DNA of 34,559 nucleotides from Bacillota bacterium (GTDB lineage Bacteria; Bacillota; SHA-98; UBA4971): positions 1 through 34,559 of the forward strand of contig JAAYXB010000031.1 in NCBI GenBank assembly GCA_012516125.1, given 5' to 3'. Under the pieces are notes generated by a model. The model was not told the origin of the DNA. It did not search any database and saw only the letters and a list, made by a program, of their open reading frames with translations. A program made the position numbers and the translations under genes. This document shows positions 1 to 34,559 of the stretch, one piece after another; position 1 is the stretch's first letter; every line of letters starts with the position of its first letter.

Positions 1-360
1 ACCAAGTGGTCTACGATAGTCGCCGATCCGAGGACCCACGCGACCGGCGAGCCCGGCGTGTTCGCCGGCGGGGACTGCGTGAACGGGCCGGACACCGTCA
101 TCCAGGCGATTGCCGACGGCAGGCGCGCCGCTGCGGAAATACACAGGTTCCTGGGCGGCACCGGCGAGATCCCGGTAAGCCCTGACCTCGGCAGAGAGCT
201 CGCTGGGGAGATCCATGAGGAGCGCATGATGCGCCAGCATCCGGAACACCTGCCGGTCTCCGAAAGAAAGGGCAACTTCGATGAGGTCGTATCGAGGCTC
301 ACCGAAGCAGCCGCCCTTTACGAGGCCTCGCGGTGCCTGCGGTGCGACGTGAAGGACTGA
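1..360 (+). CDS. C-terminal fragment of an FAD/NAD(P)-dependent oxidoreductase (GltD-like)
   Basis: The frame is open from base 1, so the gene begins upstream of the window. What remains is the C-terminal end of a pyridine-nucleotide disulfide-type flavoprotein. The stretch VFAGGDCVNGPDTVIQAIAD is the typical second FAD-contact motif of the GltD (small glutamate synthase subunit) family, followed by the usual 'GRRAA..I' helix. The tail EASRCLRCDVKD carries a Cys-x-x-Cys pair as seen in GltD-like subunits fused to or paired with iron-sulfur proteins. The gene ends 20 bp before the [FeFe]-hydrogenase gene, so the likely role is to pass electrons between NAD(P)H and that hydrogenase. This is inferred from context. 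The missing N-terminus could carry further Fe-S or NuoF-like domains, which cannot be judged here. Confidence 0.85.
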   Translation, partial: TKWSTIVADPRTHATGEPGVFAGGDCVNGPDTVIQAIADGRRAAAEIHRFLGGTGEIPVSPDLGRELAGEIHEERMMRQHPEHLPVSERKGNFDEVVSRLTEAAALYEASRCLRCDVKD

Positions 361-380
361 AGAATGGAGCGTGAGCCAGG

Positions 381-2105
381 ATGGATATGATTACTCTCAC
401 AGTTGACGGTCGGAGGGTGGAGGTCCCCAGGGGCTCGACCGTTCTGGATGCCGCGAGGGCGGCGGGAATCGACGTGCCCACCCTGTGTTACCTAAAGGAC
501 GTGAATGTCGTCGGCGTGTGCAGGGTGTGCGTTGTGGAGATCGAAGGGGCGAAGGCCCTGCAGGCTTCTTGCGTCACCCCGGCAGCTGAAGGCATGGTCG
601 TTCACACGAATACCCCTGCCGTGCGCGAGGCGCGCCGAACGGTGCTGGAGCTTATCATATCGAACCATCCTTTCGAGTGCCTCACTTGCGAGCGAAACGG
701 GAATTGCGAACTGCAGGCGCTCGCGGACAGGTTCGGGATACGTGACATCGAGTACCAGGGCGAGCGGGCTCAGTTCACGCTCGACACCTCGACTCCTTCC
801 ATCGTACGGGACCCGAACAAGTGCATTCTGTGTAGGCGCTGCATGAGCGTGTGCCAGAAGGTGCAGACCGTGTTTGCGCTCGCCCCCAACGACAGGGGCT
901 TTGAGACGATGATTGCGCCCGCATTCGGAGACGAGCTCATGAGCGCTGTGTGCTCGCTTTGCGGCCAGTGCGTGTTGGTCTGCCCGACAGGGGCGCTCAA
1001 GGAGCGCGACGAGACCGAGGACGTGTGGCGGGCCCTCGCGGACCCCTCGAAGCACGTGGTGGTGCAGACCGCGCCGGCCGTGCGCGCCAGCATCGGCGAG
1101 GAGTGCGGGCTTCCCCCGGGAAGCCGGGTCACGGGGCAGCTTGTGGCGGCCTTGCGCAGGCTCGGGTTCGACATGGTGTTCGACACGGATTTCGCAGCAG
1201 ACCTGACCATAATGGAGGAAGGACACGAGTTCATCTCACGGCTGCGCGACGGCGGCAGGTTGCCGCTCATCACCTCGTGCAGCCCGGGGTGGATCAAGTT
1301 CATTGAACACTTCTATCCTGAGCTTCTGCCGCACCTCTCGACGTGCAAATCGCCGCAGCAGATGTTCGGCGCCATCGCGAAAACCTACTATGCCGAGAAG
1401 GTCGGGATCGACCCGAAGGACATCTTCGTCGTGTCGGTGATGCCATGCACCGCGAAGAAATTTGAGGCCAGAAGGCCCGAGATGACCGCGAGCGGGTATC
1501 CTGACGTGGATGCGGTGCTTACCACAAGGGAACTCGGCAGGATGATCCGCGAGGCTGGCATCGACTTCGCGTCCCTCGCCCCCGAGGCCTATGACCCGCC
1601 GCTCGGCATGTCCACCGGAGCGGGCGCTATCTTCGGGGTCACGGGAGGCGTGATGGAGGCGGCACTCCGGACGGTATCCGAGGTGGTACTCGACCGGGAG
1701 CTTGAGAACATCGACTTTGTCCCTGTCCGGGGGCTGGTGGGGGTCAAGGAGGCGGAGGTGGACCTCGACGGGACGCGCGTGTGCGTTGCCGTTGCCCACG
1801 GCCTCGGGAACGCAAGACGGCTCCTCGAGCGGATCAAAAACGGCGATGCCGACTATCATTTCATTGAGATAATGGCCTGTCCGGGCGGGTGCATCGGCGG
1901 TGGCGGCCAGCCTATACCCACGAGCGACGAGACAAGGATGAAGAGGATCGCCGCCATCTACGATGAGGATAAGCACATGCCGCTGCGCAAGTCGCACCTC
2001 AACCCGGCTGTGCAGGAGCTCTACAGGGAGTTCCTGGGCAAGCCCCTGGGCGAGAAATCGCACGAGCTTCTGCACACCCATTACCACGCCCGGGCCAGGT
2101 TCTGA
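381..2105 (+). CDS. [FeFe]-hydrogenase catalytic subunit, NAD(P)-linked HndD/HydA type
   Basis: 574 aa, cytoplasmic, interconverting H2 with protons and electrons. N-terminal [2Fe-2S] domain with C36, C47, C50 and C64; then the His-ligated [4Fe-4S] motif H96, C100, C103, C109; then two [4Fe-4S] ferredoxin motifs (C148, C151, C154, C158 and C191, C194, C197, C201). The H-cluster domain has L1 TSCSPGW (299-305 region), L2 MPCTAKKFE (C356) and L3 EIMACPGGCIGGGGQP (C500, C504). The C-terminal 50 residues match the small-subunit-like tail. This layout is that of NuoG-like hydrogenases that work with NAD(P)-binding flavoprotein partners, which agrees with the oxidoreductase just upstream. L1 has Ser where the common motif has a second Cys (see findings). 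ATG at 381 was kept; ATG at 387 is an alternative with better spacing to a weak ribosome site. Confidence 0.95.
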   Translation: MDMITLTVDGRRVEVPRGSTVLDAARAAGIDVPTLCYLKDVNVVGVCRVCVVEIEGAKALQASCVTPAAEGMVVHTNTPAVREARRTVLELIISNHPFECLTCERNGNCELQALADRFGIRDIEYQGERAQFTLDTSTPSIVRDPNKCILCRRCMSVCQKVQTVFALAPNDRGFETMIAPAFGDELMSAVCSLCGQCVLVCPTGALKERDETEDVWRALADPSKHVVVQTAPAVRASIGEECGLPPGSRVTGQLVAALRRLGFDMVFDTDFAADLTIMEEGHEFISRLRDGGRLPLITSCSPGWIKFIEHFYPELLPHLSTCKSPQQMFGAIAKTYYAEKVGIDPKDIFVVSVMPCTAKKFEARRPEMTASGYPDVDAVLTTRELGRMIREAGIDFASLAPEAYDPPLGMSTGAGAIFGVTGGVMEAALRTVSEVVLDRELENIDFVPVRGLVGVKEAEVDLDGTRVCVAVAHGLGNARRLLERIKNGDADYHFIEIMACPGGCIGGGGQPIPTSDETRMKRIAAIYDEDKHMPLRKSHLNPAVQELYREFLGKPLGEKSHELLHTHYHARARF

Positions 2106-2179
2106 GCTGGCTGCTGGTTTTGTGTGCTTTAGGCTCCCAACCTCGTACCCTCGTCGCGGACCTTGCGAGTCTCGCGGCA

Positions 2180-2201
2180 GCCCGCATCGCGCGATGCGGG
2201 C
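2180..2201 (+). terminator. GC-rich palindrome, probable terminator of the hydrogenase operon
   Basis: A perfect palindrome (gcccgcatcg / cgatgcgggc, symmetric around 2190/2191) starts 75 bp after the hydrogenase stop and is followed by cctctttctgttc, a pyrimidine-rich but not pure T run. It is a plausible intrinsic terminator. The weak T tract keeps confidence moderate. Confidence 0.6.
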
Positions 2202-2558
2202 CTCTTTCTGTTCGCGCGTGCATCCGTCGGGAAGCGTGAGCGGGCCGTGCCGCTCCTGACCCGGCGGACGGCGTCGCAGGCCGGACCTGTGCGTGTCCAC
2301 GGGTGGATTCGTCAGTTTGCGCCGCCTTGTCCGTATCTGTGAACCCCCACTTAGGCCGAGGGACGTATGCGACTGGCACCTGGGATAGTTATCCCGAGAT
2401 TATGAATTACCTGGGAGCCGGAAGAGGAGTTTCCGGACGCGGTGAGAAGTACTTTATAATACAAGTGTGTAAAACACGGGCCAGGTCTTGTCTTCAGCCG
2501 CTTGCAAGGCCGGTTCCCGCGTCATGAGTTTGCCGCCCGCCGAAGGGGGATACCAGAG
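2202..2558. other. Intergenic region without a gene; -10-like TATAAT at 2455-2460
   Basis: No credible coding frame is seen. A consensus TATAAT at 2455-2460 lies about 100 bp before the next start codon, but the best -35 candidate (ttccgg, 2431-2436) is poor, so the promoter is only tentative. At 2342-2353 the sequence acccccacttag resembles the terminal inverted repeat of the element at 24749-25061 (see findings). Confidence 0.4.
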
Positions 2559-3368
2559 ATGTACACGAACATTCCGCGCCGCCTCACCGCTGGCGCGCGT
2601 CGCAGGAGCTGCCTTGTGATACTGGCAGCGGGAGTTTGCGCTCTTATAGTGTTCGCGAGAGGCAGTGTGCCTGCCTGCCTCGAAGGGGACGCTGCAGCGG
2701 CAGGTCCGTCTTCGTACGTCCTCCAGTACGATGTCAAGAAGGGCGAAACCCTCTCCTACCAGGTGCTAATTAGCGAGACCATATACTCGGGGGCGAAACG
2801 CACGACAAACCTCTACCGCGAGGAGATCCAGGTGGAGAGCGCCACGACCGGTGAAGGCAGGATGCGCCAGACCGTAACATGCTCCGGCACCGCCACACCT
2901 GAGGGCGGCCAGGGACGCAGGCTTGAGCCTTTCCGCTACGACCTCACCGTCGAGAAGACCGGCAGGATCCTGGAGGCTGAAGGCCTGAGGCCGTGGGACG
3001 GCCGTCAGGTGGAGACCCTGTGGCTTGCTCAGATCATCCTGCCCGACCGGCCCGTCACCCCAGGCGAGACGTGGACGGTGAATGACGAGCTGTACTCCAC
3101 TGCCAGCGGGAGCCTCGTGCTAGAGAGGCGTACCTACAAGTTCGAAGGGATCGAGAAAGTGGGGTCGCAGGACGCGTTCAAGGTCAAGTATGAGGTCTCC
3201 CGTAAGGGCAGGACGAATTCAAAGGATTACACGTATATAGGCACAGGGACGTTCTATCTCGCTTCAGGCAGGCTGGTGAAGCTGGATTCGTCGGAGATCG
3301 TGACCTACGCAGGCAATGGTCAGGACACGAAGGTCATCACCATGATCCAGGTGGAGCTGGCGCGGTAG
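2559..3368 (+). CDS. Exported protein of unknown function
   Basis: 269 aa from the ATG at 2559, chosen because aaggggga lies 8 bp upstream; a longer reading from 2502 has no ribosome site. The N-terminus has several Arg residues (RRLTAGARRR) followed by a hydrophobic stretch (about residues 19-33) and small residues, which fits a Sec signal peptide or a signal anchor. The mature part is rich in alternating polar and hydrophobic residues, Thr, Tyr and charged turns (YVLQYDVKKGETLSYQVLIS), suggesting a beta-rich extracytoplasmic domain. No catalytic motif or named family is recognised. It stands alone between the hydrogenase terminator and thiN, and could be co-transcribed with thiN, 58 bp downstream. 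Confidence 0.8.
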   Translation: MYTNIPRRLTAGARRRSCLVILAAGVCALIVFARGSVPACLEGDAAAAGPSSYVLQYDVKKGETLSYQVLISETIYSGAKRTTNLYREEIQVESATTGEGRMRQTVTCSGTATPEGGQGRRLEPFRYDLTVEKTGRILEAEGLRPWDGRQVETLWLAQIILPDRPVTPGETWTVNDELYSTASGSLVLERRTYKFEGIEKVGSQDAFKVKYEVSRKGRTNSKDYTYIGTGTFYLASGRLVKLDSSEIVTYAGNGQDTKVITMIQVELAR

Positions 3369-3426
3369 AACCATCACGGCAAGACCAGCACTGCAGAACC
3401 ATCCCGAGTGGTGAGAGGGCATCCGA

Positions 3427-4158
3427 TTGGGAGCTGGAACGACGAGCGACTGCGCTATCAGACAAGAGGCCGCAAAACCACAGGGTGACGGCGCTACCCG
3501 CCGCGTGCTCATCATAGCCGGAGGCCGGATCGCCGATGACTCGGCAGCAAGGGATACGATCCTCGGCGGGGACTGGGACATGGTGGTGTGCGTGGACGGC
3601 GGGTCATCCCACGCGGCGCGCCTCGGCGTCCGGCCCGACGTCATCATCGGCGACCTGGACTCCGCGCAGGAGGAGGCCGTGGCTCACTTCAGGGACGTCG
3701 GGGTCACGTTTGTCACCCATCCCGTGGAGAAAGACAAGACCGACCTTGACCTCGCCGTTGAATGCGCTGTAGCCCGGGGAGCTCGGGATATTACAGCTAT
3801 CGGTGCCATCGGAGACAGGCTCGATCACACCCTGGCGAACGTGCTCCTCACGATAAAGGCTGCGTCCCTCGGCGCAACCCTCATCCTCACCGACGGGACA
3901 TCCACGGTGAGGCTCATCCAGGGAGAGGTGACCATCGCCGGCGAGCCGGGGGACTGGGTGTCGCTTCTGCCGGTCGGAGGCGATGCGAGCGGCGTCTCTA
4001 CCGAAGGCTTGAAGTACAAGCTTCGCGACGGGGAGCTTCGGCTGGGCCAAACACTGGGGGTCAGCAATGAGCTTGTCGGAGTACTTGGGAAAGTGAAGGT
4101 CCAGGCGGGTCACGTGATCCTGGTTCATACGCGCCGGAGGCAGCTGGCTGAGTCTTAA
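3427..4158 (+). CDS. thiN: Thiamine pyrophosphokinase
   Basis: Transfers pyrophosphate from ATP to thiamine, giving the cofactor thiamine diphosphate. The family signatures are present: DGGSSHAARLGVRPDVIIGDLDS for nucleotide and metal binding, DKTDLDLAVE, and GAIGDRLDHTLANV, followed by the small C-terminal beta-sandwich that binds thiamine. The length (243 aa) is a little above the usual 210-220 because of an N-terminal extension when read from the TTG at 3427, which has agaggg about 8 bp upstream. An in-frame GTG at 3505 (VLIIAGG) would give the classical length but has no evident ribosome site, so the true start is uncertain. In many Bacillota thiN follows rpe and precedes rpmB; here rpmB lies 9 kb away on the other strand. 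Confidence 0.92.
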   Translation: MGAGTTSDCAIRQEAAKPQGDGATRRVLIIAGGRIADDSAARDTILGGDWDMVVCVDGGSSHAARLGVRPDVIIGDLDSAQEEAVAHFRDVGVTFVTHPVEKDKTDLDLAVECAVARGARDITAIGAIGDRLDHTLANVLLTIKAASLGATLILTDGTSTVRLIQGEVTIAGEPGDWVSLLPVGGDASGVSTEGLKYKLRDGELRLGQTLGVSNELVGVLGKVKVQAGHVILVHTRRRQLAES

Positions 4159-4349
4159 TACCACGTCCTCTTCCAACCAACTTTCCCCGACATACCCGTG
4201 AGGTCGGGTGTTGCGACTGACTGCTGTTGGCGGTGGCACCGGGGACTCGGCAGGGACCGCAGCGGTCTTGCGCTCGTAACTGTACCGCCTCTCCAGCATA
4301 TACATAGGGGAGACCAGGATCTTTCGCGGTGGAGGGGGGTGAGCCCGAG

Positions 4350-4517
4350 GTGATCGAGTGCCCGAACTGCGGGACCATGAACCCTGACGGGGCCGAGGTG
4401 TGCAAGAAGTGCGGCCAGGGCCTTCTGCCGGGGCCGCAGGTCATATCCCATGACACCCCGAAGCTGCCGTTCATCAAGAGAGTCCCGCTCCGTAGAGGCC
4501 CGGTGCGCCGCGGTTGA
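4350..4517 (+). CDS. Small zinc-ribbon protein
   Basis: About 55 aa, beginning (V/M)IECPNCGTMNPDGAEVCKKCGQGL. Two CxxC pairs (CPNC and CKKC) form a zinc-ribbon of the double-zinc-ribbon or YfgJ-like class, followed by a short basic tail (RVPLRRGPVRRG). The GTG at 4350 is preceded by ggagggggg (4331-4339). A GTG at 4329, giving 62 aa, is an alternative with a weaker agga site. The function is unknown; such proteins may bind nucleic acid or act as small structural adaptors. Its stop codon overlaps the -35 element of the ileS leader promoter, so the end of this gene doubles as promoter DNA. Confidence 0.7.
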   Translation: MIECPNCGTMNPDGAEVCKKCGQGLLPGPQVISHDTPKLPFIKRVPLRRGPVRRG

Positions 4518-4542
4518 CGTGGTGGTGCTGCTATGGTAGACT
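4514..4542 (+). promoter_or_regulatory. Sigma-A-type promoter of the ileS T-box transcript
   Basis: TTGACG (4514-4519), 17-bp spacer, TAGACT (4537-4542). The predicted start near 4549 lies just before the first leader helix. The -35 overlaps the stop codon of the zinc-ribbon gene. Confidence 0.7.
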
Positions 4543-4548
4543 GAATGC

Positions 4549-4883
4549 GGTGAAGCGATGCCGGGAAAAGTAGAACATGAGGCAAAGACGATGAGAGGGA
4601 AGAGTAGGCCGCCTCTGGAGTGAAGCGAACCGAGGCTGGTGAAAGTCGGGGCTCGATGGCTGCCGAAAATCACCCTTGAGTTGCGGCGCGAAATCGCCCG
4701 CTCTTCGCGGGCTGAGAGTAGACGTCGCCGGATCCTCCCGATATAGAGGCAGGGCATACGCGTACCTGGGGAGCCCTTCAGGTGGGCTGTGCCTGCGAGA
4801 GGGCTGCGAGGAACGCAGCCAAGCCGGGTGGTACCGCGGGAGGTTTGCCTCCCGTCCCTTGTCGTGGGACGGGAGGCTTTTGG
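4549..4883 (+). promoter_or_regulatory. T-box leader (tRNA-Ile sensing) of ileS
   Basis: The leader has the conserved T-box landmarks. Stem I opens with agacgatgagagggaagagta (first part at 4586-4605). The distal part has ggctggtgaaagtc, and the specifier region reads gaaaATCacccttgagt with specifier codon ATC (4669-4671), an isoleucine codon. The T-box bulge sequence ggtggtaccgcgg is at 4827-4839, followed by the competing terminator. In the known mechanism uncharged tRNA-Ile pairs with the specifier codon and with the T-box, stabilises the antiterminator and allows transcription into ileS. Specifier identity and gene identity agree. Confidence 0.95.
4847..4881 (+). terminator. T-box controlled intrinsic terminator
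   Basis: A 12-bp perfect stem (gcctcccgtccc 4847-4858 with gggacgggaggc 4866-4877), 7-nt loop, then TTTT. Its 5' flank overlaps the T-box antiterminator sequence, as expected for a mutually exclusive pair. Confidence 0.92.
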
Positions 4884-4950
4884 CTTCCAGTGATGGGGTT
4901 TTGATGGAGTCTTTGAGCTTTGAGCGGTGCGTTAGAGGAGGTTTGTGGCT

Positions 4951-7900
4951 ATGTTCAGAAAAGTCGATCCAGACACGAGTTTCCCCAGAATGGAGGAGGA
5001 GATCCTGAAGTTCTGGGCGGAACGCAAGATCTTCGAGAAAACGTTGGAGAAAAGCGAGGGCAACCCGAGGTTCGTGTTCTACGAGGGCCCGCCGACGGCG
5101 AACGCTCTGCCGCACCCAGGGCACGTACTGACCCGGGCCATGAAAGACCTGGTGCCCAGGTACCGTACGATGGCGGGATACCACGTCCCCAGGAAGGGTG
5201 GCTGGGACACCCATGGCCTCCCGGTCGAGCTCGAGATCGAGAAGGAGCTCGGCATAAGTGGCAAGAAGCAGATAGAAGACTACGGGGTCGAGGAGTTCAT
5301 AGAGAAGTGCAAGGAGAGCGTGTTCCGCTACAAGCGCGAGTGGGAGCGCATGACGGAGCGCGTGGGGTTCTGGATCGACCTCGACAGGGCCTACATCACC
5401 TATACCAACGAGTATATCGAGTCGGTGTGGTGGGCGCTGCGCCGGATATGGGACAAGGGCCTGCTCTACCAGGGCTACAAGGTGGTCCCGTACTGCCCGC
5501 GCTGCGGCACCGCACTCTCTAGCCACGAGGTAGCCCAGGGCTACTCGGAGGTTGAGGACCCGTCCGTGTATGTGAAGTTCCGGGTGAAGGGCGAGGATGA
5601 CACGTTTTTCCTCGTGTGGACCACCACTCCGTGGACCCTCCCGTCCAACGTGGCCCTGGCGGTCTCGAAGGACTTCACATACGTGAAGGTCAGGCTTGCG
5701 CGGACCGGCGAGCGCCTTATCCTGGCGAAGGGCCTTCTCGGGGCGGCTGTCAGGGAGGACCACGAGATAGTCGAGGAATTCCCCGGCGCTGCCCTTGTCG
5801 GAAAGGAGTATGAGCCGCTCTTCCCATTCGTGCGCCCCGACAAGCGGGCGTGGTACGTGGTCACAGGCGACTTCGTCACCCTCGAGGAGGGCACCGGGAT
5901 AGTCCACCTCGCGCCTGCCTTCGGCGAGGACGACATGGCTGCCGCGGCTGTCCACGACCTGCCTGTGGTGCAGCTTGTCGACGCGGAAGGCCGGTTTGTG
6001 GACGCGGTGACCCCGTGGAAGGGTATGTTCGTCAAAGAGGCGGATTCCCTCATCATCCGAACGCTGCGGGAGGAAGGCAAGCTCTACCGGAGCGAGATGT
6101 ACAAGCACACCTACCCGTTCTGCTGGAGGTGTGACACGCCTCTTCTGTACTACGCGCGGACATCGTGGTTCATCAGGACCACCGCTGCGAAAGAGGCTCT
6201 CCTCCGGAACAACGCGGCCATCAATTGGCATCCGGACTACATCAAGGACGGCCGGATGGGCAACTTCCTCGAGAACGTGATAGATTGGGCGGTAAGCCGC
6301 GAGCGCTATTGGGGCACGCCGCTTCCAGTATGGATATGCGAGCGCTGCGGCAGGCAGCACTGTGTCGGGAGCGTTGCGGAACTGAAGAGTATGGCGACGA
6401 AGCTGCCCGAGAGGCTCGAGCTGCACAGGCCGTACATCGACCAGGCCGAGCTTCGCTGCCCCGGGTGCGGGGGGACCATGCGTCGCACCCGGGAGGTCAT
6501 CGACGCGTGGTTCGACTCCGGCTCGATGCCGTTCGCGCAGTGGCACTATCCCTTCGAGAACAAGGAGGAGTTCGAGCGGAACTTCCCGGCGAACTTCATA
6601 TGCGAAGCCATCGACCAGACGCGCGGCTGGTTCTACACCTTGCTTGTCATATCAACGCTACTCTTCGACAGGCCCTCCTTCGAGAATGTCCTCGTGCTCG
6701 GTCACATCCTGGACGCCGAGGGCCAGAAGATGAGCAAGCGAAAAGGGAACGTGGTTGACACGTGGGAGGTCTTCAACACCTATGGCGCCGACGCGTTCCG
6801 GTGGTATCTGTACACGGTCAATCCGCCGTGGAACCCCACGCGGTTCTATATGGACGCGGTGGGCGAGTCGCGGCGCAGGTTCCTCTCGACCCTATGGAAT
6901 GTGTACTCGTTCTACGTGCTCTACGCAAACGTGGACGGGTTCGAGCCGGCGACGCACGAACTCGCTGTGGAGCGGCGCGCCCTCCTCGACAGGTGGATAA
7001 TATCGAGGTTCAACGGCCTGGCAAGGAAAGTCCGGAGCGAGCTGGACGAGTACAACATCACGAGCGCGGCCCGCGCCATCGAGGACTTCGTGGATGATCT
7101 GAGCAACTGGTACGTGCGGAGGTCCAGGCGGCGTTATTGGGGACCGGAGATGAACGAGGACAAAGTCGCGGCGTATCTTACTCTCCACGAGATGCTCGTG
7201 GGGGTGGCGAAGCTTCTCGCCCCGTTCACGCCGTTCGTCGCGGAGGAGATTTACAGGAACCTCGAGGGCGAACGGCGGAAAGGCGCTCCCGAGAGCGTCC
7301 ACCTGTGCGACTACCCGGAGTGCAACGAAGCGCTCGTTGACCCGAAGCTCGAGCGGGACATGGACTTCGCCCGAAAGGTCGTCACCCTCGGACGGGCGGC
7401 TAGAAACAAGGTGAACATCAAGAACCGCCAGCCGCTCGCGGAGATGGTTGTCGTCGCCGGCGGTCCCGAAGGCGAACGGGCCGTCGCCGCCCTGGAGCCT
7501 CTTATCAAAGATGAGTTGAACGTCAAGGCCGTGCGTATGGCGACCGGTGTCGGGGAGTTTGTCTCGCACAGGGTGAAGCCCAGGTACGACCTTCTCGGGC
7601 CTAAATACGGCAAGCTGGTCAAGGAGATCGTTGCCGGTCTCGCTGCTATGGACCCAGATGAGGTGGTGGGTGGCATCGAGCGGTACGGCAAGATTGAGGT
7701 CCCCGCAGGGGGTTCGGTCGTGACCATCACACGCGATGAGCTCAGCGTGGAGACTGTGGAAAAACAGGGCTACGCGGTGGAAAGTGAAGGTAACGTTGCC
7801 ATCGCGCTCAACACCGAGCTTACTCGCGACCTCGTGATGGAAGGGCTCGCGCGCGAGATGGTGAATAAGATCCAGACGATGCGGAAAGAGGCGGATTTCG

Positions 7901-8154
7901 ACATCGAGGACCGCATCTATACCGTGTTCTGGGCCGACGCGGCTGTTCGGGAGGCGTGCGAGATCCATCGGGGCTACGTGATGGAGGAGACCCTCTCGGA
8001 GGAGCTAGAGTTTGCGGGGGACTCCGCCGCCGCTGAAGCTCGCGGAGAGCTTACCCGGGAGTGGGACGTCAACGGGCACAAGGCTGTGATCAGCGTGGGG
8101 CGCAAGCGCCCGGCTGCCGCGGCGAGTCCGGTGAGACCGCCTGTGGGGATGTGA
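4951..8154 (+). CDS. ileS: Isoleucyl-tRNA synthetase, class I, eukaryote-like (IleRS2) type
   Basis: 1067 aa from ATG 4951, with agaggaggt 8 bp upstream; the GTG at 4945 is too close to that site. It charges tRNA-Ile with isoleucine in the cytoplasm and edits valine. The HIGH signature is HPGH (residues 55-58) and the KMSKS signature is KMSKR (593-597) followed by KGN. The N-terminal block GGWDTHGLPVELEIEKELG, the KMSKRKGN form and a length above 1000 aa point to the IleRS2 clade shared with eukaryotes, rather than the common KMSKSLGN bacterial form. The editing domain (about 190-400) contains the conserved TTTPWTLPSN and GTGIVHLAPAFGEDD. Several CxxC pairs (YCPRCG, CERCG, CPGCG) occur inside the catalytic core. 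Control is by the T-box leader. IleRS2 enzymes are generally mupirocin-tolerant, which is an inference here. Confidence 0.96.
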   Translation: MFRKVDPDTSFPRMEEEILKFWAERKIFEKTLEKSEGNPRFVFYEGPPTANALPHPGHVLTRAMKDLVPRYRTMAGYHVPRKGGWDTHGLPVELEIEKELGISGKKQIEDYGVEEFIEKCKESVFRYKREWERMTERVGFWIDLDRAYITYTNEYIESVWWALRRIWDKGLLYQGYKVVPYCPRCGTALSSHEVAQGYSEVEDPSVYVKFRVKGEDDTFFLVWTTTPWTLPSNVALAVSKDFTYVKVRLARTGERLILAKGLLGAAVREDHEIVEEFPGAALVGKEYEPLFPFVRPDKRAWYVVTGDFVTLEEGTGIVHLAPAFGEDDMAAAAVHDLPVVQLVDAEGRFVDAVTPWKGMFVKEADSLIIRTLREEGKLYRSEMYKHTYPFCWRCDTPLLYYARTSWFIRTTAAKEALLRNNAAINWHPDYIKDGRMGNFLENVIDWAVSRERYWGTPLPVWICERCGRQHCVGSVAELKSMATKLPERLELHRPYIDQAELRCPGCGGTMRRTREVIDAWFDSGSMPFAQWHYPFENKEEFERNFPANFICEAIDQTRGWFYTLLVISTLLFDRPSFENVLVLGHILDAEGQKMSKRKGNVVDTWEVFNTYGADAFRWYLYTVNPPWNPTRFYMDAVGESRRRFLSTLWNVYSFYVLYANVDGFEPATHELAVERRALLDRWIISRFNGLARKVRSELDEYNITSAARAIEDFVDDLSNWYVRRSRRRYWGPEMNEDKVAAYLTLHEMLVGVAKLLAPFTPFVAEEIYRNLEGERRKGAPESVHLCDYPECNEALVDPKLERDMDFARKVVTLGRAARNKVNIKNRQPLAEMVVVAGGPEGERAVAALEPLIKDELNVKAVRMATGVGEFVSHRVKPRYDLLGPKYGKLVKEIVAGLAAMDPDEVVGGIERYGKIEVPAGGSVVTITRDELSVETVEKQGYAVESEGNVAIALNTELTRDLVMEGLAREMVNKIQTMRKEADFDIEDRIYTVFWADAAVREACEIHRGYVMEETLSEELEFAGDSAAAEARGELTREWDVNGHKAVISVGRKRPAAAASPVRPPVGM

Positions 8155-8163
8155 ACGCACCGA

Positions 8164-8619
8164 ATGAGCGAGCCTGGGCGAAAGCACGAGGTAAGCGCGG
8201 GGGTCGTCGTGTTCAGGGGCGACGAGGTTCTCGTCATCAAGAACCGGTTCGGCGAGTGGGTCCTCCCCAAGGGCAAGGTTGAGCCCGGCGAGACTCCCGA
8301 GGCCGCGGCCCTGCGCGAGGTGGAGGAGGAGACCAGGGTGCGCGCTGAGATCCTGAGACCGGCGGGCACGAGCGAGTACACGTACCTTTCAGAGCACACG
8401 GGGGAGCCTGTGGACAAGATCGTTTACTGGTTTCTCGGGCGTGAGGCCGGGGCGCCGGTAGGGGAAGGCCCCGGCAGCGCGGGCGCTGGTCCGACGCCCC
8501 AGCGAGAGGAGGGCATCAGCGCTGCGCGCTTCGTGCCATGGCAGGAGGCAGTGATTCTCCTGAAGTATGATGGTGCACTCGTCCGGAGCGCCGCGGCGGA
8601 GGCCTTGCGAGACCCGTAG
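8164..8619 (+). CDS. Nudix hydrolase
   Basis: 151 aa, cytoplasmic. The Nudix box spans about residues 37-59 (GKVEPGETPEAAALREVEEE), matching GX5EX7REUXEEXGU except that the final Gly is Arg (R58). The metal-binding REVEEE core is intact. The strand VSAGVVVFRGDEVLVIKNR and the WVLPKGK preceding the box resemble diadenosine polyphosphate or nucleotide-sugar hydrolases (NudA/ApaH-like), so Ap4A cleavage is a reasonable guess but not provable. It starts 9 bp after the ileS stop and probably shares its transcript. No strong ribosome site is seen, which suggests translational coupling. The region 90-115 is a low-complexity Gly/Ala/Pro insertion. Confidence 0.9.
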   Translation: MSEPGRKHEVSAGVVVFRGDEVLVIKNRFGEWVLPKGKVEPGETPEAAALREVEEETRVRAEILRPAGTSEYTYLSEHTGEPVDKIVYWFLGREAGAPVGEGPGSAGAGPTPQREEGISAARFVPWQEAVILLKYDGALVRSAAAEALRDP

Positions 8620-8670
8620 GGACCGCCGCGTGGCACGAAGGTTCATATTGCGTGTGGGGGGTGTCGGTTT

Positions 8671-9231
8671 GTGAGGCTTGGTGTGATAAGCGACACGCAC
8701 GGCTCCCTTGCGGCGTGGGAGCAGGCCCTCGCTGTGCTTGGTGACGTGGATATCCTGCTCCACGCGGGGGATGTGCTGTACCACGGTCCGAGGAATCCTC
8801 TTCCCGAGGGCCACGATGCCAGGCACCTGGCCGAGGCGATCAACGCGTACGACGGACGACTGCTCATTGCGAAAGGGAACTGCGACGCCGACATCGACCA
8901 GCTTGTGCTGGAGGTGCCGATCCAGGCCCCGTACGCGCTCGTCGTGGTCGAGGGCAGGTACATCATGGTGCACCACGGGCACCTCACAGCGGGGGACGAC
9001 ATGGTGGATCTCATGCGCCGCTACCGACTGGACCTGGTCGTCACGGGGCACACCCATGTACCTGGAATCGAGAGGCCTTTCGGGAACGGAGGAGGAATCA
9101 TCCTCAATCCCGGCAGCCCGGCCCTCCCCAAGACGCGCGAAAAGCGCGGGACGGTCGCCATTATAGAGGGCCACATGGTGCGCATCCTTTACATCGACAA
9201 CGGCGCCGAGTTTGCATCGTGTCGATGGTAG
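8671..9231 (+). CDS. YfcE/MJ0936-type metallophosphoesterase
   Basis: 186 aa from GTG 8671 behind a G-rich site (gggggg, from 8655). The calcineurin-like motifs appear in order: GVISDTHG (D8, H10), LLHAGDVLYHG, AKGNCDAD, VHHGHL and VVTGHTHVP, ending in the family's ILNPGSPALPK. These residues bind a di-metal centre that hydrolyses phosphodiesters; E. coli YfcE prefers Mn2+ and acts on model substrates, and the true substrate is unknown. It follows the Nudix gene by 51 bp and is probably the last gene of the ileS transcript. Confidence 0.93.
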   Translation: MRLGVISDTHGSLAAWEQALAVLGDVDILLHAGDVLYHGPRNPLPEGHDARHLAEAINAYDGRLLIAKGNCDADIDQLVLEVPIQAPYALVVVEGRYIMVHHGHLTAGDDMVDLMRRYRLDLVVTGHTHVPGIERPFGNGGGIILNPGSPALPKTREKRGTVAIIEGHMVRILYIDNGAEFASCRW

Positions 9232-9508
9232 CTCCGGGTGGGATGCATTCGGGCCTCCTGATATGATTATCTGATGATTATCTGATTATCATCTCACCAC
9301 CACCCCAGGCAGTCTCGCCGCCTGACCTCCTTGTCGGGACGTGCCCGTAGAGGAGGAGATCCACTCCCGATAGCGAATTCCATCGTTATCAGGGGAGCCG
9401 GACAGAGTGACATCACGGCCGGGGGCAAGCTCCCGGCTTGGGCTGCACAAAGCGTCGGGCCTGCAAGGTGACTGGTACCATGCAGGTTGGAGACGAGGAG
9501 GCGACGTA

Positions 9509-10486
9509 ATGCTAAGGTCCGTTAGATTTCCAGCAGCGACCGTTTGTCTGCTTATGCTTCTTCTGACCCTGACATGCGGCGGGAGCCTGCTCGCAGGGGA
9601 TGCTGCTCCTCGGCCGGAGCCTCCGAGGGTCGTGCAGGTGTACCCGTCCGACGGCATGCAGCACGTTCCGGTGGACACTGCCATCCACATCGTTTTCAGC
9701 GAGCCCATGGACGAGACCGCAGCCATCCAGTCGGTCACGATCTCTCCGGCACCTCAACTTGTCTATCCGTCAAGCTGGCAATTCCTCAACAACAGGGCGA
9801 TCATGGTCATAGTTCCGGCCAAGCCTCTCCGTTACTCCACCACCTACAAGGTGGTGGTGAGCCGAAGCGCGAGAGACTCCCAGGGCACTGAGATGCAGCA
9901 AGACTACTCGTGGTCCTTCACGACAGCCAAGAGTCCCCCCGCGCCCGTCGCGGTGCCTTCGAACGGCGGTTTTGCCACAGGCGACCTTACGGGCTGGACC
10001 TGGAAACATGACGAAGCCGGGGGATCGCGAGCCGCGTCGTGGTCTGTCGTCGCCGAGGGGGAGCGCAAGCACGTACTCAGGATCTCACGGCCGCCTACGT
10101 TCGAGATGGGCTCGTGCTCGCTCGAGCAGCGGGTCGATGCGGAGTTGCCCGCGTTCGGCCTGGTGTTCCTGTCATTCGACATGCGGCTTGACGATTATAC
10201 GCTAAAGGAGTATACGACGGGCTCGACTTACCCCCTGAAGGTAATCTTGACCTACCTTGACAGAGATGGTGCCCAGCATTCGTTCGTGAGAGCCTACTAT
10301 TTCCACCTCCCTTCGGATGGCGGTGTCGACAGCTTCGCGGAGTTCGTGGAGCTCGGGAGGTGGACATCCAGGTCTTACAACCTGAGCACGCTCGTTCCGA
10401 GGCCGGCGCTTCTCAAATCCTTGAGGTTCGAATGCTCAGGATGGGCGTGGACCACCTTGCTCGACGACATAAAGCTGGTCTGGTGA
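9509..10486 (+). CDS. Exported protein with SbsA/Big_5-type Ig-like domain
   Basis: 325 aa from ATG 9509, with gaggagg 7 bp upstream (the frame stays open to 9407 but without a ribosome site). Signal peptide about residues 1-31, hydrophobic LLMLLLTLTCGGSLLAG; the Cys is not in a good lipobox. Residues about 36-135 form a bacterial Ig-like (Big_5) domain: PRVVQVYPSDGMQHVPVDT, IVFSEPMDE, and the final YSWSFTTA are characteristic. The C-terminal 190 residues start NGGFATGDLTGWTWKHD, the usual opening of a carbohydrate-binding-like beta-jelly-roll, and end in LLDDIKLVW, the typical last strand of that fold. A surface or periplasm-like location and a carbohydrate or wall-binding role are inferred. 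The 277 bp before it hold three copies of tgattatc (9264-9290) and GC-rich hairpins, but no gene. Confidence 0.85.
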   Translation: MLRSVRFPAATVCLLMLLLTLTCGGSLLAGDAAPRPEPPRVVQVYPSDGMQHVPVDTAIHIVFSEPMDETAAIQSVTISPAPQLVYPSSWQFLNNRAIMVIVPAKPLRYSTTYKVVVSRSARDSQGTEMQQDYSWSFTTAKSPPAPVAVPSNGGFATGDLTGWTWKHDEAGGSRAASWSVVAEGERKHVLRISRPPTFEMGSCSLEQRVDAELPAFGLVFLSFDMRLDDYTLKEYTTGSTYPLKVILTYLDRDGAQHSFVRAYYFHLPSDGGVDSFAEFVELGRWTSRSYNLSTLVPRPALLKSLRFECSGWAWTTLLDDIKLVW

Positions 10487-10531
10487 GGCGAGGATGCCCG
10501 GCAGCCAGCAGGCAAAGGGAGGGTATTTCCG

Positions 10532-11389
10532 ATGGCGAAGAAGACTGTTCTCGACTTCCTGGACATGAAGCGAAAAGGGGAAAAGATCACGTTTCTCACG
10601 GCGTACGACTATCCCATCGCGTCGTTTGCTGAGAAGGCAGGCATCGACATGCTCCTCGTCGGCGATTCGCTGGGGATGGTCGTGTACGGGCTTCCCGGCA
10701 CGATTCCTGTCACCATGGACGAGATGATCATCCACAGCCGTGCTGTGCGGAGGGGCGCGCCGAATACGTTTGTCATCGGCGATATGCCGTTCATGTCGTA
10801 CCAGTCGTCGGTGGAGAAGGCCGTTGAGAACGCCGGGCGGTTCTTGAAAGAAGCCCAGATGGATGCCATTAAGCTGGAGGGCGGGAGAAGGGTCATAAAC
10901 CAGATAAAAGCCATCGTGGACGCGGGCATTCCGGTAATGGGCCACATCGGCCTGACCCCCCAAAGCTCCGGCCAGCTCGGTGGGTTCAAGGCCCAGGGGC
11001 GCACGGCTGAGGCCGCGCGCGAACTCATCCTCGACGCCATCGCCATCCAGGAGGCGGGAGCGTTCGCCATACTCCTCGAGGCCATTCCGCCGGAGGTGGG
11101 CGAGGCGATAACGAAAACGCTCTCCATTCCGGTCCTCAGCATCGGTGCGGGGATACACTGCGACGGCCAGCTCCTCATAAACGGCGACATGCTCGGGCTT
11201 GTGGAGGCGTTTACGCCCAAGTTCGTGAAGAAATATGCGAACCTTGCTGAGATCATCACGGCTGCCATAGCCGAGTACATTCGCGACGTGAGGGAACTTA
11301 AGTTCCCCGAAGAGAAGCACACCTACAAGATGAAGGAGGGTGAGGCGGAGAAGCTGGCCGAGTTTCTGAAGTCCCTTGACAGCCGGTGA
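10532..11389 (+). CDS. panB: 3-methyl-2-oxobutanoate hydroxymethyltransferase (ketopantoate)
   Basis: 285 aa. First committed step of pantothenate synthesis: a hydroxymethyl group moves from 5,10-methylene-tetrahydrofolate to 2-oxoisovalerate, giving ketopantoate. The (beta/alpha)8 family motifs are complete: TAYDYPIASFAEKAGID, LLVGDSLGMVVYG with metal ligand D45, FVIGDMPFMSY with D84, KLEGG with E116, GHIGLTPQS, and AILLEAIP with the catalytic Glu (E183). The end matches the family's usual place after YIRDVRELKFPEEKHTYKM. Ribosome site aaagggaggg precedes the ATG. panC and panD are not in the window. The next gene starts 66 bp downstream. Confidence 0.97.
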   Translation: MAKKTVLDFLDMKRKGEKITFLTAYDYPIASFAEKAGIDMLLVGDSLGMVVYGLPGTIPVTMDEMIIHSRAVRRGAPNTFVIGDMPFMSYQSSVEKAVENAGRFLKEAQMDAIKLEGGRRVINQIKAIVDAGIPVMGHIGLTPQSSGQLGGFKAQGRTAEAARELILDAIAIQEAGAFAILLEAIPPEVGEAITKTLSIPVLSIGAGIHCDGQLLINGDMLGLVEAFTPKFVKKYANLAEIITAAIAEYIRDVRELKFPEEKHTYKMKEGEAEKLAEFLKSLDSR

Positions 11390-11455
11390 CAGCCGGCGAG
11401 ACGTTGCGCAGGTGAGAGCGCCGGTGGAACGTAAGCTGCACGGAGGTGTTGCCAC

Positions 11456-12394
11456 TTGGACATGACGAGCGTGCGCGAAGCTCTTGAGCGGGCGGGCGTG
11501 CCCGGCCGGGACCTTGCGGAGTTGCCGAGTTCGACGAAGAGGTTCCCCGATGGGGCGCACTGGCGGGTCGAAGTGTCGGGCATAGAGACAACTGCGGTCC
11601 TCAGGGCCTGTATCGATGAAGCCAAGAAACAAAGGGTTCCGTTCCATCGCGCGATATCGGTGGTCCGGGGCGCGACGTGGGCCACCCGCGACGAGCTTGC
11701 GGAATTTGCGAGGGTTGCCCACGATGAGAGGATTGAGGTCATCCTCACTCCCGGGCCGAGGCCTACATGGTACTCTGGGCGGCAGATCGCCACGCCCGAA
11801 GGCGCCATCTGTGGTATGCGGCTTCGCGGCTGCGACATGGTTGCTCACTATGTGTATGATGTCATGCGCGCCGTGGAGATCGGGTTCCGGGGGTTCTTGG
11901 TCTGGGACGAAGGCGTTCTCATGGTGCTGAACGAAATGAAGAAGAATGGCGACCTGCCGAATGATGTCACGTTCAAGGTGTCCATCTTCGCCGGGCACGC
12001 CAACGCTGCCGGGGCGAAGCTGTTGCAGAGCCTCGGCGCGGGCACGTTCAACCCCATCGCCGATAGCTCCCTTGCCGCCCTTGCGACGATGCGGAAGGTT
12101 GTCGACATCCCCATGGATGTCCACGTCCAGATATTCGACACCTGGGGCGGCATGAACAGGTTCTACGAGACGCCGGAGATAGCTAGAGTAGCCGCGCCAT
12201 GCTACTTCAAGATGGAGAGCGGCACGAGTGTAGGCATGTACGCCCCGTGGGGTGCGTCGGAGGCCGCCCTGTCAGATCTCGCCAGGCTCAAGATCAAGTC
12301 CATCAGGACGATAACCGAGATAATCAAGGACACATACCCTGATATCAAGGTCTCCGACCACGGAGTTCCCGGACTTGCCATCCCTCAGCCCTGA
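11456..12394 (+). CDS. Conserved cytoplasmic protein, probably TIM-barrel-like, function unknown
   Basis: 312 aa. The TTG at 11456 is taken as start because ggaggtg lies 7 bp upstream; ATG 11462 is the alternative. No signal peptide. The sequence alternates beta strands and helices (IEVILTPGPRPTWYSG, FRGFLVWDEGVLMVLNEMK, TFKVSIFAGHANAAGAKLL, IPMDVHVQIFDTWGGMNRFY), which looks like a (beta/alpha)8 barrel with conserved His, Asp and Trp at strand ends. Gly-rich loops such as GAGTFNPIADSSLAAL resemble phosphate or carboxylate binding loops. It has some feel of U32-peptidase-like or aldolase-like barrels, but no diagnostic motif is recognised. Close linkage to panB (66 bp) hints at a metabolic enzyme acting on a small acid; this is only context. 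Confidence 0.8.
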   Translation: MDMTSVREALERAGVPGRDLAELPSSTKRFPDGAHWRVEVSGIETTAVLRACIDEAKKQRVPFHRAISVVRGATWATRDELAEFARVAHDERIEVILTPGPRPTWYSGRQIATPEGAICGMRLRGCDMVAHYVYDVMRAVEIGFRGFLVWDEGVLMVLNEMKKNGDLPNDVTFKVSIFAGHANAAGAKLLQSLGAGTFNPIADSSLAALATMRKVVDIPMDVHVQIFDTWGGMNRFYETPEIARVAAPCYFKMESGTSVGMYAPWGASEAALSDLARLKIKSIRTITEIIKDTYPDIKVSDHGVPGLAIPQP

Positions 12395-12418
12395 GCGGGA
12401 TCAATCGATGCGATACGG

Positions 12419-12441
12419 AGCGCACGGGAGGCCCGTGCGCT
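12419..12441 (+). terminator. Strong hairpin, probable terminator after the panB unit
   Basis: A 10-bp perfect stem (agcgcacggg 12419-12428, cccgtgcgct 12432-12441) with a 3-nt loop, followed by tctcgcgtct. The T tract is poor, but the position between the panB unit and the next promoter supports a terminator. Confidence 0.6.
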
Positions 12442-12492
12442 TCTCGCGTCTATGGCGCGTGTTGAGCGACACCCAGCCCGCGCGCAAGGTGC

Positions 12493-12521
12493 TTGCAATA
12501 TACCCTATGGGGTATTATGAT
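12493..12521 (+). promoter_or_regulatory. Promoter of the thioredoxin gene with CsoR-family-like operator in the spacer
   Basis: TTGCAA (12493-12498), 17-bp spacer, TATGAT (12516-12521). The spacer contains ATACCCTATGGGGTAT (12500-12515), an inverted repeat with perfect 6-bp arms ATACCC/GGGTAT and a 4-nt centre. This matches the G/C-tract operators flanked by TA of the CsoR/RcnR/FrmR/CstR family, for example the B. subtilis copZA site. A bound tetramer would block RNA polymerase. Confidence 0.65.
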
Positions 12522-12561
12522 AGAGACGAAGCCTCACCAAAACCTCAAGGGAGGGGGCAAC

Positions 12562-13092
12562 GTGCGCACGAAACGGATTCTGCTTCTCATCGCCCTTCTT
12601 CTCATCGCCGGCGCCGTGGGGTATGCGGTGACGAACCGGCTTGCACACATGGGAACGGGGCCTGCGCCGTCGGTGGAGGAAGGGGGCCGTGCCCGGAGCT
12701 TCATACTGAGGACGCCTGGCGGTGACGAAGTCTCGCTCGAGGGATACCGTGGAAAGGCCGTGGTCGTCGTAAACTTCTGGGCTACCTGGTGTCCCCCGTG
12801 CAGGGCGGAGATCCCGGACTTCATCGATTTCTACAACGGGTATAAGGACAGAGGCGTGGTGGTCCTGGCGGTGAACCTTCGCGAACCAGAAGGTCATGTG
12901 CGCGACTTCGCTCAGAAGGCGGGCATGAACTTTCCGGTGCTCCTCGATCTCTCCGGCGACGTGGCCAATATCTATAAGGTCCAGGCTATACCGACCACAG
13001 TCGTGGTAGATAAGTCGGGCATAATAAGGTCACGGATCGTCGGGATGACGAGCCGCGAAGAGTTGGAAAGGATTGTGAAGCCGCTGCTATAG
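12562..13092 (+). CDS. Membrane-anchored TlpA/ResA-type thioredoxin
   Basis: 176 aa from GTG 12562, with aagggaggggg upstream. The N-terminal segment (about residues 5-22, ILLLIALLLIAGAVGYAV) is a signal anchor, so the thioredoxin domain faces outward. Active site WCPPC (C77, C80) within VNFWATWCPPCRAEIPDF, and cis-Pro motif IPTTVVVD. The family reduces disulfides outside the membrane, as in cytochrome c maturation (ResA) or sporulation (StoA). No ccd or cytochrome genes are in the window, so the partner is unknown. The promoter carries a CsoR-family-like operator, suggesting induction by copper, another metal, or reactive sulfur. The gene is monocistronic: the 295 bp downstream hold only GC-rich inverted repeats before convergent rpmB. 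Confidence 0.93.
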   Translation: MRTKRILLLIALLLIAGAVGYAVTNRLAHMGTGPAPSVEEGGRARSFILRTPGGDEVSLEGYRGKAVVVVNFWATWCPPCRAEIPDFIDFYNGYKDRGVVVLAVNLREPEGHVRDFAQKAGMNFPVLLDLSGDVANIYKVQAIPTTVVVDKSGIIRSRIVGMTSREELERIVKPLL

Positions 13093-13387
13093 GCGCTATA
13101 CGCCTGAAGGCCCCGGACGGGCGAGTCGTTCCGTGCGGGCCCGTATCAAGAGAGGTCACGTGACGTGGCGTGCGACAGGCTCCATGAGACTTGGCATAAG
13201 CACGGCTTTGACGGACGGCCAGCTTGGACGCACGCAATATGAGCAACGGAGCGCATAACAGAAGAACCCGACGGGCCGCCCGGCACGGAAAGAAGGCCAT
13301 CGAGCGGTTTCGGGTCCCGGGAGAAAAGTTACTTCGGGCGTTGCGACGGCGTTACGACTTTGGAGCCAGATACGCCGGTGAGCTCGG

Positions 13388-13579
13388 TTAGTGGGCCCGC
13401 TCCACCCTTCCTGAACGAAGACATCTGGTGCACACGTAGATGCGCTTCGGAGCACCGTTCACGAGAGCTCTCACGCGACGGATATTCGGCAGCCACTTGC
13501 GGGGAGTCTTGATGTCCGAGTGGCTGACCTGTCTGCCAACATGCGGGCTCTTGCCGCAGATCTCGCACCGATACGACAC
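13388..13579 (-). CDS. rpmB: 50S ribosomal protein L28, zinc-binding form
   Basis: 63 aa on the minus strand. The GTG at 13579 is preceded by aaggaggt with a 7-nt gap; the frame extends upstream but without a site. Sequence MSYRCEICGKSPHVGRQVSH, then the basic stretch KTPRKWLPNIRRV, then YVCTRCLRSG. Two CxxC pairs (C5, C8 and C50, C53) mark the zinc-containing L28 form. It sits in the 50S subunit near the E site. It is the only gene of this strand between 1 and 18980 and is monocistronic. Confidence 0.95.
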   Translation of the reverse strand: MSYRCEICGKSPHVGRQVSHSDIKTPRKWLPNIRRVRALVNGAPKRIYVCTRCLRSGRVERAH

Positions 13580-13616
13580 GACCAGCACCTCCTTGTCTTG
13601 CAAAGACCCGACGTGT

Positions 13617-13645
13617 ATTGTATCATAGCGACGCAGGCCGCGCAA
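13617..13645 (-). promoter_or_regulatory. Sigma-A-type promoter of rpmB
   Basis: On the minus strand: TTGCGC (13645-13640), 17-bp spacer, TACAAT (13622-13617), about 37 bp upstream of the GTG. The remaining 260 bp up to the Asp23-family gene show no further gene. Confidence 0.65.
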
Positions 13646-13905
13646 GCGGCGCAAGGAAGCCTCATCGTCCCGGGGCCGCCGGCGTCAGGGCGCAGACCTT
13701 CGGGAGCGGCTACCCTCTCCGCGGGTGCTGGCGCCCGTGAGCGGCACCGCATAGGGGCACATAAAGGGCGGGAAGCCTTCTAAGCACGGCGTCGACGTGC
13801 ATACGATAGGAAAAAGGAATTTTATCTGGTGCGGAGAATGTAGAAACGGCTGGTTTTCACCTGGGCTTCGCTGCGTGGCGGCACGGGCAGGGGGTATGGC
13901 GGTTC

Positions 13906-14283
13906 ATGGGCAAGGATGTCAGCACCGAACTTGGCCAGATCACCATCTCAGACGAGGTGATTGCGCTTATCGCCGGCGTGGCGGCGACCGAATGTTACGG
14001 CCTCGTCGGAATGGCCTCACGGAACATCCAGGATGGGATAGCGGAGCTCCTGGGGATGGAGAACCTGAGCCGTGGGGTCGAGGTGAAGCTGGCCGGCGAC
14101 GAGGTTGTGATAGACCTGTACATTATCGTCGAGTACGGCACGAAGATCACCGAGGTCGCCCACAATGTCATGGACAAGGTACGCTACGTGGTGGAGAGCA
14201 TGACCGGCCTCAAGGTAGCGAGGGTAAACATCACAGTTCAGGGTGTGAGGGTGACGCATGTCCGACAGGATAAGCGCACGTGA
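13906..14283 (+). CDS. Asp23/Gls24 family envelope stress protein (YloU-like)
   Basis: 125 aa, cytoplasmic or membrane-associated. It begins LGQITISDEVIALIAGVAATECYGLVGMAS and continues with VVIDLYIIVEYGTKITEVAHNVMDKVRYVVESMTG, the standard DUF322/Asp23 pattern. In B. subtilis yloU lies next to yloV (the FakA homologue), and the same pair is found here, overlapping the next frame. The family is linked to envelope stress and lipid homeostasis, without a known biochemical activity. The ATG at 13906 follows a Gly/Asp-rich ribosome site (caggggg, 12 bp away). Confidence 0.93.
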   Translation: MGKDVSTELGQITISDEVIALIAGVAATECYGLVGMASRNIQDGIAELLGMENLSRGVEVKLAGDEVVIDLYIIVEYGTKITEVAHNVMDKVRYVVESMTGLKVARVNITVQGVRVTHVRQDKRT

Positions 14284-14305
14284 CCGGCAACAGGAGGTTG
14301 GCGCG

Positions 14306-16036
14306 TTGAGTCGTGATTCGCTCGATGCCGGGGATCTTGCGCGCGCGATCGCAGCCGGCACCGAATGGCTTGGGGCAAACAAGGAATTCGTGAACTCTCT
14401 GAACGTATTCCCCGTCCCCGACGGCGATACCGGTACCAATATGCATCTCACGCTTCTTTCCGCCGTGCGCGAGGTTGAGAAAGTCGGTGGCGGGACGTTG
14501 TCGGAGGTGGCGGATGCCGCCGCCATGGGCTCGCTGATGGGGGCGCGGGGCAACTCCGGAGTGATATTTTCCCAGCTTTTCCGCGGTTTTGCGAAAGGGG
14601 TCGAGGGTAAAACACATCTTCGCGCCCAGGACCTGGCGCAGGCGCTTCAGAGCGCTGCTGCCATGGCGTACAAGGCGGTCATGAAGCCGGTCGAGGGGAC
14701 AATGCTGACCGTAGCGCGGGAGGCGGCTCGCTCGGCCACCCAGGGCGCCAGGGCAGGTCTTGACCTGCTCGCTCTCGCAGATAAGGTGCTCGAGGACGCG
14801 CGAAAGGCCCTCGAACGAACACCGGAGATGCTCCCGACATTGAAGGAAGCAGGCGTGGTTGACGCCGGGGGGCAGGGGCTGGTGTTCTTCTGGGAAGGTG
14901 CGGTAAAGGCCCTGCGCGGCGAGGTGACGGTCGGCCGCCAGGAGCCGCTGCTTCAGGTCGCACGAGGAACGGGGTCCGGGCAGGCTGCGCGGCAGCCCGA
15001 GGCGACGGTGAAGGAAAGCCTCAGGTTCCGCTACTGCACCGAGTTTCTCCTCAAGGGAAGATCCCTTCCGCTGGACCGCATCCGGCAGGACCTCGCGGAT
15101 GCTGGGGATTGCTTGCTTGTTGTCGGCACGAGCGACGTTGCCAAGGTCCACGTGCACACCAACCACCCCGGGCGTGTTCTGGAGTACTGCCTTCGGCTTG
15201 GAGACCTCCACGAGGTCCAGATAAACAACATGGCCGACCAGCATGAGGAATTCGAGGCACTAAACCCCGCGGGGCGGGCGACGGCCGGACAGCGCAACAG
15301 CACTTCGCCCGAGAACCGGGAGAACCGGGCTAGCGCACCCGTGTCGCTAGAGGCAAGGCCCCGACCCGAGGCGGCGGAGAAGCCTGTGGGTATTGTTGCC
15401 GTGGCGGTCGGCGAAGGGCTGGCGACGATCCTTCGAAGCCTCGGCGCCGACGTTGTGGTGGAGGGCGGGCAGACGATGAACCCGTCCATTGAGGAGCTTG
15501 CCAACGCCGCCCGCCAGGTGAGCGCGAAAAACGTCATCATCCTTCCCAATAACAGCAACGTGATCCTCACCGCCGATAGAGTCAGGGAGTTTGTGGACAA
15601 GACCATCTCCGTAGTCCCCACGAAGACCATACCCCAGGGAGTTGCGGCGCTGGTCGCCTTCAACGCCGCATCCGACGTTGCAGCGAATGAGCGTGCGATG
15701 AACGAGGCGCTGGGCCGTGTGAGCACGGGCGAGGTCACCTATGCCGTGCGAAGCTCCAGCGTAAACGGGTTCACCATTGACCAGAACGATATCATCGGGA
15801 TCAAGGACGGGGAGATCTGCGCGGCCGGAAAGGATCGCGACGAGGTTGCCATGAGCCTGGCAAGCCAGATGGTGACCGAGGAGAGTTCGCTTCTGACCAT
15901 ATACTACGGGCAGGACGTACGCTCTCCCGAGGCCCAGGCGCTCGCAGAGCGGCTGTCCGACATTTACCCCCATTGCGAGGTGGAGGTCCACTACGGCGGG
16001 CAGCCGCTTTACTATTATATCATGTCAGTAGAATAG
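14306..16036 (+). CDS. fakA: FakA/YloV-type fatty acid kinase (DAK2-domain protein)
   Basis: 576 aa from TTG 14306, with aggagg 8 bp upstream; this start puts the core motif at the usual distance. An ATG at 14258 (592 aa) would overlap the Asp23 gene by 26 bp. The N-terminal DhaL/DAK2 domain (1 to about 200) has NVFPVPDGDTGTNM with metal-binding Asp residues D39 and D41, MGARGNSGVIFSQLFRG, and DAGGQGLVFFWEG. A middle domain has HVHTNHPGRVLEY, and the C-terminal domain (about 340-576) ends in PHCEVEVHYGGQPLYYYIMSVE. FakA phosphorylates fatty acids held by a DegV-family FakB protein, giving acyl-phosphates for PlsX/PlsY. A low-complexity linker (about 310-345) separates the domains. Confidence 0.93.
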   Translation: MSRDSLDAGDLARAIAAGTEWLGANKEFVNSLNVFPVPDGDTGTNMHLTLLSAVREVEKVGGGTLSEVADAAAMGSLMGARGNSGVIFSQLFRGFAKGVEGKTHLRAQDLAQALQSAAAMAYKAVMKPVEGTMLTVAREAARSATQGARAGLDLLALADKVLEDARKALERTPEMLPTLKEAGVVDAGGQGLVFFWEGAVKALRGEVTVGRQEPLLQVARGTGSGQAARQPEATVKESLRFRYCTEFLLKGRSLPLDRIRQDLADAGDCLLVVGTSDVAKVHVHTNHPGRVLEYCLRLGDLHEVQINNMADQHEEFEALNPAGRATAGQRNSTSPENRENRASAPVSLEARPRPEAAEKPVGIVAVAVGEGLATILRSLGADVVVEGGQTMNPSIEELANAARQVSAKNVIILPNNSNVILTADRVREFVDKTISVVPTKTIPQGVAALVAFNAASDVAANERAMNEALGRVSTGEVTYAVRSSSVNGFTIDQNDIIGIKDGEICAAGKDRDEVAMSLASQMVTEESSLLTIYYGQDVRSPEAQALAERLSDIYPHCEVEVHYGGQPLYYYIMSVE

Positions 16037-16306
16037 CGCTGTGCTGGAAACTGGGCGGCTGCGCAAGATGGTGGGCCTGCGCCGCCAGCTTGGCGGCTAT
16101 GACCGGGTGTCCAGTTGCGATTCGCAGGTCTTTAGCCGCGCCACCTCAAGGCACGAGTTGGGCGCGAGCGCGGCCCGCGCCGACTGGGGACTGGTGCCAG
16201 GGCTCTCAGGGTCTCGTTGGGATCAGCGGCGATGGCGTGGGGAGTCCGGGATTTCCAGTGGCTCCTGGGTCATGCTTCATGAAGAGGAAGAGGGAGGAGA
16301 AGCCTG

Positions 16307-17158
16307 ATGGGTAGGATCGCAATAGTGACGGACTCCACGGCCGATCTGCCGCCGCACCTATACAGCGAGTACGGCATCACGGTGGTGCCGCTCCTCGTGC
16401 ATTTCGGGGACGAAGTCTACCGGGACGGCGTCGATCTCTCAAGTGAGGGGTTTTATGCGAAGCTGACCTCGAGCAAGGTCCTTCCGAGGACCTCTCAGCC
16501 GTCGCCCCACGATTTTCAGGTTGTGTACGAGGACCTCGTATCGAGGTCGGACGGTGTGGTGTCCATACATCTATCAAGCAAGCTCTCAGGCACATACCAG
16601 TCTGCGGTCATCGCCGCAGGCATGCTGAAAGGCGCACCGGTGCGCGTCATCGACGGGCGCCTCGCATCGGCGGCTACGGGTCTTCTGGTGCTGGAAGCAG
16701 CAAGAATGGCGAGGGCGGGAGCCGGCATCGACGACATCGTTGCGAGGGTCGAGGATCTCATCAGGAGAATGAGGGTCTTCTTCACCGTCGATACCCTCGA
16801 GTATCTCGAGAAGAACGGGCGGATCGGAAAGGCCACTGCGTTTCTCGGCACCCTGCTATCGATTCGCCCACTTCTCTGGATAGACGACGGCGAGGTGGCA
16901 CCGTACGAGAAGGTGCGGGGATCGAGACAGAAGATCCTGGCAAGGCTCGTCGCAGTGGCAAAAGAGCAGGCTCCCGCTGGCAAGAAGCTGCGGGCCGCCG
17001 TCATTCACGCCGTGTCGCCCGACGAAGCTTCGGTTCTCAAAGATGCTGTGGAGGGGGATTTTGCGTGTGAGGAGATCCTCATCGCCACGGTTGGGCCTGT
17101 GATTGGCTCACACACCGGCCCGGGCACCATCGCCATCGCCTTCCACCCCATCGACTAA
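16307..17158 (+). CDS. DegV/FakB family fatty-acid-binding protein
   Basis: 283 aa. Ribosome site gggaggag precedes ATG 16307. It begins IAIVTDSTADLPPHLYSEYGITVVPLLVHF, the DegV signature, and continues with TSQPSP, SIHLSSKLSGTYQSA, VIDGRLASAATG, FTVDTLEYLEKNGRIGK and the C-terminal HTGPGTIAIAF, all conserved lipid-pocket or head-group motifs. FakB proteins present a fatty acid to FakA. The gene lies 270 bp after fakA, a region with no credible gene, and ahead of a clear terminator, so it likely closes the Asp23-fakA-degV unit. Confidence 0.94.
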   Translation: MGRIAIVTDSTADLPPHLYSEYGITVVPLLVHFGDEVYRDGVDLSSEGFYAKLTSSKVLPRTSQPSPHDFQVVYEDLVSRSDGVVSIHLSSKLSGTYQSAVIAAGMLKGAPVRVIDGRLASAATGLLVLEAARMARAGAGIDDIVARVEDLIRRMRVFFTVDTLEYLEKNGRIGKATAFLGTLLSIRPLLWIDDGEVAPYEKVRGSRQKILARLVAVAKEQAPAGKKLRAAVIHAVSPDEASVLKDAVEGDFACEEILIATVGPVIGSHTGPGTIAIAFHPID

Positions 17159-17222
17159 GTGTGGCGGCTGTCTCTGAACTCACACTTAGCGGTGAGCCGT
17201 CGCGCTATGCGGCTTGCGCGAT

Positions 17223-17249
17223 CCGGGCGGAGGTCCGTCCGGGCTTTTT
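17223..17249 (+). terminator. Intrinsic terminator after the degV gene
   Basis: Stem ccgggcgg (17223-17230) with ccgtccgg (17235-17242), 8 bp including one G-T pair, 4-nt loop, followed by gcTTTTTg. Confidence 0.85.
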
Positions 17250-17485
17250 GTTGCCCGTGGCGGATGAAAGAAATAAGACGACGGTCTTGCGACCGTCATC
17301 CCGTGGGAGAGGAGAAACCGGAGGAAGAGCTTATGGGGGAGGGTTTTGGGACCCCGGCACCGTCCAGGTGCCGTTTTCCTCGGCTCTTCTTTCGGTCATA
17401 GTTTGCACGCCGTCCCGCGCTTTATTCAGGTTCTTCCCTGGTAATTCACACCATATTTCGGATTTTCCGGGGGACACTATAGACG
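17250..17485 (+). promoter_or_regulatory. Structured leader-like region before rsmD with a second terminator hairpin
   Basis: No gene. It contains a 7-bp hairpin gacggtc-ttgc-gaccgtc (17280-17297), then a purine-rich stretch, then cggcacc-gtcca-ggtgccg-TTTTCC (17355-17378), a terminator-like hairpin about 110 bp before the rsmD start. A hairpin plus terminator between two genes on one strand may be an attenuator. No known riboswitch class is recognised and no clear promoter is seen. Confidence 0.4.
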
Positions 17486-18049
17486 ATGCGAGTGATTGCG
17501 GGCAAGGCCAAGGGCAAGCGGCTTTTTGGGGCACCCGGAATGAGGGCCCGCCCCATAACCGACCGGGTCAAGAAGTCGGTCTTTGACATCCTTGCGCCGT
17601 GCATCGCCGGGGCCAGGTGCCTGGACCTCTTTGCCGGCACCGGGGCGCTCGGAATAGAGGCGCTGAGCCGGGGTGCGGCGTTCGCTGTGTTCGTCGAGTG
17701 CGACGCGAGGATGGTGGCAGTCATCCGGCGAAACCTGGAGGAGACCTCTCTTGCGGGGCTCGCCAGGGTGATGCATGCCGACGTGAGGTGGGCCATCCGG
17801 GTGCTTGCAGGTAAGGAGGAGCCGTTTGACATCGTGTTCGTTGATCCTCCGTACGGCCACGGTCTCGCTCCCGTGGCCCTGGAGCTTGTCGCCCGCTATG
17901 GGATTGTCAAAGGGGATGGCATTATGGTGGCACGGCACGAACGCAGGCAGGAGATGCCGTGCCTCGGCGCGAATGTAACACTGGTAAGGCAGGAAAGATT
18001 CGGCGATACCGTGGTATCCTTCTACGGGCCTGGCGATGGGGGTGATTGA
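17486..18049 (+). CDS. rsmD: 16S rRNA (guanine966-N2)-methyltransferase
   Basis: 187 aa. It methylates G966 (E. coli numbering) of 16S rRNA using S-adenosylmethionine. It starts [15 protein letters not shown], has [15 protein letters not shown], the SAM motif [20 protein letters not shown], and the catalytic FVDPPYG. Length matches the family (180-190 aa). It overlaps coaD by 14 bp, the conserved rsmD-coaD pair (ylbH-ylbI in B. subtilis). Confidence 0.95.
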
Positions 18050-18536
18050 CGTAGTCACAGCAGTATATCCGGGCAGCTTTGACCCAGTGACCAACGGTCA
18101 CGTGGATATCGCTGAGCGCGCGTCGAAGGTGTTCGGTAGGGTGGTCGTGGCGGTGCTCAACAATCCGTCGAAGGATGCGCTCTTCACCCTTGACGAGCGC
18201 ACCGAGATGCTTGCGACCGCCCTTGGGCACCTGCCGAACGTGGAGATCGCGCACTTTTCCGGGCTTCTTGTGGACTTCGCCCGACAGCATGGCGCACAGG
18301 TGATCGTGCGCGGCCTGCGCGCGCTATCCGACTTTGAATACGAGTTTCAGATGGCCTCGGTCAATCGCAAAATAGGAGGCGGTATTGAAACTGTCTTCAT
18401 GATGACAGCGAACGAGTATGCTTTCTTGAGTTCAAGCATGGTCAAGGAAGTGGCGCGATTTGGCGGGTGCGTGAGGGGCTTCGTGCCAGATCACGTGGCG
18501 CGCCGCCTCGCAGAGAAGTTCGGCCCTGCCAGGTGA
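18036..18536 (+). CDS. coaD: Phosphopantetheine adenylyltransferase
   Basis: 166 aa. It converts 4'-phosphopantetheine and ATP to dephospho-CoA. Motifs: [17 protein letters not shown] (with the (T/H)xGH motif as TNGH), [22 protein letters not shown], and [14 protein letters not shown], the ISST-like ATP-binding loop. The start could be ATG 18036 or GTG 18042; both give an overlap with rsmD and translational coupling. Functionally it joins panB, elsewhere in the window, in the CoA pathway that supplies acyl carriers for the fab operon. Confidence 0.96.
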
Positions 18537-18562
18537 GCCGGGCGTGACGAGGGGGAGCTGTG

Positions 18563-19018
18563 GTGGGCAAGACCAAGATCGTGGACCTTTTAGACAGACT
18601 CGAGGAAACCATCGAAACAGCCCGAAGGGTGCCGCTCCTCAATAGGGTGCTGGCCGACAAGTATGAGATCCTGGAGATACTCGACCAGATACGCATAGCC
18701 CTGCCCGACGAGGTGAAGCATGCCGAGGCGGTCCTCACGGAGAAAGACCGCATCCTCGCCGAGGCGGCTGCCGAGGCGGAGAGGCTGAGGGCCTCGGCGA
18801 AGGACCATCTGAGAGCCCTCATTTCCCAGGAGGAAGTGGTCAAGGCTGCTGAGGCGGAGGCCGCGCGGATTCTTGAGGAGGCGAAGGCTCAGGCAAACGA
18901 GATAAGGAGTGGTGCCGACGAGTATGCGGCCCAAACCCTCCTGAAAATGGAAGAGAGCCTTCAGAAGACGCTCAAAGTGGTCAGGCGCGGCGTCGAGGAA
19001 CTGAAGAAGAAGGGTTAG
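18563..19018 (+). CDS. Coiled-coil protein of unknown function (ATP-synthase-b-like)
   Basis: 151 aa from GTG 18563, with agggggag 6 bp upstream (GTG 18560 is also possible). No signal peptide or membrane segment. The N-terminus (KIVDLLDRLEETIETARRVPLLNRVLADKYEILEILDQIR) is helical, and residues about 50-150 form a long Ala/Glu/Arg-rich coiled coil (EKDRILAEAAAEAERLRASA, EAARILEEAKAQANEIRSGA) similar to F-type ATPase subunit b or DivIVA-like proteins. Comparable small coiled-coil proteins follow coaD in other Clostridia; their role is unknown, and a scaffold or division role is only a guess. Its 3' end overlaps convergent ylbJ by 38 bp. Confidence 0.85.
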   Translation: MGKTKIVDLLDRLEETIETARRVPLLNRVLADKYEILEILDQIRIALPDEVKHAEAVLTEKDRILAEAAAEAERLRASAKDHLRALISQEEVVKAAEAEAARILEEAKAQANEIRSGADEYAAQTLLKMEESLQKTLKVVRRGVEELKKKG

Positions 19019-20267
19019 GGCTCCTCTTGAACCTTACCCGCATCACGATGAGACGTATCCGCTGCAGGAACCAGATCATCAGGGATACCGCGATCATGAG
19101 CGCCAGGACGCGCGCAAGAGCGGCGGACGACGCTCCAAGGCGCGTGAGGAACGGGACGCGTTCTGTGGTCACCCGGGCGACAAAAGCCGGGACGACGATG
19201 CGCGCCAGACCCCGGCCTGCCGGGCTCATCAGGACCAGGGTGACGGCTCCGCTTATGATGGCCTGAGCCACCCGTGTGGTGACGTACGGGGCCATCCGGA
19301 TGTCTGTTCCGCTGCACATCGTGGCAACCTGAGCGAAGACCGATAGCCCCGACCACGCGATTATGGCATTTGCGGCCACGAGCCGGTGAAGGAGGGGTGC
19401 GGCGGCCTTGCTGGCAAGTTCCGATCCCAGCGTGATCTCGAAGAATCCACTCACGAAGGCGGGCACCAGCGTCGGGTCGAGGCCCAGCGGGCTCAGGGCG
19501 AAGGCGATTGGAGCGGCTATCAGCTGTGTCACCCGGGCTACTGTGAGTACCCTGATTATCACCGAGAACATGATTATGAACCCGCCGATGAGAAGCATGC
19601 TGTTCACCGAGTCCCTCACGGTGTGGCCGAAAAGCTGCCCGAAAGGCCTGCCGTCTGCCTGTCGTGCGCGATATAGCTCAGCAAGGGCTCGCGCGAATAT
19701 GTTCTCCCTGCGGCCCTGCACGAGGTCCCGGCGCAACTGTGGCCCTCCGTGAAGCCGCAGCAACACTCCGACGATCACCGCGGAGATGTAGTGAGCCCCG
19801 CAGATCGTGAGCGCGAGAGATGGCATGCTGAACATCCCCACCGCCACTGCGCCTGCCATGAACAGGGGATCCGCCGTATTCGTGAAGCTGACGAGCCGTT
19901 CCCCCTCGATTTGGTTACAAAGGTTTTGCTTGCGAAGGTTCGCGGTAATGCGCGCGCCGATGGGGTAGCCCCCTGTAAGCCCCATGGCGAACGCGAACGC
20001 GCCCACCCCTGGCACGTCGAACGCCGGCCTCATGAGCGGCTCAAGGAGGACGCCGAGGAAGTGGACGACCCCCAGAGCCATGAGCACCTCCGCTGCGATG
20101 AAGAACGGGAGCAGCGCCGGGAACACGATCTCCCACCAGACTCGCAGGCCTTCCACCGAGGCCTCAAACGCCACGTCGGGGTAGACGATTATGGAGATGG
20201 TGACGAAAAGAGCGCAGGCCGCCATCAGGTATGCTGCCCGCCGGGTGATGGTGGTCCGATCGTTCAT
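18981..20267 (-). CDS. ylbJ: Sporulation integral membrane protein YlbJ
   Basis: 428 aa on the minus strand, with ggaggtaggag before ATG 20267. About eight to ten hydrophobic segments. The conserved FPALLPFFIAAEVLMALGVV, GLTGGYPIGA, SFTNTADPLFMAGAV and SGFFEITLG are typical of YlbJ, a nucleoside-recognition/GATE-domain membrane protein needed for normal spore formation in B. subtilis. The inverted gene in an otherwise plus-strand ylb cluster implies its own regulation, and a weak sigma-E-like promoter is seen upstream. It overlaps the coiled-coil gene tail to tail. Confidence 0.94.
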   Translation of the reverse strand: MNDRTTITRRAAYLMAACALFVTISIIVYPDVAFEASVEGLRVWWEIVFPALLPFFIAAEVLMALGVVHFLGVLLEPLMRPAFDVPGVGAFAFAMGLTGGYPIGARITANLRKQNLCNQIEGERLVSFTNTADPLFMAGAVAVGMFSMPSLALTICGAHYISAVIVGVLLRLHGGPQLRRDLVQGRRENIFARALAELYRARQADGRPFGQLFGHTVRDSVNSMLLIGGFIIMFSVIIRVLTVARVTQLIAAPIAFALSPLGLDPTLVPAFVSGFFEITLGSELASKAAAPLLHRLVAANAIIAWSGLSVFAQVATMCSGTDIRMAPYVTTRVAQAIISGAVTLVLMSPAGRGLARIVVPAFVARVTTERVPFLTRLGASSAALARVLALMIAVSLMIWFLQRIRLIVMRVRFKRSPNPSSSVPRRRA

Positions 20268-20349
20268 GATGCTCCTACCTCCGTACGACTCCCGGCTGTC
20301 CCGACACCGTTTTCCGGGTTGGTTCCGGGTTGTTCCCCGGTTGTCCTTA

Positions 20350-20380
20350 CATGTATATTTGGAGCGAAGGGGTGTTATGC
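20350..20380 (-). promoter_or_regulatory. Possible sigma-E-type promoter of ylbJ
   Basis: On the minus strand GCATAAC (20380-20374), 16-bp gap, then TATACATG (20357-20350), compared with the sigma-E pattern gTCATATT / CATACAnT. The match is partial and the gap slightly long. In B. subtilis ylbJ belongs to the sigma-E regulon, which makes the location plausible. Confidence 0.3.
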
Positions 20381-20414
20381 TAAAGCGCCACTTACCGCCG
20401 CAGCGCTGGAGCTC

Positions 20415-20678
20415 CTAAGTGAGGGTGCAGAAATGCTCTCGGTTATTGGAAGGGGTTGGCGGCGATTGCACCAGGGGTGTCGAAATCCGGCCACTCGCCG
20501 GAGGGGCCGGACTTTGGCGAAGGGCGCCCCGTTCGGGGCGCCGTCCCCGAGTGCAACACCGGCAACCCGGCAGCTACTGGCAAAGGGGCCAAGAACCAAC
20601 GCGCGCGTGCTTGAGCGCTTCGGCGCGTCGGCGGTGCGGCGGGGGAGGATCCGCGGCATATCGGCCTTTCTCGCTTAA
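20415..20678. repeat. MITE-like element, copy 1 (right end eroded)
   Basis: The left end CTAAGTGAGGGTGCA (20415-20429) equals the inverted repeat of the element at 24749-25061. About 175 bp of body (to about 20590) align at high identity with it, including the hairpin ggcgcccc-gttc-ggggcgcc and the block caacaccggcaacccggca. Beyond that the copies diverge. ctcgctta at 20670-20677 may be the remnant of the right terminal repeat. It fills the gap between divergent ylbJ and rssA. Confidence 0.75.
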
Positions 20679-20703
20679 TAGAGCTATTCTGTGGGGTGGT
20701 GGG

Positions 20704-21522
20704 ATGGCGTCTGCTCGAGGTCCACGCCCTAGGATAGGCCTTGCCCTCGGGGCCGGCTCGGCCCGGGGCCTCGCCCATATAGGGGTGCTGCAGGTCCTGG
20801 AGGAGCAGGGGGTACCCATCGATATCATAGTCGGCTCGAGCGCCGGCGCGCTTGTTGGTGGGATTTACGCTGCGTGCCGCGATCTCGCGATGATGGAGCG
20901 GCTTGCGATGCACATTAAGTGGGACCACCTGGTGGACTTCTGCTTCCCCCGCATGGGCCTCATCGCGGGAGACAGGATCCTTGAGTTTCTGCGGATTCTC
21001 ACGGGCGGGAGGTCATTTGCCGACCTCTCTTTGCCCTTTGGTGCAACTGCCGTAGATATAGAGACCGGTGAGGAGGTTCTCCTGAAGGATGGCGAGGTTG
21101 CCCTCGCCATCCGGGCGAGCATAGCCGTGCCGGGCATCGTGGCACCTGTGAGGGCCGGCGGCCGTCTCCTCGTGGATGGGGCGGTCCTGGACCGGGTGCC
21201 GGCCAGATGCGCGCGGCAGATGGGGGCCGACTTCGTCATCGCGGTGTCCGCTGGTGGCAATGTCGGCGGAGCTCCTGACCGCCACAGGAGAGAGCCGGTG
21301 ACAAACGTATTCGAGGTGATCACCACCGCCATCGAGCTGATGGAGCTTGCCATACTCCGCCAGCGGATAATCGACGCCGATGTGGTGATCGCACCAGACC
21401 TCACAGACATCGGCCCCACCAGGCTCGACCGCGCGGCCGAGATCATCGAACGGGGCAGGACAGCTGCGCGGGCGGCTCTTCCGAGGATAGCGGAGAGATT
21501 GGAGGAGGTGTCGGCGTGGTAA
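20704..21522 (+). CDS. Patatin-like phospholipase, RssA/YlbK family
   Basis: 272 aa from ATG 20704; the upstream open frame is repeat sequence. Patatin fold: oxyanion loop GLALGAGSARGLAHIGVLQ, nucleophile elbow G44-S45-S46-A47-G48 (Ser46), and catalytic Asp in DGA (D158-A160). No signal peptide, so a cytoplasmic acyl hydrolase; substrates are unknown. It corresponds to ylbK in the B. subtilis order ylbJ-ylbK-ylbL and overlaps ylbL by 7 bp, suggesting translational coupling. The ribosome site (ggggtggtggg) is weak. Confidence 0.93.
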   Translation: MASARGPRPRIGLALGAGSARGLAHIGVLQVLEEQGVPIDIIVGSSAGALVGGIYAACRDLAMMERLAMHIKWDHLVDFCFPRMGLIAGDRILEFLRILTGGRSFADLSLPFGATAVDIETGEEVLLKDGEVALAIRASIAVPGIVAPVRAGGRLLVDGAVLDRVPARCARQMGADFVIAVSAGGNVGGAPDRHRREPVTNVFEVITTAIELMELAILRQRIIDADVVIAPDLTDIGPTRLDRAAEIIERGRTAARAALPRIAERLEEVSAW

Positions 21523-22532
21523 GGCGAAAGCGGGGCGCGATTGCGCTCATCGGGGTCCTCCTGGTCGCCGGAGCAGTTCATGGCTACCTCACCCGGAACT
21601 ACGTGGTCATCGCGCCCGGCCCGGCAGAGAGCCTCTCAGGAATGGTGAGCGTGGAGGGAGGGGTCCGGGACGCGAAAGGAGCGTTCCTTCTCACGGCCGT
21701 AACCAGCCACCCGGCAGGTATCCTGTCTCCCGTCGCGGCCGCCATGTCGCCTCTGGTGGACCTCGTGCCCCGCAGCCAGGAGATCCCTCGCGGTATGGAC
21801 ATGAGAAAGTACCTCAAGATCATGGAGAGCATGATGCGGGAGAGCGAGGTGATCGCGGGGGCGGTCGCCCTTCGGAAGCTGGGATATCATGTCCACGTGG
21901 AAACCGTGGTGAGGATCGAGGAGGTGTTGAAAGAAGGCCCTGCTAGAGGGCTACTTAAAGAGGGGGACGTGATTCTCGCCGTGGACGGAAAGCCTGTCGG
22001 GACCGCTGATGAGGCCGTCAAAAGGATAGGCGCGCGGAGCCCGGGAACCCCGGTTGACCTTACCGTGAGACGGGACGGCCGCGTGGAGGATTTCACGGTT
22101 CAGACGGTCCCACACCCCGAAGACCGAACGCGCGCGGCGGTGGGGATACTGGTGAGTGCCAGCATCACCCACGACCTGCCTGTGAGGATTACCATCAACC
22201 CCCGTGAGATCAAAGGGTCATCCGCGGGCCTTATGTTTACCCTCGAAATCCTGGATCAGCTCGACCCGCGCGATCTCACGAGCGGTCAGGTTGTAGCAGG
22301 CACAGGGACCGTCAGCCTTGATGGGGCCGTGGGACCCATCGGCGGAGTCAAACAGAAAGTGGCTGCCGCTGAGCGCGCAGGCGCCCGCTATTTCCTTGTG
22401 CCCATCGAGAACGAGCGCGCCGCCAGGATGGCCGCCACGCATCTTGAGGTGATGCCGGTGAGCGACATCGACGACGCCTTGAGGGCGCTGGATGAGATTG
22501 CAAGGAGGGGAAATGGAACTCTTGGAGAATAA
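21516..22532 (+). CDS. ylbL: Membrane-anchored PDZ-Lon-type serine protease YlbL
   Basis: 338 aa from GTG 21516, with ggaggaggtg upstream. One N-terminal membrane segment (about 8-24), then a PDZ domain (about 115-200: VVRIEEVLKEGPARGLLKEGDVILAVDGKPV), then a Lon-like S16 protease domain. Catalytic Ser in GSSAG (S236) and Lys in IGGVKQK (K279) form the Ser-Lys dyad. The protease is anchored with its domains outside the membrane. B. subtilis YlbL has been linked to processing of membrane proteins such as the SOS division inhibitor YneA. It completes the rssA-ylbL pair. Confidence 0.95.
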   Translation: MVRRKRGAIALIGVLLVAGAVHGYLTRNYVVIAPGPAESLSGMVSVEGGVRDAKGAFLLTAVTSHPAGILSPVAAAMSPLVDLVPRSQEIPRGMDMRKYLKIMESMMRESEVIAGAVALRKLGYHVHVETVVRIEEVLKEGPARGLLKEGDVILAVDGKPVGTADEAVKRIGARSPGTPVDLTVRRDGRVEDFTVQTVPHPEDRTRAAVGILVSASITHDLPVRITINPREIKGSSAGLMFTLEILDQLDPRDLTSGQVVAGTGTVSLDGAVGPIGGVKQKVAAAERAGARYFLVPIENERAARMAATHLEVMPVSDIDDALRALDEIARRGNGTLGE

Positions 22533-22570
22533 TACAACCGAGTAGTCCCCAACGGCGGGCGTTTCCCGGT

Positions 22571-22692
22571 ACCATCGAAAGGATGAAAACGGCAACCACC
22601 GCCTGTTTTCGGGGTAGTCGTCCATGGCGGCCAGCTGCCGCCGCCATCGAGAGGATGTGAAAACGGCAGGCAGCGGCCGTTTTCAAAGTATG
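22571..22692 (+). repeat. Tandem pair of similar hairpin modules downstream of ylbL
   Basis: Two modules 72 bp apart share ccatcgaRaggatg followed by gaaaacggc...gttttc. Module 1 spans 22571-22617 and module 2 spans 22643-22692. Each can form a small CATC/GATG hairpin and a larger GAAAACGGC/GCCGTTTTC hairpin, with a perfect 9-bp stem in module 2. Between them lies atggcggc...gccgccat. The rest of the 301-bp gap to the LysM gene holds no gene. A double terminator or a structured RNA are both possible. Confidence 0.55.
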
Positions 22693-22833
22693 ACCCCGGG
22701 CAAGAGTTGACTTTGACTCTGAGAGAGAATGAAGCGCCGACTACCTACCACATAGTGGCAGACATGGGCGGAACTACCCATCAGCTAGTTTGCGGGGCAG
22801 CTCTGAGTCCGCGGGCGACTGGAGGCGAGGGTC

Positions 22834-23718
22834 TTGAGAGTTACGCTCGGACATGCGCGCGTGCTTGTGGTTGTGGCTCTTGTCGCCGCGGTTTTTGTGT
22901 GTACATGCCCCGCCATGGCGGGCGCCCCCTCTCGCGCGCTGAAGAAGGGCATGAGAGGGGATGACGTCGTCCGGCTGCAGCAAGGCCTCGCGAACCTCGG
23001 GCTCTACATCGGTGAGTGCGACGGCCTGTTCGGCGACTGCACGCTGCAGGCGGTGGAGGCTTTCCAGCGACAGCATGGGCTCCGGGTGGACGGGGTGGTG
23101 GGCGCGTCCACGTGGGAGCGCCTGGAGGCGGAGCTTGCGAAGGGGCGCACGAAGACATACATTGTCTCGCCGGGTGATAGCTTGTGGGCCATAGCCCGGA
23201 AGTTCGGCGTCGGCGTCCAGGATATCGTGCGGGCGAACGACATCCGTGACCCGTCCTCGATCAGGGCAGGGCAAGAACTTCGGATTCCGGGTGCGGGCGA
23301 CGTTCCGTCGAGGGGCGGGCGTGGTCCCGTTGAGGTTCTACATTGGGACAAGGTGAAGACTCTCTTCAGAGCCTATGCCACCGTGGTCGATGTCCGCACT
23401 GGCCTCTCGTTTCGCGTGAGGCGGCGGGGCGGCCACTTCCACGCTGACGCTGAGCCTGCCGGCACCGAGGACACAGCGATCATGAAGAGGATCTACGGGG
23501 GCAGGTGGAGCTGGGAACGCCGTCCCATCGTGCTGGAGGTGGCGGGAAGGCGAATCGCGGCCTCCATGAACGGGATGCCCCACGGCGGCGAGTCCGTGCG
23601 GGGCAATGGTTTCCCGGGGCACTTTTGCATTCACTTTGCCGGCAGCAGACTCCACGGTTCCGGCGAGATAGACCGCGAGCACCAGGCGTGTGTGCGGGAG
23701 GCAGCCGCAAGCGAGTGA
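22834..23718 (+). CDS. Exported peptidoglycan-binding protein (PG_binding_1 plus LysM)
   Basis: 294 aa from TTG 22834, with ggaggcgaggg just upstream. Signal peptide about residues 1-29 (VLVVVALVAAVFVCTCPAMAGA). A PG_binding_1 repeat follows (about 36-88: LKKGMRGDDVVRLQQGLANLG, DGLFGDCTLQAVEAFQRQHGL), then a LysM domain (about 107-152: TYIVSPGDSLWAIARKFGV to GQELRIP). The C-terminal 130 residues (LSFRVRRRGGHFHADAEP, RRIAASMNGMPHG, NGFPGHFCIHFAGSRLHGSG) form a conserved domain seen in spore-forming Firmicutes, with several His residues but no assigned activity. It occupies the place of ylbM in the B. subtilis order. Spore cortex or wall location is inferred. Confidence 0.9.
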   Translation: MRVTLGHARVLVVVALVAAVFVCTCPAMAGAPSRALKKGMRGDDVVRLQQGLANLGLYIGECDGLFGDCTLQAVEAFQRQHGLRVDGVVGASTWERLEAELAKGRTKTYIVSPGDSLWAIARKFGVGVQDIVRANDIRDPSSIRAGQELRIPGAGDVPSRGGRGPVEVLHWDKVKTLFRAYATVVDVRTGLSFRVRRRGGHFHADAEPAGTEDTAIMKRIYGGRWSWERRPIVLEVAGRRIAASMNGMPHGGESVRGNGFPGHFCIHFAGSRLHGSGEIDREHQACVREAAASE

Positions 23719-23741
23719 CCGTCGCATCTTCCGGGTTTTTC

Positions 23742-23770
23742 TTGACGCCAGGGATGCCCTGGCTTATAAT
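23742..23770 (+). promoter_or_regulatory. Strong sigma-A promoter of ylbN-rpmF with palindrome in the spacer
   Basis: TTGACG (23742-23747), 17-bp spacer, TATAAT (23765-23770). The inverted repeat GCCAGGGATGCCCTGGC (23747-23763) has perfect 7-bp arms around ATG and nearly fills the spacer, a position typical for a repressor operator. Confidence 0.85.
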
Positions 23771-23799
23771 TTGTCTTGTTGTGCGGGGGCGTGTTCGCC

Positions 23800-24354
23800 G
23801 TGCGGGTCGACATTTCAACCATCAAGGACACCAAGGGCGCTAGCATTGAGGTAGAGTTACGCGAGCCCGTTGGGAGCCTGGGTGCCGCCGGCAGGGAGCT
23901 CGAGCTCTCGGACCCTGTCGAGGTACGGGCGAAGGTCACGAATACCGGCCACGGCTCTCTCCTCGTACAGGGAAAGGCGCGGGCCCGCCTCAGAGCCACA
24001 TGCGACCGGTGCCTTGCGCTGTTCGACCTCGAAATCGTGTCGGACTTCGAACAACAATACGTGAAAGGGCGCGAAGACGGGCGCCCGGCGCACTCCTCCG
24101 GCGGTGAGGGCCGGGAGGATGATGTGCGCGAGTACCACGGTGAGTTCGTCAACATCGGACCCGAGGTGAGAGAAAGCCTTTCCCTTGCAGTCCCCATCAA
24201 GCTGGTATGCAACGACGAGTGCAAGGGGCTGTGCCCGTCGTGCGGCAAGAACCTCAACGAGGGACCATGTGACTGCCCTGCGACGCCTTACGACGTCCGT
24301 CTCGCGGCTCTGGCGGACCTTGATCTTCGCAGGCAGACGGGCGAGAGAGATTAA
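23800..24354 (+). CDS. DUF177/YceD family protein YlbN
   Basis: 184 aa. GTG 23800 fits the gcggggg site about 9 bp upstream; GTG 23791 is too close to it. It begins MRVDISTIKDTKGASIEVEL and has RARLRATCDRCLALFDLEIVSDFEQQYV and a C-terminal C-x3-C-x2-C cluster (NDECKGLCPSCGKNLNEGPCDC), typical of DUF177. The family is nearly always just upstream of rpmF and is linked to 23S rRNA or large-subunit maturation. It starts about 23 bp after the predicted transcription start. An acidic Gly/Glu/Asp insertion is seen at about 90-112. Confidence 0.92.
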   Translation: MRVDISTIKDTKGASIEVELREPVGSLGAAGRELELSDPVEVRAKVTNTGHGSLLVQGKARARLRATCDRCLALFDLEIVSDFEQQYVKGREDGRPAHSSGGEGREDDVREYHGEFVNIGPEVRESLSLAVPIKLVCNDECKGLCPSCGKNLNEGPCDCPATPYDVRLAALADLDLRRQTGERD

Positions 24355-24394
24355 GTGACAGACACTAACCTTTCGTGACAGGAGTGGAGCGGAA

Positions 24395-24598
24395 ATGGCC
24401 AACCCCAAAGGTAAATTCGGCAAGTCGAGGACGAGGAAACGCCGGGCAACGTGGAAGATCGATGCGCCCACGTTTGCGAGGTGCCCGAAGTGCCACGCTG
24501 TGAAGATGCCGCACCGGGTGTGCCCTGAGTGCGGGTACTACAACGGGCGTGAGGTCATAGAGGTCGAAGAGGAGAAGAAAAAGAGGAAGGAAGCTTAG
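24395..24598 (+). CDS. rpmF: 50S ribosomal protein L32, zinc-binding form
   Basis: 67 aa: MANPKGKFGKSRTRKRRATW with a zinc ribbon of C30, C33, C43, C46, then an acidic and lysine-rich tail. Part of the large subunit. It lies 40 bp after ylbN and shares its promoter. A terminator follows, so the downstream fapR-fab genes are separately transcribed. Confidence 0.97.
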   Translation: MANPKGKFGKSRTRKRRATWKIDAPTFARCPKCHAVKMPHRVCPECGYYNGREVIEVEEEKKKRKEA

Positions 24599-24707
24599 GC
24601 TCCTCCCTGTCGCCCCGTTTTCGTGCACGGAAAAGGCGTGCGAAAGCCCGGGGTTTCAACCGGCTGTTGTTTTTCCACCACCTCCAGGGCCTGCACTGGT
24701 AGCCCTC

Positions 24708-24748
24708 CGGCCACCTTGACGAGCTCTCACGTCGGGGTGGCCGTTTTT
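24708..24748 (+). terminator. Intrinsic terminator of ylbN-rpmF
   Basis: Outer stem cggccacc (24708-24715) with ggtggccg (24736-24743), inner pairing gacg/cgtc, then TTTTT (24744-24748). The MITE-like element begins at the next base. Confidence 0.9.
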
Positions 24749-25061
24749 CTAAGCGAGGGTGCAGAAATGATCCCTACTTGTGGAAGGGCTTGCCGGTGAT
24801 TGCGCGAGAGGTGTCAAAATCCGGGCACTGGCCGCACGGGCCTGATTTTGGCGAAGCGCGCCCCGCTTGGGGCGCCGTCCCCGAGCCCAACACCGGCAAC
24901 CCGGCAACCACTGGAAAGGGGACGGCAACTGATGGACGAGACTGTTGATGTTTCCCACATTATGGCAAAGCAGCCCTGCTGAATTGCGTAAAACCGCCGC
25001 CGCGCTCGGCCAGACTACCAGCTGCTGGGGAAGTTCAACAGTCTCATGCACCCTCACTTAG
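24749..25061. mobile_element. MITE-like element with 15-bp terminal inverted repeats, copy 2
   Basis: 313 bp. Left end CTAAGCGAGGGTGCA (24749-24763), right end TGCACCCTCACTTAG (25047-25061); reverse-complemented they match at 14 of 15 positions. No transposase frame fits inside. TA dinucleotides sit next to both outer bases, as expected for Tc1/IS630-type target use. The interior has a conserved hairpin (gcgcccc-gctt-ggggcgc) and, near the right end, an 11-bp inverted repeat (gagactgttga near 24938, tcaacagtctc near 25035). Confidence 0.75.
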
Positions 25062-25394
25062 CAGGTGCAGCGCGAGGGATGGTGGTTTTCCTACCATTGT
25101 CGAAAGCTTACCTGTCTTTTCATGCGGGTCGTTTTGCGACCGCTTGCCCCGGCCCGGCTTGTAGGGTGGTCACGATCCGACCAGGTCTCCTCGCAAGAGT
25201 AGTAGCTTGGCTCTCACCTGCTGCGGTCCTTCTGGCCGTTTCCTGACCATCCGCCGGACCCGCCGCTCCAGGTGGTTAGAATCCGTCCACCCTCGGGGGT
25301 CAAGCTGGCAGGTTTCCGACCATTTTGGCCGGCGAGTGCCATCGAGTGAGGTGGCCCCTCGTCCCCGCGTGACGCGGGGTCTGGCGGTTCGGGC
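25062..25394. other. Gene-free region upstream of the fapR promoter with several hairpins
   Basis: No coding sequence is credible. Inverted repeats include gcgggtcg-ttttg-cgaccgc (from about 25116) and the perfect 7-bp ccccgcg-tga-cgcgggg (25363-25379), none with a T run. There is no clear promoter other than the one immediately downstream. Confidence 0.5.
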
Positions 25395-25423
25395 TTGCAA
25401 ACACCCCGTCGGCGTTGTATACT
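25395..25423 (+). promoter_or_regulatory. Sigma-A promoter of the fapR-plsX-fab operon
   Basis: TTGCAA (25395-25400), 17-bp spacer, TATACT (25418-25423). Transcription would start near 25430, inside the FapR box. Confidence 0.85.
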
Positions 25424-25425
25424 GG

Positions 25426-25444
25426 ATTAGTAGCAGATGCTAAT
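25426..25444 (+). promoter_or_regulatory. FapR operator
   Basis: ATTAGTAGCAGATGCTAAT: inverted repeat with ATTAG/CTAAT arms, differing at two positions from the B. subtilis-type ATTAGTACCAGATACTAAT. It overlaps the predicted start point of the fapR operon, so bound FapR would occlude initiation. Malonyl-CoA releases FapR in the known system. Confidence 0.88.
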
Positions 25445-25540
25445 ACGTGGTCTCAACGAAAGGGCAAAGGGCGCCGTCGCCGTCTTTCTACCAACTGACC
25501 TTTCACATAGGGCGGTGCCTTTCAGGGAGCGATAGCACAA

Positions 25541-26152
25541 TTGGGTGCAAGAGCATCCAAGCCTGAACGCCACCGGCGTCTTCGAGAAATGCTCGAAAGC
25601 GATCCGTTTATCACCGACCGGGAGCTTGCTAAGAAGCTGGGCGTCAGCGTCCAGACCATCCGCCTCGACAGGCTGGAACTCGGGATCCCCGAGGCACGCG
25701 AGCGCACCAGGAGAGTGGCCGAAGAGGCTACGAAGAAGGTGCGATCCGTGATGACCGGAGAGGTCATAGGGGATCTCGTACATGTGTCGCTGGGGCAAGA
25801 GGGCGTATCAATCCTCGAGCCCACCGCGGACATGGCCTTCAGGCGCACCGGCATCGTCAGGGGACACCATATCTTCGCCCAGGCCAACTCCCTTGCCGTT
25901 GCGCTCGTTGACGCGGAGGTTGCACTCACAGGCGCGGCGACCGTGAGGTTCCTGCGGCCTGTGAGGGCCGGCGACAGGCTCGTGGCAACGGCAAGGGTGA
26001 CAGAGCGGACCGGCCGAAGATATCACGTGAACGTGGTCTCGCAGGTCGCGGGCGAGGACGTGTTCAGGGGAGAGTTCGTGGTGTTTGCCCTGGATTCCTC
26101 GCCCGGGGAGGTCAGGGTTGAGGGAGGTAGCCTGCATGAAGATCGCCCTTGA
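25541..26152 (+). CDS. fapR: Malonyl-CoA-responsive lipid synthesis repressor FapR
   Basis: 203 aa from TTG 25541 (cagggag about 12 bp upstream). N-terminal DeoR-like helix-turn-helix (about 8-50: RHRRLREMLESDPFITDRELAKKLGVSVQTIRLDRLELGIPE), a linker helix, and a C-terminal hot-dog effector domain (about 90-190) with EPTADMAFRRTGIVRGHHIFAQANSLAVALVD, where FapR binds malonyl-CoA. Length is close to the usual 190-200 aa. It is the first gene of the operon it should control, downstream of a matching operator. The last 17 bp overlap plsX, so repressor and lipid genes are translationally coupled. Confidence 0.96.
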   Translation: MGARASKPERHRRLREMLESDPFITDRELAKKLGVSVQTIRLDRLELGIPEARERTRRVAEEATKKVRSVMTGEVIGDLVHVSLGQEGVSILEPTADMAFRRTGIVRGHHIFAQANSLAVALVDAEVALTGAATVRFLRPVRAGDRLVATARVTERTGRRYHVNVVSQVAGEDVFRGEFVVFALDSSPGEVRVEGGSLHEDRP

Positions 26153-27161
26153 TGCCATGGGAGGCGACTTCGCCCCGGCGGAAACCGTCTCCGGCGCCCT
26201 GCTGGCAGCGAAGGAGCTTGGCGTGGAGATCGTGCTCGTCGGCGACAGGGAGAGGATAGAGGAGAAGCTTGCGGCGCTCGGGGGCGCGAAGGGGCTTGCG
26301 GTCTCGGTGGTGCATGCGGGCGGGGTGATTCCCATGGACGAGCACCATCCGGTCGAGGCGCTTCGGAGGACGCGCGACGCATCGGTGCTCGTCGCGGCGG
26401 ACCTTGTGGCGAGGGGCGAGGCCTCTGCAATGGTGTCGGCTGGCAATACAGGCGCCGCCATGGTCGCCGCCATCATGAGGCAGAAGCGTATACGCGGCGT
26501 GGATAGACCAGCCATAGCCACGGTGTTCCCCACGACCACGGGGTACTGCCTTCTCATCGATGCGGGCGCTAACTCCGAGTGCAGGCCGCACCACATCCTG
26601 ACCTTTGCCCAGATGGGGGTGGCATACGCGAAAAGCGTCATGGGAATACCTCAGCCGACCGTCGCGCTCCTCAGCAACGGTGAAGAGGAGACAAAGGGCA
26701 CAGAACTCGTCATAGCCGCTCACGAACTCCTCCGGAAGCTAGACTTGAGTTTTATCGGCAACATCGAGGGAAAGGACATCCCCTTCGGCAAAGCCCACGT
26801 CGTGGTGACCGACGGGTTCACAGGGAACATCGTGCTCAAGCTGGCCGAGGGGGTGGGCGAGGCCATCGTGAGCATGCTGAAGGACTCGATAAGCAAGAGC
26901 CTGGCGTGCAAGATAGGGGCCTTGCTTGCTCGGCCTGCTCTCAAGGCCCTTGCGAGGCGCATGGATTACTCGGAGTACGGCGGCGCCCTGCTACTAGGCG
27001 TCAACGGCGTCACTGTCATAGCACACGGTCGGTCCAGGGCCAGGGCCATCAAGAACGCGATACGGGCCGCGAAGTCGGCGTGCGACGGGGGCGTTGTGGA
27101 TTCCATTGCAGCGATGACCGCAGCCAGGGGATACGAAGGAGGAGACGATGGTGGAATCTAA
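26136..27161 (+). CDS. plsX: Phosphate acyltransferase PlsX
   Basis: 341 aa from ATG 26136, behind gagggaggt. It makes acyl-phosphate from acyl-ACP and phosphate, feeding PlsY for phosphatidic acid synthesis. It starts MKIALDAMGGDFAPAETVSGA and has VSAGNTGAAMVAAI, LLIDAGANSECRPHHILTFAQMGVAYA, VVVTDGFTGNIVLKLAEG and YGGALLLGVNG, all diagnostic. It overlaps fapR (17 bp) and fabH (14 bp). Acyl-phosphates made by the FakA/DegV pair at 14306-17158 enter at the same point. Confidence 0.97.
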   Translation: MKIALDAMGGDFAPAETVSGALLAAKELGVEIVLVGDRERIEEKLAALGGAKGLAVSVVHAGGVIPMDEHHPVEALRRTRDASVLVAADLVARGEASAMVSAGNTGAAMVAAIMRQKRIRGVDRPAIATVFPTTTGYCLLIDAGANSECRPHHILTFAQMGVAYAKSVMGIPQPTVALLSNGEEETKGTELVIAAHELLRKLDLSFIGNIEGKDIPFGKAHVVVTDGFTGNIVLKLAEGVGEAIVSMLKDSISKSLACKIGALLARPALKALARRMDYSEYGGALLLGVNGVTVIAHGRSRARAIKNAIRAAKSACDGGVVDSIAAMTAARGYEGGDDGGI

Positions 27162-28170
27162 TGTGCGGACCCTACGGGGGGCCGGCATCGCGGGGACAGG
27201 CGCCGCAGTGCCTGAGGGCGTCCTGAGCAATTTTGACCTCGAGAAGATGGTGGACACAAGCAACGAGTGGATAGTGGAGCGCACCGGGATTAGAGAAAGA
27301 CGGATAGCGCGTGACGGCGAGGTGACCTCGGACCTCGCGGCGCGGGCCGCCAGGCTGGCGCTGGCCGACGCCGCGGTGTCGGCCGAGGATGTAGATCTTG
27401 TGATAGTGGCTACCGTGACCCCGGACATGCCGTTCCCGTCGTGCGCGTGCGTCGTCCAGGGTAAAATCGGTGCGTCCAGAGCGGCGGCGTTCGACATCGG
27501 GGCAGGCTGCACCGGATTCGTGTACGCGCTTTTCCTGGCTCACAGCCTCGTAGCGGCGGGGAGGTACGGCAACATCCTCGTCATCGGGGCTGAGACCTTG
27601 TCGAGGATCGTAAACTGGAAGGACCGCAATACGTGCGTGCTTTTTGGCGACGGGGCGGGAGCCGCGCTCGTGAGGCCGCTTGAACACGGCGACGGGGTCA
27701 TCGCTTGCATCCTCGGCGCCGACGGCACGCGGGGCGATTTGCTCACGCTTCCGGGCGGAGGGTCCGCCCACCCGGCGTCCCATGACACTGTGGACCAGGG
27801 CCTTCACTACATCCACATGCAGGGCAACCAGGTGTACAGGTTTGCGGTGAGGACCATGGTCGACGCAACCCGCGAGGTCCTTGGCAAAGCCGGACTCGCC
27901 GAGGACGACATTGACCTCGTTATCCCCCACCAGGCCAACCAGAGGCTCCTCGACCTTGCCGCGGAGCGACTCGGGGCCCCTGAGAAGGTGTATTCCAACG
28001 TAGCGAGGTTCGGGAACACCTCGGCCGCGTCCATCCCAATCGCGCTCGATGAAGCGTCGAGGGCAGGGAAGCTGAAAGCCGACGACCGCGTCCTGCTGGT
28101 CGCTTTCGGAGCAGGCCTTACGTGGGGGGCTGCCATACTCCGCTGGTGCAAGGATGAGTTCCGTGAGTAA
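27148..28170 (+). CDS. fabH: 3-oxoacyl-ACP synthase III
   Basis: 340 aa. It condenses acyl-CoA primers with malonyl-ACP to start fatty acid synthesis. Thiolase fold with catalytic C121 (DIGAGCTGFVYAL), H261 (IPHQANQR) and N290 (FGNTSAAS). The NEWIVERTGIRERRIA N-terminal motif is typical. ATG 27148 lies directly behind aaggaggag. It overlaps plsX and fabD, and the operon is tightly packed. Primer choice (branched or acetyl) cannot be read with certainty. Confidence 0.96.
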   Translation: MVESNVRTLRGAGIAGTGAAVPEGVLSNFDLEKMVDTSNEWIVERTGIRERRIARDGEVTSDLAARAARLALADAAVSAEDVDLVIVATVTPDMPFPSCACVVQGKIGASRAAAFDIGAGCTGFVYALFLAHSLVAAGRYGNILVIGAETLSRIVNWKDRNTCVLFGDGAGAALVRPLEHGDGVIACILGADGTRGDLLTLPGGGSAHPASHDTVDQGLHYIHMQGNQVYRFAVRTMVDATREVLGKAGLAEDDIDLVIPHQANQRLLDLAAERLGAPEKVYSNVARFGNTSAASIPIALDEASRAGKLKADDRVLLVAFGAGLTWGAAILRWCKDEFRE

Positions 28171-29110
28171 GATAGCCTTTATCTTCCCCGGCCAGGGGTC
28201 ACAGTACTCGGGCATGGGCCGGGAGCTTGCATCGCGCTATGCCGAGGCTCGGCGCGTGTTTGATGAGGCAGACGAGGCCCTGGGGTTTCCCCTGTCGAAG
28301 CTGTGCTTTCAAGGATCGCCCGAGGCTCTTGCGCTCACGCGGAACACCCAGCCTGCGGTGCTCGCCGTGAGCGTGGCAGTCTTTGAGGTGCTGAGGTCGA
28401 TGGGGGCTCGGCCTGGCATCGTCGCCGGGCACAGCCTGGGAGAGTACTCGGCCCTCGTCGCTGCGGGTTCTCTTGCGTTCTCCGAGGCGATTCGCCTTGT
28501 GAGCGTGCGTGGGGACCTGATGCAGAGGGCCGTGCCGCCCGGAGCAGGGACGATGGCCGCTGTCATCGGCCTTGGACGCGATGCGGTCGAGGAGTGCTGC
28601 AGGGCTGCTCGTGAGGCTGGCGCAGGGGAAGTCGAGCCTGCAAACTTCAACGCGCCCGATCAGATAGTGATTTCCGGCGGGACCACGGCGGTGAAAAAAG
28701 CCGGTGAACTGTGCGCCAGAGCGGGCGCGCGCCGCGTAATCCCCCTGAAGGTGAGCGGCCCATTTCATTCGAAGCTGATGGCCCCTGCAGCCTCGGCGTT
28801 CGAGGCCGAACTCGGTAAGGCCAGGTTAGGTGCGCCTGGTATACCTGTCGTGTGCAACATGACCGGCCGGGCGCCGTCTGGTACCGCCGAGTTGAGGGAA
28901 ATGCTCGCCCGGCAGATATGCTCTCCGGTACTGTGGGAGGAGTCAGTAAGGTTCATGTGGCAGGCAGGCGCGAGGGTGTTCGTGGAGGTGGGTCCCGGGA
29001 AGGCCCTTACCGGCCTTGTGAGGCGCATTGTGCCGGAGGCGGCGACCTTCGCAGCGGAGGCGTCGGCTCCTGCGGAAGACACGCTTGAATTCCTCAAGGG
29101 GGTTCTGTAA
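28154..29110 (+). CDS. fabD: Malonyl-CoA:ACP transacylase
   Basis: 318 aa. It moves malonyl from CoA to ACP. It starts KIAFIFPGQGSQYSGMGREL, has the nucleophile S94 in GHSLGEYSALVAAG and catalytic H205 in GPFHSKLM. It overlaps fabH by 17 bp. In many Clostridia an enoyl reductase gene (fabK) lies between fabH and fabD; here it is absent. Confidence 0.96.
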   Translation: MSSVSKIAFIFPGQGSQYSGMGRELASRYAEARRVFDEADEALGFPLSKLCFQGSPEALALTRNTQPAVLAVSVAVFEVLRSMGARPGIVAGHSLGEYSALVAAGSLAFSEAIRLVSVRGDLMQRAVPPGAGTMAAVIGLGRDAVEECCRAAREAGAGEVEPANFNAPDQIVISGGTTAVKKAGELCARAGARRVIPLKVSGPFHSKLMAPAASAFEAELGKARLGAPGIPVVCNMTGRAPSGTAELREMLARQICSPVLWEESVRFMWQAGARVFVEVGPGKALTGLVRRIVPEAATFAAEASAPAEDTLEFLKGVL

Positions 29111-29111
29111 T

Positions 29112-29855
29112 ATGAGGCTGGCGGGCAAAGTCGCGGTTGTGACCGGGGCGTCCGGCGGGATAGGGCAGGCATGCGCGGAGGCGCTTGCTCGGGAAGGTGC
29201 CGACGTGGCGGTCGTGGCCGGCCATAACCTGGCCGCGGCCGAAGAGGTGGCCCGCAAGATCGAGGAGATGGGCAGGCAGGCCATGGCCCTTGCGTGCGAC
29301 GTTTCGTCCTCCGAGGCTGTGGAAAAGGCTTGCGAGCGCATCTGCGAGCGCTTCTCGCGGATAGACATCCTCGTTAACAACGCCGGGATACGGCGGGACA
29401 ACTTCCTTATCCGGATGAGCGACGCGGAGTGGGAGGACGTGCTCCGCGTGAACCTTTCCGGAGTCTTCAACTTCACGCGCGCAGTGGGCAGGAGGATGTT
29501 CCGCCAGCGTCAGGGAAGGATAATAAACATCTCGTCAGTGGCCGGCGTGATGGGCAATGCCGGTCAGGTCAACTACTCGGCAGCCAAGGCGGGCGTGATC
29601 GGTCTCACGAAGGCTGCGGCCCGCGAGCTTGCGATGCGCGGTGTCACGGTGAACGCCATCGCGCCAGGGCTCATCGATGCCGGCATGACTATTTCTCTCA
29701 AGGAGGACGTGAAGGCGAAGTTGCTTGCAGGCGTGCCGCTCGGCCGCCTCGGCACCGCGGATGAAGTGGCCGCGGCGTGCGTCTTCCTGGCGTCCGATGA
29801 GGCAGGCTACATAACCGGCCAGGTCCTCTGCGTCGACGGGGGCCTGGCGATGTAG
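29112..29855 (+). CDS. fabG: 3-oxoacyl-ACP reductase
   Basis: 247 aa from ATG 29112, one base after the fabD stop, with aagggggtt upstream. Short-chain dehydrogenase: cofactor loop TGASGGIGQA, NNAG, and catalytic S142-Y155-K159 (YSAAKAG) at the same numbers as in characterised FabG enzymes. NADPH reduces 3-oxoacyl-ACP to 3-hydroxyacyl-ACP. Ends ITGQVLCVDGGLAM as usual. Confidence 0.97.
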   Translation: MRLAGKVAVVTGASGGIGQACAEALAREGADVAVVAGHNLAAAEEVARKIEEMGRQAMALACDVSSSEAVEKACERICERFSRIDILVNNAGIRRDNFLIRMSDAEWEDVLRVNLSGVFNFTRAVGRRMFRQRQGRIINISSVAGVMGNAGQVNYSAAKAGVIGLTKAAARELAMRGVTVNAIAPGLIDAGMTISLKEDVKAKLLAGVPLGRLGTADEVAAACVFLASDEAGYITGQVLCVDGGLAM

Positions 29856-29864
29856 ATGTAGCGG

Positions 29865-29880
29865 GCGGCCTCGGGGCCGC
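29865..29880 (+). other. Short hairpin between fabG and acpP
   Basis: gcggcc-tcgg-ggccgc, a 6-bp GC stem with a TCGG loop and no T run. It could affect mRNA processing or stability rather than termination, since ACP is usually needed at higher levels than its neighbours. Confidence 0.4.
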
Positions 29881-29910
29881 TTAGAGCATGGGTCAGGGGA
29901 GGTGAACAGG

Positions 29911-30174
29911 ATGGGCGAGATGGATCCAAGGGCGGAGGAGATCTTCGAGAAGGTCAAGAAGATCATTGTCCGTGAGGCGAAGGTAGATGAATCTCTGGTG
30001 ACGTGGGATGCCACGATGAACGATCTCTACGCCGACTCCGCTACGAGGATGAGCATCGGCGATGAGCTCGACCGCGAGTTCGATCTTGGGACCCTTGACG
30101 TGGAGATCGCCGAGGACACGACGGTCCAGGATATCGTCGACTTCATTCTTGAGAGGGTCGCTGACGAGGAGTGA
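29911..30174 (+). CDS. acpP: Acyl carrier protein with atypical recognition helix
   Basis: 87 aa from ATG 29911, with aggggagg 9 bp upstream; GTG 29902 is too close. Acidic, helical, with the phosphopantetheine Ser at S43 in YADSATRMSIGDELDREFD. Ungapped alignment with E. coli ACP places DSLDTVEL against DSATRMSI, so Leu37, Asp38 and Glu41 (E. coli numbering), which contact partner enzymes, are changed to Ala, Thr and Ser. The C-terminal EDTTVQDIVDFI is normal. Both other frames across the helix contain stops, so a local frameshift is not the reason. Position between fabG and fabF supports a role as the fatty-acid ACP, but dedicated use by another pathway is possible. Confidence 0.85.
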   Translation: MGEMDPRAEEIFEKVKKIIVREAKVDESLVTWDATMNDLYADSATRMSIGDELDREFDLGTLDVEIAEDTTVQDIVDFILERVADEE

Positions 30175-30195
30175 GCGCGGGCGGTCAGCCCGCGC
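30175..30195 (+). other. Hairpin directly after the acpP stop
   Basis: gcgcgggc-ggtca-gcccgcgc: 8-bp perfect stem with a 5-nt loop and no T run. It probably stabilises the acpP mRNA 3' end or dampens read-through into fabF. Confidence 0.5.
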
Positions 30196-30242
30196 CCGCT
30201 TCAGGGAGGGCGATCCGGCGGCGTTTTATGCGAGGTGAGGGA

Positions 30243-31484
30243 ATGAGAGCGCGAGTGGTGGTGACCGGCCTCGGCGCCGTTACCCCCATCGGGGTGGGCA
30301 AGGATGCCTTTTTCGAGGGGCTCAGGACTTCGCGGAACGGCATAGCGCGGGTGACGAGGTTCGACCCGTCGTCTTTCAGGACGCAGATGGCCGGCGAGGT
30401 GCGCGACTTCGTCGCCACTGATTACATGACGGAGCGCGAGGCCCATCGGCTGGCCAGGTTCGCGCAGTTCGCGGTGGCGGCCGCGCGGATGGCGCTGGCC
30501 GATGCCGGGCTCACCGTAGATGACTCCAACCGGGACCGTGTGGGGACTGTGATGGGGTGCGGTATCGGGGGCCTGGAGGTCTTTGAGGAACAGGTCGGAG
30601 TGCTGCGGGCTGAGGGGCCGCGAAGGGTGAGTCCGTTTTTCATCCCAATGATGATCCCGAATATGGCCTCGGGCCAGGTGGCCATCTTCACGGGCGCCAG
30701 GGGTCCCAATCTCACGGTGACGACCGCCTGCGCTGCGGCCACCCACGCCATAGGTGAGGCTTTCCGTACCATCCAGAGAGGCGAGGCCGATGTGATGCTG
30801 GCGGGCGGCGCGGAGGCCGCCGTCACGCCTGCGGGGTTCGCCGGGTTCTGCGCTCTGCGGGCCATGTCGCGCAGGAACGATGAACCGGAGAGAGCGTGCC
30901 GGCCGTTCGATAAGGGGCGCGACGGTTTCGTGATGGGGGAAGGCAGCGTCGTCCTGGTTCTCGAGAGCCTGGACCATGCCAAAAGGCGCGGGGCTCATCC
31001 CTATGCCGAGGTCGCGGGCTATGGCGCGAGCGACGACGCGCATCACATCGTTGAGCCGGATCCTGAGGGCGAGGGGGCGCTCCTTGCGATGCAGAGGGCA
31101 CTCCTTGACGCAGGGCGTTCGCCTGCTGACGTCGACTACATCAACGCCCACGGCACCTCGACGCCTCTGAACGACAGGTGCGAGACCCTGGCCATAAAGA
31201 AATTGTTCGGCTCGAACGCCAGTAAGGTCGCGATAAGCTCGACCAAGTCCATGACCGGGCATCTCCTGGGAGCGGCCGGGGGCGTGGGGGCGGCGGCGTG
31301 CGTGTTCGCCATCTCCGCCGGAGTCATTCCCGCGACGATAAACTACGAGGAGCCGGACCCCGAGTGCGATCTCGACTATGTGCCCAACGTCGCGCGCAAG
31401 GCCCAGGTAGACGTGGCGATGTCCAATTCGTTCGGGTTCGGTGGGCATAACGGCGTCATCATCCTGAAGAGATACGAGGGCTGA
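30243..31484 (+). CDS. fabF: 3-oxoacyl-ACP synthase II
   Basis: 413 aa from ATG 30243 (gaggtga 5 bp upstream), giving the family's usual length. It elongates acyl-ACP with malonyl-ACP. The Cys-His-His triad is C163 (TTACAAATH), H303 (NAHGTSTPLND) and H340 (TGHLLGAAG), the same numbers as in E. coli FabF. It is the last gene of the FapR operon. Its stop codon lies within the left edge of the third copy of the dispersed repeat (ctgagtgag, from 31481). Confidence 0.96.
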   Translation: MRARVVVTGLGAVTPIGVGKDAFFEGLRTSRNGIARVTRFDPSSFRTQMAGEVRDFVATDYMTEREAHRLARFAQFAVAAARMALADAGLTVDDSNRDRVGTVMGCGIGGLEVFEEQVGVLRAEGPRRVSPFFIPMMIPNMASGQVAIFTGARGPNLTVTTACAAATHAIGEAFRTIQRGEADVMLAGGAEAAVTPAGFAGFCALRAMSRRNDEPERACRPFDKGRDGFVMGEGSVVLVLESLDHAKRRGAHPYAEVAGYGASDDAHHIVEPDPEGEGALLAMQRALLDAGRSPADVDYINAHGTSTPLNDRCETLAIKKLFGSNASKVAISSTKSMTGHLLGAAGGVGAAACVFAISAGVIPATINYEEPDPECDLDYVPNVARKAQVDVAMSNSFGFGGHNGVIILKRYEG

Positions 31485-31650
31485 GTGAGCATGAGGGGTA
31501 TCAAGCCCGGCTACTCGCCCGAGGGGCTGGATTCTGGCGAAGCTCGCCCGCGGCGCGCTTCCGCCTCCGTGGGATTCGGCGCTCAAGCTTGTCGGATCGC
31601 AGAGGTCTCGTCGCGCGGACACCGGCAACCCGACACATGCCGGCGACTGG
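31481..31650. repeat. Diverged third copy of the dispersed repeat
   Basis: Blocks align with the elements at 20415 and 24749: ggggtatcaagcccggctac and the following gaggggctggattctggcga (31495-31540), and acaccggcaacccga near 31619-31634. The middle hairpin and the right terminal repeat are not conserved. The left edge ctgagtgag resembles ctaagtgag and contains the fabF stop. The rest of the gap to rnc (31651-31790) has a short direct repeat (aatgaagcca / agtgaagcca) and no gene. Confidence 0.5.
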
Positions 31651-31790
31651 CGCACGCGAATGAAGCCATAGCAAGTGAAGCCACAGTTAGAGGAACAGGC
31701 GATCTGTGCATAACGGCATGAAGCGAGAGACGCGGGAGGCTGGAGATGTTCTGGCCTCCTCTCTTTCTGCGCCGGGAGGGGTGCATCGTG

Positions 31791-32645
31791 ATGGATGAAT
31801 TCGAGGCCGAGGCTGCCGGAGGAGCCGGGACAGGGACCGGTGGAAACGTCGAGGAGGGCGCCCGGATAATGCGGTTGCAGGAGGTCCTCGGTGTTCGTTT
31901 CAGGAATCCGGGGCTTCTCGTCGAGGCCGTGACCCACAGTTCGTTCGAGGGCGGCGGTCCCCTTGCAGGCAACGAGCGCCTGGAGTTTCTGGGCGATGCC
32001 GTGCTCAAACTGGTGACAGCCTGGCACCTCTATGTGACATGTCCCGACGCCCAGGAGGGCGAGCTTTCGGCCATGCTTGGCCGAGCGGTGAGCGAAAGGG
32101 CTCTGGCTGAGGCGGCAGGTCGGCTTGGCATCGCTGGTTTCCTGCGGGTGGGCTACAGCCTCGAGGCCGCGGGTGGGCGGAGCCTGCCGTCCGTGCTGGC
32201 AGACGCGTTCGAGGCCATCCTGGGCGCAGTCTTCCTCGACCAGGGTCTGGAAGCCGCGAAGCGGCTTGTTGTCCGGGAACTTCAGCCAGGCCCCGGCCTT
32301 GGCGCCAGCACAGACGGACATGATGCGCGAAATTACAAAGCTATCCTGCAGGAGTTCTTTCAGAAAAAGGAGAAATCTATTCCGGACTACGAGGTCGTGC
32401 GCGAGGAGGGCCCGGACCACGACAAGACCTTTACGGTTGTAGTGAGGTTCGCGGGCGGGCCTGTGGGCCTCGGGAGCGGAAAGACGAAGAAAATGGCCGA
32501 ACAGGCCGCGGCGGCCGACGCGCTCGCCCGCATAGGCGTCTTGCCCGCGGCCGGGGGCGCAGTTGAGGGAGGGAAGGGCTGTGGCCAAGACCCGCGACGA
32601 GACGAGGGAGAGGCGCATACCGCGCCGCCGGCTGGCCTGGCATGA
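31791..32645 (+). CDS. rnc: Ribonuclease III
   Basis: 284 aa from ATG 31791 (GTG 31788 also possible) behind gggagggg. It cleaves double-stranded RNA such as rRNA precursors. Catalytic domain with signature NERLEFLGDAVL (61-72) and DAFEAILGAVFLDQG, then a C-terminal double-strand RNA-binding domain (NYKAILQEFFQKKEKSIPDYEVV to KKMAEQAAAADAL). It has a Gly/Ala-rich N-terminal extension (1-25) and a longer than usual C-terminal tail, the last 65 bp of which overlap the next gene. rnc following fabF is the standard Bacillota order; smc and ftsY, which often follow, are absent here. Confidence 0.96.
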   Translation: MDEFEAEAAGGAGTGTGGNVEEGARIMRLQEVLGVRFRNPGLLVEAVTHSSFEGGGPLAGNERLEFLGDAVLKLVTAWHLYVTCPDAQEGELSAMLGRAVSERALAEAAGRLGIAGFLRVGYSLEAAGGRSLPSVLADAFEAILGAVFLDQGLEAAKRLVVRELQPGPGLGASTDGHDARNYKAILQEFFQKKEKSIPDYEVVREEGPDHDKTFTVVVRFAGGPVGLGSGKTKKMAEQAAAADALARIGVLPAAGGAVEGGKGCGQDPRRDEGEAHTAPPAGLA

Positions 32646-33426
32646 GTTGGGCCCCGAGTGGCGCAAAATACCGTACAACGACGTAGTCCCTGAGGACGTG
32701 GACATCGAGGACATCAACGAGGTGCTCTCCCAGATCCCGGGCATCAACGCCGTGCGGATCGTCGTGGACGGCAAACGCATGATAACCGAGGTTCACTGCA
32801 CGTCCATCGAGCTGCGCTCGCCTCAGGAGCTCGTGCGGGACATCGAGACCGTGCTCTACGCGAAGTGGGGCTTAAAGATAGACCACAGGCGCATCGGGGT
32901 TTGCGTGTTCAAGGACATGCCCCAGATGGAGCTGGAGGCGCTCATTGGCCACAGGCTCAAGATCGAGCGTGTATATCTCAACCTGGGCAAGCACACGGCT
33001 GACTCCATCGTGGAGCTGGGGCTGCAGGGGAGGATGTACACGGGCACGGCGGTGGGGCCGGCCACGAAGTACGGCCAGTACCAGGTGGTGGCGCAGGCGA
33101 CCATCGCAGCTGTGGAGGCCTTTCTCCGAACGCGGAGCATGCTCTCCGCGGGCGAGGTGCGGCTCATAAAGATGCTTGACCATGACGTGGTGCTGGTCTC
33201 GGTGAGCGCCATCGGGATGCGGGGCGAGGAGAAGCTCATAGGCACTGCTCCTGTGCGCACTTACGAGACAGATGCCGTGGCGCGTGCCACCATGGATGCC
33301 ATCAACCGAAGGCTTCTAGTATGGAAGAGCGAGGTGATCAGGGAGGCAAAGGGTGAGCCCCCGCCTTTCCTGCCCCGGCTGTACGAGGCAAAAAGACCGC
33401 GCGTTCGACCAATAATACCGAAATAG
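32581..33426 (+). CDS. Conserved cytoplasmic protein of unknown function
   Basis: 281 aa from GTG 32581, with gagggaggga 6 bp upstream, inside the end of rnc. A very basic N-terminus (KTRDETRERRIPRRRLAWHE) precedes a domain with DIEDINEVLSQIPGINAVRIVVDGKRMITEVHC, then RDIETVLYAKWGLKIDHRRIGVCVF. The second half has VAQATIAAVEAFL and HDVVLVSVSAIGMRGEEKLIGTAPV and looks like a repeat of a beta-alpha-beta unit, as in ligand-binding ferredoxin-like folds. No transmembrane segment, signal or catalytic motif is seen. Translational coupling to rnc suggests an RNA-related or stress role, but nothing proves it. The C-terminal tail is Pro/Arg-rich. Confidence 0.8.
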   Translation: MAKTRDETRERRIPRRRLAWHELGPEWRKIPYNDVVPEDVDIEDINEVLSQIPGINAVRIVVDGKRMITEVHCTSIELRSPQELVRDIETVLYAKWGLKIDHRRIGVCVFKDMPQMELEALIGHRLKIERVYLNLGKHTADSIVELGLQGRMYTGTAVGPATKYGQYQVVAQATIAAVEAFLRTRSMLSAGEVRLIKMLDHDVVLVSVSAIGMRGEEKLIGTAPVRTYETDAVARATMDAINRRLLVWKSEVIREAKGEPPPFLPRLYEAKRPRVRPIIPK

Positions 33427-33444
33427 CGAGAAATTACGCCGAAC

Positions 33445-33473
33445 GAAGGATCTTCTAGCAGGACGTTGAATAT
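33445..33473 (+). promoter_or_regulatory. Sigma-H-type promoter of spoVS
   Basis: -35 GAAGGATCT (33445-33453) against RNAGGAWWW with one mismatch; 11-bp gap; -10 GTTGAATAT (33465-33473), a full match to RNNGAATWW. B. subtilis spoVS is sigma-H dependent, in agreement. Confidence 0.75.
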
Positions 33474-33525
33474 ACATATGGCAAGAAGCGCATGGTCCAA
33501 AACCTGGGAATGGGAGGTAGAAGGC

Positions 33526-33786
33526 GTGGAGGTACTAAAGGTATCAGCGCAATCAAAGCCCAAGTCGGTGGCAGGCGCCCTTGCCGCGGTGCTCAGGGAG
33601 AGAGGGTCCGCGGAGGTTCAGGCGGTCGGGGCAGGAGCTGTTAACCAGGCTGTCAAGGCAATTGCTATCACGCGAGGATTTGTTGCGCCCAATGGGATCG
33701 ACCTTGTGACCATCCCAGCTTTCGCCGAGATCCAGATCGACGGGGAGGAGAGGACTGCGATAAAGTTCATCGTAGAGCCCAGGTGA
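33526..33786 (+). CDS. spoVS: Stage V sporulation protein S
   Basis: 86 aa from GTG 33526 behind gggaggtag, exactly the family's usual length. MEVLKVSAQSKPKSVAGALA to ERTAIKFIVEPR is a near-consensus SpoVS (Alba-like fold). Loss in B. subtilis blocks spore coat and septation steps; Alba-like surfaces suggest nucleic acid binding. Preceded by a sigma-H-type promoter and followed by a strong terminator, so it is a single-gene unit. The phased palindrome array starts 335 bp downstream. Confidence 0.97.
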   Translation: MEVLKVSAQSKPKSVAGALAAVLRERGSAEVQAVGAGAVNQAVKAIAITRGFVAPNGIDLVTIPAFAEIQIDGEERTAIKFIVEPR

Positions 33787-33855
33787 TGCTGGCGCGGTAC
33801 GCCTTTTTTCGGGAATCATGATTGCTTTTCTTATGGGCGGAGCGTAGATGTCGTG

Positions 33856-33900
33856 CAGCCCGCGGTCGCGGCCAGGCCGCAAGCGCGGGCTGTTTCTTTT
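33856..33900 (+). terminator. Intrinsic terminator of spoVS
   Basis: Outer stem cagcccgcg (33856-33864) with cgcgggctg (33884-33892), inner stem gcggc-cag-gccgc region (33868-33880), followed by TTTCTTTT (33893-33900). Confidence 0.9.
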
Positions 33901-34049
33901 GCCACCGCTTGGCGGCCGAGAGGGCCGCGTGCGGCCCGTCCATGGTTCAACGCTGAGCTTGGCCATGGGTCATATACATGTGCGAGCATGTACGAGACCC
34001 AGGCTGCCTCGGGGTTCATCGCGCGGCAGCCCTCTCTGCACCAACCTTC

Positions 34050-34097
34050 GACCCTTGATTCTTGACCCTTGATTGAAGATCGATGATCGATGATCGA
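34050..34097. repeat. Two short tandem repeats bordering the palindrome array
   Basis: gacccttgatt occurs at 34050-34060 and 34064-34074 (14-bp period). gatcgat then repeats almost three times at 34078-34097 (7-bp period). Between 33901 and 34049 no gene is seen, only hairpins such as tacatg-tgcgag-catgta (around 33973-33991). Confidence 0.7.
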
Positions 34098-34121
34098 GGC
34101 GTGGCTGCGCTCGCGCCCGGG

Positions 34122-34551
34122 TGGTCCCTGGGTGGTCCCTGGGATCTCAGGATCTCCTGCGCGGGTGGTCCCTGCGGGACCAACCCCATGCGAAATCTGG
34201 TTACCAGGGATCCACCCTCCTCGCGGTTCAGCCGGCGGAAGGCCGGAACTGGTCCCCTGGTGACCAGGACCCACGCGTAGATGGTCCCCAGGGAGCCAGG
34301 TTCGAGCGTCACCTGGTCCCCAGGTAACCACCTTCGTAGATGCCCATGGGTGGCTGGTCCCCAAAGGACCAGGATGTGCGGGCAGGTGGTCCCTGGGGGA
34401 ACAACCCTGTTCGAAATATGGCTACCAAAGACCCAGCCTCCTCGCGCCTCACCCGGCGAGAAGCCAACGCTGATCCTTTGGTGACCAGGTTGCACGTGGA
34501 GATGATCCCTGCGTGATCAACTTCGTCCGCCACCTGGTCCTCGCGTAACCA
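34122..34551. repeat. Helically phased array of twelve 17-bp imperfect palindromes
   Basis: 17-mers of the form TGGTCCC-n3-GNNACCA begin at 34133, 34166, 34198, 34250, 34282, 34314, 34355, 34387, 34419, 34471, 34503 and 34535. Examples: TGGTCCCTGCGGGACCA (34166), TGGTCCCCAGGTAACCA (34314), TGGTCCCCAAAGGACCA (34355), TGATCCCTGCGTGATCA (34503). A partial extra copy starts at 34122. Start-to-start distances are 33, 32, 52, 32, 32, 41, 32, 32, 52, 32 and 32 bp. The set of six repeats with a 221-bp period. Neither 32 nor 221 is a multiple of three, and no reading frame explains the pattern. The array runs to the window edge and probably continues. Confidence 0.9.
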
Positions 34552-34559
34552 TTCTCCCC

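Follow-up and report, generated by a model that had tools for sequence, protein, structure and literature searches.

A probable nest of two miniature transposable elements between rpmF and fapR in a Bacillota bacterium

The DNA between rpmF and fapR at positions 24749-25061 of the window (the whole stretch analysed, 34,559 nucleotides long) very probably consists of two DNA transposons, both non-autonomous, one nested in the other: a miniature element (MITE) of the IS630/Tc1 type, here called A, holds within one of its ends a second MITE, B, that would be served by a different transposase, one targeting CTAAGT-type ends. The initial annotation had taken this stretch for a single element, a reading that was right in kind but missed that two different MITEs are nested here. 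Its total length of 313 bp stands, though it is not the unit: A measures 199 bp (with a short form of 126 bp), and the remainder consists of B (108 bp) and a 6-bp duplication.

The composite lies on the forward strand and, as first noted, starts directly behind the T tract (TTTTT, 24744-24748) that closes the rpmF terminator; the L32 identity of the rpmF product was confirmed by Pfam. Its 15-bp ends, CTAAGCGAGGGTGCA (24749-24763) and TGCACCCTCACTTAG (25047-25061, the right terminal inverted repeat, which reads CTAAGTGAGGGTGCA on the reverse strand), match at 14 of 15 positions when inverted, and no transposase is encoded between them, both as originally described; the longest open reading frame, called mechanically, has 102 amino acids and runs on the reverse strand across A, B and both ends. 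TA had been proposed as flanking the element, and TA is indeed the target, but it lies inside the quoted ends (C-TA-AG...CT-TA-G, at 24750-24751 and 25059-25060), the full target being CTAG. The inner core of A, with a three-way-junction fold, spans 24785-24906, and B occupies 24938-25045, bounded by GAGACTGTTGA...TCAACAGTCTC and flanked by the two copies of its target duplication, ATGGAC (24932-24937) and ATGCAC (25046-25051, equal to positions 11-16 of A's right end), which agree at 5 of 6 bases. The relatives reported near rssA and rnc were also found on the forward strand, namely a second copy of A with a decayed right end at 20415-20613, before a patatin/rssA-like gene, and a third copy, of which a decayed core lies between fabF and rnc (31489-31635). 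Between A and fapR, positions 25131-25336 are 76% similar to G001:C36:4266-4471 and are possibly another repeat.

A search of the bacterium's own genome (G000; 3.24 Mb, a draft, as are all six genomes of the genus), allowing up to 2 mismatches, returned 279 ends of A (141 + 138) compared to 5 (4 + 1) for the reversed pattern that served as control, which rules out a chance match of the ends. This bacterium carries about 140 copies of A, and many contigs of its assembly terminate within one. The left part of A alone recovered ~40 further copies at 84-90% identity, and copies with both ends exist. Alignment of copies together with their flanks set the unit at 199 bp (197-200), bounded by CTAAGTGAGGGTGCA...TGCACCCTCACTTAG, while the 126-bp short form keeps both ends and lacks the inner part. 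Searches for A in phages and for its end pattern in viral contigs gave no match to either.

Joined flanks of 16 A copies were then compared to two relatives, and uninterrupted sites corresponding to four loci (L013, L018, L016 and L007) were found in the sister species G004. These sites read CTAG at three loci and CTGG at one, and so A inserts into C-TA-G and duplicates TA; a preference of IS630 for CTAG is indicated by an entry in the reference list of PMC2170065 (Tenzen and Ohtsubo 1991). The rpmF-fapR junction itself contains A in the bacterium studied here and, in a form truncated by a deletion, in G004, and is without A in four of the six genus members (G001, G002, G003 and G005). An ancestral intergenic feature, with no other both-ended copy and the same sequence at orthologous loci, is thus not what we found; the high copy number, the CTAG empty sites, the absence of A in relatives and an IS630 remnant described below bear out the MITE-like character and the Tc1/IS630-type movement originally suggested. 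Rough gene calls place A between tandem, divergent and convergent genes alike, and in either orientation, among too few copies to judge an orientation bias. At seven loci (L007, L011, L015, L018, L032, L037 and L052) a roughly called reading frame ends in the stop codon formed by A's tip; where the CTAG target includes a TAG stop codon, a stop would survive the entry of A.

We infer that A's transposase is of the IS630/Tc1 type: A would be a 199-bp MITE mobilised in trans by such an enzyme, cut and pasted into the TA of CTAG, here behind the rpmF terminator. In place of the full-length insertion sequence (IS) with the same ends that had been anticipated, only a remnant with related ends was found. 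Matches to DDE_3 in the bacterium's own genome, its family and its class were checked for CTAAGT ends, and no intact IS630 with A-type ends was found in 17 genomes of the class, draft assemblies included; multi-copy ISs are often missing from draft assemblies. The own genome does contain a 391-bp IS630 remnant (L062, 1404-1794) with related ends, CTAAGTAAGAGCGCATAAGTTTTCGAC...ACTTAG, and with the IS630 C-terminal motif LPCCMPQLNPAEKIWWRLK. A comparison by eye gave 20 of 27 shared positions between its CTAAGT-type end and the right end of A. This remnant may be regarded as a lead to A's partner, short of proof.

Element B constitutes a family of its own, with a length of 108 bp, 11-bp terminal inverted repeats and a 6-bp duplication, and has 26 matches in each of G000 and G004 and a smaller number in three further members of the genus. 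We scored the flanks of 62 both-ended copies for CTAAGT (at most 1 mismatch) at distances of 6-59 bp, and a CTAAGT-type end lay exactly 16 bp from B in 48 flanks, compared to 0-4 at other distances; 13 of the 62 copies, many of them diverged, had no such end at these thresholds. The 49 end-like flanks comprise 42 distinct 16-mers, include left and right ends and hold B in both orientations (27:22), indicating that the insertions are largely independent. Likewise, 37 of 58 B flanks matched an A end at 10 or more of 16 positions (0.37% at random positions) and 33 of 58 had a duplication matching at 5 or more of 6 (1.06% at random positions), figures that include copies of shared ancestry across species (L104 and L144 look orthologous).

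Insertion of B into A is proven at two loci by B-free sites in the sister species, since at L113/L344 and L082/L345 the corresponding A copies of G004 lack B, and the comparison gives CTGAAC and CTGCAC as the duplications; a further pair, L048/L347, was left out as ambiguous. At L097 the own genome has a 140-bp end-B-end arrangement at a site where the A of G001 is complete and lacks B, and recombination between two B copies, one in each end of A, would explain this form. Such ~140-bp forms with the interior of A absent were seen at L097 and L104/L144, and at L092 (G000:C98:4330-4572) B occurs away from an A end, as tandem copies and as fragments. No longer element with B ends was found: unpaired B ends belonged to copies with diverged partners or to a mosaic, the 732-bp pair of B ends at L237, in which no transposase frame could be seen by eye. 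B had no match in plasmids.

Could the 313 bp nevertheless be one MITE family without any nesting? Both 15-bp ends do pair, and copies of 307 and 314 bp exist (L042 and L048), but these hold B in the left end while the window copy holds it in the right, the usual copy length is ~199 bp, and in G004 the same copies of A lack B, and so a single 313-bp unit is ruled out by copy lengths and pre-insertion sites, and we give it next to no credence. Hardly more credible is the notion that B's register is nothing but a safe haven, with A as neutral intergenic ground and B persisting wherever it does no harm. A does make up a sizeable share of the non-coding DNA, where insertions would be expected to survive best, yet this account leaves the one fixed distance (48 flanks at 16 bp against 0-4 elsewhere) unexplained and is strongly disfavoured. 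The question of what B recognises within the end of A is less one-sided. B enters where the paired stem of A's end stops, ~14-16 bp from the tip, and entry of ISs into REP palindromes has been described (PMC1525189), both of which are consistent with recognition of a folded end, hairpin or cruciform, in place of the CTAAGT sequence. B, however, keeps its 16-bp spacing from CTAAGT also where the remaining bases of the end differ (L062, L120, L238 and L125), both in end types other than A's that share its architecture and at two places, L062 and L120, with no obvious MITE and no obvious partner end nearby, and so we consider folded-end recognition unlikely, if still worth keeping in mind, and favour recognition of the CTAAGT sequence. 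Outside A-type ends CTAAGT occurs 8 times in 162 kb, or ~160 times genome-wide by extrapolation, and this rarity means that a transposase reading CTAAGT would mostly meet IS630-type ends.

A further proposal, which would add to the MITE reading of A, is that its core is a functional RNA under host selection, for instance a processing site for read-through from rpmF into fapR. Positions 37-158 of A recur at 84-90% identity in a second genus within the family and at ~70% in another family of the class, and in these relatives the outermost ends are altered but mostly still of the CTAAGT type. Members folded one by one gave a three-way junction, and covariation in its helices extends to a further genus and to a second family within the class: among 26 sequences, 11 of 33 pairs had both sides changed, compared to 5.0 in shuffles (none of 500 as high), in an alignment where one arm of the third group is off by a column and that arm is therefore under-counted. 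Pairing held in 98.1% of cells and fell below 50% when partners were slid by 1-3 columns. The predicted structure is conserved, at the DNA or the RNA level, and transcripts of Correia/NEMIS have been proposed as RNase III sites (PMC2229807). The pairing is accounted for equally well by foldback at the DNA level, though, and A's occurrence in both orientations and in all three gene settings (by rough gene calls), as well as its absence from the rpmF-fapR junction of four relatives, speak against a host RNA. Rfam, searched with the window, likewise gave no match to A. We therefore regard a functional RNA as improbable, slightly more so than folded-end recognition by B. The sole Rfam match in the window is a T-box leader elsewhere, at 4582-4862 (94.9 bits).

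On the preferred reading of a nest with sequence-directed entry, B would be moved by a separate, putative transposase, probably of the DDE type and with a 6-bp stagger, that reads CTAAGT-type IS630 ends and cuts 11-16 bases from the tip; it would land in ends of A repeatedly, and in the window did so in A's right end. The same ends also appear to receive a third family, C, of 139 bp, with ends CYCATTTTCCGCA and a 5-bp duplication, which we found in the flanks of some A copies (for example G000:C22:27998-28136; loci L350-L373 in G000, G001, G002 and G004). Thirteen of its 24 matches, among them the majority of those whose ends are intact, have CTAAG or CTTAG as their direct repeat (L368 by eye), which places C within the five terminal bases of an end, usually one of IS630 type; the copy at L370 has the duplication TACAG instead. 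At L360, the locus of L090, both families occupy a single end of A, C at the tip and B at position 16.

It is quite conceivable, if short of probable, that in this lineage two or more unrelated miniature elements, B (at positions 11-16) and C (at positions 1-5) among them, have IS630-type ends as their dedicated target, and that their transposases evolved to recognise the end of a foreign transposon. If true, this would constitute a layered chain of parasites in which each insertion also disables the ends of its host element, and a copy of A with B or C in its end may be locked in place. Such copies offer a natural way of following how a MITE burst might be limited by nesting, and with two miniature families in several species, clean duplications and, for B, pre-insertion sites, the choice of target is directly testable.

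Among known systems, RUP of Streptococcus pneumoniae (107 bp, ~100 copies, TA target, foldback, associated with IS630-Spn1) resembles A as a short IS630-type MITE for which mobilisation in trans by an IS630 transposase has been proposed (PMC2229807). A differs from it in its length of 199 or 126 bp, its covarying three-way-junction core and its unrelated ends, and whereas RUP is reported to enter ISs, a fixed position in the end of another element is absent from that review (PMC2229807). Correia/NEMIS of Neisseria is, like A, a high-copy foldback MITE with terminal TA and a long and a short form, but differs in sequence and ends, and its description holds no such nest (PMC2229807). For B, the closest likeness is to IS4321 and IS5075 of the IS1111 family, which enter the terminal inverted repeats of Tn21-family transposons site-specifically (Partridge and Hall 2003, as cited in PMC11187229) and so are also mobile elements that target the terminal inverted repeat of another transposon. 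IS4321, however, belongs to the autonomous DEDD elements, its repeats are subterminal and its targeting is RNA-guided, in contrast to B, a MITE of 108 bp whose repeats are terminal and whose duplication has 6 bp, features that make a DDE-type mechanism more likely. The inverted repeats of B do not fit the IS1111 group, where they are subterminal and have asymmetric extensions (PMC11187229), whereas those of B are terminal and abut the 6-bp duplications. Several ISs that target REP palindromes (ISPa11, ISPpu9, ISPpu10, ISPsy8, ISRm19 and ISRm22; PMC1525189) share with B the site-specific entry into an abundant small repeat, but here a MITE is the invader, and what it enters is the end of another MITE, one of IS630 type. 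The part of the openly licensed literature that was sampled yielded no description of a bacterial MITE that enters another MITE's end at a fixed site, and the end sequence of B brought up unrelated papers. Site-specific invasion of transposon ends is already known for a few autonomous ISs, and what is new here is that the invaders, B and C, are miniature.

Follow-up and report, generated by a model that had tools for sequence, protein, structure and literature searches.

A helically phased array of inverted repeats at the core of a dispersed mobile element in the Ca. Fermentithermobacillia, and its probable role as a protein-docking platform

The array behind spoVS

The window, that is, the whole 34,559-nucleotide stretch analysed here, is contig C13 of the source genome (G000), a 3.24-Mb assembly in 98 contigs. 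Towards its right-hand end lies a gene that we take, by its family, to be spoVS; sigH and smc, discussed below, are named on the same assumption. Directly after spoVS is an inverted repeat (33856-33892) whose 18-nt arms enclose a 1-nt loop; it is probably a transcription terminator, and right behind it an element has been inserted that carries an array of dyads (Table 1). Elsewhere in the window, a 22-bp tandem repeat in two copies (23293-23335) lies in a reading frame of peptidoglycan-binding/LysM-like type.

The array was first noticed in the sequence as twelve imperfect 17-bp inverted repeats, and all twelve were found again when re-measured. Their start-to-start spacings are 33, 32, 52, 32, 32, 41, 32, 32, 52, 32 and 32 bp, so the values of 32, 41 and 52 bp reported in the earlier note hold for all but the first. 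All eight arm bases (TGGT/ACCA) are present in five dyads, at least seven in nine and at least six in nearly all. At these spacings the longest chain of dyads is 12 in the array, 2 in the remaining 34.1 kb of the window and 3 in 2000 dinucleotide shuffles of the 419-bp array. The sequence TGGTNNCNNNGNNACCA occurs three times in the window, always within the array, against an expectation of 0.04. Six dyads form a 221-bp higher-order unit that is present about twice. At 10.5 bp per turn, 32, 41, 52 and 221 bp correspond to 3.05, 3.90, 4.95 and 21.05 turns, and the proposed helical phasing is borne out by the phase coherence of dyad pairs, which in 17 arrays of the window-array family is highest at 10.5 bp (0.91). 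The window array is incomplete, as position 34559 is the end of the contig.

Table 1. Positions of the array and neighbouring features in the window
Feature	Position	Strand	Basis
spoVS gene (upstream of the insertion; context, outside the element)	33466..33786	+	ORF; spoVS-sigH-smc order kept in relatives
Element leader without its initial 40 bp or so, left TIR included	33900..34132	+	leader alignment across unrelated loci
Lone half-site TGGTCCC, 11 bp ahead of the first dyad	34122..34128	+	sequence, repeats
Phased dyad array (initial 12 dyads; the contig end cuts off the rest)	34133..34551	+	
Triad 1 (dyads 34133, 34166, 34198)	34133..34214	+	
Triad 2 (dyads 34250, 34282, 34314; 52 bp from the last dyad of triad 1)	34250..34330	+	
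Triad 3 (dyads 34355, 34387, 34419; 41 bp from the last dyad of triad 2)	34355..34435	+	
Triad 4 (dyads 34471, 34503, 34535; 52 bp from the last dyad of triad 3)	34471..34551	+	
Two partial copies of the 221-bp unit (34161-34330, 34382-34551), 73% alike	34161..34551	+	repeats, spacing grammar

The right end and trailer of the window element are found on contig C36, ahead of sigH. About 40 bp of the left end seen in related elements are missing from the window copy, and C13:33900-33969 aligns with element positions 41-110 of a copy in a close relative (G004:C75). Both G000 and G004 carry the element between spoVS and sigH. In four sister species (G001, G002, G003 and G005) no element is present, and just a short spacer separates spoVS from sigH and smc downstream. 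This absence from between conserved genes means that a special role at this locus fails, and a regulator or origin specific to spoVS/sigH was rejected on these grounds. The earlier note had made a binding role depend on such a comparison of relatives with conserved flanking genes; what falls is a locus-specific operator or origin, whereas the platform itself recurs across the genome and the class. No gene neighbour common to the inspected array loci was seen. Their flanks are mixed (DUF401, aldo-keto reductase, RecD2-like helicase, beta-CASP nuclease, Uma2, NAD synthase, GntR and others), which led us to discard a binder encoded by a common neighbour gene.

Copies, carrier element and distribution

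A blast search of the window array region against its own genome gave 68 matches. When dyads were chained in the fetched loci, G000 was found to hold about 30 arrays or array fragments with about 500 dyads in sum, many of the arrays being cut by contig ends; the assemblies are drafts with breaks in repeats, and some arrays may be chimeric. The common complete array has 21 dyads in seven triads, with spacings of 33 32|52|32 32|41|32 32|52|32 32|41|32 32|41|33 32|52|32 32, and some arrays are longer, up to a maximum of 29 dyads. Complete arrays thus hold at least 21 dyads, in triads. The spacing grammar, in which dyads follow at three, three and then four or five turns, is fixed among independent copies. 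When spacing is left unconstrained in the main family, consecutive dyads are only 31-34, 40-41 or 52 bp apart (316 intervals of up to 60 bp). Two exclusions made at the outset also stand. The arrays are not coding repeats, as none of 18 is overlapped by a coding-like ORF, and they are not CRISPRs, in which near-identical repeats are separated by unique spacers, as the units here are variable dyads, the spacing alternates between 32, 41 and 52 bp, and the spacers are shared among copies (mean identity 0.787).

In the window genus the array is packed in a non-coding element of about 1.6 kb between terminal inverted repeats (TIRs), TATAGATAGCCAAC.../...GTTGGGCATCTATA. Leaders at unrelated sites align from a common end, TATAGATAGCCAACTCAGGAGTTG, and trailers terminate in CAAGTTTGAGGTTGGGCATCTATA, an imperfect inverse of the leader end. 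Flanks beyond these ends differ between copies, the TIRs being common to copies at many unrelated flanks, as in miniature inverted-repeat elements (MITEs), and a search of G000 found near-exact TIR matches in the genome itself. A precise empty site is seen in G005, which lacks about 1.6 kb relative to the G004:C75 copy (GACC-TG-GATGC in G005, GACC-TATAAATAGCC...GGGCATCTACA-GATGC in G004). This single site is compatible with a TA target that changed later, and is not proof of one. Common ends beside unrelated flanks, the empty site and the absence from spoVS-sigH in four sister species indicate mobility, and the carrier of the array in the window genus is therefore a dispersed, TIR-bounded mobile element, which goes beyond what the single copy in the window could show. 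At about 1.6 kb the G004:C75 copy exceeds the limit of about 0.6 kb used for a MITE. No transposase gene was seen inside the elements, and the genome-wide transposase search covered PF01797. The whole element had no blastn match in phage or plasmid collections, the one viral hit consisting of two dyads and no array, and a phage or plasmid origin was rejected. At the end of one element (L033, G000:C12:530-578) the right TIR (TATAGATAGCCAA...) is present in three tandem copies.

When 84,980 species genomes were scanned for pairs of TGGTC-N7-GACCA dyads exactly 32 bp apart, real arrays came only from the window genus and from MAGs of Ca. Fermentithermobacillaceae. Aquifex, Arthrobacter, Bacteroides and a deltaproteobacterium gave hits of two or three dyads each, which are not such arrays. 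In the class Ca. Fermentithermobacillia, a TGGT-N9-ACCA pair at 32-41 bp occurs once or more in 11 of 17 genomes, and a reversed-motif control in the same 17 genomes gave none. All five positives in a sample of 249 Bacillota genomes lie within the class, with 0 of 240 outside it. G002, G005 and four other class members gave no strict match, so the array is not essential to its host. The TGGT-N9-ACCA arms and the spacing at three, four or five turns recur in further genera of the class and also in another of its families, so that a search of the genome and its relatives, proposed when the array was first described, recovered both the arrays in G000 and the same arms and spacing in further lineages. 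Inner bases differ by lineage: they are CCCCAGGGG-like in the window species and YGAnnnTCR in genus g2, other cores occur (L103, L116), and in G013, from another family of the class, the dyads read TGGTAA...TTACCA. Between most array lineages blastn finds no array similarity.

The TIR vehicle is not general. In the arrays of genus g2 no TIR was seen, a dyad forming the end of the repeated unit, and the C15-type array of G000 shares with its relative in JASEJE01, which matching array sequences suggest to be G001, the array and not the flanks. The array therefore either predates the vehicle or is independent of it. The C15-type belongs to a divergent TGGTCGC-type subfamily with the same spacing grammar, found at G000:C15:42569 (L090:5570-6303) and L128:3454-4082. 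In TGGTCGC-type arrays of two species homology is limited to the array (81%) and the flanks are unrelated, so the array seems to move without a TIR vehicle. In one g2 array (L142, G011) the leader before the first dyad carries tandem 14-bp repeats, CTGTAAGCCTCATG.

Constraint on arms, spacing and phase

The geometry of the array is genuine, extends through the whole family and is under constraint. The phase coherence of the dyads gives a best helical period of 10.5-10.6 bp in each of the five sequence lineages. Among paralogous arrays identity is 0.936 in the arms, 0.857 in the inner bases and 0.787 in the spacers. With the same aligner, and at similar divergence in the same elements, the ratio of gaps to mismatches is 0.068 in arrays, 0.208 in leaders and 0.249 in trailers. 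At orthologous insertions in G000 and G004, 5.2% of positions differ in the arms, 12.0% in the inner bases, 19.1% in the spacers and 7.1% in the flanks.

The array spacers thus diverge 2.7 times as much as the flanking DNA at these sites, as in concerted evolution. Array windows are mostly nearer to another array of the same genome than to their ortholog, in a comparison that sets the best of 22 paralogs against a single ortholog. Paralogs that predate the divergence of the two species would not be expected to come out nearer so regularly, and this suggests gene conversion between arrays, or else assembly chimeras.

What the dyads may serve

We consider it rather likely that a dispersed non-coding mobile element has the array as its core and that the dyads are docking sites for a dimeric, oligomerising protein. 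Each dyad would be bound by one dimer of a protein present across the class, and dimers on one face of the helix would oligomerise, with the triad, which repeats every 105 or 116 bp or so, as the basic unit. The assembly may wrap DNA in the manner of Lrp/AsnC proteins, and an array of 0.75-1 kb would become one compact nucleoprotein body, which might serve the element (copying, immunity, host tolerance) or the host (local silencing, nucleoid structure). Our preference is for an element to which an architectural protein of the host is recruited. The dimeric-protein platform put forward in the earlier note is supported by the 10.5-10.6-bp period, the conservation of the arms, the scarcity of indels and the strand symmetry of mismatches described below; cooperativity is something that we infer. 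The occurrence of the same arms and spacing in lineages without a detectable sequence match also counts for a platform. Against it, selection could act on the transposition of source copies instead of on function at each site, and gene conversion between arrays also spreads a single sequence.

A stronger form of this reading is possible, albeit doubtful. A class-specific chromosomal protein would bind TGGT-N9-ACCA and build nucleosome-like bodies on phased triads at tens of dispersed sites; the sites would evolve in concert by gene conversion, with a lineage-specific inner sequence and fixed arms and spacing, and a transposon lineage would have captured them. If this were true, the arrays would constitute a bacterial chromosome-organising satellite system.

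The dyads may instead be sites for the element's own transposase or another mobility factor, phased for transposition or copy control, with the copies otherwise inert. The many copies agree with this, as does the enclosure of the array by a TIR element for which an empty site was found, and selection on source copies alone would preserve arms and spacing everywhere. We regard it as unlikely, however, as the g2 arrays are dispersed without visible TIRs, the C15-type shares only its array with the JASEJE01 relative and the elements contain no visible transposase gene. At least 20 internal sites are also, to our knowledge, far beyond the needs of known bacterial transposase ends.

Every dyad could fold as a hairpin of about 7 bp, and the arrays might on this account be a transcribed structured RNA or a string of hairpins. 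In 437 dyads oriented with the array, G.T mismatches (245) are not in excess over A.C mismatches (284), and pairing between the arms equals the expectation from column shuffles, with no covariation beyond column composition. An Rfam search gave no match, and spacing by integral turns of B-DNA would be unexpected for RNA. The strand-symmetric mismatches and the pairing at shuffle level argue that selection acts on DNA rather than RNA; RNA hairpins were accordingly rejected and we hold a structured RNA to be very improbable. The half-sites are conserved independently of each other, as protein contacts would predict.

We give equally little credence to a neutral satellite, in which a 32/41/52-bp unit would have been duplicated in tandem and then spread and homogenised by gene conversion with no protein binding. 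Such a history agrees with the 221-bp higher-order repeat and with the frequent closeness of array windows to paralogs in the same genome. The possibility of a satellite free of selection on its dyads had been raised as a threat to a binding role, and it is contradicted by arms that are conserved over spacers and by indels that are depressed only within the array; arms and spacing are, moreover, shared by sequence-unrelated lineages. Palindromes of the REP/BIME type moved by a RAYT (Y1) transposase, which would likewise be dispersed, intergenic and clustered, are scarcely credible, and dependence on a RAYT was rejected, given the TIR ends, the strict helical phasing and the lack of any PF01797 (Y1 transposase) match in the array-richest genomes, G000 and G004, this family being found in 4 of the 17 class genomes only.

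Lrp/AsnC dimers bind 13-17-bp palindromes on one face of the helix, two or three turns apart (PMC2995911), BarR sites can be three turns apart (PMC10201364), and in Ss-LrpB complexes about 100 bp are wrapped round three interacting dimers (PMC2995911). The arrays resemble these systems in their 17-bp dyads at 32 bp (3.05 turns), their 41- and 52-bp linkers and their 10.5-bp period, and the triad repeat of 105 or 116 bp is close to the Ss-LrpB figure. Lrp/AsnC operators, in contrast, have few sites at one promoter, where here each array has at least 20 sites and the arrays or fragments number about 30. The Lrp family is the closest mechanical parallel that we found, and membership is not claimed. 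RemA of Bacillus is an oligomeric ring that wraps repetitive upstream DNA (PMC8481266). It may offer a second parallel for the wrapping of repetitive DNA in Bacillota, but the repeats of its binding regions, which lie upstream of promoters, are described as poorly conserved, unlike the arrays here. We know of no dyad grammar for RemA sites.

In centromere-like and multi-operator arrays (parS/parC, phage operators) several dyads are phased for cooperative binding, usually at one or a few loci beside the gene of the binding protein. The arrays described here differ in their many dispersed copies and in the lack of a common neighbour gene in the inspected loci, and the number of copies, about 30, speaks against a single partition site. 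Among mobile repeats, RUP is a pneumococcal MITE whose movement, at TA targets, is attributed to an IS630 transposase (PMC2229807). The present element is similarly non-coding, dispersed, intergenic and TIR-ended, and may likewise use a TA target, but RUP is about 107 bp long, whereas the element is about 1.6 kb, has a phased array as cargo and no known parent insertion sequence, and its arrays also occur without TIRs. REP/REPIN elements depend on RAYTs (PMC3116915); REP/BIME and REPIN sequences are likewise extragenic imperfect palindromes, clustered and in many copies, and they differ from the arrays, which have fixed helical spacing and no hairpin covariation signal and are most abundant in genomes without a RAYT.

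Open-licence papers gave no account of such arrays in our literature searches, in keeping with the first impression that the type was unfamiliar. What is new is the type of phased dyad array; the non-coding mobile repeat that carries it is of a known kind. Dispersed bacterial repeats are usually short hairpins. This family has at least 20 phased, protein-sized dyads per copy and a spacing rule that outlasts nearly all sequence across a class. It makes a hidden, abundant and perhaps DNA-wrapping protein directly findable by pull-down, and it is a natural test case for how helical phasing and gene conversion shape satellite-like DNA in bacteria.

A second dispersed repeat of about 110-200 bp, with hairpin-like arms (AAAATCCGGCC...GGCCGGATTTTGACACCCC), was noted in about 40 copies in G000. 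Examples are C36:448-559 and C32:35135-35245, and it is also present at L128:4176-4322; some copies are nested in or adjoin array elements.
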